Shown: positions 1 through 64,000 of the stretch, piece by piece
Position numbering within the stretch: position 1 is the first letter of the stretch
Layout of the letters: each line of letters starts with the position of its first letter
DNA from: Candidatus Gastranaerophilales bacterium
GTDB lineage: Bacteria; Cyanobacteriota; Vampirovibrionia; Gastranaerophilales; Gastranaerophilaceae
Direction: 5' to 3'
Assembly (NCBI GenBank): GCA_905234865.1
Contig: CAJOJE010000001.1
Coordinates: forward strand, 240,021 to 304,020
Length of the DNA stretch: 64,000 bases
Notes under the pieces: model-generated
Database searches by the model: none
Seen by the model: the letters and a program-made list of their open reading frames with translations, nothing else
What the model was told of the DNA's origin: nothing
Position numbers and translations under genes: made by a program

Positions 1-198
1 AGATTAATCAAGAATTCGGACAAAAAAATTGTTTCTCAGCTAACAATCGACCCGTACACAATGAACTGGGACGGAACAATGAGCGATTTATACAATGACC
101 CGGTTTACGGGTGTACAAAAGGAACCAAGAAATTCTTCTGTGCAAAAATAATTGAACTTAACGGTTGGAAAATTCCAAAAGAATATCCGGTAAGATAA
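1..198 (+). CDS. C-terminal fragment of a pilin-like (type IV pilin / type II secretion pseudopilin) protein
   Basis: Frame 1 is open from the window edge to TAA at 196-198, giving 65 residues. The tail contains two cysteines about ten residues apart (YGCTKG and FFCAKI) and ends in NGWKIPKEYPVR. Paired C-terminal cysteines with a short polar tail are common in the globular domain of type IV pilins and pseudopilins, where they form the D-loop disulfide. The defining N-terminal prepilin helix lies outside the window, so the assignment rests on the tail alone. A hairpin terminator follows about 80 bases downstream. It could be another exported disulfide-bonded protein. Confidence 0.5.
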   Translation, partial: RLIKNSDKKIVSQLTIDPYTMNWDGTMSDLYNDPVYGCTKGTKKFFCAKIIELNGWKIPKEYPVR

Positions 199-277
199 AA
201 TTCATAAAAATACAAATATCAAAAGGGCTGAAAATCAAGTTCCATATTAGTTTAATATCGGATGAAAAGTTTAAACC

Positions 278-304
278 AAAAGGCGCAAGATAAAGCGCCT
301 TTTA
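278..304 (+). terminator. Rho-independent terminator after the pilin-like gene
   Basis: AGGCGC (281-286) pairs with GCGCCT (295-300) across an 8-base loop. It is preceded by A residues and followed by TTT. It lies downstream of the plus-strand gene and before a minus-strand gene. Confidence 0.7.
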
Positions 305-328
305 ATATTATACAACTCCAAACAAAAA

Positions 329-937
329 TTAAATAACCCCAAATTGATGAAGCCAAACCATATACCTTAGTATAATCGAATAGAAATATCCGACAATAAT
401 TGCAAAAGGCACAAACGTAAACGATAAAATATTTTTAACTCTTTTTGTTTCAAAATATCTTCTTGAAATAAAAATTGAATAAAAAAGAACAACAAAAAAC
501 ACAACAAGCAATATAGAATAAGTAATAAAAGGCGTATACCTCGGCAAAAGGTAGATATCATCAAAAGCAAGCGCATACAAAAGAGAATATCTTATTAACC
601 CTGTTATAGCAATAAAATCACAAAATATATAGAATACTTTTCTTTGAATATCAAGTTTTTCAACATCAAATTTATTCATAAAAAGAAGTATGATTTTTTT
701 ACCCGAATAAAAAATAAGAAGAAGAATAACAGGTAAAACCATAATAAGTTCAATGACAGTCACCAAAGGATTATCGTATCCTAAAAAGCTCATTAAAATA
801 TTTGAAACAAAATACCCTATAAAGCCAAACAAGCCTGCTATTCCCTTAATTGCGCAATAGCCGTATATTAAAGCGGCAACAATTAAAGACAACCTTTTTA
901 AAATTTTAGTATAAGAAACATCTTTAACTTGAAACAT
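329..937 (-). CDS. Multi-pass membrane protein of unknown function (202 aa)
   Basis: I do not recognise this protein. It is very hydrophobic, with about five membrane segments at roughly residues 15-40, 58-78, 100-120, 132-155 and 170-190, joined by short basic loops such as SGKK, SRRYFETKRVK. The start is supported by AGGAG a few bases upstream of the ATG (TTAGGAGTTCAAATG on the minus strand). It is a single-gene unit between two terminators. Nothing in it suggests a catalytic site. Confidence 0.7.
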   Translation of the reverse strand: MFQVKDVSYTKILKRLSLIVAALIYGYCAIKGIAGLFGFIGYFVSNILMSFLGYDNPLVTVIELIMVLPVILLLIFYSGKKIILLFMNKFDVEKLDIQRKVFYIFCDFIAITGLIRYSLLYALAFDDIYLLPRYTPFITYSILLVVFFVVLFYSIFISRRYFETKRVKNILSFTFVPFAIIVGYFYSIILRYMVWLHQFGVI

Positions 938-1150
938 TTGAACTCCTAATAATTGTCAATCGTAAAATTTTCATTATTTTTATTTATCGTTTAATTTTAT
1001 TTATCGGCTCGATATCTGAATTTAATTAGACTGTCATTTCAAGTAAACTCATCCGGGAAATTCTTATAATCATTTATTAAATTTTCTTTATTATTTTCTG
1101 AAACGGCATTTAGCTACCATAACAAATAATACACAAACTTAACTATAAAA

Positions 1151-1181
1151 AATAACCGCCCAAAGCTCAAGGGCGGTTATT
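1151..1181 (-). terminator. Rho-independent terminator of pckA
   Basis: An 11-bp inverted repeat, AATAACCGCCC / GGGCGGTTATT, has a 9-base loop. Read on the minus strand it is followed by a run of T, so it ends the pckA transcript about 20 bases after the stop codon. Confidence 0.85.
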
Positions 1182-1202
1182 TAAAAACTTAAACTTATAA
1201 AA

Positions 1203-2807
1203 TTATCTTACGGATAATTTTTTGGGTTGAGGACCTGCCAAAACGATTTCGGAAGGCATATTAGGATACTTTTCTTTGAAATTATCAGAGAACATTTGAG
1301 CTAATTTGTTGGCAGATTCGTCATAAGCATTTTTATCGGCCCACATACCTCTTGCATCTAACATTTCATTCGGAACATCAGGGCAAGATGTCGGATAATC
1401 AACGTTAAAGATATCATGGTGTTTAAATTCGACTTTGTCGAACGAGCCGTTTAATGCGGCAGTTACCATAGCTCTTGTGTATGATAATTTCATACGTTTA
1501 GCACCTGAAGCGGCACTTCCGCCTGCCCAACCGGTATTAACGAGATAAACTTTCGTTCCGTATTTATCAAGTTTGTCACCGAGCATTTTAGCATAAACGG
1601 AAGCATCCATCGGCATAAAGGGTTCGCCGAATAATGTTGAGAAAGTTGGTTGCGGTTCTGTTACGCCACGTTCCGTACCTGCAAGTTTGGATGTAAAACC
1701 TGTTACAAAGTGATACATGGCAGCGTTTTTATCCAATCTTGAGATAGGAGGCAATACGCCGAACGCATCGGCCGTTAAGAAGATAACGACCTTAGGTATT
1801 CCGCCTTTTGAAGGAATTTGAGCATTATTAATATAATCAATCGGGTAACCTACTCTGGTATTTTCGGTTAATGAACCGTCGTTAAAGTCAAATTCTCTTG
1901 TTTCACTGTCCATAACAACGTTTTCAACCAATGAACCGAATTTAATCGCATTATAAATATCGGGTTCGTTTTCAGCAGATAAGTTAATACATTTAGCGTA
2001 ACATCCGCCTTCAAAGTTAAATACACCGTCAGGCGACCAACCATGTTCGTCATCACCGATTAATTTTCTGTTAGGATCAGCCGATAAAGTTGTTTTACCG
2101 GTTCCCGACAAACCGAAAAATACGGCAGTTTCATTTGTTTTAGGATCCATATTAGCGGAGCAGTGCATGGGAAGAACGTTTTTCTTTGTCATAACGTAAT
2201 TCATCGTAGAGAATACGGATTTTTTGATTTCGCCCGAGTATTGAGAACCTGCAATGATAATCATGTGTGCTTCATAGTCGATAGCAATGCAGGCTTCCGA
2301 ATTTACGCCGTCAACTTCGGGATCGCATTTGAAGCCCGGAACACAAAGAATTGTATAATCGGGTTCGCCGTAGTTTTTAAGTTCATCCGCCGTAGGTCTT
2401 ATCAATAATTGGTGAATAAACATATTTTGGCTTGCCATTTCGTTAATTATTCTGAATTTTTGTGTATAATTTTTGTCCGCACCTGCAAAACCGTCAAAGA
2501 TGAATACTTCTCTGCCTTGCATGTAAGCAGCCATTTTAGCTTTAATCGAATTAAATTTTTCTCTTGAAATAGGTCTGTTTACTTTTCCCCAAGCAATTTC
2601 ATTATGAATGGTGTCTGTATCAACAATGAATTTATCTTTGGGAGAACGACCCGTATATTTACCCGTAGTAACTACAAGTGCACCCGTATTGCTTAACGTT
2701 CCTTCATTACGTCTGAGCGCAGCTTCCGTCAATTGAGCAGGCGTTAAATTGCGATAAACAGCTTTAGGTGCAATAATTCCTAAATTTTCGATACCGTAAG
2801 TTTCCAT
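1203..2807 (-). CDS. pckA: Phosphoenolpyruvate carboxykinase (ATP)
   Basis: Converts oxaloacetate and ATP to phosphoenolpyruvate, CO2 and ADP in the cytosol, at the branch between the C4 acids and gluconeogenesis. It can also run in the fixing direction in anaerobes. The 534-aa length is normal for the ATP-dependent family. The phosphate-binding loop GLSGTGKTT is at about residues 232-240, the kinase-2/metal motif LIGDDEHGW at 249-257, and the substrate-binding TGRSPKDKF at 52-60. The ATG is preceded by a strong AGGAGG. It stands alone, with its own terminator downstream and a divergent operon upstream. Confidence 0.97.
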   Translation of the reverse strand: METYGIENLGIIAPKAVYRNLTPAQLTEAALRRNEGTLSNTGALVVTTGKYTGRSPKDKFIVDTDTIHNEIAWGKVNRPISREKFNSIKAKMAAYMQGREVFIFDGFAGADKNYTQKFRIINEMASQNMFIHQLLIRPTADELKNYGEPDYTILCVPGFKCDPEVDGVNSEACIAIDYEAHMIIIAGSQYSGEIKKSVFSTMNYVMTKKNVLPMHCSANMDPKTNETAVFFGLSGTGKTTLSADPNRKLIGDDEHGWSPDGVFNFEGGCYAKCINLSAENEPDIYNAIKFGSLVENVVMDSETREFDFNDGSLTENTRVGYPIDYINNAQIPSKGGIPKVVIFLTADAFGVLPPISRLDKNAAMYHFVTGFTSKLAGTERGVTEPQPTFSTLFGEPFMPMDASVYAKMLGDKLDKYGTKVYLVNTGWAGGSAASGAKRMKLSYTRAMVTAALNGSFDKVEFKHHDIFNVDYPTSCPDVPNEMLDARGMWADKNAYDESANKLAQMFSDNFKEKYPNMPSEIVLAGPQPKKLSVR

Positions 2808-2920
2808 AAAATAATTTTCCTCCTAGTGTTGTTATTGCAATTTAATAGTATCACAAAATAAAAAATAAATAATCAAAATTTTAGACGGCAAACACATTAA
2901 AAGAAAGAAAAGTTAAAAAT

Positions 2921-2949
2921 TTGCCTTAAAAATATCATTAATATAAAAT
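2921..2949 (+). promoter_or_regulatory. Possible sigma70-type promoter for the 2977-7301 operon
   Basis: TTGCCT (2921-2926), a 17-base spacer and TAAAAT (2944-2949) lie in the divergent pckA/operon gap. The gene at 2977 has no clear Shine-Dalgarno sequence. In such AT-rich DNA the match is only suggestive. Confidence 0.3.
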
Positions 2950-2976
2950 AAAAACATTAATAAAAAATATATAAAA

Positions 2977-4041
2977 ATGAAAAAAGAAACAGGAATACCG
3001 AGAGCTTTATCTTACTACAACAATTACCCCTTTTATAAAGGGTTCTTTGACGAACTCGGAATAAAAGTCATCCTATCCGATAAGACAACGACAAAATTAA
3101 TAAATGACGGTTCAAAATTCGTCGTATCGGATACCTGTTTGCCTATTAAAGTTTTTATGGGACATGTTAATAACCTAATTGAAAAAGGGGTTGAAAATAT
3201 TTTTGTACCTTCAATTCAATCAATCGGATATAAAATCAATAACTGTTCAAAAATAAGGGCACTCCCCGACATTGTAAGAAATACCGTAAAAAAGAAAATA
3301 AGAATAATAGAACCCGTACTTGATAAAACGGAAAACATCGGCATTTTTGATTTTTGTACTCAAATTGCAAACAGTTTTGAAATATACGATAAAAAGCAAA
3401 TTAAAAAAGCGATGGAAAACGGTTTTTCTTATTACAATAACTTTTTAATGATGACACAAAGCGGAATACCGTATATACAAGCATTAAATAATTCATTGGA
3501 CGGAATATTCGAGAAAAAAAACATAGAACTTGTTCGTCCGATTTCGCTTTGTATAATGGGTCATGGGTATAATCTATTCGACGAGAGAATTTCTTTAAAT
3601 TTAATTAAGAAACTTGAGAAAATGAACATAAAAGTTTATACTTCACTCGACGTACCGAAAGATAAAGCACTGTTTGCCTTAAACAAAACGGGAGAAATAC
3701 AATATTGGGCAAACGAACTTGAATTAACGGGAGTTGCCGCATATTGCATGCAGAATAAAAAAATTGACGGAATAATTGCTCTGTCAACGTTCGGGTGCGG
3801 TCCGGATTCTTTAATGGTTAATGAAATAAATTACCATGCAAAAGATAAAAAAATTCCGATGATTCATCTTACAATCGACGAGCATACGGGAGAAGCAGGG
3901 TTTGTTACAAGAATAGAAGCATTTGTCGACATGATAACAAGGTCTAAAAAACAAAATTTAATCAAAAAACAAGAATTAAAACCGCTAATTAAGGAAAAAC
4001 AAACCGAAATTCAAGCAGAAAGATATAAAAGGGATAAATGA
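2977..4041 (+). CDS. DUF2229/HgdB-type 2-hydroxyacyl-CoA-dehydratase-like protein
   Basis: The N-terminus (GIPRALSYYNNYPFYKGFF) matches the DUF2229 type of domain found next to the ATPase activators of 2-hydroxyacyl-CoA dehydratases. The C-terminus (FGCGPDSL, then IDEHTGEAGFVTRIEAFVD) matches the HgdB-like iron-sulfur fold. Cysteines at about C54 (SDTCLP) and in FGCGPD are plausible cluster ligands. At 354 aa it is a stand-alone version of modules usually fused into very long activator proteins; the actin-like ATPase domain is absent. It overlaps the next gene by four bases (ATGA) and heads a four-gene operon. The substrate is unknown. A double-cubane-cluster type reductase is an alternative to a dehydratase. 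No good ribosome-binding site precedes the ATG. Confidence 0.75.
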   Translation: MKKETGIPRALSYYNNYPFYKGFFDELGIKVILSDKTTTKLINDGSKFVVSDTCLPIKVFMGHVNNLIEKGVENIFVPSIQSIGYKINNCSKIRALPDIVRNTVKKKIRIIEPVLDKTENIGIFDFCTQIANSFEIYDKKQIKKAMENGFSYYNNFLMMTQSGIPYIQALNNSLDGIFEKKNIELVRPISLCIMGHGYNLFDERISLNLIKKLEKMNIKVYTSLDVPKDKALFALNKTGEIQYWANELELTGVAAYCMQNKKIDGIIALSTFGCGPDSLMVNEINYHAKDKKIPMIHLTIDEHTGEAGFVTRIEAFVDMITRSKKQNLIKKQELKPLIKEKQTEIQAERYKRDK

Positions 4042-5093
4042 AAAAATTTTACACCGAAACAATTGGAGCATTTCATATACATTCAAAATTCTCTGACGGT
4101 ACGGGGAGTCTTGATGATATAGTAAAATGCGCAAAAAAAACGAATTTAGCCTTTATAATCATAACAGACCACAATTCTTTGGACATAAAAGAAGGAATAT
4201 TTGACGGAGTAACCGTTATTAAAGGCGAAGAAATTTCCAAAAAAAACGAAAATCATTATATTTCACTAAATACAACCGAAAAAATAATTTCAACGGAACC
4301 CGAAGATTTTATTGAAGAAGTTAGAAAAAAGGGCGGCTTTGGCTTTATTTGTCACCCTTTTGAATCAAAAAAAAGAAAAAATTCTTCCGTACCTATTTGC
4401 TGGCAAAATGAAGAAATAATGCCTGACGGGGTAGAAATATGGAATTGGTTTTCGAATTTTGCGGATAATTACAACAATAATAATATTTTTACAAATGCAA
4501 TCGGATACTTTTTAAAAAACAAAATCGTAAAATCTCCGCAAAGAAAAACTTTAAATTTTTGGGATAAATTAAATTCAAAAACGAAAAAAATTATCCCTGC
4601 CATAGGCGGAGTTGACGCCCATGCACTTAAAGTCAAAAAGTACATGCTCGAATTTTGTATTTTTCCGTATGATGTCATGTTTAAAACAATAAATAACATC
4701 TTATACTTAAACGAACCTTTGGGAGATAATTTTGAAGAAAATAAAAAAAATATCTTAAAGGCGATAAAAGAAGGAAAAAACCTGATAATAAACAGGAATG
4801 TATCCGAAAATTACCCTGAAGTTAAAGTAATAAATTCTTTAATTGAAGCAAATTCGGGGCAGGAAATTTTATTGGACAATTACACATATTTAATCGTAAA
4901 ATCTCCTTTAAAGCAAAATATAATAAATGTAATAAAAGACGGTAATTTGATCAAAAAAACAAATAAAAACTCATTAACAATTCAAGTAACCGAAACAGGC
5001 AAATACAGAGTAGAAATTAAATCAGGAAAATACGGCTTTGCATATTCAAACCCGATTTATGTCAAGAGGGGTGAAATCGATGTCGTACAATAA
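4038..5093 (+). CDS. PHP-domain metal-dependent phosphoesterase
   Basis: The N-terminal half is a PHP domain. AFHIHSKFSDG (H13, H15, D20) and TDHNSL (D44, H45) supply the typical metal ligands, with further histidines in FICHPFE (about residue 100) and GVDAHAL (about residue 194). PHP enzymes hydrolyse phosphate esters in nucleotides or sugar phosphates with two or three divalent metals. The C-terminal third (about residues 270-351) resembles a beta-rich accessory domain and has no motif I can name. It sits between two HgdB-like genes and is translationally coupled to both, which is unusual company for a PHP protein. The target is unknown. Confidence 0.8.
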   Translation: MKKFYTETIGAFHIHSKFSDGTGSLDDIVKCAKKTNLAFIIITDHNSLDIKEGIFDGVTVIKGEEISKKNENHYISLNTTEKIISTEPEDFIEEVRKKGGFGFICHPFESKKRKNSSVPICWQNEEIMPDGVEIWNWFSNFADNYNNNNIFTNAIGYFLKNKIVKSPQRKTLNFWDKLNSKTKKIIPAIGGVDAHALKVKKYMLEFCIFPYDVMFKTINNILYLNEPLGDNFEENKKNILKAIKEGKNLIINRNVSENYPEVKVINSLIEANSGQEILLDNYTYLIVKSPLKQNIINVIKDGNLIKKTNKNSLTIQVTETGKYRVEIKSGKYGFAYSNPIYVKRGEIDVVQ

Positions 5094-6273
5094 AAGCGAA
5101 GAAAAATTAAAAAGAGAAATTTTTTCTAAACGTGACAATACGATTAAAAATAAAGACAGAATTATTGCATGGCCCAGAATGGGAAGAATCGACATACCCT
5201 TAAAGGCGATAGTAGAACAATTAAATTCAAGGTATGTAATTCCGCCTAAAAATTCAAACAAAACTCTTGAAATCGGAGTTAAAAATTCAATTGAGGGAAT
5301 TTGTCTTCCTTATAAATTGAACCTTGCAAATTACATAACGGCACTCGATATGGGCGCAAATACACTTATGATGTTTCAGGCGCCCGGGTCTTGCAGATTC
5401 GGAAATTATACGACAATGGCATATAAAACCTTAAAAAAAATGGGTTACCGCTTTGATATGGTCGTATTTGACATGTATAAAAACAAGATGAAGCAAACTC
5501 TTGAAGCATTGTATCATGTTACAAAATGTAAAAATCCGATAAGATATTACAGGGCATTTTCTCTTGCTTTCAGCAAAATGTTTGCAATTGATGAAGCCGA
5601 AAAACAATTGTTTTATTATCGCCCGAGAGAAATAAAAAAGGGAGAGAGCGAAAAATATTACAAAAAATGGCTCAAAATAACGGAAGAAACAAACGACATA
5701 AAAGAGGCGAAAAAATTAAAAGAAAAGATTAAAGAAGATTTTAAATCAATTGAAATCGACAAAGAAAAATCGGTTCCCGTCGTATACCTTTTGGGAGAGT
5801 TTTTTGTGCTTTTAGACCCTTTTACAAATATGGAAATAGAAAAAACTCTGGGCGATTCGGGAGTTGAAGTACAAAGGCAGATAATGTTTTCAGGGTGGCT
5901 TGAACATGTTTTAAAACCTTCATTTATTTACAAACAAGAATCGCACAGGCAACGATGCGAACGGTTTGCAAAGAAATACATGAAGCGCCCGACGGGAGGA
6001 GAAACAATAGAAACGATAGGAGATACCGTATACGGCGCAAAAAACGGTATTGACGGAGTTATTCACATTATGCCGTTTTCCTGCATGCCTGAAATCGTTT
6101 CGCAAAATATACTTCCTAAAGTATCAAGAGAAGAAAACATTCCCGTTTTGTCCCTCGTAATAGACGAGCAAACGGGAAAAGCAGGATATATTACAAGAGT
6201 CGAAGCATTTGTCGACTTAATAAAAAGAAGAAAAAGGGAGAGCGAAAAGTGTCAAAATCAAGAAACGCCATGA
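5080..6273 (+). CDS. 2-hydroxyacyl-CoA dehydratase-family (HgdB-like) iron-sulfur protein
   Basis: A second HgdB-fold protein in the operon, 397 aa. Cysteines occur in EGICLPYKLN, APGSCRFGN and MPFSCMPEIV, the three places where this family binds its [4Fe-4S] or double-cubane cluster. The end (VIDEQTGKAGYITRVEAFVDL) is closely similar to the end of the 2977 protein, so the two are paralogues and may form a heterodimer. I chose the ATG at 5080 because AGAGGGG stands at a good distance before it; an upstream in-frame ATG at 5038 lacks that. It overlaps the PHP gene by 14 bases and the radical SAM gene by 25. No ATPase activator is nearby. Confidence 0.78.
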   Translation: MSYNKSEEKLKREIFSKRDNTIKNKDRIIAWPRMGRIDIPLKAIVEQLNSRYVIPPKNSNKTLEIGVKNSIEGICLPYKLNLANYITALDMGANTLMMFQAPGSCRFGNYTTMAYKTLKKMGYRFDMVVFDMYKNKMKQTLEALYHVTKCKNPIRYYRAFSLAFSKMFAIDEAEKQLFYYRPREIKKGESEKYYKKWLKITEETNDIKEAKKLKEKIKEDFKSIEIDKEKSVPVVYLLGEFFVLLDPFTNMEIEKTLGDSGVEVQRQIMFSGWLEHVLKPSFIYKQESHRQRCERFAKKYMKRPTGGETIETIGDTVYGAKNGIDGVIHIMPFSCMPEIVSQNILPKVSREENIPVLSLVIDEQTGKAGYITRVEAFVDLIKRRKRESEKCQNQETP

Positions 6274-7301
6274 CTTTTGAAAGGCTGAAATATTACAGAA
6301 ATTTAATAGGCGGCGCAATGGGGTGTATTCAATCAAGATTATCAAAAAACCCAAAACCGTTGTGTTTTTCTTTAATGGTAACCGCAAAATGCAACTGCGA
6401 CTGTGATTTTTGCTTTTGGAAACATAAAAAAGAAAACAATGATATGTCAACCGATGAAATTAAACGTTTATTAAAAGAAGCGGGAGAATTGGGGTATCTT
6501 GATTGTATTTTATGGGGCGGAGAACCGTTATTAAGACAAGATATAGCGGAACTTTGCGCAGCTTCCAAAAAAACGGGCATGTATACAAAAATCGCAACAA
6601 ACGGCTGGTTTTTGGAAACAAACCCCGAATTCGGAAAACATACGGATTTAATGTTTGTATCATTGGATGCAATAGGGCAGGCACATGATGACATAAGACA
6701 TTTAAACGGAATTTGCGACAGAGTAATGTCGGGCGTTGAATATCATAAAATCCACTCGCCCAAAATGAGAATTTATGTTTGTTGTACGGTATCCGCACAA
6801 ACGGATTTCGAGCAGATAAAAGAAGTTGCGCAATACTGTAAAGACGTGGATATTCTTCTTTATTTTACGGTAAACAAATCAAACCAATCGCTTGAAGAAG
6901 CTAAAAACGTAAAAGATACGGAACTTGAAGCGGATAAATTGAAAGAAATTTTTATAAAAATCAAAGAATTAAAAAAACAAGGATATCCGATTAGAAATTC
7001 TTATTATTTTATGGATTACATAATTGCGAAGAAAAATTATTACGAATGTGCATGGCCAAGACTTGCAACCGTTATTTATTCTGACGGAAACATGCTGAGA
7101 TGTTACGACAGAAAGCCTTTTATATCGGTTAAAGACAGACCTTTAAAAGAAGTAATTAAAGATCCGTTGTTTATAAATACGGTAAATGAATGTAAAGATT
7201 GTAAACTTGCATGCGTCGGCAACTATGCGCTTGACGCTTCGGGTTTATGGAAACTTGAATGGCCGGCGATTAAATCTTTAATGCAAATTGCCATAACATA
7301 A
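6249..7301 (+). CDS. Radical SAM enzyme with C-terminal cysteine-rich (SPASM-like) end
   Basis: The CX3CX2C cluster motif is C48/C52/C55 within AKCNCDCDFCFW, followed by the GGEPLL SAM-binding loop at about 93-98. The C-terminus carries further cysteines (MLRCYDRK, then ECKDCKLACVGN), consistent with a SPASM or twitch-type auxiliary cluster. The GTG at 6249 has GGAG seven bases before it. An ATG at 6270 would overlap the upstream stop as ATGA and is the alternative start. It is the last gene of the operon with the two HgdB-like proteins. Its role there, for example peptide or small-molecule modification, cannot be told from sequence. Confidence 0.82.
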   Translation: MSKSRNAMTFERLKYYRNLIGGAMGCIQSRLSKNPKPLCFSLMVTAKCNCDCDFCFWKHKKENNDMSTDEIKRLLKEAGELGYLDCILWGGEPLLRQDIAELCAASKKTGMYTKIATNGWFLETNPEFGKHTDLMFVSLDAIGQAHDDIRHLNGICDRVMSGVEYHKIHSPKMRIYVCCTVSAQTDFEQIKEVAQYCKDVDILLYFTVNKSNQSLEEAKNVKDTELEADKLKEIFIKIKELKKQGYPIRNSYYFMDYIIAKKNYYECAWPRLATVIYSDGNMLRCYDRKPFISVKDRPLKEVIKDPLFINTVNECKDCKLACVGNYALDASGLWKLEWPAIKSLMQIAIT

Positions 7302-7349
7302 TAAATAAATTAAAATACTAAGATAAGCCATACCTCGGGAAGGATAGAA

Positions 7350-9710
7350 ATGAGAAAATTACATATTTTATCAATAATGTTTTTGCTTTTAATGTTCGTT
7401 TGTCATAACGTTAAAGCAGAAGATGCATTTTCGGATAAATTTCAAGAAAGCTCAAATGTGACCGTAAGCGCACCGTTATCGCCCATTGAACAAATGTTCA
7501 ACGGAAAAGAAGCGGCTGCAACGGGAAAAGTTTTACATCAGGCAGGATATAGCGCTTTTAATACAAATGCAAGCGGTACGTCAAGAACGGGAAAATACGG
7601 CGCCGATTATAAATTAAGCATAGGAGAAAAAGTAAGCGCGTATTTGTACGGTGATTCACTGGATGTTATAGCAATATCGGGTTCAAACCTTTTAACGCCC
7701 GTTGTTAATACGGAAGTTGATTCAAAAGGAACGATTTTTATTCAAGGCTTAGGCGTAGTAAGCGCAGAAAACAGAACGGTATCTGAAGTTGAAGCAAATT
7801 TAAACGCACTTGCAAGACAAAAATACAGAAGCTTAAAAATTAAATTGAATGTATCCGGCGGAAGCGACTTTTCGGTTTTTGTATTCGGACATGTTAATAA
7901 ACCGGGTAAAATCTCGATTTCAAATAATTCTTCAATTGTAGATGCAATCGGGCTTGCAGGTGGCGCCAAAAAATCGGGCTCATTAAGAAAAGTTATTTAT
8001 TACAGCGGAGCCGCTAAAAAACAAGTGGACTTATACGATATTTTATTTTCTTCAAAAGGAGAAGATATTATAGTAAAACCTAACGACAAAATTTTTATCG
8101 AACCGATTGGAAGCGTTGTAGCACTCAGAAACGGAGTAACATCCCCCGGGATTTACGAAACAAAGGACGGAGAAAGCCTTGCTGCATTAATTAATTATGC
8201 GGGAGGACTTCTTCCCTCAATTCAAACAAATGAAGTTGTCGTTTCTTCTTTGAACAAAAAAACAAACGGCAGAGATGCAAGAAATTTAGCTTATAGCGAT
8301 GCAATGGCTTCAAAATTAAAGAGTGGCGACGAAGTTGAATTTAAAGAAGGTTACACAACAGCCGAAAATACGGTTACAATCCAAGGTAATATCAAACATC
8401 CTTCAACTTTTGCATATAAAGAGGGTATGAGATTATCGGACATCTTAAAAAGCGAAGACGAGTTATTGGAAGAAACTTTCATCACGCAAGCCGTTATAAG
8501 AAGGGTTAAAGGGAAAGATAATACGGTTGAAACAATCCCCGTATTTTTGAAAGACTTTTTTGCGGGACAATATGACCCCATGTTGGAGCCAAAAGACGTA
8601 ATTTCAATTTATAAAAATACAAATGCGCCCTTTGTCGACATATTCGGTTGCATAAACAACCCGAAACACTTAACTTATTTTGGCGGGATGAACCTTGACG
8701 ACGTTCTTGTTGATGTTCAGTTCGTAGATTCAAAAACGGAAAATTCCGAAAAAGAAGTCTCATACACCCAAACTCAAGACGGCATGGTAATACAGGCGGG
8801 AGCTCAAAATAACAATATTACAATCCCTGCAGATGACGTTGCGGTTGAAATTATCAGTACGGACGGCTCAATAAAACTGTACTATCTTTATGACATTATG
8901 GTTAATTCAAACAAAATAAAGAATATACCGATAAATGCGTATGATAAAATCTTTTTCAGAACTCTTAGAGCCGATGAAGAAATTAAAAACGTTAAAGTCG
9001 GCGGGTTTGTGAGATTTCCGGGCGCTTTCAAATTCGTTCAGGGAAAAAGACTGAAAGATGTTATTGAAATGGCCGGCGGACTAACCGAAGATGCAGATTT
9101 AAAAGGTATTATCTATATAAGAAAAAATATCCTGAGCAAGCAGATAGAACTTGCAAAAAAGAACAACGAACAGGATATAAGACTTCTTGAAGGACGCCTT
9201 GCAAGCGGATATAAACAAGCGGATTCCGCCATTGAACAAAAAGAAAAAATGATTGAAAGCATAAAAGAAGCGACTCAAGACTTATCAAACAGATACAGCG
9301 GACAAATTGCCTTAAATATTAAAAGCAATAAGCTTGAAGATATAAAAGACATTGACAATATCTACATTCAAGACGGTGATGAAATTTATATCCCGAGAAC
9401 CCCGACCCATGTAAGCATAATCGGCGAAGTATACAATGAACAATCATTTATATACAGAAACGGCGTAAAAGCCAAAGGTTACATAAAAATGGTCGGCGGA
9501 TATACGCCAAATGCCAATAAATTCAGGATATATAAAGTAAGCACCGACGGAAAAGCGAGAAAAATTCACAATTGGAGCAAAATTGCGGCAGGCGATACAA
9601 TCGTTGTACCGAGAAAAATCGCAGGAAACGATTGGCTAACCCCGATTACGCAAACCCTGCAAAGTATAGCCTCAATTCTTGCAACCGTATTTGTCGTAAC
9701 TAAAATATAA
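7350..9710 (+). CDS. Large SLBB-repeat polysaccharide export protein (Wza-like)
   Basis: 786 aa with an N-terminal signal peptide (hydrophobic core at about residues 5-20, cleavage near VKA-ED). A polysaccharide-export domain follows (about 85-170: LSIGEKVSAYLYGDSLDV, then the GTIFIQGLG turn). At least four or five SLBB-type beta-grasp repeats come next, each marked by a turn such as VNKPGKIS, VTSPGIYE, GNIKHPSTFAY, GFVRFPGAF or GEVYNEQSF. There is no lipobox cysteine, so it is probably not a lipoprotein as Wza is. A hydrophobic tail near the C-terminus could anchor it. AAGGA precedes the ATG. It most likely carries polysaccharide from the 10855-27700 locus across the envelope. Residues near 70 carry an LHQAGYS motif seen in two other proteins of the window. 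Confidence 0.85.
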   Translation: MRKLHILSIMFLLLMFVCHNVKAEDAFSDKFQESSNVTVSAPLSPIEQMFNGKEAAATGKVLHQAGYSAFNTNASGTSRTGKYGADYKLSIGEKVSAYLYGDSLDVIAISGSNLLTPVVNTEVDSKGTIFIQGLGVVSAENRTVSEVEANLNALARQKYRSLKIKLNVSGGSDFSVFVFGHVNKPGKISISNNSSIVDAIGLAGGAKKSGSLRKVIYYSGAAKKQVDLYDILFSSKGEDIIVKPNDKIFIEPIGSVVALRNGVTSPGIYETKDGESLAALINYAGGLLPSIQTNEVVVSSLNKKTNGRDARNLAYSDAMASKLKSGDEVEFKEGYTTAENTVTIQGNIKHPSTFAYKEGMRLSDILKSEDELLEETFITQAVIRRVKGKDNTVETIPVFLKDFFAGQYDPMLEPKDVISIYKNTNAPFVDIFGCINNPKHLTYFGGMNLDDVLVDVQFVDSKTENSEKEVSYTQTQDGMVIQAGAQNNNITIPADDVAVEIISTDGSIKLYYLYDIMVNSNKIKNIPINAYDKIFFRTLRADEEIKNVKVGGFVRFPGAFKFVQGKRLKDVIEMAGGLTEDADLKGIIYIRKNILSKQIELAKKNNEQDIRLLEGRLASGYKQADSAIEQKEKMIESIKEATQDLSNRYSGQIALNIKSNKLEDIKDIDNIYIQDGDEIYIPRTPTHVSIIGEVYNEQSFIYRNGVKAKGYIKMVGGYTPNANKFRIYKVSTDGKARKIHNWSKIAAGDTIVVPRKIAGNDWLTPITQTLQSIASILATVFVVTKI

Positions 9711-9731
9711 AATATTCAATCAATATAAACT

Positions 9732-9770
9732 AAAAAATACTCCGTCCGTTAAAAAGACAGAGTATTTTTT
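9732..9770. terminator. Bidirectional terminator between the SLBB gene and ldpA
   Basis: AAAAAATACTC (9733-9742 region) pairs with GAGTATTTTTT (9760-9770). An inner GTC/GAC pairing gives a long hairpin with A and T flanks on both sides. It lies between convergent genes and can serve both. Confidence 0.8.
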
Positions 9771-9803
9771 AGCATAACGGTAATATACAGTGACAAAATA
9801 AAT

Positions 9804-10766
9804 TCATGAGTTATGTATAAAATTTTCAGCGACCAAAAGGGCGGAAGCAAATATTTTCTCATCGTGAAGAAAATTTTTGTTATCAATAAACTCTTTTACG
9901 ATTTTTCTTGCATAAGAACCTGCCGCAAATCCTGACACATCCAATTCGCAAAGTTTTGCAAGCTTCATGGTTTTAGAATTTGTACCACCTGACACAATTA
10001 CATAAGGAGTAATGTTTGCCTTTAAAACAATATCAGCCGCGGCAACCGCTTGCAAAGTCGTTTTGTAATCATCTTTTCCGCCTGACATCGGAGCGCCGTC
10101 AGCTTGTACCATAAACATATTGTCGCAAAAATTTTTCATCGACTTCAATCGAGCAATTAATCTTTCGTCACCGAGTTTTGACCTGTCAAGACAAACACTT
10201 AAAGAACCCTTGAAAAGTTTGGTTATAATTGACCATCCTTGCATAACCTCATCTTCATTATCTGTTATTGTATGGTACTCTATGCAGTCAATCCCTTCTT
10301 TAATCAGAGGCGGTAAGATTTCAGAAAAAGAAATTTCTTTTGAATATTTTTCTATTGCTCGATTTGGGCAAACATCAGCGCATTTTGCACAGCCTATGCA
10401 ATTATTTTCATCAACAGAAGTTATATTATCAACTGTTTTTATTGCTCTTTGAATACAAACTTTTTCACACTGTCCGCAAGATGTGCATTTTTCAGAGTTG
10501 ATTTTGTATTTTGATAAATGCGGGTCATTTTTTGTTCCGATTGAAACACAAATAAAGCATTCATTTTCTTTTCCCGCAAATTTTATTCCTTTTTTAGCCG
10601 CTCTAACCGCCTCAACGGAAGCATTCAAATCAAAAAAGCGACATCCTGCGGCGGCATATAAAGCACAAAGTTTTGTGATTTCGTCATAATTTCTATTTCC
10701 TGCACCGCAAATTAATTTGAAAACTTTTTTTGATTTAAGGAAAGATTCTAAAGAAGGTATGGACAT
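9804..10766 (-). CDS. ldpA: LdpA-like (light-dependent period A) bis-[4Fe-4S] protein
   Basis: 320 aa. The N-terminus FKLICGAGN followed by an aldolase-like stretch (LYAAAGCRFFDLNASVEAV), then VSIGTKNDPH, mirrors the cyanobacterial LdpA pattern. Two ferredoxin motifs follow: C94-x2-C97-x2-C100-x3-C104 and C123-x2-C126-x2-C129-x3-C133. The C-terminal half has VSGGTNSKTMKLAKL and GSYARKI, also LdpA-like. In cyanobacteria LdpA senses redox state and tunes the circadian clock to light; that role cannot apply as such here, since no photosynthesis or kai gene is visible. I chose ATG 10766 because AAAGGG lies six bases upstream; a TTG seven codons earlier is the alternative. It is a single gene. Confidence 0.82.
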   Translation of the reverse strand: MSIPSLESFLKSKKVFKLICGAGNRNYDEITKLCALYAAAGCRFFDLNASVEAVRAAKKGIKFAGKENECFICVSIGTKNDPHLSKYKINSEKCTSCGQCEKVCIQRAIKTVDNITSVDENNCIGCAKCADVCPNRAIEKYSKEISFSEILPPLIKEGIDCIEYHTITDNEDEVMQGWSIITKLFKGSLSVCLDRSKLGDERLIARLKSMKNFCDNMFMVQADGAPMSGGKDDYKTTLQAVAAADIVLKANITPYVIVSGGTNSKTMKLAKLCELDVSGFAAGSYARKIVKEFIDNKNFLHDEKIFASALLVAENFIHNS

Positions 10767-10854
10767 TTTTACCCTTTTGTCGACCAATAAATAATATAAA
10801 AACTATATTAAAATTAACACAACAGTACAAAGTTTAACAAGTTATACTCAAATT

Positions 10855-11520
10855 TTATTTTACTTCATTACATTCATTGATTAAAAAATTTTGAATTTCA
10901 TTTGGTGTATTTGCAATAAATATGCTGTCATATTTTTGAGCATCAGATACACTTTTAAAACCAAAGCCGTAAGTAACGGCAATAAATTTAATACCGAGTT
11001 TTTGACTTGCCAGTGCATCATGAAAACTGTCACCAATCATAATTGTTTCAGAGCATGCTGCAGAAATGGAATTTACGCAATTTTGAAGAACATCCGTTTT
11101 GGTAAGTTTATTTTCATTATCAGCTCCGCAAATTGAATTGAAATATTTATCCAGTTTAAAATGCTCCATAAGACTTATTGCATAATCTTCTCTTTTGTAA
11201 GTCGCAACTCCGAGTTTACAGCCTTCTTTTTTTAAAGAATCCAAAAGCTCATAAATCCCGTCATAAACAAAAGCCTTATACACATCGCCTTCTGAATAAA
11301 TTTTTCTGAAATGATTTGCAAACAGTTGTGCCTTTTCATCATCAAGGTTGTATATTCTTTTAACACTGTCTTGAATCGGAGGCCCTATAAAACTTAAAAG
11401 TTCATTTTTGGATAAGTTGTGGAGGTTGTAATACTCAATAGTAGAGGTTACTGATTGCAATACACCTTCAGTCCCGTCTATAAGGGTTCCGTCAACATCA
11501 AAAACTACCGATTTATTCAT
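10855..11520 (-). CDS. HAD-family phosphatase (Gph/PGP-like)
   Basis: 221 aa. Motif I VFDVDGTLIDG is at residues 4-14 (nucleophile D6, acid D8), a helical cap follows, then motif II/III VATYKREDY and motif IV MIGDSFHDALASQ. These are the features of small-molecule phosphatases of the phosphoglycolate-phosphatase/PpaX type. It is the last gene of the minus-strand sugar operon and begins one base after the aldolase stop codon, with GGGGG as ribosome-binding site. A role removing a phosphate from an 8- or 9-carbon sugar acid, as KdsC does, is likely but inferred from position. Confidence 0.8.
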   Translation of the reverse strand: MNKSVVFDVDGTLIDGTEGVLQSVTSTIEYYNLHNLSKNELLSFIGPPIQDSVKRIYNLDDEKAQLFANHFRKIYSEGDVYKAFVYDGIYELLDSLKKEGCKLGVATYKREDYAISLMEHFKLDKYFNSICGADNENKLTKTDVLQNCVNSISAACSETIMIGDSFHDALASQKLGIKFIAVTYGFGFKSVSDAQKYDSIFIANTPNEIQNFLINECNEVK

Positions 11521-11521
11521 T

Positions 11522-13129
11522 TTAAACCCCCGTTTCATAATCAGATTTTGTTAAAAATTCAATTTTTGGTTCTTTATCGAATGAATTTAAAAATTTTGCA
11601 ATTTCATCAACAACATTATTTGATACATCCTGATTATAGAATTGTAAATCCGTATCATAATAATTGGGTTTAAAACCGGAGAAACCGTCAAATCCTGCCA
11701 AATAAACCTTTTTAACCTTTGATTCGGTTAATAACTTCATAAGCAAAAATATGGCAGTATCGCCAATCGGAGAAGTTTCATCCGTTAAATCCGAATAATT
11801 AACAACGTAATCAGCGTCATAGCTTTTTTCAATATTATTGGTAATGATTGTTTTTGTTTTTAAATCAGCCTTTTTATATATGCCCATAAAATGACTGTAA
11901 CGCTTTGCGTTACTTATAAAAACGTAATCGGTGTCAAAAAGATTGCATAAATGATTAACAGAAATTGTTACGGCATTTTTATCATCAATATAAGATTTTA
12001 TTTTGTCATATTCTTGCTTGATTGAGCTGCCGGGCCCGATTAAAACAACTTCTTTTGCACTTAATTTATCTTTCAAGTCACCGTATGTCCTGTTATCGGC
12101 ATGATTTCTGTTTTGATATTGTGTATATAATTTTTGGATGTGCTCTTTATCAAATGTTAAAGCATGCGCAGGAGAAACTTGAGATAGGATATAGTTTATA
12201 TCTTTTGTTCCAAGCATATTTTTTTCTTCCAAAAACTTAACGTAATTGGGATGACACTTATTAGAAGCCGAAAGAAAATAAGATAAATTGTATCCCCAAG
12301 TGCAGCTTTTTAAATATTTTAAAATATACAATTCTATTGCATTTAAAATCTCGGACACATCATAGCTTTTATTATAAAACTCGTTTAGATATCGAGTAAG
12401 TAACTCCGTATTGCAATTACCCGCAGATTTTCCCATGCCATACAAAGCAGAATCAATAAAAATATTTCTGTTTGTTTTAACTTCTAAAAGCTCGCAAGAA
12501 TTAGAAAAAGCAAGTTGAAAATTATTATGAGCATGATGAGCTATTGATATTGACGGTTTTAAATTCGTATCCAATAAATAAAAATATTTTAAAAGCCTTT
12601 CTTTGTGCAAAAGTCCGTAAGTATCAACCAAGGCCATGGAATAAGGTTCAAGATTGTTTACCATATCAATCAAATCCAACATTTCTTTATCCGAATAAGT
12701 AGTAATAGATGTGGGATTAACAAAAACTTTATACCCCTTGTCTTTAAGCATGTAGCAAAAGTCAACAGCCTCCTTTATTCTATGCTTCTTAAAAGGTACT
12801 CTGATACCGTCAATAAAATCGTTATCTTTGTGTTCGGCAAAATTATCAATCGAGCAATGCCCGTCATCCAATAGTCCTGTGGTCATTGCAGTAATAAAGG
12901 TGTTATTTTTGGACTCGTTCTTGTAAAAATCGCAAATTGACTCGGTATTGGGATATATGGCTCTATTTTTATCATAAGGCCTTCTGTCATCCAAAAAACC
13001 TACCTCGATAGCTTCTAAATTTGCCTTAACAAGCTTTCTAAAGATACTCAATATGGAATTTTGCCCAAATTCCCAATCATTGAGGTATCCTCCGTCACGA
13101 AGCGTGCAATCAAGAACATTAATTTTCAT
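11522..13129 (-). CDS. HMGL-like aldolase fused to an MptE/DUF115-like domain
   Basis: 535 aa. Residues 1-290 form a DRE-TIM metallolyase of the HMG-CoA lyase / 4-hydroxy-2-oxovalerate aldolase type: DCTLRDGGYLNDW (R11, D12) at the start, and ISIAHHAHNNFQLA supplying metal-binding histidines near residue 210. From about residue 355 a second domain begins (VVLIGPGSSIKQEYDKI, then VSVNHLC-like and DYVFISNAKRY). It resembles MptE/DUF115-type sugar or pterin-nucleotide-binding domains and recurs in the gene at 16226. The ATG at 13129 has GAGG six bases upstream and overlaps kdsB by 11 bases. It could make or cleave a ketose or ulosonic acid C-C bond; the substrate is unknown. Confidence 0.78.
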   Translation of the reverse strand: MKINVLDCTLRDGGYLNDWEFGQNSILSIFRKLVKANLEAIEVGFLDDRRPYDKNRAIYPNTESICDFYKNESKNNTFITAMTTGLLDDGHCSIDNFAEHKDNDFIDGIRVPFKKHRIKEAVDFCYMLKDKGYKVFVNPTSITTYSDKEMLDLIDMVNNLEPYSMALVDTYGLLHKERLLKYFYLLDTNLKPSISIAHHAHNNFQLAFSNSCELLEVKTNRNIFIDSALYGMGKSAGNCNTELLTRYLNEFYNKSYDVSEILNAIELYILKYLKSCTWGYNLSYFLSASNKCHPNYVKFLEEKNMLGTKDINYILSQVSPAHALTFDKEHIQKLYTQYQNRNHADNRTYGDLKDKLSAKEVVLIGPGSSIKQEYDKIKSYIDDKNAVTISVNHLCNLFDTDYVFISNAKRYSHFMGIYKKADLKTKTIITNNIEKSYDADYVVNYSDLTDETSPIGDTAIFLLMKLLTESKVKKVYLAGFDGFSGFKPNYYDTDLQFYNQDVSNNVVDEIAKFLNSFDKEPKIEFLTKSDYETGV

Positions 13130-13859
13130 TACCGACCTCATTTTTAATAATTTTAATGACCATATCCAAATCTTTTTGAGTATCTACGGATAAGCTTTTA
13201 ACGTTTTCGGCAACAATAAACTTTAAGGTTTTTCCCCAATCGGTAAATCTTAAAATATCAATACCTTCAATTTTTTCAAAAATTCCCGGAGTCGAATTTG
13301 CAAAAAAATCAAGCATTTTTTTATTGTAACCGATTATACCGACATGCTTGTAATAATCAAAATCAAGTGATTTAAAAGGATACGGAATAGGGGTTCTTGA
13401 CATATATAAGCAATTATAGTCGTTATCAAACACAACTTTAATATTAGAATTATCCATAACTTCAACAGGATTTGTCATTTTAGTAATAATGTTTGTACCG
13501 AATTCGACATCTTGAGGAATGATATCAGGAACTGCCATTGTTAAAAGTTCATACTGTATTAAAGGTTCATCGCCGTTTACTTGGAGATAAAAATCGGCTT
13601 GAATTGTTTGAGAAACTTCCTGTAATCTGTTTGCGGCAGTATTATGAGTACCTGTCATAACGGAGGGGATATTATACTGATTGCAGCATTCGACAATTCT
13701 TTCATCATCTGTTGCAACAACGATGTCGTCGATTTTTTTAGCCATCTTGACCCTGTTGTAAACCCACCATATCATAGGTTTACCGCATATATCTTTTAAA
13801 GGCTTACCCGGCAATCTCGTTGAAGCATATCTTGCAGGTATTACAGCTACTGTTTTCAT
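13119..13859 (-). CDS. kdsB: KdsB-type CMP-sugar-acid synthetase (3-deoxy-manno-octulosonate cytidylyltransferase family)
   Basis: 246 aa, the normal KdsB length. The nucleotide-binding N-terminus VIPARYASTRLPGKPL is at residues 6-21, followed by VVATDDERI and the VNGDEPL metal/CTP motif near 95. It activates a 3-deoxy-2-keto sugar acid with CTP. No other Kdo gene (kdsA, kdsD, waaA) is in the window. Because it sits inside a cluster with a ThDP enzyme, an aldolase and a second cytidylyltransferase, it may act on a Kdo-like sugar rather than on core Kdo. AGGAG precedes the ATG at good spacing. Confidence 0.88.
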   Translation of the reverse strand: MKTVAVIPARYASTRLPGKPLKDICGKPMIWWVYNRVKMAKKIDDIVVATDDERIVECCNQYNIPSVMTGTHNTAANRLQEVSQTIQADFYLQVNGDEPLIQYELLTMAVPDIIPQDVEFGTNIITKMTNPVEVMDNSNIKVVFDNDYNCLYMSRTPIPYPFKSLDFDYYKHVGIIGYNKKMLDFFANSTPGIFEKIEGIDILRFTDWGKTLKFIVAENVKSLSVDTQKDLDMVIKIIKNEVGNEN

Positions 13860-13877
13860 TATTTTTCTCCTACTAAA

Positions 13878-15477
13878 TCAACTATTAAGCAACTTTATGA
13901 TTTCATCCGATAATTCTTGGTTTAAAAACGGCTTCATATCTTTTTCGTTCCAGTTCATTTTTGGAATCAAAAGAGTATCTTCGGGCAACAATATATTTAT
14001 TAAACAAGACTCATTATCATAAAACCAATCCGAATATTTATCAAGCTCGGTATAATTATCAATCGTGACGGCTTTTATGTCGTATGCTTGAGCAACATTT
14101 GTAAAATCCGGTACGGAATATCCGCTCGAGCCGTTTGTAATACAATATCTGCCTTGAAAAGTTCCTGCTTGGATTTCACTGATTTTCCCGAGCGCTCTGT
14201 TATTTATAACCAATATTTTTATAGGCAATTTATCGGCGGCAACAGTTTGAAGTTCTTGAATATTCATTTGCAAACCTCCGTCGCCCGTTATGCAGTACAC
14301 AATTCCTTTATTTAAAAAATATGAAGCACCTATGGCATAAGGCAAACCACAGCCCATTGAACCATAGCCGCCGCCAATTAAGATTCTTCCTTTATTTCCC
14401 TTTAAGATAAGACTTTGAGCAGCCCAGCACTGGTTTTGACCGACATCAATCGCAACAATGGGGTTTTTAGGCAAAAGGGAAGAAATTTTTTCTATACAAT
14501 AATTGCCAATTTCCTTATCATGATTTAATAACAGTTTCTTTGCCCGGTGACATTTATCATTCCAATCCGAATAATTCGGAATATTTTCCTCAAGCAATTT
14601 AAAAAGGAATATTTTAGCATCCGTTAAATATTTAACTTCGTCGGTTTTAATGTAGCGACTCAATTCATATTCGTCAATATCAGCTCTGATTAATTTGGCT
14701 CTGGGTGCAAAAAATTCGGGTTTATTGCCGATTTGTCTGAGTCCCAGTCTGGCGCCGACCGAAATAACCAAATCCGCTTCTTTTACTATCATGTTAGCGA
14801 TACGGTTACCGTAAACTCCGATAAATCCGAGTTTATCATCATCTTGAACTAAGTCAACGGCATTCATCGTTGTTAATACGGGTATTTTGGTTTTTTTGTA
14901 AAACTTATAAAGCAAATCGGAAGCTCCCGATTCCCTAACGCCGTTACCCGCAATTAATATCGGTCTTTTGCAAGTTGAATGGAAAATCAATTACAACCCC
15001 TCCTTTTCTGCCTAATGTTGCAATATTGTAGAGCCTTGATACGGTTTCCGGAAACGATTCCGCTTCCGACGGAGTAATCGAGGATTTAGTTATGCTCCTG
15101 GTCAACGAAACAATGTCCATTTCCTGAAAGCCGTATTGCCTGACACCTGAATACCCCTTTTGTTCGGTTGTAGGAATATTACCGCAAATACCGATAAGAG
15201 GAATGCCGTCAAACCAAGCATCTGCCAATCCGCCAAGCGCATTAACGGCTCCGGGTCCCGACGTTGTAAAATAAACCCCGGGCTTATTCGAAACTCTGGC
15301 ATATCCGCATGCCGCAAAAGAACATCCCTGTTCGTTGTAGCAAATATGAACGTTTATCTCGTCTTTACGCTTATACAGAGCATCTATAAAAGGTGTAATA
15401 TACCCTCCCGAGTAGCCGAAAATATCGGTTACTCCATGGTTTATAAGAAAATCTACCAAATACTCGGAGCAATTCAT
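13878..15477 (-). pseudogene. ThDP-dependent enzyme (acetolactate-synthase-like), split by a frameshifting deletion
   Basis: Two overlapping reading frames together encode one ThDP enzyme. 15477-14944 (177 aa) is the PYR domain, with the catalytic glutamate in YNEQGCSFAA and GPGAVNALGG. 14990-13878 (about 370 aa) holds the central domain (RPILIAGNGV) and the PP domain with the GDGGLQMN ThDP/Mg motif. The frames change near 14962-14980. The usual 30-40 residue linker between PYR and central domains is missing, so the break looks like a deletion, not a single-base error. ATG 15477 overlaps the upstream stop (TAATG). The intact parent could condense pyruvate with a sugar aldehyde or ketone, as AHAS-like YerE does. 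If the sequence is right the gene is probably dead; two-chain expression is a less likely option. Confidence 0.75.
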
Positions 15478-16166
15478 TATTTGTTCTCCTTATTGTTACA
15501 ATTAAACTTATTATCAAAACCCTTCAATTCACGATAAACGGCATTGGCAATAAAAAAATCTTCAGGATAATCAATATCTATTGCTTCGATTGCATTTACT
15601 TCTTTCATATAGGGGTTTATGCCCGTTCGTCTGCCGTATTTTTGAAATACATCTTTTATAAAAACGTAAGAAATCGGAGCCTCGGCATATATTGCAGGTA
15701 AATCTTGCGTTCTCGGTATTGAATTGATGTTATAATTTAAAGGCTTATTTTCTTTCCAAAGAAAGCTTCTGACGGGCGATACGCAAAAAGCGCTGTCAAA
15801 TTTTCCGCTTTTAACTTTTTCAATACAGGTATCAATTGTTTCGGATTTTGCAAACGGGGATGTTGCATGTGCGTTAACATAAATATCGGCATCAACAACT
15901 TTGATAAACTCTTTTATGATATCATTTGCATTAATATTATCTCCGTTTAAATATTCGGGTCTTTTAAGAAAATTTGCCTCGGGAAGAACAAATTCGCAAA
16001 TATGCTCGTCTGAACAATATACATAGACATCATCAATATTTTTTGCTTCTAAACAGGCTTTTTGTATAAAAGTCATTAACGGCGTACCGTCAAAAAAGGT
16101 TTTTAAATTCTTTAATGCAAGTCTGCCACTGTTTATTTTTATCGGTATTAAAGCAACTGTTTTCAA
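15477..16166 (-). CDS. Acylneuraminate (NeuA)-like cytidylyltransferase
   Basis: About 229 aa. The N-terminus TVALIPIKINSGRLALKNLK is a variant of the NeuA/KdsB CTP-binding loop with the R-x-x-x-K spacing. VYCSDEHI and the INAND/VNAHATSPF region match CMP-sialic acid synthetases. It would activate a nonulosonic acid with CTP. I prefer the TTG at 16166, which aligns the N-terminus with the family and has GGAA upstream; another TTG at 16199 would add 11 residues. It is coupled to the ThDP gene by a one-base TAATG overlap. Two CMP-transferases in one operon suggest two different acidic sugars, or that one has a new substrate. Confidence 0.78.
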   Translation of the reverse strand: MKTVALIPIKINSGRLALKNLKTFFDGTPLMTFIQKACLEAKNIDDVYVYCSDEHICEFVLPEANFLKRPEYLNGDNINANDIIKEFIKVVDADIYVNAHATSPFAKSETIDTCIEKVKSGKFDSAFCVSPVRSFLWKENKPLNYNINSIPRTQDLPAIYAEAPISYVFIKDVFQKYGRRTGINPYMKEVNAIEAIDIDYPEDFFIANAVYRELKGFDNKFNCNNKENK

Positions 16167-16225
16167 TAGATTTATTCCATTTCCGTTAAAATATTTCAAT
16201 CTTTTGGATGAAGCAATTATATATT

Positions 16226-17029
16226 TTATTCCTGATATATATCTGTAAATAACCCTTTTAACCCGACGGGATTAATTGATATTATCTCTGTTTCCGGATA
16301 CCAAATATCGGCAAATTTTTTAATTTTAAACCATGCCCTGTATAAAAAATCCACATGTTCTTCTTTTTTGTCTTTTTCGTTAAAATATCCTTTTGAACAA
16401 TCACAACCCACAAGATAAATTCTCTTAGGATTGGTATAGAGAGCAAACTGCATGGCTGAACCGGCAACAGAATTAGCTGTCGCTAAAGGAGCAGAAGCAA
16501 TATCCATGTGGAAATTAAAATCAAAATCTCTAAAATTATTAAAAATACAGTATCTTTTCGCACCTAAACGAAGTGCAACGGATTCAGGAACGGTAGCCTT
16601 ACCTTCATAGGTATAATCTTGTATAATTCCAAAAAATTTGTCGGTATTTTTAAATCTTTCATCGCTTAATTCATTTATATAATCTTTTACCGCAATATAA
16701 TCCTGCATAAAAAAGTATTTAAAATGTATGTCTTTTCTAAAAACAGTCCTGTTTAATCCGATATTTAAAACATTCTCAAGAGGTTTATAATTATTAAGAG
16801 AAGGTCCCGGAGCAATTATTGCAACGTCTTTCCCGTAATTGCAATTTTTGTATTTTTTGAAAGCATCTTCATGTATTTTTTGTGCTTCAAGAAGATCGAC
16901 AATATCAAGACGAAGAGTATTTACCAAATCACGTCTTTTCATCTTCATAAAGTAACAAGGTTCGCACAATCTTCCGTCTTGTACTTCATTATAAATAAAT
17001 TTTCTAATTTTAGAAATAATATTTATCAT
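16226..17029 (-). CDS. MptE/DUF115-like putative glycosyltransferase
   Basis: 267 aa. The core begins with VAIIAPGPSLNNYKPL (about residue 70), a glycine/proline nucleotide-binding loop like that of MptE/DUF115 proteins and some sialyltransferase-like enzymes. Later come NSVAGSAMQFAL and RIYLVGCDCSKGYF. The same fold type seems to form the C-terminal domain of the aldolase fusion in this operon. It may transfer the CMP-activated sugar made by its neighbours; this is inferred from context. It is the first gene of the minus-strand operon. It has no Shine-Dalgarno sequence, but TAAAAT lies exactly six bases before the ATG. Confidence 0.6.
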   Translation of the reverse strand: MINIISKIRKFIYNEVQDGRLCEPCYFMKMKRRDLVNTLRLDIVDLLEAQKIHEDAFKKYKNCNYGKDVAIIAPGPSLNNYKPLENVLNIGLNRTVFRKDIHFKYFFMQDYIAVKDYINELSDERFKNTDKFFGIIQDYTYEGKATVPESVALRLGAKRYCIFNNFRDFDFNFHMDIASAPLATANSVAGSAMQFALYTNPKRIYLVGCDCSKGYFNEKDKKEEHVDFLYRAWFKIKKFADIWYPETEIISINPVGLKGLFTDIYQE

Positions 17030-17035
17030 ATTGCC

Positions 17036-17041
17036 ATTTTA
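17036..17041 (-). promoter_or_regulatory. -10-like box placed for a leaderless mRNA of the sugar operon
   Basis: TAAAAT on the minus strand is separated from the ATG at 17029 by exactly six bases. Transcription would then start at or next to the A of the start codon. No ribosome-binding site is present. Confidence 0.35.
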
Positions 17042-17744
17042 CAATAAAATATTACCATTGCAACAGTTTAAACAGGAATATAATTTTATGATTAATCCCT
17101 ATTGGGTATGAGGTTTTAATTTTTTATGCTTATTTTAGCGACACACATTAAATATATAATTAAAGATTAGCAAACTGAACAATTATTATATCGATATCTC
17201 AATTTTTGCTAAATAGCCGTATTGATTTTCTTCGTACTCTCAGGATTATATATGACATTAGGATATGGCAATAATTTTTCTTCATTGGATTTTACCAGTA
17301 TAAAAAATTTACTAAAAAAAGAATAATAAAACTATACACTCTATATATTTATTACCAAATTGATATTTCTTATGTACATTCTATTTCATAAGCTTATTTA
17401 TAATAACGACATAGTGTTTTAAAAAAGGATTTTATCGGCAAATATCATTTTAATGCCCTTATATTTAGTTATAATTTTATATCTTTGCAAAGTATTTTAA
17501 CGGATTTTTTCTGTAGTAAGATTTTCATATTTCTTTCGGGGGTAAACGTTGAATATTATTTAATTCGTTATATTTCGTACCATTTTTAATTTTTTTTATT
17601 AAGATTACTTTCTAAACATCTCTTGTGCGGAAATTATACCGTTGTATGTATTTTTATTGATAATGACCGTTGCGGGAAGTTTGTTGTATGAAAAGTTATA
17701 TGCTATAATTGCAAATATAATTTTAGGAGGCAAAATCCAAAATA
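17042..17744. other. 703-bp gene-free stretch with possible decayed plus-strand gene remnants
   Basis: Very AT-rich, with no ORF of normal size. Two short plus-strand frames read like protein remnants. One is at about 17251-17325 (MTLGYGNNFSSLDFTS and onward). The other is at about 17607-17753, a hydrophobic C-terminus (PLYVFLLIMTVAGSLLYEKL and onward) that ends beyond the start of the next gene. The second looks like the last transmembrane helix of a membrane protein, for example an O-acyltransferase. I infer a degraded polysaccharide-modification gene. TATAAT-like boxes near 17712 may drive the gene at 17745. Confidence 0.35.
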
Positions 17745-18386
17745 ATGCTTAATAAAATAATAAATCATTGGGCATATCAAATTAAAACTTTAAAATTCAA
17801 AATAGAATGGAGAAAAAATAATTCTCACAACCGTACATCCGCAGCAAACATCTTTTCTAAAGATAAAGTTACCGTAGGTAATAAAACTTATGGAATGTTA
17901 AACATTAGAGATTTTGGCAATAATGAAGAAAAGCTGGAAATAGGTAATTTTGTTTCGATGTCAGAAAACGTATATTTTATATTAGGCGGAGAACATCCAT
18001 ACAACAGATTATCAACTTATCCGTTTAAAAAATTAGTTTTAACCGACGAAGACGAAGCAACTACAAAAGGGATGATTAAAGTAGAGGACGACGTTTGGAT
18101 AGGCTTTGGCGTAACAATTTTATCCGGTGTAAAAATAGGGCAAGGAGCAATTGTTGCCGCAGGGAGCATAGTTGTGAAAGACATTGAACCATATTCTATA
18201 GTTGGAGGAAATCCTTGCAAATTAATCAAGTATCGCTTTTCGGAAACAATCAGGAGAAAACTTATTAAAATTGATTTTTCAAAGTTTGATGATAATTTAA
18301 TTAAAAGATATACCAACATTCTTTACAGCGAAATTACCGAAGAAAATATTGATAAAATATTAAAAATTTTCCCAAAAAAGAACTAA
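17745..18386 (+). CDS. CatB/LbH-type O-acetyltransferase
   Basis: 213 aa. Hexapeptide-repeat left-handed beta-helix acyltransferase: NFVSMSENVYFILGGEHP carries the histidine expected of the CatB/virginiamycin acetyltransferase group. VEDDVWIGFGVTILSGVKIGQGAIVAAGSIVVKDI covers the coil turns, split by DDVWIG, and IVGGNPCKLIKYRF closes the helix. In a polysaccharide locus it most likely acetylates a sugar. AGGAGG is present, but about 14 bases before the ATG, which is long. Its end overlaps the convergent flippase by four bases. Confidence 0.85.
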   Translation: MLNKIINHWAYQIKTLKFKIEWRKNNSHNRTSAANIFSKDKVTVGNKTYGMLNIRDFGNNEEKLEIGNFVSMSENVYFILGGEHPYNRLSTYPFKKLVLTDEDEATTKGMIKVEDDVWIGFGVTILSGVKIGQGAIVAAGSIVVKDIEPYSIVGGNPCKLIKYRFSETIRRKLIKIDFSKFDDNLIKRYTNILYSEITEENIDKILKIFPKKN

Positions 18387-19567
18387 ATAAATTTTTGCTT
18401 TTTGCAAAATATAAAATATCTCACAAAAGAAAATGTACTTGATACGGCATAAGAGCATATAAAGCCCCACATTCCGAATTTAAACAAGGCAAAAACCGCA
18501 AGGATTGCAACCAGTAAAATTTGTATTTGAATTTTGAATTTTTGTTTTTGCATACCTTTCGCCGATACGGCACAGCCGTATATACCGGCAAGGTTTGTCA
18601 AATTAACCAAAGAAAGTACGATTAATATGGGGTAAGAATTCAAATAATAATCATTGGAATAAATAATATGCAAAAGTGTTTTACCAAACAAAACAAAAAA
18701 TATTATTAAAAACGCAAATACAGAAAATAGTAATTTTTGAGCTTTTATTATTGACCGTTTCAATTTTTCACCCGTTAAAGTCATCATTTCAGGCATAATT
18801 TGCTGAATTTGAGCAACGGCAAAAAGCTGAATAATATTTACAACATTAAATGCAGCGAAAAAAAGTGCTGCTTGCTCCTTTGGTAAAGAAACGGAAATAC
18901 AAACAGTATACAGTTGCGCCTGTGTAACCAATATTAAAGCAGTAATTGCAAAATATTTAAAATCAGAATCAATAAATTCATGAAATCTGTTAAGTTTTAT
19001 AAGCGCAAGCAGATAATTGATTTTTGTACCGACAGAACATTGTATAAAATTCATAACACCCAAAACAACACACAAAATAAGAAAGTTTACCAAAGACAGC
19101 TTTAACAGATATGAGATTAGTGCAATAACGAATACGCCTAAACTATAAAATAAATTTATTAAGGCTATATAAATAAATTTTTTAGAAACTTGAAAATAAG
19201 GTAGTGCTAAAGCGAAAAAAGTTCCATCAAAAAAAGATTTCAAAAGAATTAATTTAAAAATAAGTTTTTGTTCCATTGGGAAAAAATGCGAAAAAAATAT
19301 GTATAAAAATGTTAATAATAGTGCAAATATTATAAAGTAGCCCTGTTTTATTCTGACATCTTTGACATTATTTTTTGAAGACACAAGTATATACTCATTA
19401 AATCCAAGACATGCAAATATTAATAAATATGCCGCTATATTTGAATAGCTAGAGTAAATACCGTAATCATGAACGCTTAAATAACGTGCAATAACAAATA
19501 CGCTGAATGCTCCCGCAATTTTACGGGCATAAAGCGATACGGTATATAAATTACTTTTTAGAAACAT
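18383..19567 (-). CDS. wzx: Oligosaccharide flippase (Wzx/MATE-like)
   Basis: About 394 aa with 12 or so membrane helices and very few charged residues, typical of polysaccharide-repeat flippases of the PST/MOP type. The N-terminus AFSVFVIARYLSVHDYGIYS is the family's characteristic first-helix pattern. It moves lipid-linked repeat units across the inner membrane for Wzy polymerisation. I place the start at ATG 19567, just before the first helix and preceded by GGAAA; a GTG at 19582 adds five residues. It is on the strand opposite to both flanking genes. Confidence 0.88.
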   Translation of the reverse strand: MFLKSNLYTVSLYARKIAGAFSVFVIARYLSVHDYGIYSSYSNIAAYLLIFACLGFNEYILVSSKNNVKDVRIKQGYFIIFALLLTFLYIFFSHFFPMEQKLIFKLILLKSFFDGTFFALALPYFQVSKKFIYIALINLFYSLGVFVIALISYLLKLSLVNFLILCVVLGVMNFIQCSVGTKINYLLALIKLNRFHEFIDSDFKYFAITALILVTQAQLYTVCISVSLPKEQAALFFAAFNVVNIIQLFAVAQIQQIMPEMMTLTGEKLKRSIIKAQKLLFSVFAFLIIFFVLFGKTLLHIIYSNDYYLNSYPILIVLSLVNLTNLAGIYGCAVSAKGMQKQKFKIQIQILLVAILAVFALFKFGMWGFICSYAVSSTFSFVRYFIFCKKQKFI

Positions 19568-19614
19568 GATTAGTTTTTCCACAAAATAATATTATCATGA
19601 ATATTTTGTTATGC

Positions 19615-19620
19615 TAAAAT
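19615..19620 (+). promoter_or_regulatory. -10-like box six bases before the GT2 copy A start codon
   Basis: TAAAAT with an upstream TGC (extended -10 form) ends exactly six bases before ATG 19627. The gene has no ribosome-binding site. Confidence 0.35.
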
Positions 19621-19626
19621 CAAATC

Positions 19627-20414
19627 ATGGACGTTTCAATAATATTGGTAAGTTATAATACAAAAGACTTAACGAGAGATTGTATAAATTCGATTTATAA
19701 ATATACAAAAGATGTTGAGTTTGAAATTTTTGTTCTGACGGCTCAGCCGATATGATTGAAAAAGAATTTCCGGACGTGAGGCTTATAAGAAATCCCGATA
19801 ATAAGGGGTTTGGCGCTGCAAATAATATTGCAATCCGTTTAAGCAATGCAAAATATGTTTTTTGCCTTAATACCGATACGCTGTTACTTGATAATTCCGT
19901 AAAACAATTTTTTGATTATATGGAAAATAATCCTGATGTCGGTGCATGCGGTGGAATGCTTTTGGATAAAAATAAAAATCCTGCAAATTCAATAGGACGC
20001 TTTCCGAATACAAATCGTCTGTTATTTTCATTATTCGGCTTAAGATTCATTTTTCCGAATTATTATAAAAAACATTATTCGCTGTGTAAAATTCCGACAT
20101 TTACGGAAGAAACACAGGTAAATTCCATTACAGGAGCAGATTTATTTTTAAGGAAAAACATCACTGATAACCTCGGTGCGTTTGATGAACAATTTTTTAT
20201 GTATTTTGAAGAAACCGATTTATGTTACAGAATACAAAAATCAGGATATAAAGTTATGTGTTTACCGCAAATAAAAATTATTCATCTTGAAGGAAAATCG
20301 ACAAATTCTCGAAAAAATGCTTATCACAGCTCGAGCATGTTGTTATACTACCGAAAGAATGTTGGTATTGTACAATTTTATATTCTTAAATTTTTACTGT
20401 ATTTTCGTAAATAG
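19627..20414 (+). pseudogene. GT2-family glycosyltransferase, copy A, frameshifted near codon 35
   Basis: ATG 19627 opens a GT2 N-terminus (DVSIILVSYNTKDL and onward) that runs into TGA at 19753-19755 after 42 codons. The rest of the enzyme continues in another frame from 19752 to 20414: NPDNKGFGAANNIAIRLS, the LNTDTLLLD DXD-like site, SITGADLFLRK and ETDLCYRIQKSGYK. Family members carry V-V-D-N-x-S at the break. Here the DNA reads GTTCTGACGGCTCAG, consistent with loss of about four bases inside that motif. It would otherwise be a rhamnosyl/hexosyl transferase of the WbbL type. It overlaps the convergent GT4 by 29 bases. Inactive as written unless frameshifting occurs. Confidence 0.8.
19634..19862 (+). 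repeat. 5' repeat module of GT2 copy A (partner at 21656-21870)
   Basis: The first 99 bases (19634-19732) are identical to 21656-21754. After the damaged motif the similarity continues with a few substitutions to about 19862, ending in a stretch of over 40 near-identical bases. Beyond it the two genes diverge strongly. Confidence 0.9.
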
Positions 20415-21603
20415 AATTCAGTTGTTTTTGAAAAAAAGCCCTGCTATATAAACTTTTAGCTTTCATATATGCATTTTTCCCGTGTTCATGGGCTAAATCA
20501 GGATTATTATAATACTTCAAAATGCATTTTTGTAATTGATTGATATCGTCAGGTTCAAAAATAAAACCGTTGTAATTATCATCTATTATTTCGGGAATGC
20601 CGCCGGCATTTGAACCGATTACCGGCTTCGAACAAGAAAACGCTTCAATATTTACCATACCAAAAATTTCAAAACAATTTGACGGCACAATGACAGCTCT
20701 GCAATTATTGTATTCCTTACAAAGTTCAACTCTGTCTAATTTGCCGATAAATTTAACATTTTGCAGATTATTATTCGATACATATTTTTTATATTTATCT
20801 TCATGCAAGCCTGTACCGACAATATGCAGATTTATTTCGGAAGGTAACCCCTTAAATGCACACAACAAATTATTTACACCTTTAATATCAAGCAAGCCGC
20901 CTACATACAAAAAATATCCGTCATCATTTGAATTTGTTTCCAATTTATCAAAAACGGTATCCAAACAATTCGGCAAAATATAACTTTTGTGCCCTGCTAT
21001 TGAATTTGAAACCAAAATGTTCAAAGCTTTAGAAGGAGTAATATATGCTTTTGGCGGATATTTTTTGACAAAATGTCTGTTTATTGCGAATTTTACAGCA
21101 ACATATAAACTACATAAATAACTTTGTTTTGAGCATTTATTCTTAATACAATGAAATACATTACCGGCGCATTTTGAACATTTTTGTTTATTTGTCCCCA
21201 TAACGGGACATACAAAACCTGCATCGTGAATCGTCATAACAGTCGGAATTCCCGCCTTACATATAGGTTTCAAAACAGAACAGCTTAACTCTAAAAGAGA
21301 ATGGATATGGATAATGTCCGGCTTTATTTCCTCTATAACCTTTTTGATATTATTTTCCGCTTCAAAATTATAAATGGCATTCAACCTGTACTTAATTTTG
21401 TTAATAATTCCTTTCTTATTAATATAACTTTTTGGAAAATATCGGTTAATGTTTTGAGTCATTAAATAGGGTTTTTCGTCCGTAGCAAAGAAAAAAACAG
21501 AATTATCCCGCTTCGAAAACATTTCAAAACAGGTAAAAGCGACTACATTGGCACCATTTTTATTCGAATCGGTAAAATATTGGTGTATATATAATATTTT
21601 CAT
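20386..21603 (-). CDS. GT4-family glycosyltransferase
   Basis: 405 aa, GT-B fold. The N-terminus MKILYIHQYFTDSNKNGANVV is the acceptor-domain start, and the donor domain has the E-x7-E signature in FEIFGMVNIEAFSCSKPVIG, followed by NAGGIPEII. A cysteine cluster at about residues 130-160 (CPVMGTNKQKCSKCAG, then HCIKNKCSKQSYLC) is found in some GT4 subgroups and may bind a metal or be structural. It adds a sugar to the lipid-linked repeat unit on the cytosolic side; donor unknown. No ribosome-binding site is evident before the ATG. Confidence 0.88.
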   Translation of the reverse strand: MKILYIHQYFTDSNKNGANVVAFTCFEMFSKRDNSVFFFATDEKPYLMTQNINRYFPKSYINKKGIINKIKYRLNAIYNFEAENNIKKVIEEIKPDIIHIHSLLELSCSVLKPICKAGIPTVMTIHDAGFVCPVMGTNKQKCSKCAGNVFHCIKNKCSKQSYLCSLYVAVKFAINRHFVKKYPPKAYITPSKALNILVSNSIAGHKSYILPNCLDTVFDKLETNSNDDGYFLYVGGLLDIKGVNNLLCAFKGLPSEINLHIVGTGLHEDKYKKYVSNNNLQNVKFIGKLDRVELCKEYNNCRAVIVPSNCFEIFGMVNIEAFSCSKPVIGSNAGGIPEIIDDNYNGFIFEPDDINQLQKCILKYYNNPDLAHEHGKNAYMKAKSLYSRAFFQKQLNSIYENTVKI

Positions 21604-21636
21604 ATAACAATACTATCATAAAAAAATAATTTATAT

Positions 21637-21642
21637 TATAAT
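21637..21642 (+). promoter_or_regulatory. -10 box six bases before the GT2 copy B start codon
   Basis: A perfect TATAAT lies exactly six bases before GTG 21649. There is no ribosome-binding site. The arrangement matches copy A. Confidence 0.4.
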
Positions 21643-21648
21643 TGTTCT

Positions 21649-22473
21649 GTGAATATTTCAATAATATTGGTAAGTTATAATACAAAAGACTTAACGAGAG
21701 ATTGTATAAATTCGATTTATAAATATACAAAAGATGTTGAGTTTGAAATTTTTGCCGATATGATTGAAAAAGAATTTCCCGATGTAAAACTTATAAGAAA
21801 TCCCGATAATAAGGGATTTGGCGCAGCAAATAATATTGCAATCCGTTTAAGCAATGCAAAATATGTTTTTCTTTTAAATACGGATACGGTTCTTATAAAT
21901 AATGCAATAAAAATAATGTATGATTTTTTGGAAAAAAATCCGGATGTCGGTGCGTGCGGAGGGAATTTATATGACGAAAACATGCAGCCCTCAACATCAA
22001 AAATGCCGTTCCCGAATGTATTAAACTGCACATCTATAAGTTGGATATATAAAGCCGTTAAAAATAAATTATATAAACTCAAAGAAATAAAAAAAGTCGA
22101 AGAAGTCGATTCAATTATCGGAGCCGATATGCTTTTAAGAAAATCCGTTCTTGATGAAGTAGGGCTTTTTGATGAAAATATATTTATGTACGGCGAAGAA
22201 GTTGATTTATGCAAGAGAATTAAAAACAATGGTTACAAGATAAAAGCAATACCGGAACCTAAAATTATACATTTTGGGGGGAAGTCCACATCAAACTTTT
22301 TCAAAAACATAAAACTCAGGGTCCAAAATAAATATTATTATGTAAGAAAGCATAACGGCAAACTTTGCTTATATCTTATGAAGCTTTCTTATTGCACGCT
22401 TCATTTAATTTGTTATATTTTTACTTTAAACAAGAATCATCTCGACTTATTAAAACTTCATTATTCCGGATAG
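21649..22473 (+). CDS. GT2-family glycosyltransferase, copy B, lacking the V-V-D-N-x-S motif
   Basis: 274 aa. GT2 N-terminus ISIILVSYNTKDLTRDC, then NPDNKGFGAANNIAIRLS, the LLNTDTVLIN metal site, IIGADMLLRKS and GEEVDLCKRIKNNGYK. Between VEFEIF and ADMIEKEF the family normally has about six residues (V-V-D-N-x-S) whose aspartate contacts the nucleotide base. They are missing here without a frame change, so donor binding may be impaired. The 5' 220 bases are nearly identical to copy A. The GTG start has no Shine-Dalgarno sequence. The 3' end overlaps the convergent polymerase gene by 53 bases. Confidence 0.82.
   Translation: MNISIILVSYNTKDLTRDCINSIYKYTKDVEFEIFADMIEKEFPDVKLIRNPDNKGFGAANNIAIRLSNAKYVFLLNTDTVLINNAIKIMYDFLEKNPDVGACGGNLYDENMQPSTSKMPFPNVLNCTSISWIYKAVKNKLYKLKEIKKVEEVDSIIGADMLLRKSVLDEVGLFDENIFMYGEEVDLCKRIKNNGYKIKAIPEPKIIHFGGKSTSNFFKNIKLRVQNKYYYVRKHNGKLCLYLMKLSYCTLHLICYIFTLNKNHLDLLKLHYSG
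21656..21870 (+). repeat. 5' repeat module of GT2 copy B (partner at 19634-19862)
   Basis: Bases 21656-21754 are identical to 19634-19732. Similarity then resumes at GCCGATATG and runs to about 21870. Copy B lacks roughly 14 bases relative to copy A at the junction. Confidence 0.9.
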
Positions 22474-23884
22474 TTTTTAATTTAAAATAAATTGCCGATA
22501 CAGCCCCGAACATAAAGAAGATATAAGGGACATATAAATATGAATCATAAAAACAGAGGAATATAAAAACCAATATAGATAAATTTATACCAAAGAACAA
22601 GTCTTTTAATATTCCATAAGTATTATTACAAACATAGGATGAATATTGTTTTAATTTAACAAAAAACAAAAACAGTAATGAAATACCGATAAAGCCGGTT
22701 TCTGCAATTGTTCTAAAAAATATGGAAGAACAGTAACCAATTTGCCCGTCAGTAGCATGCGAAAGTCTTACCAGAATTTCCTCAGTCAAAACAACATTTG
22801 AAGTCATAATGGTATTATATAAAAATATACCCAGATTTCCCCAACCGCAACCAAATATAACATTTTTCAAAAATACTTTAAACATCAACCCGTATGTTAC
22901 TAACCTCGTTCCCAAAGAGCCTTCAAAAAAAATAAGGGACTGAAAAGAGTTTAAGTTTTTTAAAACCGTATAAATTCTATACGGTACCTTTTGTTCCGGT
23001 GTAGCATTGATTATAAAATACGCAGAAATGATTAAAAATATCAATAAAACAAAAGTTAAATACATTATTTTTTTTATGGTCGACTTTGTTTTAATGATAA
23101 CAAAACCATAAGTTATTACTATCGAAAAAATAATATTTAAGGGCGATTGAGTCAAAAGTAGGTCGGCAATTACAAGCGGAATAAATGTTTTTTTTACCAA
23201 AATATTGAAAAAATTATTTTTATATATTTTATATTTAGAGTTTGAAAGGCTATAAACAATAGGCAAATTTATACAAATGAACCAAGCAAAATGAGAAGGT
23301 TCTTCAAATACACTTTGTACACGAGGGAAAAAATATGATTTTACATAATTAACAGACGAGAATACTTCGCCAATCTTATATAAACGAGTATTTATAATTG
23401 TAGAATTATACAAAATATCAAGAAAAGGAATTTTGAAAAAGTAAATTGTAAAATCAACTACTCCGAAAAAGAAAATTACGAACATAACAGAAACGTACAA
23501 TTTAACAAAAGTACGATTATTAATATGTATTACAAGAAAAAAAGATAGAAAAAGAGGTAAAAAAATCGAAATTATTAATGCCAAAAATAACGAAAGAGAC
23601 ATTTTTAAAAAAGATATATGAAAATACAAAGAAATAAAAAGAGCAGATAAAACACTCCAGCAAGCAAAATATTGCAATATTTTTGTTGAAAAAAGCTTCT
23701 TGAATTTCAACATATCATTAAATATTAAATGTGGTCTTATAAGTAAAACAAAAAAGGATAGAATAGCAAAAAGCAAACCGACGGGTAAATATCTGGAACC
23801 AAAAGGTATAGACATGGAAGGAAAAACGGCCATTACAAATACAGTAAATATTAAAAATCGTTCTATAAATATAGATATATTCAA
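22421..23884 (-). CDS. wzy: O-antigen polymerase-like membrane protein (Wzy)
   Basis: 487 aa with about 11-12 membrane helices and one large periplasmic loop (about residues 290-400) containing EGSLGTRLVTYGLMFKVF and GCGWGNLGIF, typical of Wzy/WaaL-type proteins. It would polymerise flipped repeat units in the periplasm. The start is TTG 23884, which overlaps the stop of the upstream GT4 as TTGA and has AAGGAG at good spacing. Sequence conservation in this family is poor, so topology and locus context carry the call. Confidence 0.8.
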   Translation of the reverse strand: MNISIFIERFLIFTVFVMAVFPSMSIPFGSRYLPVGLLFAILSFFVLLIRPHLIFNDMLKFKKLFSTKILQYFACWSVLSALFISLYFHISFLKMSLSLFLALIISIFLPLFLSFFLVIHINNRTFVKLYVSVMFVIFFFGVVDFTIYFFKIPFLDILYNSTIINTRLYKIGEVFSSVNYVKSYFFPRVQSVFEEPSHFAWFICINLPIVYSLSNSKYKIYKNNFFNILVKKTFIPLVIADLLLTQSPLNIIFSIVITYGFVIIKTKSTIKKIMYLTFVLLIFLIISAYFIINATPEQKVPYRIYTVLKNLNSFQSLIFFEGSLGTRLVTYGLMFKVFLKNVIFGCGWGNLGIFLYNTIMTSNVVLTEEILVRLSHATDGQIGYCSSIFFRTIAETGFIGISLLFLFFVKLKQYSSYVCNNTYGILKDLFFGINLSILVFIFLCFYDSYLYVPYIFFMFGAVSAIYFKLKTIRNNEVLISRDDSCLK

Positions 23885-24993
23885 CCGTAAAGCTCCTTGT
23901 ATTTATCTTTTACTTTTTCGATATCAAAAAGATTTTCTATTCTTTTTTTTGCATTTTGACCGTATTCTAAACGTAATTCATCATCATTAATCAAGATTTT
24001 TATTGCATTTGTTAATTCTTCGACATTTTCGGGTTCTACGGTAAGCCCCGTTTCTTTATCGAGCGAAACATAATTAACTCCGGTACCTAATTTAGTATTT
24101 ATTACGGGCTTAGAGTGCTTCATAGCTTCAATTTGAACTATTCCGAAAGCCTCACTTTGCAATATCGACGGAAATAAATATATATCACAAGCTTGATAAT
24201 AAGCGTCCAATTCTTCGTCTTTAACTCGACCAAGCAGTATAACTTTATTTTCCAAGTTATGTTCTTTTACATATTCTCTAAAGGTGTCTGTCAAAGGACC
24301 GGTACCGCCAAGCAAATAAACGGCATTGTCAACTTTTTCCATTGCTTTTATACCGTATAAAAAACCCTTATATTTTACATGCCTGCCCAAAGAAAATAGT
24401 ATTTTTTTTCCCGAATATTTATCTCTTATTTCTGCGACTTTATCTGAATTATAATTACCCGAAGATACGGAAATTCCCTGCGGAATAATAACGCATTTAT
24501 TTTTAAATTCATTAATCATATCGGAAGATTCAATAATGTTTGGGGATAAAACATGGATTAAATCCGCTTTTTTTAAAAAATATTTATAAAGAGGCATAAA
24601 AGGTTTTTTTACCTTATCGTAACCAACAATATCGCTATGGTAGGTAACAAAAAACTTGTTATATTTTATTAATCCCAAATGATACAAAATAAACCAAATA
24701 ACAACGTTTTGTATAACAGGCATGTGAAAATGAATAATGTCCGTTTTTAAAAGCATCATTCTAAAAAACAATTGCGGAGAAATGGAATTTGCCGCAAAAT
24801 CAAACAAATACCGGCTTCTATTGTATTTAACATTATTCTTGACGGAAGATTTTTCTGTGTTTGAACAACAAAAAACTTCCTTTTCAAATTGACTATCGGG
24901 CAAACTTTCGTTAATTTGCTCAATAACGGCTTCGATTCCCCCTGTATGCGGATAAGCAAAACGAGCAACATGAGTTACTTTTGTTTTAGTCAT
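23881..24993 (-). CDS. GT4-family glycosyltransferase
   Basis: 370 aa. The GT-B N-terminal start is THVARFAYPHTGGIEAVIEQ. The donor domain contains ILFSLGRHVKYKGFLYGIKA and the E-x7-E signature in SEAFGIVQIEAMKHSKPVIN. It is similar to mannosyl- or hexosyltransferases of capsule and O-antigen loci; donor unknown. ATG 24993 is chosen because GGGAGGAAGG precedes it; an ORF extension to 25011 has no such site. It overlaps the initiating transferase gene by eight bases and is coupled to the polymerase, so the three form one minus-strand unit with the Wzz-like gene. Confidence 0.9.
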   Translation of the reverse strand: MTKTKVTHVARFAYPHTGGIEAVIEQINESLPDSQFEKEVFCCSNTEKSSVKNNVKYNRSRYLFDFAANSISPQLFFRMMLLKTDIIHFHMPVIQNVVIWFILYHLGLIKYNKFFVTYHSDIVGYDKVKKPFMPLYKYFLKKADLIHVLSPNIIESSDMINEFKNKCVIIPQGISVSSGNYNSDKVAEIRDKYSGKKILFSLGRHVKYKGFLYGIKAMEKVDNAVYLLGGTGPLTDTFREYVKEHNLENKVILLGRVKDEELDAYYQACDIYLFPSILQSEAFGIVQIEAMKHSKPVINTKLGTGVNYVSLDKETGLTVEPENVEELTNAIKILINDDELRLEYGQNAKKRIENLFDIEKVKDKYKELYG

Positions 24994-26338
24994 GCCTTCC
25001 TCCCAAAGCAAGGAAAATCGCTTTAATTAAAATTCCTATCTCCCAAAGAATATTCCTGTGTTTTAGAAAGTACATATCGTATTGAAGCTTTTCGATAATG
25101 TCTTCGTTTGAAACACAATGTCCCTGATTAATTTGCGCCCAGCCCGTCCAGCCGGTTTTAATCCATGTTCTGCAAGAATAATAAGGAATTTCCGTTTGAT
25201 AAATTTTTACTAAATCGCTCCATTCCGCCCTGGGCCCCACAATTGACATATCGCCTTTTAGAATATTAATCATTTGAGGAATTTCATCAAATCTTGCTTT
25301 TCTTACAAACTTGCAAAACGGAATTACTCTATCATCGTTTATTCCTGCCGTTTCAGCCTTAATTTGACCGACTTTCGGGACATAATCGTTTGCATACATA
25401 GTTCTTAATTTAAAACATTTAAACTCTTTGCCGTTAATTCCGATACGGGTTTGAGTATAAATCGGATTGCCATGGTCAACAAGCCAGACTCTAAGCGCAG
25501 TAAAGCCCGTTATAGGAAGAGTAACGACAAGGATTATAAAAGAAGCGACAATATCATAAATGCGCTTACAAAAGTCATACGCAAAAGATCGATGAGTTGC
25601 AAATTGGAAATATAGTTCGGTGATTGTTTTTTCGTCAATATAATATTTACCGGTTATCATTTCGTAAAATTCGGGCATTTTAAATATTGCAACATCCTTT
25701 GGAGCAGAGATTATAAGCTCTGTGGGCTTTGCAAGAACAATTATGTCTACATTGTCTATATCGGCAATTTCTTTAAAATCAGAAATATTTTTGTAAACAG
25801 GTAAATTTTTATCATAAATAATTTCATCGTCATCGGTTTGAACAAACCCTGTAACTTTCATCCTCAAGGCTTTTTTAGCCTGAATTTCGTCGGCAATGAT
25901 TTTTGCTCTGTGGTTCGTTCCGATAATAAGAACATTTTTTTCTTTCTTTATTTTAAAAAGGTAGAAATGGAAAAAAGCTCTGTATAAACGCAAAATAACA
26001 AATACCGATAAAGTATTTAAAGTTAAAAACCGGAGCGTACTCGTAATTGAAGAAGCAAAAATTAGCAAATAAACTGCGGGGAGAACATGCGCCATAACAA
26101 CACCCTCAAAAAGAAGGTAGGTATTTTTATAATTAATATTAAATTCTCTTATCTTATAATTACCTTTCAGATAAAGAACGATAAGTCCCGTAAAAGTCAC
26201 AAGAAAACAGAGAATAACAACGGCTCTGTATGTATAACCGAAATGAGCCGACAAAAATAAAGTCGATAATAATAAAACAATAAAATCAAAAATAAACATT
26301 ATCCATACGGATTTTGACAAAGTTCTCAATTTAAGCAT
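24986..26338 (-). CDS. Undecaprenyl-phosphate glycosyl-1-phosphate transferase (WcaJ/WbaP-type)
   Basis: 450 aa. Four or five N-terminal membrane helices (to about residue 125), a CoA-binding-like central domain (VLIIGTNHRAKIIADEI), then the C-terminal bacterial sugar transferase domain. That domain has a re-entrant helix (KRIYDIVASFIILVV), FKLRTM, DEIPQMINILKGDMSIVGPR and W-x-Q-I-N near the end. It loads the first sugar phosphate onto undecaprenyl phosphate and so starts repeat-unit synthesis. The ATG at 26338 sits directly after AAGGA; a TTG nine bases further in has better spacing and could be the true start. Confidence 0.92.
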   Translation of the reverse strand: MLKLRTLSKSVWIMFIFDFIVLLLSTLFLSAHFGYTYRAVVILCFLVTFTGLIVLYLKGNYKIREFNINYKNTYLLFEGVVMAHVLPAVYLLIFASSITSTLRFLTLNTLSVFVILRLYRAFFHFYLFKIKKEKNVLIIGTNHRAKIIADEIQAKKALRMKVTGFVQTDDDEIIYDKNLPVYKNISDFKEIADIDNVDIIVLAKPTELIISAPKDVAIFKMPEFYEMITGKYYIDEKTITELYFQFATHRSFAYDFCKRIYDIVASFIILVVTLPITGFTALRVWLVDHGNPIYTQTRIGINGKEFKCFKLRTMYANDYVPKVGQIKAETAGINDDRVIPFCKFVRKARFDEIPQMINILKGDMSIVGPRAEWSDLVKIYQTEIPYYSCRTWIKTGWTGWAQINQGHCVSNEDIIEKLQYDMYFLKHRNILWEIGILIKAIFLALGGRHD

Positions 26339-26347
26339 TCCTTATTA

Positions 26348-27700
26348 TTAAATTAAAATTTCTCGCAAAATTTGTTTATTGTGGATGTTTAAAGCCTCTT
26401 TAACCGATCTGTACAATTCGGCGTCCGTACATCCCACTTTAGAAAACAGTAATATATAATCCGAGGATATTATATTATCAATAAATTCGCTTGAAAGCTC
26501 TGCATTAACGATTTTTACGTTATTAAATCGGGATAACACATCGGAAACGTTCTTATCGTCTTCAAAAATAATACAAGTTAAATCCGAATTTTTATAAGCA
26601 ATAAGAAGGTTTTTTAATACGGTAAGAGAGTTTTTCGAATTGTAAAGAACATTATCACCCAAAGCGGAATAAGGAAGCTTTTTATCAATGTTCTCCATAA
26701 CCAAAACGGCAATAAAAGCCGCAAATAGCCCAAATATCGCTCCGAGAATAATATTAAAAGATAATTTAGGAGATGTATATTCAAAATCACGAAGCAATGC
26801 AGGTTCTCTCAACACAAGAACTTTGGATGTTTCGGACATCTCTTGAACCATTTTTGACCATTGCAATTTAGTTGCAAGCTGGCTCACTTTTTGTGATTCT
26901 TCCTGAAGTTCAAGTTGCGATTTTGTTCCCGATATATACTGCCCTTTAATTGATGCAACGGCTTCGCCCGCAGAACGAGAAAAAGCACTTAGAGCAGCAA
27001 TATTTCCCGAGCCCGATAATACCGTTTGAGGCAGTCCTTGAGAATTTTTGATTTGAGTATTTAGATTATCTTTCACCTTGTTATACTCAGTTTCAAGAAT
27101 TTTAGTATCATTTTTGGCTCTTTCGGACTGAAAATCCTTTAGAACGTCAACATAATTTTTAATAATCGATGAGACAACATCATAAGAAAATGTAGGGTCT
27201 TTTGACGTAAATTCGATAGTTATAACGTTCGTTCCGGTTTTTGAATCAATTTTAAGTTTTTTACTTTTTGCAAACGAATACCCCGGAATATATTCACCCT
27301 CTTTTTTGTTCGGAATAATCCCGAATTTCTTTTTGAAAATCAAATTGTTATCTCTAACGACTTTATCCATTACAAGCGGGGATTTAAGAATTTCAAGCTC
27401 ATTGGATAATTTTGTTTGCGTATTGGAAGAAATTGATAAAGGAGAACCCGATTCCTCAATGATATAAGGGTTAAATTCGGGCATGTTTGTGCCGTTTGAC
27501 TTATTAATATATAAATCGGCACTTACTTTGTATTGTTTCGGCATAATAAAAGTAAGAGAAACGAAAAATAAAAGAACAACGGCAAAAGAAATAAATGCGG
27601 GTACTTTTCTGCTCCATATAATTAAAAATATTTTTTTAAAATCAATATTTATATCTTCGTCAAATTCGTCGGATAAATTGTGAAAATTATTTTGTTGCAT
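26348..27700 (-). CDS. Wzz/Wzc-like chain-length protein with a degenerate, kinase-less C-terminus
   Basis: 450 aa. The Wzz domain has its first membrane helix at about residues 33-53, a periplasmic region with coiled coil (about 180-290), and a second helix at about 318-340 with the family's proline-rich approach (REPALLRDFEYTSPKLSFN). After it some 110 residues remain (IIFEDDKNVSDVLSRF, SDYILLFSKVGCTDAELYRSV) that resemble the end of a BY-kinase, but no Walker A or B motif and no tyrosine cluster is present. It likely controls polymer length without autophosphorylation. GGGAG precedes the ATG, ten bases upstream of the transferase gene. Confidence 0.85.
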   Translation of the reverse strand: MQQNNFHNLSDEFDEDINIDFKKIFLIIWSRKVPAFISFAVVLLFFVSLTFIMPKQYKVSADLYINKSNGTNMPEFNPYIIEESGSPLSISSNTQTKLSNELEILKSPLVMDKVVRDNNLIFKKKFGIIPNKKEGEYIPGYSFAKSKKLKIDSKTGTNVITIEFTSKDPTFSYDVVSSIIKNYVDVLKDFQSERAKNDTKILETEYNKVKDNLNTQIKNSQGLPQTVLSGSGNIAALSAFSRSAGEAVASIKGQYISGTKSQLELQEESQKVSQLATKLQWSKMVQEMSETSKVLVLREPALLRDFEYTSPKLSFNIILGAIFGLFAAFIAVLVMENIDKKLPYSALGDNVLYNSKNSLTVLKNLLIAYKNSDLTCIIFEDDKNVSDVLSRFNNVKIVNAELSSEFIDNIISSDYILLFSKVGCTDAELYRSVKEALNIHNKQILREILI

Positions 27701-27722
27701 AATTTGCTCCCGTTTTTTAAAA

Positions 27723-27752
27723 ATAATATCATAAAGACATTCTTTATAACAA
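27723..27752 (-). promoter_or_regulatory. Likely promoter of the minus-strand polysaccharide operon
   Basis: On the minus strand TTGTTA, an 18-base spacer and TATTAT lie 23 bases before the Wzz-like ATG. They share the divergent gap with the promoter of the radical SAM gene. Confidence 0.35.
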
Positions 27753-27793
27753 AAACTTAAACAAAATTAAATTTTATAGAAAAATTAACAAAT

Positions 27794-27822
27794 AAACACA
27801 AAAATATTTTTGGAATATAATT
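27794..27822 (+). promoter_or_regulatory. Likely promoter of the radical SAM/PAP2/lipid-kinase operon
   Basis: TAAACA, a 17-base spacer and a perfect TATAAT (27817-27822) lie 28 bases before ATG 27850. AAAGGAG follows at the proper place for translation. Confidence 0.45.
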
Positions 27823-27849
27823 AAGAAAGTTCCAATTAAAGGAGAAAAA

Positions 27850-29364
27850 ATGAGAGTAGAAAAGGAAACAACAGTTTGGCAGCCCCGTTCGATGGGCATT
27901 TTTGATAACTTAAAATTAAAAATTAACGATAAAATAATTGATATGCTTTTAGCATATTTGGGAAATAATTTTTCTAAAGAAAAATTAATTAAACTTGCAG
28001 AAATTTTTGAAAAAATATCAGGCTCAAAAGGCGGCGTAAACCACGCAAGAAGAATGCAGTGGCTTTTTAAATCGGAACATCCGCATTATTTATGGTGGAA
28101 AAAAGTTTTATGCGACCTTGACCCGAACGTTAGAAATAAAGTCGTCAAGAACTTTTTCGTAAAAGGCTACTACGGCGACAATTTAAGGAAAAGAACGGAA
28201 TTTAATAAAAAGAACGGCTTTTATCCGCCGACGGTGCTTTTGGCTTCCATTACAAAAAATTGCAATTTTAACTGCAAAGGCTGCTGGGCGCACGAATACA
28301 GCGTTGAAGAAGATTTAACAAAAAATAAATGGAAAGAAATTTTAACCGAAGCAAGGGATGAAATGGGAATACATATTATCCCCGTCGTAGGCGGAGAACC
28401 GTTTATCAGAAAAGACTTTTTGGAACTTGCAAGAGAATTCGACGATTGCGTATTTATAACATTTACAAACGGTTCTTTAATAACGGAAAAAACGGTTGAA
28501 GAATTAAAAAAATTAGGCAATGTTCTTCCCATGTTTTCCCTTGGCGGTTTGAAAGAAAATACCGATACCGTAAGGGGTGAAGGATGTTATGATATGGTAA
28601 TGAAGAAAATGGATATGCTTAAAAGAGCAGGTATTTTCTTTGGCGCAAGCATAACGGCAACAAGCAAGAACTGTGATGAAGTTACATCGGATGAATTTAT
28701 GAAAATGCTATCGGATAAAGGATGTTTATGGGCATGGTTTTTCCATTACGTTCCGATAGGCGAAAGCCCCGATGTATCAATGGTACCGAATGCACAGCAA
28801 AGACAAAAAATCCTGAAAGCCGTATATAACGCAAGAAATACGCTTCCTATGATGACGGTTGATTTTTGGGGTGACGGTCCCGAAATGATGGGCTGCATTG
28901 CGGGGGGCAGGCAATATATCCACGTTAATCCGAGAGGGGATGTTGAACCTTGCACGTTTGTACACCTTGCAACGCATAATCTTAAAAATTGTACTTTGAC
29001 GGAAGCTCTTGCATCTCCTTTTATGAGAGCAATAAGAGAGGGTATTCCGTATGAGGACGGCAATATGCTTCGACCTTGCATGATAGTGGACAGACCCGAT
29101 ATTTTAAGAAAATATTATGAAGAATTTAAACCCTATGAAACCCACGAAGGGGCGGCGGATTATCTTACAAAACCCGAAATTAAAGCCGAAATCGATAAAT
29201 ATTCAAGCGAAGTAAAAGAAATTTTGGATAAAGATTGGGAAAATAACCTTTGGATGACTATATTTCCGCTAGAAAACGAATACTACATAGACAGGGATAC
29301 ATTCTGTTCCAAAAATCCTCCCGAAAATCATTGCAAAGAAGGATGTCCTCATTGCGGAAAATAG
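27850..29364 (+). CDS. Radical SAM enzyme with C-terminal cysteine motif
   Basis: 504 aa. About 125 N-terminal residues precede the radical SAM core. CX3CX2C is C138/C142/C145 in KNCNFNCKGCWAHEY, with VVGGEPFIRKDF as the SAM-binding loop. Core cysteines occur in EPCTFVHLA. The extreme C-terminus is cysteine-rich (FCSKNPP, HCKEGCPHCGK), suggesting auxiliary clusters. AAAGGAG precedes the ATG. The gene runs into a PAP2 phosphatase and a lipid kinase gene, so a lipid substrate is plausible but unproven. The family is widespread in anaerobes and uncharacterised as far as I can tell. Confidence 0.85.
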   Translation: MRVEKETTVWQPRSMGIFDNLKLKINDKIIDMLLAYLGNNFSKEKLIKLAEIFEKISGSKGGVNHARRMQWLFKSEHPHYLWWKKVLCDLDPNVRNKVVKNFFVKGYYGDNLRKRTEFNKKNGFYPPTVLLASITKNCNFNCKGCWAHEYSVEEDLTKNKWKEILTEARDEMGIHIIPVVGGEPFIRKDFLELAREFDDCVFITFTNGSLITEKTVEELKKLGNVLPMFSLGGLKENTDTVRGEGCYDMVMKKMDMLKRAGIFFGASITATSKNCDEVTSDEFMKMLSDKGCLWAWFFHYVPIGESPDVSMVPNAQQRQKILKAVYNARNTLPMMTVDFWGDGPEMMGCIAGGRQYIHVNPRGDVEPCTFVHLATHNLKNCTLTEALASPFMRAIREGIPYEDGNMLRPCMIVDRPDILRKYYEEFKPYETHEGAADYLTKPEIKAEIDKYSSEVKEILDKDWENNLWMTIFPLENEYYIDRDTFCSKNPPENHCKEGCPHCGK

Positions 29365-29948
29365 GTATACTTCTTGCAGGTTTTATAATATATACATATT
29401 CGGTAATCTCGAATTCGTTAATTACAAATTATGATAAAGAGATTATCGGATATATTCAAAAAAGTATAAAATCAATTCCTCCGATTTATTTTATACTGCC
29501 CGATTGCGCCTTGTTTGCAAGCTTAATCGTTTTAATTCTTATTGTCGGGATAATTTATTTTGTAAAAAATAAAATGTATAAAAAAGCATGTTTGTACTTA
29601 TTACTCCCCGTTATTTCTTATTTAATAAATAAAGGATTAAAAATTATCATAAATCGCCCAAGACCATTAGAATTTGCAACGATAATATACCCTAAAAGCT
29701 CGAGTTTCCCCTCAACACACTCGCTCACGACTTTTGTCATGTTTAGTGTTTTTTGCTATTTGATGTTCAAATATTCAAAGAATAAAATATTAAATTATGC
29801 CGTTATGATGTTTTCAATAATTTGGATAATATACGTCGGCTTTTCGAGAGTTGCAATCGGCGTTCATAATTTGACGGATGTTATCGGCGGATATTTTTTG
29901 GGAACAATTATAGTATTGGGGTTTATTCAAATTGAGAAAAAACTATGA
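29352..29948 (+). CDS. PAP2-family membrane phosphatase
   Basis: About 198 aa with five or six membrane helices. The three PAP2 signature pieces are present: K-x6-RP in KIIINRPRP, the PSTH motif in SSFPSTHSLTT, and SR-x5-H-x3-D in SRVAIGVHNLTD. The family removes phosphate from lipid phosphates or undecaprenyl diphosphate at the outer face of the membrane. I chose TTG 29352, which has AAGGA eight bases upstream; ATG 29343 lies inside that site and is the alternative. It overlaps the end of the radical SAM gene. Confidence 0.85.
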   Translation: MRKIGILLAGFIIYTYSVISNSLITNYDKEIIGYIQKSIKSIPPIYFILPDCALFASLIVLILIVGIIYFVKNKMYKKACLYLLLPVISYLINKGLKIIINRPRPLEFATIIYPKSSSFPSTHSLTTFVMFSVFCYLMFKYSKNKILNYAVMMFSIIWIIYVGFSRVAIGVHNLTDVIGGYFLGTIIVLGFIQIEKKL

Positions 29949-30811
29949 AAAACGTACTTGTAGTTTCAAATTATAATGCAGGAAGAAAAAAAGGAATTAA
30001 ATTTAAAAAAACAATTCAAAAATTTCTTCTTAAAAATTCCGACAAGTTTAAATTTATAACGATTGACGAGTTAAACAAAGACGTTATCGGAGATTTTGAC
30101 ACGATAATTGCAACGGGCGGGGACGGCACCGTAAGTAAAATTGCAAATTTAATCATCGGCACAAATAAAATTTTAGGCATAATTCCTGTGGGAACAGCAA
30201 ATTTACTTGCCGCCAAACTCGGAATAACGGGTAATTTAAACAAAAACCTGCAAATTATAAAAAAGGGAAATATTAAAAAAATCGACATTATTAAAATAAA
30301 CGATAAATACTCGATTTTAAGAACGGGTTTTGGTTGGGATTGCGACATAATAGTAAAAACCCCGCAATCCGTGAAAAATAAATTCGGATATTTTGCCTAT
30401 TTCATGGCGGCATTTTTATTTATGAACAGATTAAAAAAGAAAAAGTACGAAATAATTACGGAAAAAAACATCATAAACGAAGATATTACGCTTCTGATGG
30501 TTTCAAATGCCTCAAATTTATTTATGAATTTCTTTGAAACGGGAAAAAATACAAGCCTTGAGGATGGCGAATTCGAATTATTTTACATCAAAACAAAAAA
30601 TCCGCTTTATTTCTTTTTTGAACTTTTTAAAATTTTTATTAATCATAAAAAAAATACAAAAAATGTGAGATTTTTAAAAGCAAAAAGCATAAAAATAAAG
30701 AACCGCTGGGCAATTTGTCACATAGACGGAGAAAGAGAATACCTGAAGGACGATATATCGATTCAAATTATACCAAAAGCAATAAATGTAATTGCTGCAG
30801 CCAACAAATAA
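29945..30811 (+). CDS. Diacylglycerol/lipid kinase (DagK/YegS family)
   Basis: 288 aa. The catalytic-domain motif IIATGGDGTVSKIAN is at about residues 55-69, followed by GIIPVGTANLLA, both typical of DAGK_cat proteins. GTGFGWDCDI-like and DGE motifs follow in the C-terminal beta domain (HIDGERE). It phosphorylates diacylglycerol or a related lipid with ATP. The start overlaps the PAP2 stop by four bases (ATGA), so a kinase and a phosphatase acting on lipid phosphates are co-translated. Confidence 0.88.
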   Translation: MKNVLVVSNYNAGRKKGIKFKKTIQKFLLKNSDKFKFITIDELNKDVIGDFDTIIATGGDGTVSKIANLIIGTNKILGIIPVGTANLLAAKLGITGNLNKNLQIIKKGNIKKIDIIKINDKYSILRTGFGWDCDIIVKTPQSVKNKFGYFAYFMAAFLFMNRLKKKKYEIITEKNIINEDITLLMVSNASNLFMNFFETGKNTSLEDGEFELFYIKTKNPLYFFFELFKIFINHKKNTKNVRFLKAKSIKIKNRWAICHIDGEREYLKDDISIQIIPKAINVIAAANK

Positions 30812-30900
30812 AGACCGACCGTAATAATGATTTTTGACTCAAAATTTGTAATTGACAATAAAATGTCATATAATTAAAAAGTATTATAAGAAAGCTTTGA

Positions 30901-31482
30901 ATGAATATTTCAATACAGGTTACAATAGGAATAGTTTGCGGAATAATTTTCGGCTTATTTGCGGCAGGTGCTTCCATAAGTCAAAAAGAAAAAGAAATGA
31001 AAAACGCCTGGGACCTTCTTGTAAATGCCCTTAACATAAGGTATATGAAGCTAAAAAACGTGCTTACGTTTTTAAACCGCCACATGAGTGAATTTTCAAG
31101 CGAAATAACCTCTTTGATTACATTGTGCGATGAAGCAATTGACATGGGTATTCAAATAAAAAACGTCAAAGAAAGGCTGTTGGCTGAAAATCAAATCAAT
31201 TACAAGCTTGAGGGAATAAAAATTAACATGTCAAATTACCCCTCGCTTAACGGCGACGAGGAAGTTCAAAAATCAATTCAGGCAATTGCGGAAAGCGAAA
31301 TGTATGTCGGAGAAGCAATAAGAAGATATAATTCAAGAAACCTTGAATACAGGGTATTTTTGGAAACGTTTCCGATTACGTTTGTCGCTTGGATTATGAA
31401 TAAAAACGATGATATACTTCCTTTCAGTGTCACAATGGCGGAAGAATTCGACGATAATTACGTTGACGAAGACGAATTTTAA
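30901..31482 (+). CDS. LemA-family protein
   Basis: 193 aa. One N-terminal membrane helix (IQVTIGIVCGIIFGLFAA) is followed by the helical LemA domain: WDLLVNALNIRYMKLKNVL, then the closing AIRRYNSRNLEYRVFLETFP, which matches the family's N-x-x-V-x-x-F-P end. Function is unknown; the family is membrane-anchored and found across bacteria. The acidic tail (EEFDDNYVDEDEF) is a local feature. It lies 90 bases after the lipid kinase gene. A TTGACA stands at 30852, but no -10 box is well spaced from it. Confidence 0.85.
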   Translation: MNISIQVTIGIVCGIIFGLFAAGASISQKEKEMKNAWDLLVNALNIRYMKLKNVLTFLNRHMSEFSSEITSLITLCDEAIDMGIQIKNVKERLLAENQINYKLEGIKINMSNYPSLNGDEEVQKSIQAIAESEMYVGEAIRRYNSRNLEYRVFLETFPITFVAWIMNKNDDILPFSVTMAEEFDDNYVDEDEF

Positions 31483-31518
31483 TTTATATATTTTTATTTC
31501 AATCAGATAAAATAATTT

Positions 31519-32244
31519 TTATCTTTGAAGTTTTAAACATTTTTTGTGTGTCAAATTTTCAATTTTATCATCAATTAAAGGAAGTGCAAAGTCTTTGCCG
31601 TATTTATTTTTAATTGCAAGCTCAATTAAATAATCGGCAAATTTAGGATTTTTAGGTAAAATCGGTCCATGGAGATAAGTTCCGAAAACATTTTTAAATC
31701 TTGCGCCTTCATATCCGTCTACACCATTATTTCCTTTGCCTCTCGTTAATTTAAAAAGAGGCTTTGTATCATTGCTTAAAAAGGTAAGTCCGCTGTGATT
31801 TTCAAAGCCGACAACGGTATAATTCATAAATTCGGCAGCGACATTTCCGATAAATCTTTTATTCCCGGCAACCGTATGACAATCAAGAAGTTTTATGCCT
31901 TCCAGTTTTTCACCCGAATACGGTTGATAATAATTTCCGAATAATTGATACCCTCCGCAAATGGATAAAAAAACAACATTTTTGTCCCTATCGTTCATAA
32001 GCGTTTCTTTATTTTTGTTTAATTCAAAAGAAGCCTTCACCTGCTGACCGTCTTGACCGCCTCCGATAAAATAAAAATCAAAATAATCTTCTTTTATGAT
32101 ATCGGAAGAAAAAATATTATGAACTATTAAATCAATGTTTCTTGCTCTGCATCTGTATTTTAAGGTCGTAACGTTACCCAAATCGCCGTATATATTAAGC
32201 AAATCGGGATAAAGATGAGCCAAATTCAAAGAAAGATTTTCCAT
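31519..32244 (-). CDS. gatD: GatD-like type 1 glutamine amidotransferase (lipid II isoglutaminyl synthase subunit)
   Basis: 241 aa. The class I amidotransferase nucleophile is C96 in FLSICGGYQLFG, and the catalytic histidine lies in GTYLHGPIL near residue 190. The N-terminus LSLNLAHLYPDLLNIYGDLGNV is the GatD/CobQ-like signature. In Gram-positives GatD supplies ammonia to MurT, which amidates D-glutamate in lipid II. No murT is adjacent here: the neighbours are proS and a convergent LemA gene. GAAGG precedes the ATG. Confidence 0.85.
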   Translation of the reverse strand: MENLSLNLAHLYPDLLNIYGDLGNVTTLKYRCRARNIDLIVHNIFSSDIIKEDYFDFYFIGGGQDGQQVKASFELNKNKETLMNDRDKNVVFLSICGGYQLFGNYYQPYSGEKLEGIKLLDCHTVAGNKRFIGNVAAEFMNYTVVGFENHSGLTFLSNDTKPLFKLTRGKGNNGVDGYEGARFKNVFGTYLHGPILPKNPKFADYLIELAIKNKYGKDFALPLIDDKIENLTHKKCLKLQR

Positions 32245-32275
32245 TTTAGACCTTCTTTAAAACCAAATGAAGAAA

Positions 32276-33988
32276 TTAATCTTCATTCAGTTTTAAAACT
32301 TCCTCGGTTACACGTTTAATTGCTTCTTCAATTGTGATAACGTCAAATTCTTTTGAAGAGCGCATTTTAAATTCGACTTTTCCTTCTTTTATTGCCTTAC
32401 CTACTGTAATTCTGAAAGGAAAACCGATTAAGTCGGAATCTTTGAATTTAACTCCCGCTCTATCGTCCCTATCATCAAGAACAACTTCAACTCCGTTTTT
32501 CTGCAATTTTTCATATATCGTATATGCAGCCTCTTTTTGGTCGGGTTCTTGAATATTGACGGGAACAACTACACAATGATAAGGTGCAATTGCCAAAGGC
32601 CAAATAATTCCGTATTCATCATGGTGTTTTTCGATAGCGGCGGATGCGGTTCTTGTAATTCCGATACCGTAGCAACCCATAATAAAAGGTTTATTTTCAC
32701 CTTTTTCATCCGTATAACAAACATTCATCGGTTCAGAATATTTAGTTCCCAATTGGAAAATATTACCGACTTCAATACCTCTTGTAACAAACAAAGGTTG
32801 ACCGCAAACAGGACATTTTTCACCCGCTTTTGATAAAGAAACATCAACAAAATTTAAATCAGATTTAAAATTGACGCCTACTTTATGTTTATCCTTTATA
32901 TTAGCGCCCGTAACAAAATTTTTCATGCCCGCAATCGATTTATCGTATAAGATTTTAATTTTATTCTCTAAGCCAAAGCATGTCACAAACCCCGGAACAC
33001 AGCATGTATATTCTAAAACCTCATCATCGGTTGCAGGTCTTATTTCGTTTGCACAAAGAACATTTAATAATTTTGTTTCTTCAACTTCTTTGTCGCCTCT
33101 AATCATCACCATAACGGGTTTAGAATCGGCAATATATAAAACCGATTTCAGAATGTTATTTTCAGAAACTTTTAAAAATTCTGCCAAGTCTTTGATTGTT
33201 TTAACGTTGGGAGTATCAATCAGTTCTTCTTTATCAAATCTCGTTGTTGTAATTTCATCGTTTAAAATTGAAGTACAATGATTGGAATTTGCGCTGTAAT
33301 CACAATGTTTACAATAAAATACGTCATCTTCGCCGGTTTGAGTTTCCGTTAAAACCATAAACTCATGACTTACTTTTCCGCCTATGGCGCCCGAGTCGGA
33401 TTGTACGGCTTTGGTTTCAAGCCCGCACCTTTCAAAAATTCTTTTATAAGCTCTCCACATATTTTGATATTCTTCATCCAAAGACTCTTGAGAACCATGG
33501 AAAGAATATCCGTCTTTCATAATAAATTCCCTGCTTCTTAAAAGTCCGAAACGAGGACGAATTTCATCTCTGAATTTTAATTGGAATTGATATAAATTCA
33601 GGGGTAATTGCCTGTATGAAGTAACGATACCGTCAACAACGGATGTTATAACTTCTTCATGCGTAGGACCTAAGCACAATTCAACATCATGTCTGTCTTT
33701 CATTCTTAATAATTCTTTACCGTAAGCACCCCAGCGCCCCGAACGTTTCCATAGCTCCGCAGGTTGTACAAAAGGCATGGATAATTCTTGAGCACCTGCT
33801 TTATTTAATTCTTCTCTTGTTATTTGTTCTATTTTTGAGATAACTCTGTTCATTAACGGAAGGTATGTATAAATTCCGTTTGCAAGTTTTTTAATATACC
33901 CCGCTCTTACAAGCAGCTTATGGCTCATAGCTTCCGCATCCTGCGGAAAATCTCTCAGGGTTTGTACAAAAAGTTTACTCATTTTCAT
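32276..33988 (-). CDS. proS: Prolyl-tRNA synthetase
   Basis: About 570 aa, the bacterial type with the INS editing insertion (about residues 225-400). The class II core shows the motif 2 region KFRDEIRPRFGLLRSREFIMKD in two halves and the motif 3 arginine in GCYGIGITRT. The C-terminal anticodon-binding domain includes DDRDDRAGVKFKDSDLIG. A zinc-like cysteine pair occurs in CKHCDYS and CPVCGQP. ATG 33988 is chosen with AAGGA 11 bases upstream; a second ATG two codons later is possible. It lies 31 bases before gatD and probably shares its transcript. Confidence 0.96.
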   Translation of the reverse strand: MKMSKLFVQTLRDFPQDAEAMSHKLLVRAGYIKKLANGIYTYLPLMNRVISKIEQITREELNKAGAQELSMPFVQPAELWKRSGRWGAYGKELLRMKDRHDVELCLGPTHEEVITSVVDGIVTSYRQLPLNLYQFQLKFRDEIRPRFGLLRSREFIMKDGYSFHGSQESLDEEYQNMWRAYKRIFERCGLETKAVQSDSGAIGGKVSHEFMVLTETQTGEDDVFYCKHCDYSANSNHCTSILNDEITTTRFDKEELIDTPNVKTIKDLAEFLKVSENNILKSVLYIADSKPVMVMIRGDKEVEETKLLNVLCANEIRPATDDEVLEYTCCVPGFVTCFGLENKIKILYDKSIAGMKNFVTGANIKDKHKVGVNFKSDLNFVDVSLSKAGEKCPVCGQPLFVTRGIEVGNIFQLGTKYSEPMNVCYTDEKGENKPFIMGCYGIGITRTASAAIEKHHDEYGIIWPLAIAPYHCVVVPVNIQEPDQKEAAYTIYEKLQKNGVEVVLDDRDDRAGVKFKDSDLIGFPFRITVGKAIKEGKVEFKMRSSKEFDVITIEEAIKRVTEEVLKLNED

Positions 33989-34034
33989 AATAAAGCATAT
34001 CCTTATCAATATTTTAAGAAAATTATACCACTAA

Positions 34035-34063
34035 AAAAGCGCACATTATAAACGTGCGCTTTG
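34035..34063 (-). terminator. Terminator of the exported-protein gene at 34082
   Basis: AAAGCGCAC (about 34036-34044) pairs with GTGCGCTTT (34054-34062). On the minus strand it is followed by a run of six T. It lies between the 34082 stop and the proS start. Confidence 0.8.
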
Positions 34064-34081
34064 TTAAAATATTTTTAAAAA

Positions 34082-34612
34082 TTATAAATTATCGATTGAT
34101 TTTTTGATTGATGTTTGAGATTGACTGTCCCTATAAATATAATCGGGGATTAAATTTGAATTATATTCAAAACCGTTTGAACCGGGTACTAATTTACCGG
34201 CATGTTCCATTCTCTGAAGGTCGCTTGCATAATATCTTTCATACTTATCATTAGGCGTACGGTAAGAATTATAAGTAGGAGACAGCGTTTGGTCAAAGAA
34301 AGAATTCTCAAAGTAAATTTCTCTTGCGCCAAACGTTCCCGTATCGGCATTCGGGTCAAAATATCTGTGTGCAACCTGATAAAACTTCTTTAAAGGGTTG
34401 TCCGAATAGATTTTTCTTGAAAAGAAAGGAACATAATCGGAAGAAGAACCTTGAGATAACATTCTTGAAGTTTCAATGGTTTTTAAAATATTCATGGAAT
34501 AACCCGCACGATGAAGCGTAGAAACATCCGAAGTGGAATATTCTTCAATATAAGCATGAGTTGAAGCCTGAAAAGCTAATATCATAAAAAGCGTTAAAGC
34601 AAATTTTTTCAT
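34082..34612 (-). CDS. Exported protein of unknown function with an S-T-L-H-R-A-G motif
   Basis: About 176 aa. The signal peptide is MKKFALTLFMILAFQAS with likely cleavage after THA. The mature protein begins YIEEYSTSDVSTLHRAGYSM and is polar and tyrosine-rich, with no cysteine. I recognise no domain. The STLHRAG segment recurs at the N-terminus of the LysM protein at 49176 and, as VLHQAGYS, in the SLBB export protein. GAGG before ATG 34612 decides the start. It is monocistronic with its own terminator. Confidence 0.75.
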   Translation of the reverse strand: MKKFALTLFMILAFQASTHAYIEEYSTSDVSTLHRAGYSMNILKTIETSRMLSQGSSSDYVPFFSRKIYSDNPLKKFYQVAHRYFDPNADTGTFGAREIYFENSFFDQTLSPTYNSYRTPNDKYERYYASDLQRMEHAGKLVPGSNGFEYNSNLIPDYIYRDSQSQTSIKKSIDNL

Positions 34613-34684
34613 TTGTAATCCTCTAATAACTCTTATCAACATTATATATAATTTTTAAAATTATGCCAATATGTTGCAAAAATA

Positions 34685-35728
34685 TCATAAATCATTATAA
34701 ATTATCTTTTCAAATTCGTCTAAAAGTTCGCTTTCTTTGACTTTTTTTATAAGTACGCCCTTTTTAAAAATGTACCCTTCACCGATTGCGCCCGCAATTC
34801 CGTAATCGGCATCTTTTGCTTCGTTAGGACCGTTGACGGGACACCCCATTGTTGCAATTGTTAAAGATTTCTTAACATTTTTAAATCTTTCTTCAACTTT
34901 ATGAGCCAAACTTATTAAATCAATTTGGCACCTGCCGCATGTCGGGCATGAAATAAAATTTACTCCCTCTTTTCTGAGTCCCATTGCTTTTAAAATGTCA
35001 ATTCCCGCTTTAACTTCTTCAATAGGATTTTCGGTTAAAGAAACCCTTATCGTATCTCCGATACCTTCGGATAACAAAGTTCCAATACCGATTGAAGATT
35101 TGATGATTCCGCCTCTTAAGGTTCCCGCTTCGGTTACACCTAAATGCAAAGGATACGGTATAAGATTATAAATTTTTCTGTAAGCTTCAATCATGGTCAT
35201 GACGTTTGAAGATTTAAGGGAAACTTTAATTAAATTAAAGTCGACATCTTCAAGAATTTTAATATTATCAAGAGCGCTTTTTATCATTTTGTCGGATAGT
35301 GTCATTGAATTATTCGAATATAAATATTTTTCGAGCGACCCCCCGTTTATACCTATTCTAATAGGAACATTTCTTTTTTTGGCGGCATTTGCAACAAGTT
35401 TTGTATGCTCAATTCCACCGATATTACCGGGGTTTACCCGAAGTGCATCAATTCCCGCATCCAATGCAATTAAAGCGAGCCTGTAATCAAAATGAATATC
35501 TGCGACAAGAGGGATGTTTGTCTTATTTTTAATATCTTTTATCGCATAAGCACACTCCTTGTTTAAAACGGCAAGACGAACGATGTCGGCGCCGGCTTCT
35601 TGAAGCTCGTTTATTTGTCTTACGGTTGATTGAATATCGTTAGTTTTTGTATTTGTCATGGATTGAACGCTGACGGGAGCGCCCGCACCTATTTTTACGT
35701 CACCGATTTTTATTTGAATTTTTTCCAT
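34685..35728 (-). CDS. ispG: 4-hydroxy-3-methylbut-2-enyl-diphosphate synthase
   Basis: 347 aa. Sixth enzyme of the MEP isoprenoid pathway, a [4Fe-4S] protein that converts MEcPP to HMBPP. The TIM-barrel N-terminus has VSVQSMTNTKTND and PLVADIHFDYRLA. The C-terminal cluster ligands are in SCPTCGRCQIDL and GCPVNGPNEA. The length fits the short bacterial two-domain form. It feeds undecaprenyl phosphate needed for the polysaccharide and wall lipids of this organism. It is divergent from the metallophosphatase gene, and their -10 boxes appear to overlap near 35753-35759. Confidence 0.96.
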   Translation of the reverse strand: MEKIQIKIGDVKIGAGAPVSVQSMTNTKTNDIQSTVRQINELQEAGADIVRLAVLNKECAYAIKDIKNKTNIPLVADIHFDYRLALIALDAGIDALRVNPGNIGGIEHTKLVANAAKKRNVPIRIGINGGSLEKYLYSNNSMTLSDKMIKSALDNIKILEDVDFNLIKVSLKSSNVMTMIEAYRKIYNLIPYPLHLGVTEAGTLRGGIIKSSIGIGTLLSEGIGDTIRVSLTENPIEEVKAGIDILKAMGLRKEGVNFISCPTCGRCQIDLISLAHKVEERFKNVKKSLTIATMGCPVNGPNEAKDADYGIAGAIGEGYIFKKGVLIKKVKESELLDEFEKIIYNDL

Positions 35729-35752
35729 ATTTGTAAAGCCTTATTTTTTTGT

Positions 35753-35758
35753 TATTAT
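35753..35758 (+). promoter_or_regulatory. -10-like box six bases before the metallophosphatase start, shared with ispG
   Basis: TATTAT is exactly six bases before ATG 35765, which has no ribosome-binding site. On the opposite strand the overlapping bases 35754-35759 read TATAAT, in position to serve ispG. The two promoters could exclude each other. Confidence 0.35.
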
Positions 35759-35764
35759 AGTAGC

Positions 35765-36487
35765 ATGAAAATCGGTGTAATATCAGATATCCATGGAAAC
35801 GCAGAAGCACTTAACAATGTCTTAAAAGACATTGAACTAAAAGGTGCGGAAAAAATATTTTGTTTGGGCGATCTTGCCATGGGAGGCTACGACCCGAATT
35901 ATACGATTGAAAAAATATTTTCTTTGAAAAATTGTGAAATAATCCAAGGAAATACGGATAAATTAATAGTTGATTATAACAATGAAGTTTATAACGACTT
36001 ATATAAAAAAGACCCGCTGATGGCAAATGCACTCAAGCTTGACGTTGTTGAAATTACGGATAGCAACAAACAAAGACTTAAAAATTTGCCCGAACAAAAA
36101 GAAGTCGACGTATACGGAGTAAATTTTTTATTATGCCATGGTTCACCCAGAAAGCAGAATGAAAATTTATACCCCGATACGGATATTAAAATTGTTGAAG
36201 AGGCCGCAAGAAATACGAACGCCGATATTGTCTTAACGGGTCATACCCACATGCCTTGCGGTTTTACGTTAAATGACGGTAAAATTATAGTAAACGCAGG
36301 CAGTGTCGGAAGAAGCAGAACAAAGGATAAAATGCCCGTTTATCTTTTAATCACCGTAAATAAAGACAAAACATGCGAATTTGAACATCGCAGAATAATT
36401 TACGATAACAAAAAAGTAAGCAAAATTATTGAAGAAAGAGATTTTGAATTTTCAAAAGAATTTTCAAAATTATACATAGAGGAATAA
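35765..36487 (+). CDS. Calcineurin-like metallophosphoesterase (YfcE/MJ0936 family)
   Basis: 240 aa. Metal ligands: SDIHGN (D8, H10), CLGDLAMGGYDP, GNTDK, LLCHGSPR and TGHTHMP, in the order of the YfcE-type phosphodiesterases. Substrate not predictable. I start at ATG 35765, which begins the domain exactly (MKIGVISDIHG). The longer frame upstream overlaps ispG and has no conserved content. The stop is followed immediately by the ATG of a TPR gene. Confidence 0.88.
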   Translation: MKIGVISDIHGNAEALNNVLKDIELKGAEKIFCLGDLAMGGYDPNYTIEKIFSLKNCEIIQGNTDKLIVDYNNEVYNDLYKKDPLMANALKLDVVEITDSNKQRLKNLPEQKEVDVYGVNFLLCHGSPRKQNENLYPDTDIKIVEEAARNTNADIVLTGHTHMPCGFTLNDGKIIVNAGSVGRSRTKDKMPVYLLITVNKDKTCEFEHRRIIYDNKKVSKIIEERDFEFSKEFSKLYIEE

Positions 36488-37657
36488 ATGAACATAGAAG
36501 AATTACACGAAACGGCTTCAAAAGCATTAATTGACGGGAACAGCGAAAAAGCGGAACAATGCTATTTAAAAATCTTGGAAGAAGTACCGAATGATGAAGC
36601 GGCAATAACATCTTTAATGGATATTTATCAAGATACCGACAAAGTCAAATATTACCTTACGAGGGCAAATTATAACATTGTAAACGGTAAAGCCGAATAC
36701 GGCATTAACGATTGCAAAAAAGCGCTGGCACATGATGCGGAAAACATAGAAGCAAGAGAAAAACTCGCAAGATTGTATCGTGCAACAAATAAACCTTTGA
36801 AGGCAATTGACGAATTTTCAAGGCTGATAGAAATTCACCCCGATTATCTTCTTGCATATGTCGAACTAATCGACCTTTATACGAGCGAAAAGGCGCTTGA
36901 TTCCGCTATTGAAACGGCAATCAAAGCAAATGAAAAGTTCGGCGATACAACTAATTTTTATGACGTTTTGGGCAAACTTTACTTTGATAACGGCGACTAT
37001 GAAAATGCGCTCAAAGTCACAAAAGATTCTTTTCTTAAAGCAAAAATTCTTCTACAAACGGAAAAAAACGAAGAAGCAAGAGAACTTTTAAATAAATTAA
37101 GCGCAATTCAAGGCAGAAAAGAAGAAACCGCAATGTATAACCTTCTTGAAGCTCAATATTGCTACAATACAAAAAATTTCGACAAAGCATTTGAATACAT
37201 TGATAAGTATTCATCAATTATGGGCCCGAACCCGATTAGTTTTCAAATGAGAGCGTTGTGCTTTGAAGAAAAGGGCGATGAATTTATGGCGGCATACAAT
37301 TGGGCATTTATGAACAAAGCAGCAAATAAACCCGATGAAGCTCTTGTGGAATTTACCCATGCGTATTCGATAAACCCGAATAACAAAGATGTTTTAATAG
37401 AACTTGCAAAACTTTATGAACTAAATAAAGAAAAATACACCGCAATGGACTGGTGGCAAAAAGTATACGATTTAGACGGTGACGAAACGGCAAGAGCAAT
37501 TCTTTACGATTTTTACGTTAAAGAAGGCGATTCCGCTATGGCGCAAAGATACATGACGGAAGAAGAAGTTCAACAAAAACAAGCCGAAGATGATATCCCC
37601 GAAGTTGAAGATGAGGGATTATTAAATAAAATTTTAAATCTTTTTTCAAAAAAATAG
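36488..37657 (+). CDS. Tetratricopeptide-repeat protein
   Basis: 389 aa, all helical, with about nine TPR-like pairs. Typical repeat pieces are AKLYRATNKPLKAIDEFSRL, GKLYFDNGDYENALKVTKDS and ALVEFTHAYSINPNNKDVL. There is no signal peptide or membrane segment, so it is cytosolic. It likely serves as a protein-binding scaffold. It begins at the base after the metallophosphatase stop, so the two are co-expressed. The acidic tail (EDDIPEVEDEG) ends in a short hydrophobic helix. Confidence 0.85.
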   Translation: MNIEELHETASKALIDGNSEKAEQCYLKILEEVPNDEAAITSLMDIYQDTDKVKYYLTRANYNIVNGKAEYGINDCKKALAHDAENIEAREKLARLYRATNKPLKAIDEFSRLIEIHPDYLLAYVELIDLYTSEKALDSAIETAIKANEKFGDTTNFYDVLGKLYFDNGDYENALKVTKDSFLKAKILLQTEKNEEARELLNKLSAIQGRKEETAMYNLLEAQYCYNTKNFDKAFEYIDKYSSIMGPNPISFQMRALCFEEKGDEFMAAYNWAFMNKAANKPDEALVEFTHAYSINPNNKDVLIELAKLYELNKEKYTAMDWWQKVYDLDGDETARAILYDFYVKEGDSAMAQRYMTEEEVQQKQAEDDIPEVEDEGLLNKILNLFSKK

Positions 37658-37665
37658 AATTTTAT

Positions 37666-39039
37666 TTAGTCGGAAAAAAGCGTATTATTTTCTTTTTTTA
37701 AACTGTCTTTTAACTCCTGCCATTGCCTTACGGGCAGATTTTTGTCATAATCGTTCAATTTGTTGTATGAAGGGTTATCGGCAGGATTTTTAGAATTGGG
37801 ATTTAGCCAATTAAAAGGAATTTCTGTTTTTGATTTATCTTTTTTTGTTTTTTCCGATTTAGTTTTATCGGGCTTTATGTTTTCTTTATTATTTTGAATT
37901 AAAAAATCGGAATTTGTTTTTTTATTTTTTACGGTTTTTTCTTTCTTGCGTTCTTCTTTTTTATTATTTTTTTCATCCTTACTTTCTGAATTATCTTGCA
38001 ATAAATCATCCTTAAATTCATCGACAAAATAAGTATCCTCCGCTTCGTCATTAACGGCAGGTTCATCGTTTTCAAGACCGTTAATCGAGGCATTGTTTTC
38101 AAAAGGAGGCGGAGTAATATTCTCTCTATCTTCTTTTTCAATTTCCAAAAGCGCCTCTTTTCCCGTTAAATTTTGAAGAATTGTTCTTGATAACTCAAAC
38201 TTAGACTTAGCTTTCGACAAATTTTCCTGAGCAAGTCTGTAATAACTGTCTGCAATTAAAATTTCTTCTTTTGAACCGGACTTGTGCATTTCATCATACA
38301 TTATTTTTCTTTTTTCAAGATTAACCTGCGCCATCTTATAAAGTTCTTTTGCACTTATATAATCGGTATAGAGAAACAATAATTTCTTTTGTAATTCATC
38401 AATTTTTCTTACCAAAACAACCATATCGGCATCGTTTACTTTGGTAAATTTGTAATTAATTTTACTGTCATCACCCGTTACCGCTCCTATTAAATTTCCG
38501 CCTATTAAAGCCCCCGTCGCCATATACGGGTTAGAAGAAAGAGCGGTTCCCGCTACGGAAGAAAAACTTGCAATCGGTTTTAAAATTTTTTTAACCGCAC
38601 CTTCTTTGGGTTTATTTTCTTCCGGATTTGAAAGTTTGTAAATCGCATATTTTATCGTTTCGCTTCTTTTTAACGCACTGTCGTACAAAATTGCTAAATC
38701 CGACAACAAATAAGGTGAATCGGACTGCATTTCGGATGAAATTTCATTAGATAAATATTTAACGTTCAAATCTTTAAAGCTTAAATCGGACAAAGACTGA
38801 ACATCAACGGTTTTTGCCGTAACTTCGTCTTTATTTTCCTTTTTATTTTCATTTGGATTTATTGAATTATTGTTTGTATCGGTTTGAAATTTATTTATTT
38901 CATATTTAACTTCGGGTGTATCCCCCGTACCGAAACGCATGGCGGGCGGACGAGAAATGTTTAAAGTATCGTAAGAAATTTCCGCATAAGAAGGAAGTAT
39001 TAAGAATAAAAGAAGTAAAAAAAGACGTTTTTTCTTCAT
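37666..39039 (-). CDS. Exported half-TolC-like coiled-coil protein, large paralogue
   Basis: 457 aa with a signal peptide (MKKKRLFLLLLFLILPSYA). After a polar linker the core (about residues 105-305) looks like one TolC/OMF helical hairpin: DLAILYDSALKRSETIKYAI, a glycine-rich hydrophobic segment (SNPYMATGALIGGNLIGAV), then the long helices around YISAKELYKMAQVNLEKRKI and DSYYRLAQENLSKAKSKFEL, ending LTGKEAL. The last 150 residues are a lysine- and asparagine-rich low-complexity tail. No beta-barrel strands are evident. It overlaps the paralogue at 39036 by four bases. It may be a periplasmic or outer-membrane partner of an export system. Confidence 0.65.
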   Translation of the reverse strand: MKKKRLFLLLLFLILPSYAEISYDTLNISRPPAMRFGTGDTPEVKYEINKFQTDTNNNSINPNENKKENKDEVTAKTVDVQSLSDLSFKDLNVKYLSNEISSEMQSDSPYLLSDLAILYDSALKRSETIKYAIYKLSNPEENKPKEGAVKKILKPIASFSSVAGTALSSNPYMATGALIGGNLIGAVTGDDSKINYKFTKVNDADMVVLVRKIDELQKKLLFLYTDYISAKELYKMAQVNLEKRKIMYDEMHKSGSKEEILIADSYYRLAQENLSKAKSKFELSRTILQNLTGKEALLEIEKEDRENITPPPFENNASINGLENDEPAVNDEAEDTYFVDEFKDDLLQDNSESKDEKNNKKEERKKEKTVKNKKTNSDFLIQNNKENIKPDKTKSEKTKKDKSKTEIPFNWLNPNSKNPADNPSYNKLNDYDKNLPVRQWQELKDSLKKENNTLFSD

Positions 39040-39899
39040 TTTTCTTTTTCCTCAATTATATCAGGGTTATATCGGACGGGTTCAACCGTTAAATCGGAAG
39101 GGTTTACCCCTTGGGTTTTAAGTTCATACACAACCAAATTCAACTTATCAATCGCTTCCGCTCCCGACAATCTCGTAAGCATTAAATAATATCTCTTTGC
39201 TTCCTGTTTGAGCTCAAATTCTTCAATAAGTTTTGCTTCCCAATCGGCGGAAGTTATCGTTATTTCTAATTTATCGTCATTTTTGATTGCATTAGAATAA
39301 TTTTGATTCTTGATTAACATTTGCTCTCTTAATTCTTTTAATCTTAAAAGAGAATTCTTGTACCCGTAATATGCAATTACGATTTCATCCTGCAAATCTT
39401 CGACAAGACCCGCAAGCTCGATTGCTTCGGTATCGGTTAAGGGAGAGTTGTTTAATTTATCCGTATTTTTTTTATTTATTAAATTGTTTGCAAGTCTTGC
39501 GGTTGCATAAGAAGCAGACTGAATGCCGTAATTCATGCCTAAAAAAGAAGGTAAAATCGAAGCGCCGCCTATGATTGCGCTTAAACTTTTTGCCATAAGA
39601 GATGTATGAATTCTTCTTTGTTCTTCGGGAATTGCAAGTTTTTCAAGAGTAAATTTAATAATCGGATTGTTTGAAACAGTTGCAACCCAAATTGTTTCTA
39701 AATCTTCAACGTCTTTTTCCTGCTGCTTATTAATTATAACTTGCGCATCGGTAACATCAGTCACAAAAAGATTGCCGTTTAATTGTTTTGGCATTTCATC
39801 AAGTTTAACTTCACTCGGAACCAAAGAAGTATCGACTTCAAAACCGAATGCGGGAAGAATAAAAACAGCTAACGATAAACTTACGAAAATCTTTTTCAT
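39036..39899 (-). CDS. Exported half-TolC-like coiled-coil protein, small paralogue
   Basis: 287 aa, signal peptide MKKIFVSLSLAVFILPAFG. It has the same layout as its downstream partner. A helix DLETIWVATVSNNPIIKFTL comes first, then a small-residue hydrophobic stretch (LSAIIGGASILPSFLGMNYG) and a long helical pair (LRLKELREQMLIKNQNYS, IEEFELKQEAKRYYLMLTRL) ending LSGAEAID, which corresponds to LTGKEAL in the partner. Only one of TolC's two hairpins is present. ATGA overlap links it to the large paralogue, so the two probably act together. Function unknown. Confidence 0.65.
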   Translation of the reverse strand: MKKIFVSLSLAVFILPAFGFEVDTSLVPSEVKLDEMPKQLNGNLFVTDVTDAQVIINKQQEKDVEDLETIWVATVSNNPIIKFTLEKLAIPEEQRRIHTSLMAKSLSAIIGGASILPSFLGMNYGIQSASYATARLANNLINKKNTDKLNNSPLTDTEAIELAGLVEDLQDEIVIAYYGYKNSLLRLKELREQMLIKNQNYSNAIKNDDKLEITITSADWEAKLIEEFELKQEAKRYYLMLTRLSGAEAIDKLNLVVYELKTQGVNPSDLTVEPVRYNPDIIEEKEK

Positions 39900-39922
39900 A
39901 AGAACATATTAACATAAAATTT

Positions 39923-40468
39923 TTAATACATATAATCAGACTCGCCCTGTTCTTCTTCTTCATCTTTTAAAGATGACAGGTCATAAGAATAAGTTGAATC
40001 AAAATCTTCCGGAAGTTTATCCGAATCGGGCCAAATCGTACCGTCATCAAACCTGCATGCCGATAAATTTTCGGACAGCGCAAAATCGGATTCTTCCAAA
40101 TTTGCTTCATTTAAAATTGCACCGGCCATATCAGCGTCTTGGAAGTTACAATAATGAACTTCCGCATAACTGAAATCCGCACCGTATAAAGTCGTATTCG
40201 TAAAATCACACTCGACAAAACGGCACCTTGTAAAATCACAGCTTGTAAAATCGGTATCGGTAAAATTTACGTTAGTAAATTGAGTTTCGGAAAATGTCGA
40301 ACCGGTAAAATCAACGTTATCAAGGTTTACGTCGGAAATTTCAAACGAAGGCAATTCAACTTCGGATAAATCAATTACTTCATCCGTCGAATTATTTTTA
40401 TGCGTCTCAAAACCCTCTTTGTCATTAAGCAACAAATCAATCCATTTATCTTTTGAAAGATTAGACAT
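39923..40468 (-). CDS. Pentapeptide-repeat protein
   Basis: 181 aa. Residues about 35-135 are a run of A(D/N)LxX pentapeptides, seen as VNLDNVDFTGSTFSETQF, TDFTSCDFTRCRFVECDF and the following turns, which would fold into a right-handed quadrilateral beta-helix. Several turns carry cysteine at the same position, which is uncommon. No signal peptide. The acidic C-terminus (SSLKDEEEEQGES) follows. Role unknown; some family members mimic DNA and protect gyrase, which cannot be inferred here. It is 23 bases upstream of the half-TolC pair on the same strand. Confidence 0.85.
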   Translation of the reverse strand: MSNLSKDKWIDLLLNDKEGFETHKNNSTDEVIDLSEVELPSFEISDVNLDNVDFTGSTFSETQFTNVNFTDTDFTSCDFTRCRFVECDFTNTTLYGADFSYAEVHYCNFQDADMAGAILNEANLEESDFALSENLSACRFDDGTIWPDSDKLPEDFDSTYSYDLSSLKDEEEEQGESDYMY

Positions 40469-40539
40469 AAACTAAAATAACTCCCATAAAATAGTGCATA
40501 TTCATTCTATTAGAATAAACTTTGCATGTAAAGAGTTTT

Positions 40540-41148
40540 TTAATTATCGTTAAAAAACTCATGCGCCAAAATTGCGGCTTGAACTCTGTTATCGACTTCT
40601 AATTTTCTATATATGTTATTAAGATGGGTTTTTACGGTAATTTCTCTGATAAAAAGCTTTTCGGCAATTTTTTGATTAGAATCGCCCAAGCAAACAAATT
40701 TTAAGATTTCTTTTTCTCTTTGGGTTAATTCACTTATCGCTTCACCTTTTTTTATATCGTCTTTTTTATAAACGGAACGTCTTAAAAGCGCTTCAATTCT
40801 GGCTAAAAGGTTCGGAAAAACAAATGGTTTTACAATGTAATCATCAGCGCCCGATTTTAAACCCGTTACCTCTTTATAATCATCATCGACCGCAGTCAGC
40901 ATAATAACGGGAATATCTTTATATTTGGATGAATTTCTTATATGTTTTAAAACCGAATACCCGTCCATAACGGGCATCATAACATCCAACAAGACAAGGT
41001 CATACTTATCATAATTTTTATCAAGTTCATTTATACCTTGTTTTCCGTCAAGCGCACTGAACGTTTCATACCCCCACATTTGAAGCATATCGGGAGTTGA
41101 ACCTTGAATATCATCAATTATTAAAATTCTTTTTATATTATCCGTCAA
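40540..41148 (-). CDS. Response regulator, receiver plus LuxR-type HTH
   Basis: 202 aa. The receiver domain has the acidic pair IDDI (D12, D13), phosphoacceptor D55 in LVLLDVMMP, T85 region VIMLTAVDD and K107 in YIVKPF. The DNA-binding LuxR/FixJ domain (about 137-200) shows LTQREKEILKFVCLG and the recognition helix IREITVKTHLNNIYRKL. It is the second gene of an overlapping pair of regulators (four-base ATGA). No histidine kinase gene is in the window. Confidence 0.9.
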   Translation of the reverse strand: MTDNIKRILIIDDIQGSTPDMLQMWGYETFSALDGKQGINELDKNYDKYDLVLLDVMMPVMDGYSVLKHIRNSSKYKDIPVIMLTAVDDDYKEVTGLKSGADDYIVKPFVFPNLLARIEALLRRSVYKKDDIKKGEAISELTQREKEILKFVCLGDSNQKIAEKLFIREITVKTHLNNIYRKLEVDNRVQAAILAHEFFNDN

Positions 41149-41792
41149 ATTAGATTTTCCCTGATTGCCTTAATTGCCGCCTGCGTTCTGTCGTCAACCG
41201 AAAGTTTTTGCAATATTGCACACATATGGACTTTAATCGTATTTATGGATATATTTAATTTTTTTGCAATTTCAAAATTTGAATTACCTTCGGATAAAAG
41301 AGTAAGAACTTTTGCTTCTTTAAGCGTCAGACCGTATTTATCTTTATTTTGAGAATTAGATTGCATACAACCCGTATTTTTTGAAAGAATAAAGGATGAC
41401 ACCGCAGAATCAAACCATAATGCGCCGTCTTTAACATCATTAATTATATTTATCAATTTTTCAGGCTCGATATCTTTTGAGCAATAAGCACTGATTCCTG
41501 CCTGAACGGCAGTTTCTACTTCTTTTTTATCAACGTGGGAAGTTAAAATTATAACCTTAGTATCGGGATGTTTCTTTTTAATATGGTACGTGGCACTGAT
41601 ACCGTCCGTTACGGGAAGTCCGATATCCATAAGGATAACGTCGATTTTGTTTTTTTCCAGAATTTTATACGCAACTCCCGCATTTTCCGCCTCAAAAACT
41701 TCATTTATAAAATCCGCTTCCATAAGAGAAGTTTTCAGCGCAAAACGGGTTAAAGCGTGGTCTTCGGTGATTAATACGTTAATTAAAGTCAT
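41145..41792 (-). CDS. NarL-type response regulator
   Basis: 215 aa. Receiver: ITEDHALTR, phosphoacceptor D56 in VILMDIGLP, T84 in IILTSH and K106 in YCSKDI. LuxR HTH near 150-212: LTLKEAKVLTLLSEG and INTIKVHMCAILQKL. It belongs with the gene that follows (ATGA overlap) and may form homo- or heterodimers with it. No Shine-Dalgarno sequence precedes the ATG; TATAAT lies exactly six bases upstream, pointing to a leaderless message. Confidence 0.9.
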   Translation of the reverse strand: MTLINVLITEDHALTRFALKTSLMEADFINEVFEAENAGVAYKILEKNKIDVILMDIGLPVTDGISATYHIKKKHPDTKVIILTSHVDKKEVETAVQAGISAYCSKDIEPEKLINIINDVKDGALWFDSAVSSFILSKNTGCMQSNSQNKDKYGLTLKEAKVLTLLSEGNSNFEIAKKLNISINTIKVHMCAILQKLSVDDRTQAAIKAIRENLI

Positions 41793-41798
41793 AATTTT

Positions 41799-41804
41799 AT
41801 TATA
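41799..41804 (-). promoter_or_regulatory. -10 box six bases before the response-regulator start codon
   Basis: TATAAT on the minus strand, then AAAATT and ATG 41792. Perfect hexamer and exact six-base gap. No ribosome-binding site. Confidence 0.45.
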
Positions 41805-41881
41805 TTCAATTTTATTTTTTTTACAAACACTTTACATGAAAGAATGTTTTTTAGTATGATAGGAAAAGTTGGAGAAAAATT

Positions 41882-42163
41882 ATGATAAGTATTAAAGACG
41901 TAGAGCATGTTGCAAAACTTGCAAGACTTGAATTAACGGAAGAAGAAAAAGTAAAATTTTCTAAACAATTGGGCGATGTTTTAAGTTATATGGAGCAAAT
42001 GAACGAAGTTGACACGACGGGAGTCGAACCTATGAATCACCCGATAGATTTTTCAAACGTTATGAGGGAAGATACCGTCATTTGCGAACAGACAAGAGAA
42101 GAACTTATGGCGAATGCTCCCGAAATCGAACAAGATTACTTCAAGGTCCCTAAAATCAACTAG
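41882..42163 (+). CDS. gatC: Glutamyl/aspartyl-tRNA amidotransferase subunit C
   Basis: 93 aa, the normal GatC length. VEHVAKLARLELTEEE at the start and NHPIDFSNVMREDTV in the middle are family signatures. It stabilises GatAB, which converts Glu-tRNA(Gln) and Asp-tRNA(Asn) to the amidated forms. gatA and gatB are not adjacent; pyrG follows. GGAG precedes the ATG. Its last codons lie in a hairpin. Confidence 0.95.
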   Translation: MISIKDVEHVAKLARLELTEEEKVKFSKQLGDVLSYMEQMNEVDTTGVEPMNHPIDFSNVMREDTVICEQTREELMANAPEIEQDYFKVPKIN

Positions 42164-42174
42164 GGGCCTTTTTT
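42143..42174 (+). terminator. Terminator/attenuator hairpin overlapping the gatC stop and preceding pyrG
   Basis: AAGGTCCC (42143-42150) pairs with GGGGCCTT (42163-42170), with one G-T pair, followed by a T run. The gatC stop codon TAG lies at the foot of the 3' arm. The T run could instead pair with the AAAGG of the pyrG ribosome-binding site just after it. Confidence 0.6.
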
Positions 42175-42185
42175 AAAGGAGAAAT

Positions 42186-43805
42186 ATGACAAAATATATT
42201 TTTATAACGGGCGGTGTTGTAAGTTCTTTGGGAAAAGGAATTGTTGCGGCAAGTTTGGGGAAACTTCTAAGAGCAAGAGGATACTCGGTTGCAATTCAAA
42301 AATTTGACCCTTACATAAATGTTGACCCCGGAACAATGAGCCCTTTTCAGCATGGAGAGGTTTTTGTGACCGATGACGGAGCGGAAACCGACCTTGACCT
42401 CGGCCATTACGAAAGATTTACGAATACTTCGTTACATCAAATAAATAACGTAACATCGGGTTCAGTTTATCAAACCGTTATTGCAAAAGAAAGAAAAGGC
42501 GAATATTTAGGCGCAACGGTTCAGGTTATTCCGCATATTACAAACGAAATAAAAGCCAGATTGCAAATGGCAACAAAACATTTTTCGCCCGATTTTTTAA
42601 TAGCGGAAATCGGCGGTACGATAGGCGATATTGAAAGTTTACCGTTTATTGAAGCAATAAGACAATTCAGACTGGAAGAAGGCATCGGAAATTCCATCTC
42701 GGTTCATGTTACGCTTCTTCCCTATCTTCAAACGTCGGGAGAACTCAAAACAAAGCCTTCGCAACACTCGGTTTATGTTTTGAGAAGTTACGGAATACAA
42801 CCCGAAATTCTTGTTTGCAGAACTCAAATTCCAATCAGCAAGCAGGAAAAAGAAAAAATGGCGCTTTTCTGTTCGGTGCAAAAAGAATGTGTTTTTGAAT
42901 GCAAAGATATGAAATCAATTTATGAAGTTCCGCTTGCGCTTGAAGAACAGAACATGGCGGGAATTGCGTTAAAATTGTTAAATTTAAAAGACAAAAAACC
43001 GAACTTAACAAGTTGGGAAAATTTGGTAAATAAAATTAAAAATACCAAAAATGAAATAACGGTAGCGCTTGCGGGAAAATATACGGAATTAAACGATGCC
43101 TACATTTCGGTTGTTGAATCACTAAAGCATGCAGGGCTCGAATATGACTACAAAGTTAATGTCAAATGGCTTGCAAGCGAAGATTGTAAAAATATGGAAA
43201 TAACAAAAGAATTGTTATCGGACGTTGACGCTCTCGTTATCCCCGGAGGATTCGGCGTTAGGGGCATAGAAGGAAAATTAAACGCAATAAGGTATGCAAG
43301 AGAAAGCAATCTTCCGTTTTTAGGACTGTGCCTCGGGCTTCAATGCTGTGTCATAGAATATGCAAGAAATGTTGCGGGGTTAGTTAATGCAAATTCAACC
43401 GAATTTGACGAACATACAAAAACTCCCGTAATAGACTTAATGACGGAACAGAAAAACGTAGCGGGATACGGCGGAACAATGAGGCTTGGAAGTTACCCCT
43501 GCATATTAAAAGACGGTTCCGTTGCGCAAAAAGCGTACGGGAAAAAACAAATCGAAGAAAGACATCGTCACAGATACGAAGTAAATAACGAATACAAAAA
43601 AATTCTTCAGGAAAAAGGGCTTGTTATATCGGGTTGTTCCCCTGACGGATTATTGGCGGAAATTGTCGAATATCCGAAAAATGACTGGCATGTTGCATGT
43701 CAATTCCATCCCGAGTTCAAATCTCGTCCCGAAGAAGCGCACCCGTTGTTTAAAGGGTTGATAAAAGCCGTTAAAAATCAAAAATTAAGAAAAAATAAGC
43801 AATAA
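42186..43805 (+). CDS. pyrG: CTP synthase
   Basis: 539 aa. Makes CTP from UTP, ATP and glutamine. N-terminal synthetase domain: [20 protein letters not shown] (residues 6-25), then the [11 protein letters not shown] and [11 protein letters not shown] motifs. The C-terminal class I amidotransferase domain has nucleophile cysteine in LGLCLGLQC and the histidine/glutamate pair in CQFHPEF. AAAGGAG precedes the ATG. The product also supplies CTP for the two CMP-sugar synthetases in the window. The intergenic hairpin may regulate it. Confidence 0.97.
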
Positions 43806-43853
43806 ACCGTTTTTACGGTATAATGTCATGGTAAAAAAATAAGAGGAAAAATT

Positions 43854-46316
43854 ATGCTTCAAAGTGAATATTATCCTGTGGAAATTGAAAAAAAATGGGT
43901 TGAATACTGGGATAAAAATAAAACCTACAAAACCGAAGACAACTTTGATAAACCGAAATATTACGCACTGTCAATGTTTCCGTATCCGTCAGGAAAGCTT
44001 CACATGGGGCATGTCAGAAATTACACGATAACGGATGTTATAGCAAGATTTAAAAGAGCAATGGGTTATAACGTTCTTCATCCGATGGGTTGGGATTCTT
44101 TCGGAATGCCTGCGGAAAATGCAGCAATTCAACATGGGGCAAACCCTGCCGAATGGACATTTAAAAATATCGAGTATATGAAAAAACAATTAAAAATGCT
44201 CGGTTTATCCGTTGATTGGGACAGAGAAGCAACAACTTGCAAAGAAGATTATTACAAATGGACACAATGGTTATTTTTACAATTATACAAAAAAGGACTT
44301 GCTTATAAAAAAGAAGCGCCCGTCAACTGGTGCGAGCATTGTTCTACCGTTCTTGCAAACGAGCAGGTAATTGAGGGAAAATGCTGGAGATGTGATAACG
44401 TTGTTACAAAGAAAAATTTACAGCAATGGTTTTTAAAGATTACGGATTATGCGGAAGTTTTGCTGGATGACCTGGATAAATTGGAAGGCTGGGGCGATAA
44501 CGTCAAGACAATGCAGGCAAACTGGATTGGAAAATCGTTCGGAACAATTTTGAAATTCAAAGTAAATGAAATAGAAGGTCTTGAAATTCCCGTATTTACG
44601 ACTCGTCCCGACACCGCATACGGTATCACATATCTTGTTGTTGCGCCCGAATACAAAGACATAGAAAAATTAACAACGAAAGAAAACGAAAAAATCGTTA
44701 AAGAATACAGAGAAAACGCTAAAAAAATGTCGGAAATCGACAGACTTTCAACAGAAAGAATTAAAACGGGCGTGCCATTGGGAACTCATTTTACAAACCC
44801 GTTTACGGGAAGAATTTGCCCGATTTGGGTAGCCGATTATGCTATTGCAGATTACGGAACGGGCGCTGTCATGGCAGTTCCCGCACATGATTCAAGAGAT
44901 TTTGATTTTGCAAAGAAATTCAATCTTCCCGTTATTCAAGTTATAGACGGCGAGAATTATTCGCCCGACAAGGTTTTTGAGGATGAAGGCGTTCTTGTTA
45001 ATTCGGAACAATTTAACGGAATGAAAAATACCCTTGCTAAAAAAGCAATAACGGAATATGCCGAATCAAAAGGTTTTGGATATGCAAAAGTTCAATACAG
45101 GTTAAGAGATTGGCTTATTTCAAGGCAAAGATACTGGGGTGCGCCTATTCCCGTCGTTTATTGCGAAAAATGCGGATGTCAACCCGTTCCCGAGGATGAA
45201 CTCCCCGTTAAATTGCCGAAAGAGGTTGATTTTTCCGTTCAGGGCAAATCACCTTTAACGACCAATAAGGAATTTATGCAGGCAAAATGTCCCGTTTGCG
45301 GCGGAGTTGCAACAAGAGAATCCGACACAATGGATACATTTATTTGCTCAAGCTGGTATTATATGCGATACGCTGACGCAAAAAACGACAAAAAACCGTT
45401 TGATAAAGATTTAGTAAACAAATGGCTTCCCGTCGACCAATACGTTGGCGGAATCGAGCATGCAATTTTACACCTTTTATATTCAAGATTTTTTACAAAA
45501 GCTTTGAGGGATATAGGGCTTCTTAATTTTGACGAACCTTTCAAAAACCTTTTAACGCAAGGCATGGTTTTAAAAGACGGCTCGAAAATGTCAAAATCAA
45601 AAGGGAATACCGTTGACCCCGATGAAATATTTGCAACGTTCGGAGCGGATACGGCAAGATTGTTTATTATATCGGATTCACCTCCGGCTCGTGACTTTGA
45701 TTGGTCCGATGCAGGAGTTGAAGGATGTTATAAATTCTTATGCAGAGTGTACAGACTATATTCAAAATATCAAGACAAAATTAAATTAAATTACCAAATT
45801 CCGGATACTCTTAATTCAAAATCAAAAGATTTAATCAGGGAAATTCATATCGGAATTAAAAAGATTACTCAAGATATCGAAAACGAATTTCAATTTAATA
45901 CCGTAGTTTCAAAATACAGAGAAATTACAAACTCGATTTATGAATACATAAGAGAAGAAAGCGACATTGATTATGATGTATTGAGTTTTGCGCTCATAAC
46001 ATTATTAAAATTAATTTCACCCGTTGCCGTATTTATGTCTGAAGAAATTTACCGAACAATAGGCGGAAGCGGCTCAATCCATGAACAAAAATGGCCGGAA
46101 TACGACGAAAATAAAACTGTTCAAAACAACGTGGTTCTTGTTGTTCAGGTAAACGGGAAAATAAGAGATAAAATTGAAACAACAGTCGGGCAAGATAAAG
46201 AAACTTTGATTGAGCTTGCACTAAAAAGCGAAAAATTAAAACAATTTATTGACGGAAAAACAATTGTAAAAACAATAGTTGTACCCGATAAAATCGTAAA
46301 TATAGTGGTTAAATAA
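43854..46316 (+). CDS. leuS: Leucyl-tRNA synthetase
   Basis: 820 aa, the normal bacterial length. HIGH-type motif HMGH in PSGKLHMGHVRNY near residue 47, zinc-type cysteines in NWCEHCS and CWRCD, CP1 editing domain with TRPDTAYGITY near 250, and KMSKS in DGSKMSKSKGN near 580. The C-terminal tail follows the anticodon-binding domain. GAGG precedes the ATG. A strong terminator follows. Confidence 0.97.
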   Translation: MLQSEYYPVEIEKKWVEYWDKNKTYKTEDNFDKPKYYALSMFPYPSGKLHMGHVRNYTITDVIARFKRAMGYNVLHPMGWDSFGMPAENAAIQHGANPAEWTFKNIEYMKKQLKMLGLSVDWDREATTCKEDYYKWTQWLFLQLYKKGLAYKKEAPVNWCEHCSTVLANEQVIEGKCWRCDNVVTKKNLQQWFLKITDYAEVLLDDLDKLEGWGDNVKTMQANWIGKSFGTILKFKVNEIEGLEIPVFTTRPDTAYGITYLVVAPEYKDIEKLTTKENEKIVKEYRENAKKMSEIDRLSTERIKTGVPLGTHFTNPFTGRICPIWVADYAIADYGTGAVMAVPAHDSRDFDFAKKFNLPVIQVIDGENYSPDKVFEDEGVLVNSEQFNGMKNTLAKKAITEYAESKGFGYAKVQYRLRDWLISRQRYWGAPIPVVYCEKCGCQPVPEDELPVKLPKEVDFSVQGKSPLTTNKEFMQAKCPVCGGVATRESDTMDTFICSSWYYMRYADAKNDKKPFDKDLVNKWLPVDQYVGGIEHAILHLLYSRFFTKALRDIGLLNFDEPFKNLLTQGMVLKDGSKMSKSKGNTVDPDEIFATFGADTARLFIISDSPPARDFDWSDAGVEGCYKFLCRVYRLYSKYQDKIKLNYQIPDTLNSKSKDLIREIHIGIKKITQDIENEFQFNTVVSKYREITNSIYEYIREESDIDYDVLSFALITLLKLISPVAVFMSEEIYRTIGGSGSIHEQKWPEYDENKTVQNNVVLVVQVNGKIRDKIETTVGQDKETLIELALKSEKLKQFIDGKTIVKTIVVPDKIVNIVVK

Positions 46317-46322
46317 TTACTC

Positions 46323-46358
46323 AAAAATACCGCTTGAATTATTCAGGCGGTATTTTTT
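46323..46358 (+). terminator. Terminator of leuS
   Basis: AAAAATACCGC (46323-46333) pairs with GCGGTATTTTT (46347-46357), extended by an inner TGAAT/ATTCA pairing, then T residues. Confidence 0.9.
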
Positions 46359-46487
46359 ATTTCAGCATAAATCGTATAAACACTTTCAAGTTTCATTCCG
46401 TCTTTGCCATGTTTTTTGCCGGGCACTCTAACCGCAAAACACATTTAGCTTTAAAGGGCATAAATTATAAAATGAATTTAAAAAATT

Positions 46488-47615
46488 TTAGATTTTTTCA
46501 AGAATTTTTGAAAGTTTATCAATCTCGTTTTTTTCAATCAAAGGATTTAGAGAAAGCCTTATTCTTGAAGTACCCTTTTTAACCGTCGGGTATCTAATCG
46601 GAAGAACAAAAAATCCTTCATTTTGAAGCAGCTTTGAAACATTATAAGTTTCATCGTTCTCGCCGATTATATAAGGAATGATATAGCTTGATGAAGTGGT
46701 TTTAATTTTAGATAAAGAGTATTTTGTAATATTAAAAAGATTTTCTTGCAAAGTATTTTCTAAAATATAATTTTCGAGAACATATTTTGAAAAAGCAACG
46801 GAAATTTCGGGAAGCGCCGTCGAAAAAATAAAAGATCTCGCCTTATTTATAAGATAATTTATTAAAATTTTATCCCCAACGACGAAAGCTCCGTAAGAGC
46901 CGACAGCTTTACCGAAAGTGCCCATAATTAAATCAACGTTATCCGATAAATTAAGTTCAAAGCAATACCCCCTACCTTTGCCGTATACACCGAAAGAATG
47001 GGCTTCATCAACAATTAAAAGAGAATTGTATTTTTCTTTTAACAAAGATAATGTTTTAATATCCGCAAAATCACCGTCCATCGAAAATAAAGATTCGGTT
47101 GAAATTATGGAATTTTTAAATTTATTTCTGTATTTTATTAATTTTTCCTCCAAATCATCATAATCAAGATGATTAAAAGGAATAATTTTTGCGCCCGATA
47201 ATTTAACACCGTCAATAATACTGGCATGGTTTAATTTATCAAGAAAAATAACATCGTTTGGAGTCAAAAGAGAAGAATAAATCCCGACATTAGCATGATA
47301 GCCCGAATTAAAAAGGAGGGAAGATTTTTTATTAAAAAGTTTTTTCAGTAATTCCTCAAGTTCAAAATAAATTTTATTGGAACCCGTTAATAGTCTTGCC
47401 GAAGGGTTTTGAATTTTTCCTTTATAAGAGGACAAAAAATTATCTTTGATATCATAATTTGCACTTATTCCAAGATAATCATTTGAAGATAAGTTTACCA
47501 TTTTTTTATTATCACAAATTATGAACCTGCCGCACTGTTCAATGTTTAAAATTTTGCGTTTCAAACCTTTTTCATCAAGACTCGAAAGTTCATTGTTATA
47601 AAAATCGGTATTCAT
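46488..47615 (-). CDS. bioF: 8-amino-7-oxononanoate synthase (BioF/KAPA synthase family)
   Basis: 375 aa, PLP-dependent alpha-oxoamine synthase. NLSSNDYLGIS near residue 41, the PLP-ring-binding DEAHSFGVYGKG, and the Schiff-base lysine in MGTFGKAVGSYG. BioF condenses L-alanine with pimeloyl-CoA or -ACP at the start of biotin ring assembly. Related enzymes use glycine or serine (Kbl, Spt), so substrate is by best family fit. No other biotin gene is in the window. The gene upstream on the same strand, three bases away, encodes an alanine/glycine symporter. Confidence 0.85.
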   Translation of the reverse strand: MNTDFYNNELSSLDEKGLKRKILNIEQCGRFIICDNKKMVNLSSNDYLGISANYDIKDNFLSSYKGKIQNPSARLLTGSNKIYFELEELLKKLFNKKSSLLFNSGYHANVGIYSSLLTPNDVIFLDKLNHASIIDGVKLSGAKIIPFNHLDYDDLEEKLIKYRNKFKNSIISTESLFSMDGDFADIKTLSLLKEKYNSLLIVDEAHSFGVYGKGRGYCFELNLSDNVDLIMGTFGKAVGSYGAFVVGDKILINYLINKARSFIFSTALPEISVAFSKYVLENYILENTLQENLFNITKYSLSKIKTTSSSYIIPYIIGENDETYNVSKLLQNEGFFVLPIRYPTVKKGTSRIRLSLNPLIEKNEIDKLSKILEKI

Positions 47616-47618
47616 TAT

Positions 47619-49154
47619 TTAATCTTCGCTCGCAACTAATTTAGGAGTTTTAATATTGTGTTTTTTGCAATAAGCAATCGTATCGTTTTTAATTTCTCCG
47701 GACATAATGAAAATTGCAATTAAGTTCGGAAGTGCCATTCCAAGCAAAGTAGCATCGGTAAAGTTTAGAATTGAATTTAAGTTCATACAAGAACCTATTA
47801 TAATAAATCCGCAAAATATCAACTGATAAACTTTTGTTCTTTTAAACCCTTCGCCGAAAATATAATTCCACGCTTTTTGTCCGTAATATGCCCAAGAGAT
47901 TATGGTCGAAATTGCAAAAAGAATAATTACAAGAGCAAGAATAACGGGAAAGAAAGGAAAAACCGAAGCAAAAGCCGAAGATGTCAGTTCAACTCCCGTC
48001 ATGCCGTCTTGATAATTCAAGTATTGACCCGTAATTATTATAACGAAAGCCGTCATGGAACATACAATAATCGTATCGAAGAAAGGTTCGACAAGAGAAA
48101 CAAACCCTTGAGAAACGGGCTCTTTTGTTTTTACGGCAGAATACGCAATAGGCGCAGAGCCTGTTCCCGATTCATTTGATTGAATTGAACGCCTCAACCC
48201 CATGACAATAACGCCGATTAAACCGCCTGCAACGGAATTTGGAACAAATGCTTCATGAATAATGGTATATAGGCAATGAGGTATTAAAGTAAAATTAAAA
48301 AGGATTATCAATATTGAAGAAAATATATACAAAGCACACATTGAAGGGACGATTTTTGATGTAACATTTGCTATGCTTTTAATTCCGCCGACAATGGTAA
48401 GTCCTACGAGAATTGCGACAATTATACCTATAATCCATGTATGAAGCCCGAAAAATCCCGTTTCTCCGCCTGTTATGGTAACGATTTGCCTTGCAGCCTG
48501 CTTAACTTGAAACATACACCCGCCACCAAAGGCACCCGGAATACACATCAAAGCGAAAAGAAACGCAAGAGGCTGTCCGAGCCACCTTAAACCACGCCTC
48601 GTAAGCCCATGGGATATATAAAACATAGGTCCGCCCGATACGGAACCGTCGGCGTTAAAGCGTCTGTATTTTAAAGCAAGAGTGACTTCAGAAAATTTAA
48701 GAGCCATGCCGAAAATCGCCCCGATGCACATCCAAAACATTGCCCCCGGCCCTCCGACAGATATTGCAATTGCAACACCTGCTATATTTCCTAAGCCGAC
48801 AGTCCCCGATAATGCAGTTGCAAGAGCACCGAAAGAAGAAACTTCTCCGTCTTTTGCGCCATGAGCTTCGTTAAATACGGGTTTTTTTCCGAATATAAGA
48901 GAAATTGAATGTTTAAAACCCCAAATTCCAATCCATTTTAAATAAAAAGTACAGAAAATACTTGCAACTATTAAAAGCAAAATTAAAAAAGGGAGTTTTA
49001 CTTCATTAAACCCTACTTCGGTAAAAATTATTTTTGAAAACAGATCCGAAAAGGGCGCAACAAACTTATCAATTTTTTCGTCCAAAGACTGTGCAAGGGC
49101 GCTCTGTACCGTCAAAGGCAAGAAAACCAAAAGTGCCAAAAGGCGGTTTAACAT
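47619..49154 (-). CDS. Alanine/glycine:cation symporter (AGCS family)
   Basis: 511 aa with about ten membrane helices. Family signatures: GTVGLGNIAGVAIAISVGGPGAMFW in two pieces, SEVTLALKYR, and GIGVIVMGLRRSIQSNESGTGSAP-like text (MGLRRSIQSNESGTGSAPIA). It imports alanine or glycine with sodium or protons. The N-terminus (MLNRLLALLVFLPLTVQSALA) looks like an extra signal-like helix. AGGAA precedes the ATG. The stop is three bases before the bioF ATG, so substrate import and use may be co-expressed. Confidence 0.92.
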   Translation of the reverse strand: MLNRLLALLVFLPLTVQSALAQSLDEKIDKFVAPFSDLFSKIIFTEVGFNEVKLPFLILLLIVASIFCTFYLKWIGIWGFKHSISLIFGKKPVFNEAHGAKDGEVSSFGALATALSGTVGLGNIAGVAIAISVGGPGAMFWMCIGAIFGMALKFSEVTLALKYRRFNADGSVSGGPMFYISHGLTRRGLRWLGQPLAFLFALMCIPGAFGGGCMFQVKQAARQIVTITGGETGFFGLHTWIIGIIVAILVGLTIVGGIKSIANVTSKIVPSMCALYIFSSILIILFNFTLIPHCLYTIIHEAFVPNSVAGGLIGVIVMGLRRSIQSNESGTGSAPIAYSAVKTKEPVSQGFVSLVEPFFDTIIVCSMTAFVIIITGQYLNYQDGMTGVELTSSAFASVFPFFPVILALVIILFAISTIISWAYYGQKAWNYIFGEGFKRTKVYQLIFCGFIIIGSCMNLNSILNFTDATLLGMALPNLIAIFIMSGEIKNDTIAYCKKHNIKTPKLVASED

Positions 49155-49175
49155 TATTTTTATTCCTCTATCTTA

Positions 49176-49760
49176 CTAATAAAGAGGGATGATTATAACC
49201 TGACCGATTTGAAGAGATGTTTCATTTTTAATGTTATTAACTTCCATAATCTTTCTGATTTTGTCAGGGTCATACTTCCCATAATACCTGTATGCAATTC
49301 CGTCAAGCGTATCGCCTGATTTTATCGTGTATTTTTCTTCCAAACCTTGAAGGTCAACAGTTTCTTCTTCTCTTGTAGAAGAAGGTGAAATCGAAGAAGG
49401 AGCTTTTGTTTTATTACTTAATTGCGTTTCAATTTGAACTCCTTTATCTTCTTGAAAACTTTCATTATCTTTAATGCCTGAATAAGTTGAAGCAAAAACT
49501 ATAAAACTTACAACAAAAGCGCATATCAAACCGGCAACAAAACCTGCCGCCAAATAAAATACGGGAGTTTTTTGTTTTGTTTTGGATTGAACGGATTTTT
49601 CCAAATCTCTCCACAACACGTCAAGCTCGGGCTTTTTTTGTTGAGGCTTATTATGGGGGGAAAAACTGTAAACTTGCGAATATAATTTAGGTTTAACGTT
49701 TTCTATTAAAGACATTTTTTCTCTTGTAAGACCTGCTCTGTGTAACGTGGAACTTTTCAT
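49176..49760 (-). CDS. Membrane-anchored LysM-domain protein with N-terminal S-T-L-H-R-A-G motif
   Basis: 194 aa. A cytosolic N-terminal part starts MKSSTLHRAGLTREKM. One membrane helix follows (about residues 66-90, FYLAAGFVAGLICAFVVSFI), then a polar stretch and a C-terminal LysM domain (YTIKSGDTLDGIAYRYYG and INNETSLQIGQVIIIP-like end). LysM binds peptidoglycan or similar glycans, so the protein probably tethers membrane to wall. The STLHRAG motif is shared with the exported protein at 34082. It is 21 bases upstream of the symporter gene. Confidence 0.82.
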   Translation of the reverse strand: MKSSTLHRAGLTREKMSLIENVKPKLYSQVYSFSPHNKPQQKKPELDVLWRDLEKSVQSKTKQKTPVFYLAAGFVAGLICAFVVSFIVFASTYSGIKDNESFQEDKGVQIETQLSNKTKAPSSISPSSTREEETVDLQGLEEKYTIKSGDTLDGIAYRYYGKYDPDKIRKIMEVNNIKNETSLQIGQVIIIPLY

Positions 49761-49868
49761 TATTATTTTACTTTCTTTCGTTAATTAACCAGTTTAATAT
49801 AATTTAAACATGGCGAAAATTCAAGAAAAATAAATATTTGAGATTAAGAAATATTACTTTTGTAAATA

Positions 49869-50411
49869 CTACTCAAAACTTTTTTTGGCACAAGAAAACA
49901 TTTTATCGAGCAAAACCTTATTTTTCTCAACATCAAAACCGTTGTTTTTTAAATTATCTTCCATAACATTTTGCCATAAGTCAAAAAATTCGTTTTTACC
50001 CGTTTTTAAAACATCAAAAAAAGCTCTTAAATCATCTATGTTAATGGGCAAAGGCTCTTTACCCCGAAGAATATCAACTATTTTTAATCTCTTTTTTCTT
50101 TCAAAAAGTTTTAAAAATTCAAGAGTGGATAAACCGTTATTTTTTATCATCTGTTTAATTTTATCTAAATTTTTATCATAAGGAACAGGGTCTTGTTCAA
50201 TAACATATTCCTCAAAATCTTCGGGTAAAACATCCATTACCGTTGCAATTCTCTCGATAGTGACGGAACGTGTCGAAAAAGGAACGGCTTCATCAATAAT
50301 ATTGTAAACATAGGACAAGGTAACGCCTATCATTTGAGCAAAGTCTTTTTTGTGAAGATTGTTCTTTATCAAAAAATCACTCACTTTTTTAGAACTTTTT
50401 AAATTATTCAT
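49869..50411 (-). CDS. XRE-type helix-turn-helix protein
   Basis: About 180 aa. Residues 10-70 form a Cro/CI-type HTH: FLIKNNLHKKDFAQMIGVTL, then SYVYNIIDEAV and ERIATVMDVLPEDF. The rest (from about residue 85) is helical and may hold a second, degenerate HTH (NNGLSTLEFLKLFERKKRL). ATG 50411 is chosen because GGAG lies upstream and the HTH starts right after; a longer frame to 50486 has hydrophobic non-conserved sequence. Target unknown. It could be autoregulatory or control the LysM gene nearby. Confidence 0.78.
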   Translation of the reverse strand: MNNLKSSKKVSDFLIKNNLHKKDFAQMIGVTLSYVYNIIDEAVPFSTRSVTIERIATVMDVLPEDFEEYVIEQDPVPYDKNLDKIKQMIKNNGLSTLEFLKLFERKKRLKIVDILRGKEPLPINIDDLRAFFDVLKTGKNEFFDLWQNVMEDNLKNNGFDVEKNKVLLDKMFSCAKKSFE

Positions 50412-50534
50412 AATATTTTCTCCGATAACTGAAAGTATTATGAAATTAACGCAACGTAAATATTTTTTTATTAACCTGTCATACAAACTTAAAGAATAAT
50501 TTGTATTATAATTAAAATCAAAAAGGAAAAAAAT

Positions 50535-51086
50535 ATGAAACTAATTGCAGGCTTAGGCAATCCGGAACCTAAATACATGAAAACAAGACACAACGTCGGT
50601 TTTATGGTAATGGACGAAATATTAAAACAAAAAGGATTGAAACTCGCCGAAAAATTTAAGTCATATTACACGAAAGATAACGACATAATCTATTGTATGC
50701 CCGCAACTTACATGAATTTATCGGGTCATGCAATCAGAGAGATAATTTCCTTTTACAAAATAAATATAAAAGACGTATTAATAATTTACGATGACATTTC
50801 TCTTGATTTGGGCACTTTAAGATTTAGGGAAAACGGAACGGACGGCGGACACAACGGAATAAAATCAATCATAAAAGAAACAGGCTCGTTAGATTTCCCG
50901 AGATTAAAAATAGGCATAGGCCCGCAGCCAAAAGGCATTAAGAGCGAAAACTTCGTATTGCAAAATTTTAATCGGGACGAACGGGAAACGCTTTTAAAAA
51001 TGGTTCAAACAGCATCTAACGCCGCACTTGATTGGATAACAAAAGATATGCGGGAATTACAAAATAAATACAATAAAAAACATTAA
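50535..51086 (+). CDS. pth: Peptidyl-tRNA hydrolase
   Basis: 183 aa. Recycles peptidyl-tRNA released from stalled ribosomes. LIAGLGNPEPKYMKTRHNVG at the N-terminus contains the catalytic histidine (H19) and the PxxY/RHN pattern. VLIIYDDISLDLG and GGHNGIKSI follow. AAAGGA precedes the ATG. Normal length. It is the first gene of a plus-strand run with two exported proteins. Confidence 0.96.
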   Translation: MKLIAGLGNPEPKYMKTRHNVGFMVMDEILKQKGLKLAEKFKSYYTKDNDIIYCMPATYMNLSGHAIREIISFYKINIKDVLIIYDDISLDLGTLRFRENGTDGGHNGIKSIIKETGSLDFPRLKIGIGPQPKGIKSENFVLQNFNRDERETLLKMVQTASNAALDWITKDMRELQNKYNKKH

Positions 51087-51113
51087 AAAATTTTACTTTT
51101 TAAAAACGATAAG

Positions 51114-51119
51114 TATAAT
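51114..51119 (+). promoter_or_regulatory. -10 box seven bases before the exported-protein start at 51127
   Basis: TATAAT ends seven bases before ATG 51127, which lacks a ribosome-binding site. Confidence 0.3.
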
Positions 51120-51126
51120 CTAAATT

Positions 51127-51879
51127 ATGAGCAGGTTAGTAATTCTTATCGTATTTTTTTTATTTTTGGGACAAACTCCGTCATTTTCGCAAAATTACGA
51201 AATTGACCCTCCGCCTGAGAGCATAAAAAACCCCGTTCAATCGCAAAATATAAATTCAACGAGCGAAAAAAAAGAAGGGATTTTTTCAAAAATCTTTAAA
51301 AAAAGAAAACAAAAAGCCGTTTTTGAAGAAGATGAAGGCGGATACAAAGGCAGTTTGCCGAACGTGCAATCGGAATTCAGGCATAAAACCAAACAAAACG
51401 ACAAAGTTATTAACGAAAGCGAAAACGCAGAAGATTATACTCCGGATGAATTTCAAAAATCGAAAATTGACGACCCGCTTTTTTTGGACGTAATTTTGAA
51501 TAAAGCACGCCCGTCGCAATACAATGTCGATATGATAAAAGTTATGAGATTTTTGGAACTTTTCAGACCCATAGTCGAAAATCATGAAAATATTCAAAAA
51601 TTTAATGCAAACGTGAATTTATTGGATTTACACGCAAGAAGAATAGAAAAGCTTTATAACGATAAGCCCGAATCACAGACCGTATCTTACGTTATGCTTC
51701 AAAATCTCGCATATAAAGCAAAAGTTTTGGGTAATTTAAAGTTTGACGCAAATTACTATTCAAAATTTTCACCGATTGCAGGAACAAAATATTCCGAAGA
51801 CAATCTTATAAAAGAAGATAATCAACTGCTTTTAGAAATTGATAAAACCATATTTGAAATAAGACAGCTCACAAATTAA
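51127..51879 (+). CDS. Exported protein of unknown function (250 aa)
   Basis: Signal peptide MSRLVILIVFFLFLGQTPS with cleavage near SFS-QN. A polar, lysine- and asparagine-rich linker with a basic patch (FSKIFKKRKQK) follows. The C-terminal half (about residues 115-250) is predicted helical: VDMIKVMRFLELFRPIVE, DLHARRIEKLY, QLLLEIDKTIFEIRQL. I recognise no family. It sits between pth and another exported protein and has TATAAT just upstream of the ATG in place of a Shine-Dalgarno sequence. Confidence 0.7.
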   Translation: MSRLVILIVFFLFLGQTPSFSQNYEIDPPPESIKNPVQSQNINSTSEKKEGIFSKIFKKRKQKAVFEEDEGGYKGSLPNVQSEFRHKTKQNDKVINESENAEDYTPDEFQKSKIDDPLFLDVILNKARPSQYNVDMIKVMRFLELFRPIVENHENIQKFNANVNLLDLHARRIEKLYNDKPESQTVSYVMLQNLAYKAKVLGNLKFDANYYSKFSPIAGTKYSEDNLIKEDNQLLLEIDKTIFEIRQLTN

Positions 51880-51948
51880 ATAACCGAAAAGTTTAGTGCC
51901 AAAAAAGGCGATTATTTTTTTAAGCCTGAGCGCTAAGCTTTGAGTATT

Positions 51949-52422
51949 ATGAAAAAAGAATTTATTTTATTATTATTGACGTTGTTATTTTCAATAAATG
52001 TAACGGTTGAAGCAAGAAACAATTTTAATTATACGACACAATTTCCAAGACACCCCCGCATGAATAATTACGTGTACGGCAATTACGGATACTGCCCAAA
52101 TTCAAGGTATATGCCGAACAGATACCAAAGAGGAGTAATTACGGGTTATACGCCGTCAATCTTAAACAGAAACTATTCCGTAAATACGTTTCCTTATTCG
52201 ACGGCAAGCGGGCAATCGTTTATAACGAGAGTTAAGAGTTATTTTAACGACAAAAACGACATATATGACCCTATTTACACAAATTACGATAACGGGAATT
52301 ATACAACCTTTTTTGAATCAAACGCAAAACCTTCGAATATACAACAGAGCAATTCGGGAAATTATTATAATGCAATGCCTGAAACAGAAGGCGGAGTAAG
52401 AGTTAAAATAATTGACCCTTAA
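51949..52422 (+). CDS. Exported tyrosine/asparagine-rich protein of unknown function
   Basis: About 157 aa. Signal peptide MKKEFILLLLTLLFSINVT with cleavage near EA-RN. The mature part is very rich in Tyr, Asn, Arg and Pro (NNYVYGNYGYCPNSRYMP, then GNYYNAMPE), with one cysteine and no clear helices. Such composition occurs in surface or matrix proteins. ATG 51949 starts the signal peptide directly; a TTG at 51940 is the alternative. No family recognised. A terminator follows. Confidence 0.65.
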   Translation: MKKEFILLLLTLLFSINVTVEARNNFNYTTQFPRHPRMNNYVYGNYGYCPNSRYMPNRYQRGVITGYTPSILNRNYSVNTFPYSTASGQSFITRVKSYFNDKNDIYDPIYTNYDNGNYTTFFESNAKPSNIQQSNSGNYYNAMPETEGGVRVKIIDP

Positions 52423-52428
52423 ATGGTA

Positions 52429-52455
52429 AAAGCGGACAATTTGTCCGCTTTTAAT
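52429..52455. terminator. Bidirectional terminator between convergent genes
   Basis: AAAAGCGGAC (52429-52438) pairs with GTCCGCTTTT (52444-52453) around a five-base loop. It lies between the plus-strand stop at 52422 and the minus-strand stop at 52481. Confidence 0.85.
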
Positions 52456-52480
52456 CTTTGAAATTTATAGAGGATATTAA

Positions 52481-53800
52481 TTACATTGCAAATCTTGATT
52501 GTTTTACGATTTGAGCATATCTTTGATTTAATTCATCCTGTGATATTGTCGTATAGTCGAGTAAATCGTATTGGTAGCCTTTTTGAGTCGTAATTGTTGC
52601 ATATCTTTGGTTAGCACTGTCAATATTGCCGTTAAACGTATTTGCATAATCACCCATTGCACTTGATGTTGTTGCTAAGCCTGCAAGTTTAATATTTCCG
52701 CCCGTTGTAGGTAAACCTTGATATCCCGCTTCAACGGCTCCCGAGTACGCTTGTTTTGCCGAATCTATTTTTCCCGAAACGGTTGTCTTAATTTCACCCG
52801 CTTTTTTGCCTACCGCAGTATCGGCCAAGGTGTGTTGAATATCGTCAAGCGTTTCGTAAACTTTACCTTTTAAAGATACCGTTCCGTCACCTTCCGTTAA
52901 AGCTTTTAAGTCCTTTGGAAGAGAATTTGCCGCTTGCTGATTTGCTTGAGCAATTTGCTCCTGCGTTGTGGGCTGTTTTCTCTTTAAGAAATCGGGGGTA
53001 TGCTCTTTGATCTTCTCGGAAGTCGAATGAGCTGCATTTGCAAGGTTTACACCCGTATCTTTTGCGGCTTGTTTTGCAACTTTACCCGCAGTGGATAAAA
53101 CTTCTCCTTTTGTCATATCGGCATAGGTTTTACCTTCTGCTGCCGTTTTCCAAGCAGAACCATAGTAATTAGACATTCCTGCTTTAGCATCGGTATATAA
53201 TCCTTTTACTTTACCAAACGTACTTGTTGCGCTTTCGTACGCAGAAACACCCTCAGCGGAAGCTGCTTTTGCGTTTGCGGCAATTGCATTTGTACTTGCT
53301 TTTAAACCTGCGATTGATAAGCCCGTTGTAAGAGCATTACCTCCGATTGATTCAAATGCGGCTTTTGCTTGTCCGTCAGTATCCGCATTTGCAGCGGCAG
53401 CTATACCTTTTGCAAGCCCTACGCCGCCTTTGACTGCACCATAAGCGCAAAGACCACCCGCAATAACGGGTCCGACACCGGGGATAAAGCAAGCGCCGAC
53501 GGTTGCTGCCGTTTTTAGAGTACTTAACAAACTAAAATCGCCGTTTTCATCGGTAAAGCAGCCTTTAATACCGTTAATTAAACCCGTAACGGCGCCCTTA
53601 ACGGTACATCCTGCGGCTTCGGCAAAACCAATTTTTCCGTCGTCTTTTCCGTCGGTGCATTGGCTGATATCAGCCGAAGCATTGAATACCGATACGTTTG
53701 CAACTTTTGAAGTATCAAGTTGACCGCTTGCGGCTAAAAGTTTAAGCTGGTCAATTGTATACGTTTGCTGGGTATTGTACATAGTGTTTACGTGTGCCAT
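52481..53800 (-). CDS. Large Ala/Gly-rich protein with EF-hand-like loop and glycine-rich hydrophobic segment; unknown
   Basis: 439 aa, no signal peptide. An EF-hand/dockerin-like loop occupies residues 50-61 (DGKDDGKIGFAE), with a weaker acidic loop at 84-89 (DENGDF). Residues about 97-136 are hydrophobic and glycine/alanine-rich (FIPGVGPVIAGGLCAYGAVK), the kind of glycine zipper found in pore-forming or membrane-inserting proteins. A long Ala/Ser/Lys-rich helical middle follows, then a polar end (TQKGYQYDLLDYTT). Codon choice is richer in G and C than in its neighbours, consistent with high expression or transfer. GAGGAG precedes the ATG. I recognise no family; it may be a secreted or envelope structural protein. 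Confidence 0.7.
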   Translation of the reverse strand: MAHVNTMYNTQQTYTIDQLKLLAASGQLDTSKVANVSVFNASADISQCTDGKDDGKIGFAEAAGCTVKGAVTGLINGIKGCFTDENGDFSLLSTLKTAATVGACFIPGVGPVIAGGLCAYGAVKGGVGLAKGIAAAANADTDGQAKAAFESIGGNALTTGLSIAGLKASTNAIAANAKAASAEGVSAYESATSTFGKVKGLYTDAKAGMSNYYGSAWKTAAEGKTYADMTKGEVLSTAGKVAKQAAKDTGVNLANAAHSTSEKIKEHTPDFLKRKQPTTQEQIAQANQQAANSLPKDLKALTEGDGTVSLKGKVYETLDDIQHTLADTAVGKKAGEIKTTVSGKIDSAKQAYSGAVEAGYQGLPTTGGNIKLAGLATTSSAMGDYANTFNGNIDSANQRYATITTQKGYQYDLLDYTTISQDELNQRYAQIVKQSRFAM

Positions 53801-53919
53801 AAAATTTCTCCTCGTATAAATTCCTCGATATTTATATAAAGTTTATATAAATGAATAAATTGACTTTTTGATAAAATTTTCTTTAACAAAAGTTTACAAT
53901 TAGGGTTAATTTGTTGATA

Positions 53920-53925
53920 TAGAAT
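53920..53925 (+). promoter_or_regulatory. -10-like box six bases before the comEC start codon
   Basis: TAGAAT, six bases, then ATG 53932. TTTACA lies 21 bases further upstream. No ribosome-binding site. Confidence 0.35.
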
Positions 53926-53931
53926 AACAAT

Positions 53932-56454
53932 ATGCCGATACAAACCTCTGCTTTAAATAAAATAACGGAAAATAAAACCTTAACCTCGATTTTGCTTTTC
54001 TTATTTTATGCAATGGGGCAAATCGCTTTTTATTCCGAAAAATTTCATTACGGAATTATATTTTTTATTACGTTTTTGTGTCTGCTGATTTTAATTTTAA
54101 GAATACATATTCATTTTTTTCGCAAAATTATACCGCCCGTATTTATTTTATTTTTATACTTTTTATTTTGTTTTGGATTTATAAATTCAAAAGCAAAATA
54201 TGTCACGCTTGATGATTTTTCAAACATTGACTTTGCAAAAGACATAGAAATTGAAGGAATAATAGAAGATATACCGAAATACGCAAATTCAACCGATACT
54301 TTTAAGTTTTCGATAAGAGCAACGAGCGCCTCCAAAAACGACAAAAAGTTTAAAATAAACAAGGGAAAAGTTTTGGTAAGTGTCAAAGGATATAAAAAGG
54401 GCAATTTAAAATACGGAAATAAAGTTAAGCTAAGAGGAATAATCACGCTTCCAAAAATTGCAAGTAACCCTTCGGAATTTAACTACGGAAAATTTTTAAA
54501 TAACAAAGGGATTTTAAAAATTCTTTATGTAAAAAGCGACGGGGTTATTTATTCTAAAACGAGAGATATCAAAGAATATAAGAATTTAAAAGATTATTCG
54601 GTTTATTTCATAACTAAAATGAATAATCTGAGGGATAAGGTCATAAAACGCCACAAGAAATATATTAAAAGTCCCGAGCTTGAAATTTTGGGCGGCGTAG
54701 TTTTCGGAGATGACGCAATAAATCCGCCGGATGAAGTCAAAGAATCGTTTATAAACTCGGGTTTATTACATTTACTTGCGGCTTCGGGGTTGAACGTAGC
54801 CTTAATTTTAACGATATGGCTGTATTTTATTCGATTTTTAAACATTCCTTATCAAATTAAAATAATTTCGGGAATTTTAATTATAATTTTATACTCTGTT
54901 ATGACGGGTTTTCCGCCCTCTATAATAAGAGCTTCCGTCATGTTTATACTAATGCTGATAGGAAAATTGATTTACAGAGAAGCAAACGGTATGAGTTTGA
55001 TTTTTGTGGCAGGACTTTTAATTTTGATTTTTAAACCGGAATTTATAACCAATACCGGTTTTCAGCTTTCTTTTACGGTAACTTTGGGGTTAATTTCTTG
55101 CATGCCCTGCATTAATTCTTTAATCACGGATAAGGAAAAAGAATACATCAAAAAAGTTTCAAATTTTCCGAAATTTATTCAATCCGTTTTAATGCCGTTA
55201 TCGCCCGTTTCAATGATATCCTGCATAACCGTCCCCTTGATTGCGCAAATTTGGGCAGCACCGATTCAGGCATATTATTTTAATACGTTCTCGACTTATT
55301 CACTGTTTGCAAATATACTGGTTGTTCCTTTTATCGGAATAATAAGTTTCTTCGGTTTTATAAGCACATTTATATCTTTTATACCTAAAATTTCCGAGTG
55401 GGTAATTTTCGGGCTGGATTTTGTATTAAATTACACAATTAAAATCGTATTATTAATTTCAAATACGTTCGGAAATCTTAAATATTCAAATATAACCGTT
55501 CCTTCACCCAATATACAAACAATGATAATATTTTACGGTTTAGTTTTGTTTATGTTTTCCTCAATCAAAAATAAATTCAAAAATAAAATTATAAATAAAT
55601 GCTTAATTTCGGCATTGGTTTTGTTAGTTTTAATTAACGTGAATTTTGACAAAAATTATGATGAGTTTACGTTTTTTGACGTCGGAAACGGTGATATGTG
55701 CCTGATTAAAACAAAGGATAAGAAATATATCCTGATTGATACGGGAAAATATATTTATAACGGACTGACAAGCGCCAAAACAATTCTTCTTGAATATTTT
55801 TACGATAATAATATAAAAGAAATCGACACCCTTGTTTTAACCCATTACGATTCCGACCACTCGGGCGGTTTGGTCGATATATTAAAGAAAACGAAAGTAA
55901 AAAATTTAATAATTCCAAAACCGAATTGCACATCAAAAAATTCTTGCGAGATTAAAAAATACATTGAAGAAAATAAGATAAGCTACATTGAACCCTATTT
56001 AGGGCAGGAAATTATTTTTAAAGACGGCTTAAAACTCACAAACTACAAAACAACAAGCGATAATACCGCCAATAAAAACGATTCTTCAACCGTGAGCTTA
56101 ATCGAAGCAGATAATTACAAGTTTTTATTTTTAGCGGATATCGGCATAAAGGCATACAAAAAGCTGGACAAATATATTCCGAACAATATAACCGTTTTAA
56201 AAGCTTCTCATCATGGCGCCAAAAATACGGTTGATGATGATATGTTAAATAAATTAAATCCCGAATATTCAATAATTTCAACCGGCAAAAACCCCTACGG
56301 ACACCCTGACCCGTATACATATTCAAAACTGAATCAATATTCAAAAACAATTTCCACCAAAGAATACGGCGCAATTAAATTTAAGCTGAAAGACAAACTT
56401 GAAATATACCGTTACAATAAAAGAACGGGCGATTTTGAAAATTTACTCTTTTGA
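53932..56454 (+). CDS. comEC: ComEC/Rec2 DNA-uptake channel
   Basis: 840 aa, full length with all three parts. An N-terminal DUF4131/OB-like region comes first (about 75-190). The competence transmembrane domain follows (about 225-540, starting near LEILGGVVFGDDAINPP and GLLHLLAASGLNVALIL). The C-terminal metallo-beta-lactamase domain (from about 575) has FDVGNGDMCLIKTKDK and THYDSDHSGG with the metal-binding histidines and aspartates, and HHGAKNT. It transports single-stranded DNA through the inner membrane during transformation. It overlaps the convergent helicase gene by 12 bases. Confidence 0.95.
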   Translation: MPIQTSALNKITENKTLTSILLFLFYAMGQIAFYSEKFHYGIIFFITFLCLLILILRIHIHFFRKIIPPVFILFLYFLFCFGFINSKAKYVTLDDFSNIDFAKDIEIEGIIEDIPKYANSTDTFKFSIRATSASKNDKKFKINKGKVLVSVKGYKKGNLKYGNKVKLRGIITLPKIASNPSEFNYGKFLNNKGILKILYVKSDGVIYSKTRDIKEYKNLKDYSVYFITKMNNLRDKVIKRHKKYIKSPELEILGGVVFGDDAINPPDEVKESFINSGLLHLLAASGLNVALILTIWLYFIRFLNIPYQIKIISGILIIILYSVMTGFPPSIIRASVMFILMLIGKLIYREANGMSLIFVAGLLILIFKPEFITNTGFQLSFTVTLGLISCMPCINSLITDKEKEYIKKVSNFPKFIQSVLMPLSPVSMISCITVPLIAQIWAAPIQAYYFNTFSTYSLFANILVVPFIGIISFFGFISTFISFIPKISEWVIFGLDFVLNYTIKIVLLISNTFGNLKYSNITVPSPNIQTMIIFYGLVLFMFSSIKNKFKNKIINKCLISALVLLVLINVNFDKNYDEFTFFDVGNGDMCLIKTKDKKYILIDTGKYIYNGLTSAKTILLEYFYDNNIKEIDTLVLTHYDSDHSGGLVDILKKTKVKNLIIPKPNCTSKNSCEIKKYIEENKISYIEPYLGQEIIFKDGLKLTNYKTTSDNTANKNDSSTVSLIEADNYKFLFLADIGIKAYKKLDKYIPNNITVLKASHHGAKNTVDDDMLNKLNPEYSIISTGKNPYGHPDPYTYSKLNQYSKTISTKEYGAIKFKLKDKLEIYRYNKRTGDFENLLF

Positions 56455-59439
56455 TTTAATAAACATTTTACATACAAGAGTGTAAGAACAATATTTACAA
56501 TTATCGGCAGATACGACGGGGTCAAAATTAAAATTTTTAATTCCCTCTATACAAAAATCAATTTTTTGTTTAATTTCCGAATTATTTGAATTATCGGGTT
56601 CGATTGAAGAAGATTTACACCCCTGCTCAAAGAAAATAAGAGAAGTTTGTGCAACTTTAGAATTTTTATTCATTTCTTCATACAAAAACTTATAAAATCT
56701 CAATTGATTATAATAGTTTTCGCCGTCTTTTACTTTTTTATACGAGCCTGTTTTAAAATCATAGATTAAAATTTCGCCCTGATTATTAACGGAAATTCTG
56801 TCGGCAAAGCCCTTCAATTTAACGCCTTTATAATCGAGTTCCATTTTATATTCGGATTGCAAAATGTGCTTTGGGTCAAATTCTGTCAGTTTAGCGTAAT
56901 TTTCCTCAATTGATTTAATTCCTCTTTGAATAAATTCTTCTCTTTTGGATTGATTAGTAAATTCCATGTAAGAAATTTCATTTAAAAAAGCATCTTTCAT
57001 AAATGAAACATCGGGGTATTTTCCCTCTTTTTGAGCAAAAAGCGTAACTTTTCTGATACTTGAGTGTATTGAAGAACCGTAAGATAAAATATCTTTATCT
57101 TCCAAAAATACCGGGACTTTTAAGATATCGGAATAGAAATAGCTTAAAGGACAGGATAAATACCTGTTAAGAGAAGTTTGACTTAAAATTATATCGTTAA
57201 TTCTCGCTTTAATTTCTTCATCCAAAAAATCTGTTTTAGGCTTAAAATCGTATGAATTGACAATTTCCGAATAAATTTGGTCGGAATTTATTTGATAACT
57301 TTTCTGCAAAACAAGAGAGTCGGCATCGGGAAAAGCACTTGTTATATATGTCGTACAAGTTTGTGGCGAACCGCCTTTGTTATTTGAATAGCTTAAAATA
57401 AGACCGAACTTTGCTCTTGTAATACCGACAAAAAGAAGTCTTAAATGTTCAGCTGCGACGGCTTGTAAATTCATTTCTTCATCCTGAAATTCATTTAAGT
57501 TAATCGGTAATTCAAGTTTATTGGAAGATTTTGACGCCTTTTCAAACGTTTTTGCGCATAAATCAGGCATAAAAACATATTCAAACTCTCTGCCTTTTGA
57601 GCCATGATAGGTTAACAGCCTGACGGCGTCCGCTTCTTCAAGGGGTTTGTCAAGTTCGATTTTGATATTTTCTTTAAAATAAGTGTCGAGATGTTTAATA
57701 AAATCATCCAATCTTGCGTCCTGATGAATTGTTTGAAATGACTTTGCTTCCGTCATAAGTCTTTCGACGGCTGAAATGTTTTCAAACCTGTTGTCGCCGT
57801 AATTTGAATAAAAAGCTAAAATTTTAGATTCAAAAATTACATTATACAAAAAAGGTATCAAAGGCATAACGGATTTTTTTTGCTTAAAATTCGTAAGCAT
57901 TTTATAAAATTCGACAAATTTTTTATCTTCTAAATCAGGATTGAGAGCAAGCTGTTCTACGGCTTGAAACCAATTTAAAGATGTTGTTCTTACTTTATAT
58001 AAAATTTTTGCAAGAGTTTTTTCTTCAATTTTAAAGGGCTCGTAATTCAAAAGGGAAAAGAGCTTATCCTGTTCTATAAAAGAATTTGAAATTAATTTTA
58101 AGAGAGAATAAGTTTGTATAAAAGAAGGAACTTCAAAAGCATTTTTTTGTTTTGATAAGACAAAAGGAATTCCTTTTTGCTTTAAAAGGCGGGCAAATTC
58201 GTCAAGGTTGGTGTTTTTTCTTGCTAAAACCGCAATTTCAGACAATTTCACGCCGTCTTTTCGAAGTTCTTCTATTTTATTCACTATAAAATTATTTTCT
58301 TGAACCGTTTCCGTAAAAATATTAAAATCAATTTTTCTGTCTTTTTTTATAATTTCTTCATTTTTAGCGGTTAATTTTTTCTCGACCCCTTCAATTTTTG
58401 TCATTCTCAATGGAGATTTTGAAATGATTAAATCGGCAAAATCAAGAATGGTTTGAGTTGAACGACGATTTTCGACAAGGCAGATAATTTTGGTATTTTT
58501 AAATTTTTCCAAAAAATTGAACAAAGTTGAAGTTTTTGCACCTTGAAAAGAATAAATAATCTGATCGTCATCACCGACAACAAAAACGTTGTCGGAATTC
58601 ATTCCCTCTAAAATATTAAATATAATTTCGTTTTGAACGGTTGATGTGTCTTGATATTCGTCGACCAAAAGATATTTAAAGTCTTTTGTGGTTTTAATCA
58701 AAAAATCCTTGTCCTCTCTCCATTTATTAAGAACAAGATTAATCATGTCGGAATAATCGACAAAACCGGATTGAGAAAGTTTTTTGGAATAAATTTCAAA
58801 AATTTTATAAAACTCTCTTGCTTTACCCATTTTGTTTATTTGGGATGTAATTTTTGCAAGGTGAGTTTTTGTAACTTTCTTTTTTAATTCTCTTTCTTTT
58901 TGTTCAATATTAAGTTCGTCAAGCTCTTTTTGCCAAACGTCATCAATATAGTTAAAAAATTGTTCTTTTGTCACTCTTTCTCGTTTAATTACATCAATTG
59001 AAGAAAGAATTGAAGAAATATAAAAATATTTATTTCCCCATTTATCTTTTAGAAATTCGATTTCACCGACTTCATCAACAGCTTCTTTTAAAATTGCCTG
59101 CTTGGTAATTTCGTCGACAAGCAGAATGTTGTCGGGAAGTTCAAACTCGGACGGGTATTCCTTTAAAATCGAAGAACAAAACCCATGGTAAGTTGCAACG
59201 TTGACGGAAGCGGCAATAACCCCAAGCGAAGAAACAAGCCTTGATTTCATTTCGGAAGTTGCGGCATCCGAAAAAGTCAAGCACAAAATGCTTTCAGGCT
59301 TAATCCCATTATTTAACATATTTTCCACTCTTCGAACAAGAGTAAAAGTTTTGCCGGTTCCGGGGCCCGCTAAAAGCATGACGGGACCTTGAAGAGCATT
59401 AATTGCCTCCTGTTGTCTTTCGTTGGGTTTAATTGGCAT
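56443..59439 (-). CDS. UvrD/AddA-like helicase fused to an AddB/Cas4-type Fe-S nuclease
   Basis: 998 aa. Superfamily 1A helicase: Walker A LLAGPGTGKTFTL near residue 23, LLVDEYQDTS and VVGDDDQIIYSF (motif II/III), and VRLLTYHGSKGREFEYVF (motif V). The C-terminal 250 residues are a PD-(D/E)XK nuclease (GFADRISVNN, LIYDFKTGSYK). A distant cysteine (YLSCPLSYF) and a final C-x2-C-x5-C (CKYCSYTLVC) would bind a [4Fe-4S] cluster as in AddB. The enzyme probably processes DNA ends for recombination. It starts at the TAATG overlap with yebC. Confidence 0.9.
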   Translation of the reverse strand: MPIKPNERQQEAINALQGPVMLLAGPGTGKTFTLVRRVENMLNNGIKPESILCLTFSDAATSEMKSRLVSSLGVIAASVNVATYHGFCSSILKEYPSEFELPDNILLVDEITKQAILKEAVDEVGEIEFLKDKWGNKYFYISSILSSIDVIKRERVTKEQFFNYIDDVWQKELDELNIEQKERELKKKVTKTHLAKITSQINKMGKAREFYKIFEIYSKKLSQSGFVDYSDMINLVLNKWREDKDFLIKTTKDFKYLLVDEYQDTSTVQNEIIFNILEGMNSDNVFVVGDDDQIIYSFQGAKTSTLFNFLEKFKNTKIICLVENRRSTQTILDFADLIISKSPLRMTKIEGVEKKLTAKNEEIIKKDRKIDFNIFTETVQENNFIVNKIEELRKDGVKLSEIAVLARKNTNLDEFARLLKQKGIPFVLSKQKNAFEVPSFIQTYSLLKLISNSFIEQDKLFSLLNYEPFKIEEKTLAKILYKVRTTSLNWFQAVEQLALNPDLEDKKFVEFYKMLTNFKQKKSVMPLIPFLYNVIFESKILAFYSNYGDNRFENISAVERLMTEAKSFQTIHQDARLDDFIKHLDTYFKENIKIELDKPLEEADAVRLLTYHGSKGREFEYVFMPDLCAKTFEKASKSSNKLELPINLNEFQDEEMNLQAVAAEHLRLLFVGITRAKFGLILSYSNNKGGSPQTCTTYITSAFPDADSLVLQKSYQINSDQIYSEIVNSYDFKPKTDFLDEEIKARINDIILSQTSLNRYLSCPLSYFYSDILKVPVFLEDKDILSYGSSIHSSIRKVTLFAQKEGKYPDVSFMKDAFLNEISYMEFTNQSKREEFIQRGIKSIEENYAKLTEFDPKHILQSEYKMELDYKGVKLKGFADRISVNNQGEILIYDFKTGSYKKVKDGENYYNQLRFYKFLYEEMNKNSKVAQTSLIFFEQGCKSSSIEPDNSNNSEIKQKIDFCIEGIKNFNFDPVVSADNCKYCSYTLVCKMFIKSKE

Positions 59440-60224
59440 TATATATTCACTTTTTCCATTAATTCATCGTCAATATCAAAATTTGAATAAACATTTTGAA
59501 CATCATCATGTTCTTCTAATTTTTCCATTAACAAAAGAACTTTTTTTGCCGTATCGGCATCCGTTACTTCGGTAGAATTTGACGGAATTCTCGTATTTTC
59601 GGCGGTTTTTGGTTTATAACCCGCTTTTTCTAAACCCTCTGCCGTTTCTTGAAGTTTATCGGGTTCCGTTACGACTTTAATTTCATCGTCTTCTTCATAG
59701 ATATCTTTCGGTTCAAAATCAAGACTTGCCTCAAGTATTTCGTCAAGTTCGATTACTTTTTCTTTTTCTTTTTTATTTTCAGGTTCAATCACCTTATCAA
59801 AGGTGATTACGCCGACAGGCTCGAATATCCAACCTACACAACCGTCTGCACCGAGATTTCCGCCGAATTTGGTAAAGAAACTTCTGATATCGCCGGCGGT
59901 TCTGTTTCTGTTATCGGTGGCAGCTTCGATAAATACGGCAACTCCGCCTGCACCGTACCCTTCATAAGTTAATTCTTCAAAATTATCACCGCCTTGGCCG
60001 CCTGCACCTTTTTCAATTGCACGTTTAATATTATCGTTGGGAAGTCCGCCCGCTTTCGCCTTATCAATTGCCGTTCTTAACCTGAAATTACCTGCAGGGT
60101 CGGCACCGCCCATTTTTGCGGCTATAATTATTTCTCTGGAAAATTTTGCAAAGTTAGCGCCACGAAGTGCATCCGTTTTTGCTTTTTTATGTTTAATATT
60201 CGCCCATTTAGAATGTCCTGACAT
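59439..60224 (-). CDS. yebC: YebC/TACO1-family regulator or translation factor
   Basis: 261 aa. The N-terminus MSGHSKWANIKHKKAKTDAL and GKIFAKFSREI-like text are family hallmarks, as are PNDNIKRAIEKGAGG and YEGYGAGGVAVFIEAATDNR. Family members act as transcription regulators or help ribosomes through polyproline. Between about residues 133 and 155 it carries a charged lysine/glutamate stretch (EPENKKEKEKVIELDE) that most members of about 245 aa lack. AAAGGAAA precedes the ATG. It is co-transcribed with the helicase. Confidence 0.94.
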   Translation of the reverse strand: MSGHSKWANIKHKKAKTDALRGANFAKFSREIIIAAKMGGADPAGNFRLRTAIDKAKAGGLPNDNIKRAIEKGAGGQGGDNFEELTYEGYGAGGVAVFIEAATDNRNRTAGDIRSFFTKFGGNLGADGCVGWIFEPVGVITFDKVIEPENKKEKEKVIELDEILEASLDFEPKDIYEEDDEIKVVTEPDKLQETAEGLEKAGYKPKTAENTRIPSNSTEVTDADTAKKVLLLMEKLEEHDDVQNVYSNFDIDDELMEKVNI

Positions 60225-60245
60225 ATATGTTTCCTTTTTATTTTT

Positions 60246-60256
60246 TATAATATAAT
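60246..60256 (+). promoter_or_regulatory. Overlapping -10 boxes placed for a leaderless TPR mRNA
   Basis: TATAAT occurs twice, at 60246-60251 and 60251-60256. The second ends exactly six bases before ATG 60263. There is no ribosome-binding site and only 38 bases to the divergent yebC start. Confidence 0.45.
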
Positions 60257-60262
60257 TAAATC

Positions 60263-60745
60263 ATGGACAAAAAAGACGAGCAACAGGAACAAAGAATAGA
60301 CGGAATTGAATTTGCAAGGCAATTAATCGCCGATTGCAGATTTGACGATGCATTTGAAATTTTAGGGCGCATGGAAGAAGAAAACCCCGAAGATTATGAA
60401 GTTAATTACGAATTGGGGCGCCTGCAATACGAAATGGGCGATTATTACAGCGCTATTGCCAATTTCGAGCATGTTTTAGAGTATCATCAAAGTCCGATAA
60501 TTTTTTATAATTTAGGATGTGCTTTTGAAGCAAACAACGAACCGGATAAGGCAATTTCCGCACACTTAAAGGCTGTTACGATGAATGAAAAGTTCCCTTA
60601 TTCAAACAAAAAATTAGGCATGCTGTTTATGGCAAGGGGCGATATGGATTCTGCAAGAGAATATTTTGAGGATTATATCAATCTGGATATTGCGCAAGAT
60701 GAAAAAGACAGTGTAAAACATATATTAGACAGAATAAAAGGATAA
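60263..60745 (+). CDS. Small TPR protein
   Basis: 160 aa with three to four TPR units: EFARQLIADCRFDDAFEILG, VNYELGRLQYEMGDYYSAI, YNLGCAFEANNEPDKAISAH and KLGMLFMARGDMDSAREYFE. No signal peptide. A binding scaffold of unknown partner. It is four bases from the glutaredoxin gene and so probably co-expressed. Confidence 0.85.
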   Translation: MDKKDEQQEQRIDGIEFARQLIADCRFDDAFEILGRMEEENPEDYEVNYELGRLQYEMGDYYSAIANFEHVLEYHQSPIIFYNLGCAFEANNEPDKAISAHLKAVTMNEKFPYSNKKLGMLFMARGDMDSAREYFEDYINLDIAQDEKDSVKHILDRIKG

Positions 60746-60748
60746 AAA

Positions 60749-61000
60749 ATGAATATAGAAATTTACACTCTCTCTTACTGCCCTTATTGCATGAAGGCAA
60801 AAGAATTTTTTAAAAGCAAAAATATTCCGTTTGTCGAATACTCGCTTGACGGCGATGAAGATAAAAATTTCGGTGAGCTTCAAAAAAAATTCAATATAAA
60901 AGGTGAAGTAACCGCACCTCAGATTATAATAGACAATAAAAGAATCGGCGGATATTCGGACTTAATCGAAAAAGTTCAAAATAATGAATTAACTTTTTAA
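60749..61000 (+). CDS. grxC: Glutaredoxin (GrxC type)
   Basis: 83 aa. Dithiol active site C11-P-Y-C14 in YCPYCMKAKEFF, cis-proline region VTAPQIIIDNKRIGGYSDL and the GG turn that binds glutathione-type thiols. Reduces disulfides in the cytosol. AAAGGA precedes the ATG. Confidence 0.92.
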   Translation: MNIEIYTLSYCPYCMKAKEFFKSKNIPFVEYSLDGDEDKNFGELQKKFNIKGEVTAPQIIIDNKRIGGYSDLIEKVQNNELTF

Positions 61001-61087
61001 GTTTTGTAACAACTTTTTTATTTTTCCTAAAGTTTATTTTTTAAAAGCCGACAAAAAACATGTGGGATTTTATATCAAGGATTAGTA

Positions 61088-61243
61088 ATGTTAAAAAGAC
61101 AATTATTGCCGACATCAAATAATTCAAGGAGTGTCCTTACAATTTTAGACGGAGCAAAAAAGCGCCGTACCTTAGCGTGCTCGGCAGTTAAATCAATCAA
61201 TACCGAACTTAAAATCAAGCCGGATTTAGCAACGGTAAAATAA
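61088..61243 (+). CDS. Possible small basic protein (51 aa)
   Basis: ATG 61088 to TAA 61241-61243, with AAGGA (61077-61081) six bases before the start. The product is basic (MLKRQLLPTSN at the start, DGAKKRRTLACS in the middle, about ten Lys/Arg). No known family. It is followed about 60 bases later by a strong plus-strand terminator, which fits a real transcript on this strand. An opposite-strand frame of 60 aa overlaps it and has no ribosome-binding site. Confidence 0.4.
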   Translation: MLKRQLLPTSNNSRSVLTILDGAKKRRTLACSAVKSINTELKIKPDLATVK

Positions 61244-61301
61244 AAAGTCAAAAGCAAACCCCAATCCTATTAATTAAAAGAGAAAACTTATCGTGGTTCA
61301 T

Positions 61302-61341
61302 AAGGCGAATAGTTTACAAAAGAAACTTTTTCGCCTTTTTT
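61302..61341 (+). terminator. Terminator after the grxC/small-ORF unit
   Basis: AAGGCGAA (about 61302-61309) with AGTTT pairs with AAACT and TTCGCCTT (to about 61337), giving a 13-bp hairpin with one bulge, followed by TTTT. It points along the plus strand. Confidence 0.8.
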
Positions 61342-61352
61342 AGGCACGAAAA

Positions 61353-61823
61353 TCAGGGCATGCGCAGCAAATCGTCTGCATTATCGGAATGAAAGAATTT
61401 ATTTGAAATTTTTTCCTCAAAAAATTCCATGAACTTTTCTTTATTTGTTTTTGGCTTTTCGGCTTCGTCTTTTTCGTTAATTATAAGTAAAACTTCGTTT
61501 TCTCCCGCCATTTTAAGGTTATTTCTTGCAATGGATTCAACTTTTTGAAGAGAATTGAAATTTTCTATCTCGCTTTTAAGGCTTTTGTTTTTCATTTCGG
61601 CTTGCTCTTTTAATTGTTGAGCTTTGGCAATTTTAGTTTCAAAAGATATAATTTTAGTAATATTTAAAATAGCGCTCATTGCAAGCTGAATAACGCATGC
61701 GAGAAGAACAATCGTCATAAACGAAAGATAAAATTTTACATCTCTGTTTTTTCTTTTTTGTTTTTTTCTCGCCTTTTTCTTTAGGGAAGTATCGGACGTG
61801 ATTGTATCTTCATTTTCAAGCAT
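61353..61823 (-). CDS. FtsB/DivIC-like septum formation initiator
   Basis: 156 aa. A basic cytosolic start (LKKKARKKQKRKN), one membrane helix (about residues 32-56) and a coiled coil (about 62-95, ISFETKIAKAQQLKEQAEMK). Then comes the VESIARNNLKMAGENEVLLI motif typical of DivIC/FtsB. It joins FtsL and FtsQ in the division complex. The C-terminal 40 residues are a polar extension. It lies 23 bases after dnaA on the same strand. Confidence 0.85.
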   Translation of the reverse strand: MLENEDTITSDTSLKKKARKKQKRKNRDVKFYLSFMTIVLLACVIQLAMSAILNITKIISFETKIAKAQQLKEQAEMKNKSLKSEIENFNSLQKVESIARNNLKMAGENEVLLIINEKDEAEKPKTNKEKFMEFFEEKISNKFFHSDNADDLLRMP

Positions 61824-61846
61824 AACGTAATAATTTTAACCTTTTT

Positions 61847-63247
61847 TTATTTCATAATCAAGGATTGAATTTTGTCCAAATCGGACTTTAATTTTAAATT
61901 AGTCTTAATATCATCTTCGATTGCCTTGCATGAATACATAATGGTCGTATGATTTCTGTCGAAAGATTTTGCCAAAATCGGGTAACTTAAATCAAGAAGC
62001 TCTCTTGCGGTATAAATTGAAACCTGTCTTGCTTCCTGCACATTTTTGGAGCGGTCTTTTCCGAGTATTGATTCGGGTTTAATTTGATAGAACTCGGCAA
62101 CTGCAGATACCACATCCTGAACGGTCAATTGTTTTTTTAAATTATTTAACCCCAAAATATCGGAAGCGCTCTCCACGGTAAGCTCAATTCCTTGAATTGA
62201 AGCATAGGCACTAACCTTATTATAAGCACCCTCGAGTTCCCTTACGTTTTTTGAATAATTCATGGCAAGCAAACGTGCCACATCATCACTCACGTCGTAA
62301 TTTGACCTTTTGGCATGCCTTTTAACGATTTCCATTCTGACTTCCAAAGAAGGCGGAAGAATTTCAACCGAAAGCCCTTGTCCGTATCTGGTTTTTAACC
62401 TTTCGGGAGTGTTTGTAAAAGTTTCATACCCCCGTTCGGATGCAAAAATTATTTGTTTTCCCAAATTATAAAGAGCTTCGAAAGTATTAAAAATTTCTTC
62501 TTCCGTTCTTTTTTTACCTTCGGCAAATTGAATATCATCCATTAATAAAACATCGACATTTCTGTATTGATCACGAAATTTCTTCATTGCACCCGTTGAA
62601 TCACCGCTTTTGCATGCTTCAATTAAACGGTTTGTAAATTCTTCGGTTTTTGCATATTTAACTTTGAGCTTCGGAAAATTCTTTAAAATTCTATGACCAA
62701 CGGCTTGCATTAAATGAGTTTTTCCCATGCCGACGGAACCCGTTATAAAAAGGGGATTAAATTTTTGCCCCGGAGCATCGGCAATTAATTTTGCGGCATT
62801 AAACGCCACTTTGGAATTTTCTCCTTCAACAAAATTTTCAAACGTATATTTTAAATTAAGAGCACAAAAGGAGTGCATTTGTTTTAAATTTTCCAATTGC
62901 TCTTCCATTAAAATAATATGTTCTTCTTTTTTCTGTTTTTTCTTTTTTGGAGGCTTTTTTACATCATTGGGATCAAAAACGACCTCAATCGAAACGTCTT
63001 GTTTGATAATTTCTTCAACAGCACTTTTAATTTGGGGTAAATATCCTCTGTTAAGATGGTTTACGGCAAATTGTCCCGAAGATTTAAGAGTAAAAAAACC
63101 CTCCTTAAAATGTTCGTCGTTTGGAAGCGCCGGCACTAAAGGACTAATCCAAGGGTCGTATGTAGAAGGCTGAACGGTATCTTTCAAAATCACGAGCGCT
63201 TTTTGCCATACTTCATTATAATTGATTTGTAAACCTTTATTATCCAT
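61847..63247 (-). CDS. dnaA: Chromosomal replication initiator DnaA
   Basis: 466 aa with all four domains. Domain I (about 10-100, WQKALVILKDTVQPSTYDPW) is followed by a short lysine-rich linker (KKPPKKKKQKK). The AAA+ domain has Walker A FITGSVGMGKTHLM and Walker B VLLMDDIQFAEGK. Domain IV has EARQVSIYTARELL and the box-binding FDRNHTTIMYSC. It melts the origin. It lies next to ftsB-like rather than dnaN, and I see no cluster of DnaA boxes in the short upstream gap. Confidence 0.97.
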   Translation of the reverse strand: MDNKGLQINYNEVWQKALVILKDTVQPSTYDPWISPLVPALPNDEHFKEGFFTLKSSGQFAVNHLNRGYLPQIKSAVEEIIKQDVSIEVVFDPNDVKKPPKKKKQKKEEHIILMEEQLENLKQMHSFCALNLKYTFENFVEGENSKVAFNAAKLIADAPGQKFNPLFITGSVGMGKTHLMQAVGHRILKNFPKLKVKYAKTEEFTNRLIEACKSGDSTGAMKKFRDQYRNVDVLLMDDIQFAEGKKRTEEEIFNTFEALYNLGKQIIFASERGYETFTNTPERLKTRYGQGLSVEILPPSLEVRMEIVKRHAKRSNYDVSDDVARLLAMNYSKNVRELEGAYNKVSAYASIQGIELTVESASDILGLNNLKKQLTVQDVVSAVAEFYQIKPESILGKDRSKNVQEARQVSIYTARELLDLSYPILAKSFDRNHTTIMYSCKAIEDDIKTNLKLKSDLDKIQSLIMK

Positions 63248-63348
63248 AAATTAAAATAAATGCCATTCCATATATAATACTTAACAATTTTACCAAAAAA
63301 AGTAAATGTAGTAATATAAAATTAAATTTTGTAAAAAGCAGACAATAT

Positions 63349-64000
63349 ATGGATTTTATAAACTATTCGTACTTATTTGATTTATTGAGAGATTTATACG
63401 CCGATATTTCGTATAAGACATATTTGAACAAAACGGGACGTGCGCTGATTCCTTTAAGATATTTTTTGGAATTAACATACAGGTGCAACCTAAATTGCCC
63501 TTATTGTTATATCGGGGAAAACAGACAAAAAGAAGAACTTTCGAGCGAAGATTGGAAAAAAGTAATAAACCAAATTCCGTTTTACGGAATTGTAACGCTT
63601 GTAGGCGGAGAACCGTTTATAAGAAAAGACTTTTGCGAGCTTATGCAATACGCTTCAAAAAAAGTTTTCGGCAAAGTAAACGTTGTTACGAACGGAATTT
63701 TGTTGAACGAAGAGCATATTAAAGAAACGGTTAAATCAAATATAGTTTTGTTGAGCGTATCTTTGGACGGATACGGCAAAACTCACGACATAAACAGAGG
63801 AAAAGAAGGAATTTTCGATAAAATAACTTCAAATCTCGAAAACTTTAATTCCAAAAGAAAAAGAACGATGGTTGATATTAAAACCATTGTTCTTGAGAAT
63901 AATCTTGAAGATATTTATAAACTTTACGAATACTGCACAAAAGAAAATTTTGAATTTTTGTCGGTTTCCTTTTTAAGAAGCAACAATTTAAAACAAAATC
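63349..64000 (+). CDS. Radical SAM enzyme, N-terminal part (runs off the window)
   Basis: 217 codons are open to the window edge. CX3CX2C is C46/C50/C53 in YRCNLNCPYCYIG, followed by LVGGEPFIRKDF and VNVVTNGILL, the normal radical SAM order. SVSLDGYGKTHD continues the barrel. The C-terminal, substrate-defining part is outside. The start ATG at 63349 is placed where the conserved region begins; no clear ribosome-binding site. It is divergent from dnaA. Confidence 0.88.
   Translation, partial: MDFINYSYLFDLLRDLYADISYKTYLNKTGRALIPLRYFLELTYRCNLNCPYCYIGENRQKEELSSEDWKKVINQIPFYGIVTLVGGEPFIRKDFCELMQYASKKVFGKVNVVTNGILLNEEHIKETVKSNIVLLSVSLDGYGKTHDINRGKEGIFDKITSNLENFNSKRKRTMVDIKTIVLENNLEDIYKLYEYCTKENFEFLSVSFLRSNNLKQN

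Follow-up and report, generated by a model that had tools for sequence, protein, structure and literature searches.

A minus-strand operon of Candidatus Gastranaerophilales bacterium (assembly GCA_905234865.1, contig CAJOJE010000001.1) appears, on balance, to supply a surface polysaccharide with a CMP-activated 3-deoxy-2-ulosonic acid, with an HMGL aldolase taking the place of the PEP-dependent KdsA or NeuB. The window (the whole stretch of DNA analysed) comprises 64,000 nt, contig positions 240,021 to 304,020, and the operon lies at window positions 10855–17029. The substrates and product of the pathway, the direction of its reactions and the sequence of its steps are our inference; the gene content and its recurrence, the folds and the conserved metal and CTP residues on which this reading draws are described below. 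To our knowledge, CMP-activated sugar acids of known synthesis are all made via PEP-dependent synthases.

Results

Pfam and NCBI models detected MptE-like, NeuA/PseF-like, ThDP, KdsB-like, HMGL and HAD families at 10855–17029, bearing out the preliminary description, which had placed these enzymes in one minus-strand operon. The analysis thus confirms the operon but narrows its core relative to the first proposal, with the ThDP gene falling outside it. An LdpA-like Fe–S protein gene (9804–10787, minus strand; PF12617, E = 1.8e-17) starts 67 bases past the HAD gene on the same strand and is possibly an operon member; the gene order LdpA–HAD–HMGL also occurs in five relatives (L064, L065, L187, L188 and L189).

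To assess recurrence, we surveyed loci from the best 80 of 572 matches (those most like the window), together with relatives picked from the family; searches of genome contigs returned no relative when a single window protein was the query and did return relatives when an alignment was used. The core set of aldolase fusion, HAD phosphatase and KdsB- or NeuA-like CTP transferase recurs across phyla (in Gastranaerophilaceae, Bacillota, Bacteroidota and on Leisingera plasmids, where aldolase, KdsB and HAD genes are contiguous at only 20.6% aldolase identity), frequently accompanied by a standalone GT42/Maf-like gene, and the aldolase fusion is also found in archaeal MAGs. Among 97 fused-aldolase loci, 42 held a CTP transferase and 51 a ThDP enzyme, both being present in the window only. 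In 39 of the 42, the CTP-transferase gene immediately neighbours that of the aldolase and shares its strand, a pairing that recurs far above chance. This adjacency, maintained across phyla, argues against the idea that the CTP transferases and the aldolase serve two independent CMP or other sugars and merely share an operon, which we regard as very unlikely despite the presence of two transferases here and the swapping of neuA and kdsB types between loci. More than one CTP transferase occurs in 5 of the 42 loci, and the two types in the window operon count against the single-pathway reading.

The ThDP loci look like branched-sugar (erwiniose-type) pathways: they often carry RfbF/G/H, with RfbH in 29 of the 51. 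One aldolase family thus appears to feed two exits. The window aldolase belongs to a clade of 11 with 100% support, the remaining members of which are all CTP-transferase loci, and no RfbF/G/H gene was found within 8 kb of it. Only position 135 of the aldolase separates the two classes, so that the aldolase by itself gives no prediction of the exit, and the split between CTP-transferase and ThDP loci was not significant after correction for descent (3–5 independent contrasts on the tree, an underpowered comparison). One CTP-transferase locus, Robinsoniella peoriensis L087, is nested among ThDP loci, suggesting that lineages may have switched exits.

The ThDP gene of the window is split by a frameshift within the inter-domain linker into two minus-strand open reading frames, an N-terminal fragment (14944–15477; PF02776, E = 7e-37) and a middle plus C-terminal fragment (13878–14990; PF00205 and PF02775). 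The motifs flanking the break are 41–44 codons apart in eight relatives versus 25 bases in the window, leaving the gene approximately 100 bases short and out of frame; a programmed frameshift was considered and ruled out, as the linker of ~33 residues is missing as well. Judged from its sequence, the gene is non-functional in this assembly and a bystander to the aldolase pathway. Its middle plus C-terminal fragment is ~40% identical to same-family ThDP enzymes of polysaccharide loci, and in the tree it falls outside the clade of aldolase-linked ThDP enzymes; we propose that it belongs to a different exit of the aldolase products or to another sugar. The preliminary description had instead envisaged a single CMP-activated sugar acid whose carbon chain is assembled by the ThDP enzyme and the aldolase together, a model in keeping with the interleaving of the two genes in one operon and with the ability of ThDP enzymes to couple hydroxy-2-oxo acids to ketoses (PMC12247030). 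Given the disrupted gene, its origin in another ThDP clade and the co-occurrence of ThDP enzyme and CTP transferase in no other locus of the 97, we consider this model highly improbable and do not retain ThDP chemistry as a step of the route.

The HMGL (DRE-TIM) pyruvate-type aldolase (11522–13141, minus strand; PF00682) is the DmpG-like, N-terminal part (~345 aa) of a fusion protein. The model (pLDDT 89.8) matched BVU_2661, a putative aldolase of Bacteroides vulgatus that carries no assigned function and is the closest solved structure (3dxi; Z 29.7, 23% identity, N-terminal domain only), and DmpG (1nvm; Z 28.2). Arg15, Asp16, His203, His205 and Asn207 were invariant in an alignment of 51 sequences, such that the metal/pyruvate motif (RD plus HxH) shared with the 4-hydroxy-2-oxovalerate aldolases DmpG and BphI is kept. 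The catalytic general base of DmpG, His21, is replaced by Tyr in 47 of the 51 sequences and by Phe in the other 4, because of which the acceptor chemistry may differ from that of DmpG. DmpG and BphI also differ in being catabolic and partnered with an aldehyde dehydrogenase, whereas the window aldolase carries another C-terminal fusion. The loss of His21, the common superfamily and weaker matches to homocitrate and citramalate synthases would suit a Claisen-type synthase (citramalate/isopropylmalate-like) that makes an acyl decoration and is no aldolase. Such a role is improbable: the best characterised matches, by both sequence and fold, are 4-hydroxy-2-oxovalerate aldolases, and an acyl donor would need neither a HAD phosphatase nor a CTP transferase.

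The MptE-like domain that the preliminary description had seen fused to the aldolase was not found by Pfam in the window protein itself; at the C terminus it is supported by a match in the relative L064 (PF01973, E = 4e-7, under the cut-off) and by profile comparison (probability 81% over 58 columns). The chains listed as fold matches of the aldolase model included none for this part, which speaks neither for nor against it. This MptE/GT42-like domain is also present in ThDP loci, which counts against the pathway reading.

Two cytidylyltransferases are encoded in the operon. The NeuA/PseF-like protein (15477–16199, minus strand; PF02348, E = 3e-18) scored 63 bits against the PseF model, under its cut-off of 206, and its relatives at 41–46% directly adjoin the aldolase in Bacillota loci (for example, L137, L143 and L159). 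The KdsB-like protein (13119–13859, minus strand; PF02348, E = 9e-41) is 32–34% identical to housekeeping KdsBs, one of which is encoded elsewhere in the genome (G000:C8:123242); a separate housekeeping KdsB was present in 14 of 14 genomes tested. The Mg-binding residues Asp97 and Asp226 were invariant in 19 module and 10 housekeeping KdsBs and are kept in the window protein. The position equivalent to the substrate-contact residue Gln98 (residue roles from PMC2901514) is Asn95 in the window protein and remains Gln in 3 of the 19 module copies versus 10 of 10 housekeeping copies. By sequence comparison, then, the operon enzyme is an extra paralogue with its substrate-contact glutamine replaced and not the housekeeping CMP-Kdo synthetase.

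The preliminary description had noted the absence of KdsA and NeuB. KdsA is indeed missing from the operon, but an unmistakable copy with unrelated neighbours is encoded elsewhere in the genome (G000:C7); for NeuB the absence extends genome-wide, with no clear family member and only 25–29 bit matches that coincide with DAHP-synthase genes. Because KdsA is present in the cell, Kdo itself could be the substrate of the KdsB-like enzyme, which counts against the pathway reading. The enzyme could accordingly, like KpsU, serve as an additional CMP-Kdo synthetase for a capsule that contains Kdo, the aldolase and HAD phosphatase serving another sugar, and it does pass the NCBI KdsB models TIGR00466 and NF003952. 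That arrangement seems unlikely, as half of the loci that have this aldolase carry a NeuA-like enzyme instead of KdsB, the Gln98 equivalent is mostly lost and the aldolase, KdsB and HAD genes are contiguous in Leisingera.

The standalone MptE-like (DUF115) protein (16226–17029, minus strand) matched PF01973 with 30.1 bits (E = 4.9e-7), below the Pfam cut-off of 34.6. Its model (pLDDT only 71.6) resembled the Maf glycosyltransferase 5mu5 (Z 13.1), MjHPPK (Z 11.6) and CstII–CMP (Z 11.1), a mixture from which the fold alone cannot tell a transferase from a pyrophosphokinase. Relatives of the protein occurred in 21 of 41 CTP-transferase loci versus 0 of 46 ThDP loci, and it is this association that supports CMP-sugar transfer; the protein is a probable CMP-sugar transferase of Maf/GT42 fold. 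In L143 and L107, GT52-family transferases are encoded close to the aldolase and CTP transferase. The HAD phosphatase (10855–11538, minus strand; PF13419, E = 6e-37) adjoins the fused aldolase in many CTP-transferase and many ThDP loci and on the Leisingera plasmids. A HAD gene was found near 23 of the 42 CTP-transferase loci and none near the other 19, an absence that counts against the pathway reading; in one locus without it (Paenibacillus L137), an inositol-monophosphatase-family gene occupies that place.

Discussion

In the pathway that we favour, the metal-dependent HMGL domain would combine pyruvate and a phosphorylated sugar aldehyde into a 4-hydroxy-2-oxo acid, here a 3-deoxy-2-ulosonate phosphate, which the HAD enzyme would dephosphorylate. 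The free acid would then be linked to CMP by the KdsB-like and/or NeuA-like enzyme, and the GT42/Maf-like MptE protein would pass the activated acid to the polymer. Of the new route to a CMP-activated sugar acid first put forward, the recurring combination of aldolase, phosphatase and CMP-transferase remains plausible as an undescribed route, and the ThDP step falls away. Searches of the open-access literature for this gene combination, or for a DRE-TIM/aldolase route to ulosonic acids, found nothing relevant.

The logic would be that of the Kdo pathway (KdsA–KdsC–KdsB), in which a C3 unit and an aldose phosphate are followed by a HAD phosphatase and a CMP transferase, and the KdsB homologue of the operon keeps the Mg-binding Asp residues; the operon differs in having a DRE-TIM HMGL aldolase at the KdsA step and a KdsB paralogue with a changed contact residue, and the ordinary Kdo pathway is encoded in the same genome. 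Nonulosonate pathways (NeuB/NeuA, PseI/PseF and LegI) have in common with it a NeuA/PseF-like CTP transferase and GT42/Maf/GT52-type transferases, but use an enzyme of the NeuB family. Comparable with the YerE/ErwE pathways (yersiniose, erwiniose and caryophyllose) are the sister class B loci (for example, in Clostridium thailandense and Selenomonas artemidis), which pair the same fused aldolase with a ThDP enzyme and RfbF/G/H; the window operon lacks RfbF/G/H, and its own ThDP gene is broken and of another clade. ErwE favours 4-hydroxy-2-oxo acids as donors, and loci with a ThDP enzyme, the aldolase and CDP-3,6-dideoxyhexose genes fit this known branched-sugar chemistry (PMC12247030).

More tentatively, and with somewhat less than even confidence, the aldolase may represent a widespread entry to 3-deoxy-2-ulosonic acids that is independent of PEP and of KdsA/NeuB, its product being either CMP-activated or passed to a ThDP enzyme for long-branched sugars, with lineages switching between these exits. 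If so, the aldolase route would operate in gut Bacillota, Bacteroidota, Gastranaerophilales and Alphaproteobacteria, many surface polysaccharides would bear acidic or long-branched sugars now hidden behind the annotations 'KdsB' or 'acetolactate synthase', and the aldolase would explain where ErwE-like enzymes, at least those of these loci, obtain the hydroxy-2-oxo acids that they require. In the organism studied here, an unusual acidic sugar of the cell surface is the probable product of a gene set that is shared with many other microbes and uses a pyruvate-type aldolase in place of the customary enzymes.

The minus-strand operon at 10855–17029 lies in a genome of 1.87 Mb on 22 contigs, from a family whose members are listed as Gastranaerophilales. 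Transcription runs from the gene for an MptE-like protein through those for a NeuA/PseF-like cytidylyltransferase, a ThDP enzyme, a KdsB-like cytidylyltransferase and an HMGL aldolase whose C-terminal extension is long to that for an HAD phosphatase; a gene for an LdpA-like Fe–S protein follows. The nearby hexapeptide acetyltransferase (17745) and flippase-like protein (18383) fit a polysaccharide locus. The LdpA-like gene (9804–10787, on the same strand as the HAD gene and 67 bases after it) is a possible operon member that the preliminary description did not list; because the order LdpA-HAD-HMGL-(HpaI aldolase)-ThDP was found again in five relatives (loci L064, L065, L187, L188 and L189) and the genome carries a second LdpA away from the operon (contig C3), this clock-named protein may be part of the sugar pathway. 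In L064, a Gastranaerophilaceae CDP-dideoxysugar locus, an HpcH/HpaI-type aldolase (11125–11877) lies between the HMGL fusion and the ThDP gene.

The aldolase is the common core of recurring gene sets. HMGL homologues occurred in 148 of the 288 genomes of the window's family (E value of 1e-20 or better), and at least 572 relatives were recovered when GTDB species genomes were scanned by pattern, with Lachnospiraceae, Bacteroidales, Paenibacillus, Treponema, Selenomonas and Methanomassiliicoccaceae MAGs among the top 80. Among 97 loci with the fused form (neighbours counted within 8 kb), 42 contained a CTP transferase (class A), 51 a ThDP enzyme (class B) and one, the window, both (Fisher p about 1e-20, uncorrected). 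RfbH (CDP-4-keto-6-deoxyglucose 3-dehydrase) lay near 29 of the 51 ThDP loci versus 4 of the 42 CTP-transferase loci, and representative ThDP loci read RfbF-RfbG-RfbH-aldolase-HAD-ThDP-SDR. On the aldolase tree, where a group of CTP-transferase loci with full support includes the window and Robinsoniella, which has a CTP transferase, is nested in the ThDP group, the labels require approximately five changes among 85 labelled loci; because these changes are few, the split lost significance once descent was allowed for (3–5 independent contrasts, all neutral or in the expected direction). Separately, L055 (4735–12084) and L181 (5849–10017) combine a related HMGL aldolase and RfbH with a split transketolase pair, also present in Desulfobaculum bizertense, which points to a possible third exit through transketolase, for branched sugars.

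The earlier proposal that ThDP enzyme and aldolase together build a CMP-activated sugar acid is only partly right: aldolase, CTP transferase and HAD recur, but CTP transferase and ThDP enzyme meet only in the window, where the ThDP gene, as assembled, is broken. Its N-terminal domain (14944–15477) and its middle and C-terminal domains (13878–14990) are in different frames, and two conserved motifs that lie 41–44 residues apart in relatives are separated by 25 bases, so approximately 100 linker bases are missing and the frame is lost; either a real deletion or an assembly error may be responsible. Its nearest relatives (~40% identical) are other polysaccharide-locus ThDP enzymes of the same family; a 64-member ThDP tree places it with them, outside the group holding all 48 aldolase-linked enzymes, its exact place being unsure because its branch is long. 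Apparent polysaccharide loci elsewhere in the genome contain at least three more ThDP genes that resemble acetolactate synthase (L168, 9183–10904; L169, 8579–13891), with WbqC-like, aminotransferase or FdtA-like neighbours.

In 39 of the 42 class A loci, the CTP transferase directly adjoins the aldolase on the same strand; it is either KdsB-like or NeuA-like, and thus the two types replace one another. HAD genes lay near 23 of the 42, and in a Paenibacillus locus (L137) an inositol-monophosphatase-family gene takes the HAD's place, as expected if phosphate removal is required. A standalone MptE-like gene was near 21 of 41 CTP-transferase loci versus 0 of 46 ThDP loci; its model (pLDDT 71.6, seven sequences) was closest to the Maf flagellin glycosyltransferase, a pyrophosphokinase and CMP-bound CstII. 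In L143 and L107, GT52-family genes lie close to the aldolase. The best single argument for aldolase, KdsB and HAD as one pathway is their distant recurrence on Leisingera plasmids, annotated in the order aldolase, 'KdsB', HAD, where the aldolase shares only 20.6% identity with that of the window. In each of the loci L038 and L039, a pair of fused aldolases and several CTP transferases stand in tandem, perhaps making two related acids side by side.

The model of the window aldolase is confident (pLDDT 89.8), and its N-terminal domain matches 3dxi (Z 29.7), an aldolase from Bacteroides that is uncharacterised, as well as aldolases of the DmpG type (Z about 28). Across 51 sequences, Arg15, Asp16, His203, His205 and Asn207 are invariant, and Tyr or Phe stands where DmpG has its base, His21; the enzyme has therefore probably retained metal and pyruvate binding, with a change on the acceptor side. 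A weak relationship links the C-terminal domain to MptE/GT42 proteins; because this domain is present in both classes, it is not simply the CMP-sugar transferase.

The genome encodes KdsA (contig C7) and a housekeeping KdsB (contig C8), the latter present in all 14 genomes tested; the window KdsB, 32–34% identical to housekeeping KdsBs, is an additional copy. KdsBs of the aldolase modules keep both Mg-binding aspartates, but the position of Gln98, a ligand in the product complex of the LPS enzyme (PMC2901514), is glutamine in 3 of 19 such copies versus 10 of 10 housekeeping KdsBs, a change for which a second CMP-Kdo synthetase would have no need. A search of the genome found no clear NeuB.

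In the proposed class A route, the HMGL domain would condense pyruvate with a sugar-aldehyde phosphate (putative substrates) to a 3-deoxy-2-ulosonate phosphate, from which HAD would take off the phosphate; a KdsB/NeuA-type enzyme would then attach CMP and an MptE/GT42-like protein would transfer the unit. In class B loci, the ThDP enzyme would act on a 2-oxo acid of this same kind, decarboxylating it and linking it to CDP-4-keto-3,6-dideoxyhexose (again putative substrates). This chemistry fits the donors and acceptor of ErwE, which makes erwiniose from 4-hydroxy-2-oxo acids, not pyruvate, and CDP-4-keto-3,6-dideoxyhexose (reviewed in PMC12247030). The aldolase route was not found in the open-access literature searched; what would be novel is a different carbon–carbon bond-forming enzyme, leading to a product class that is already known.
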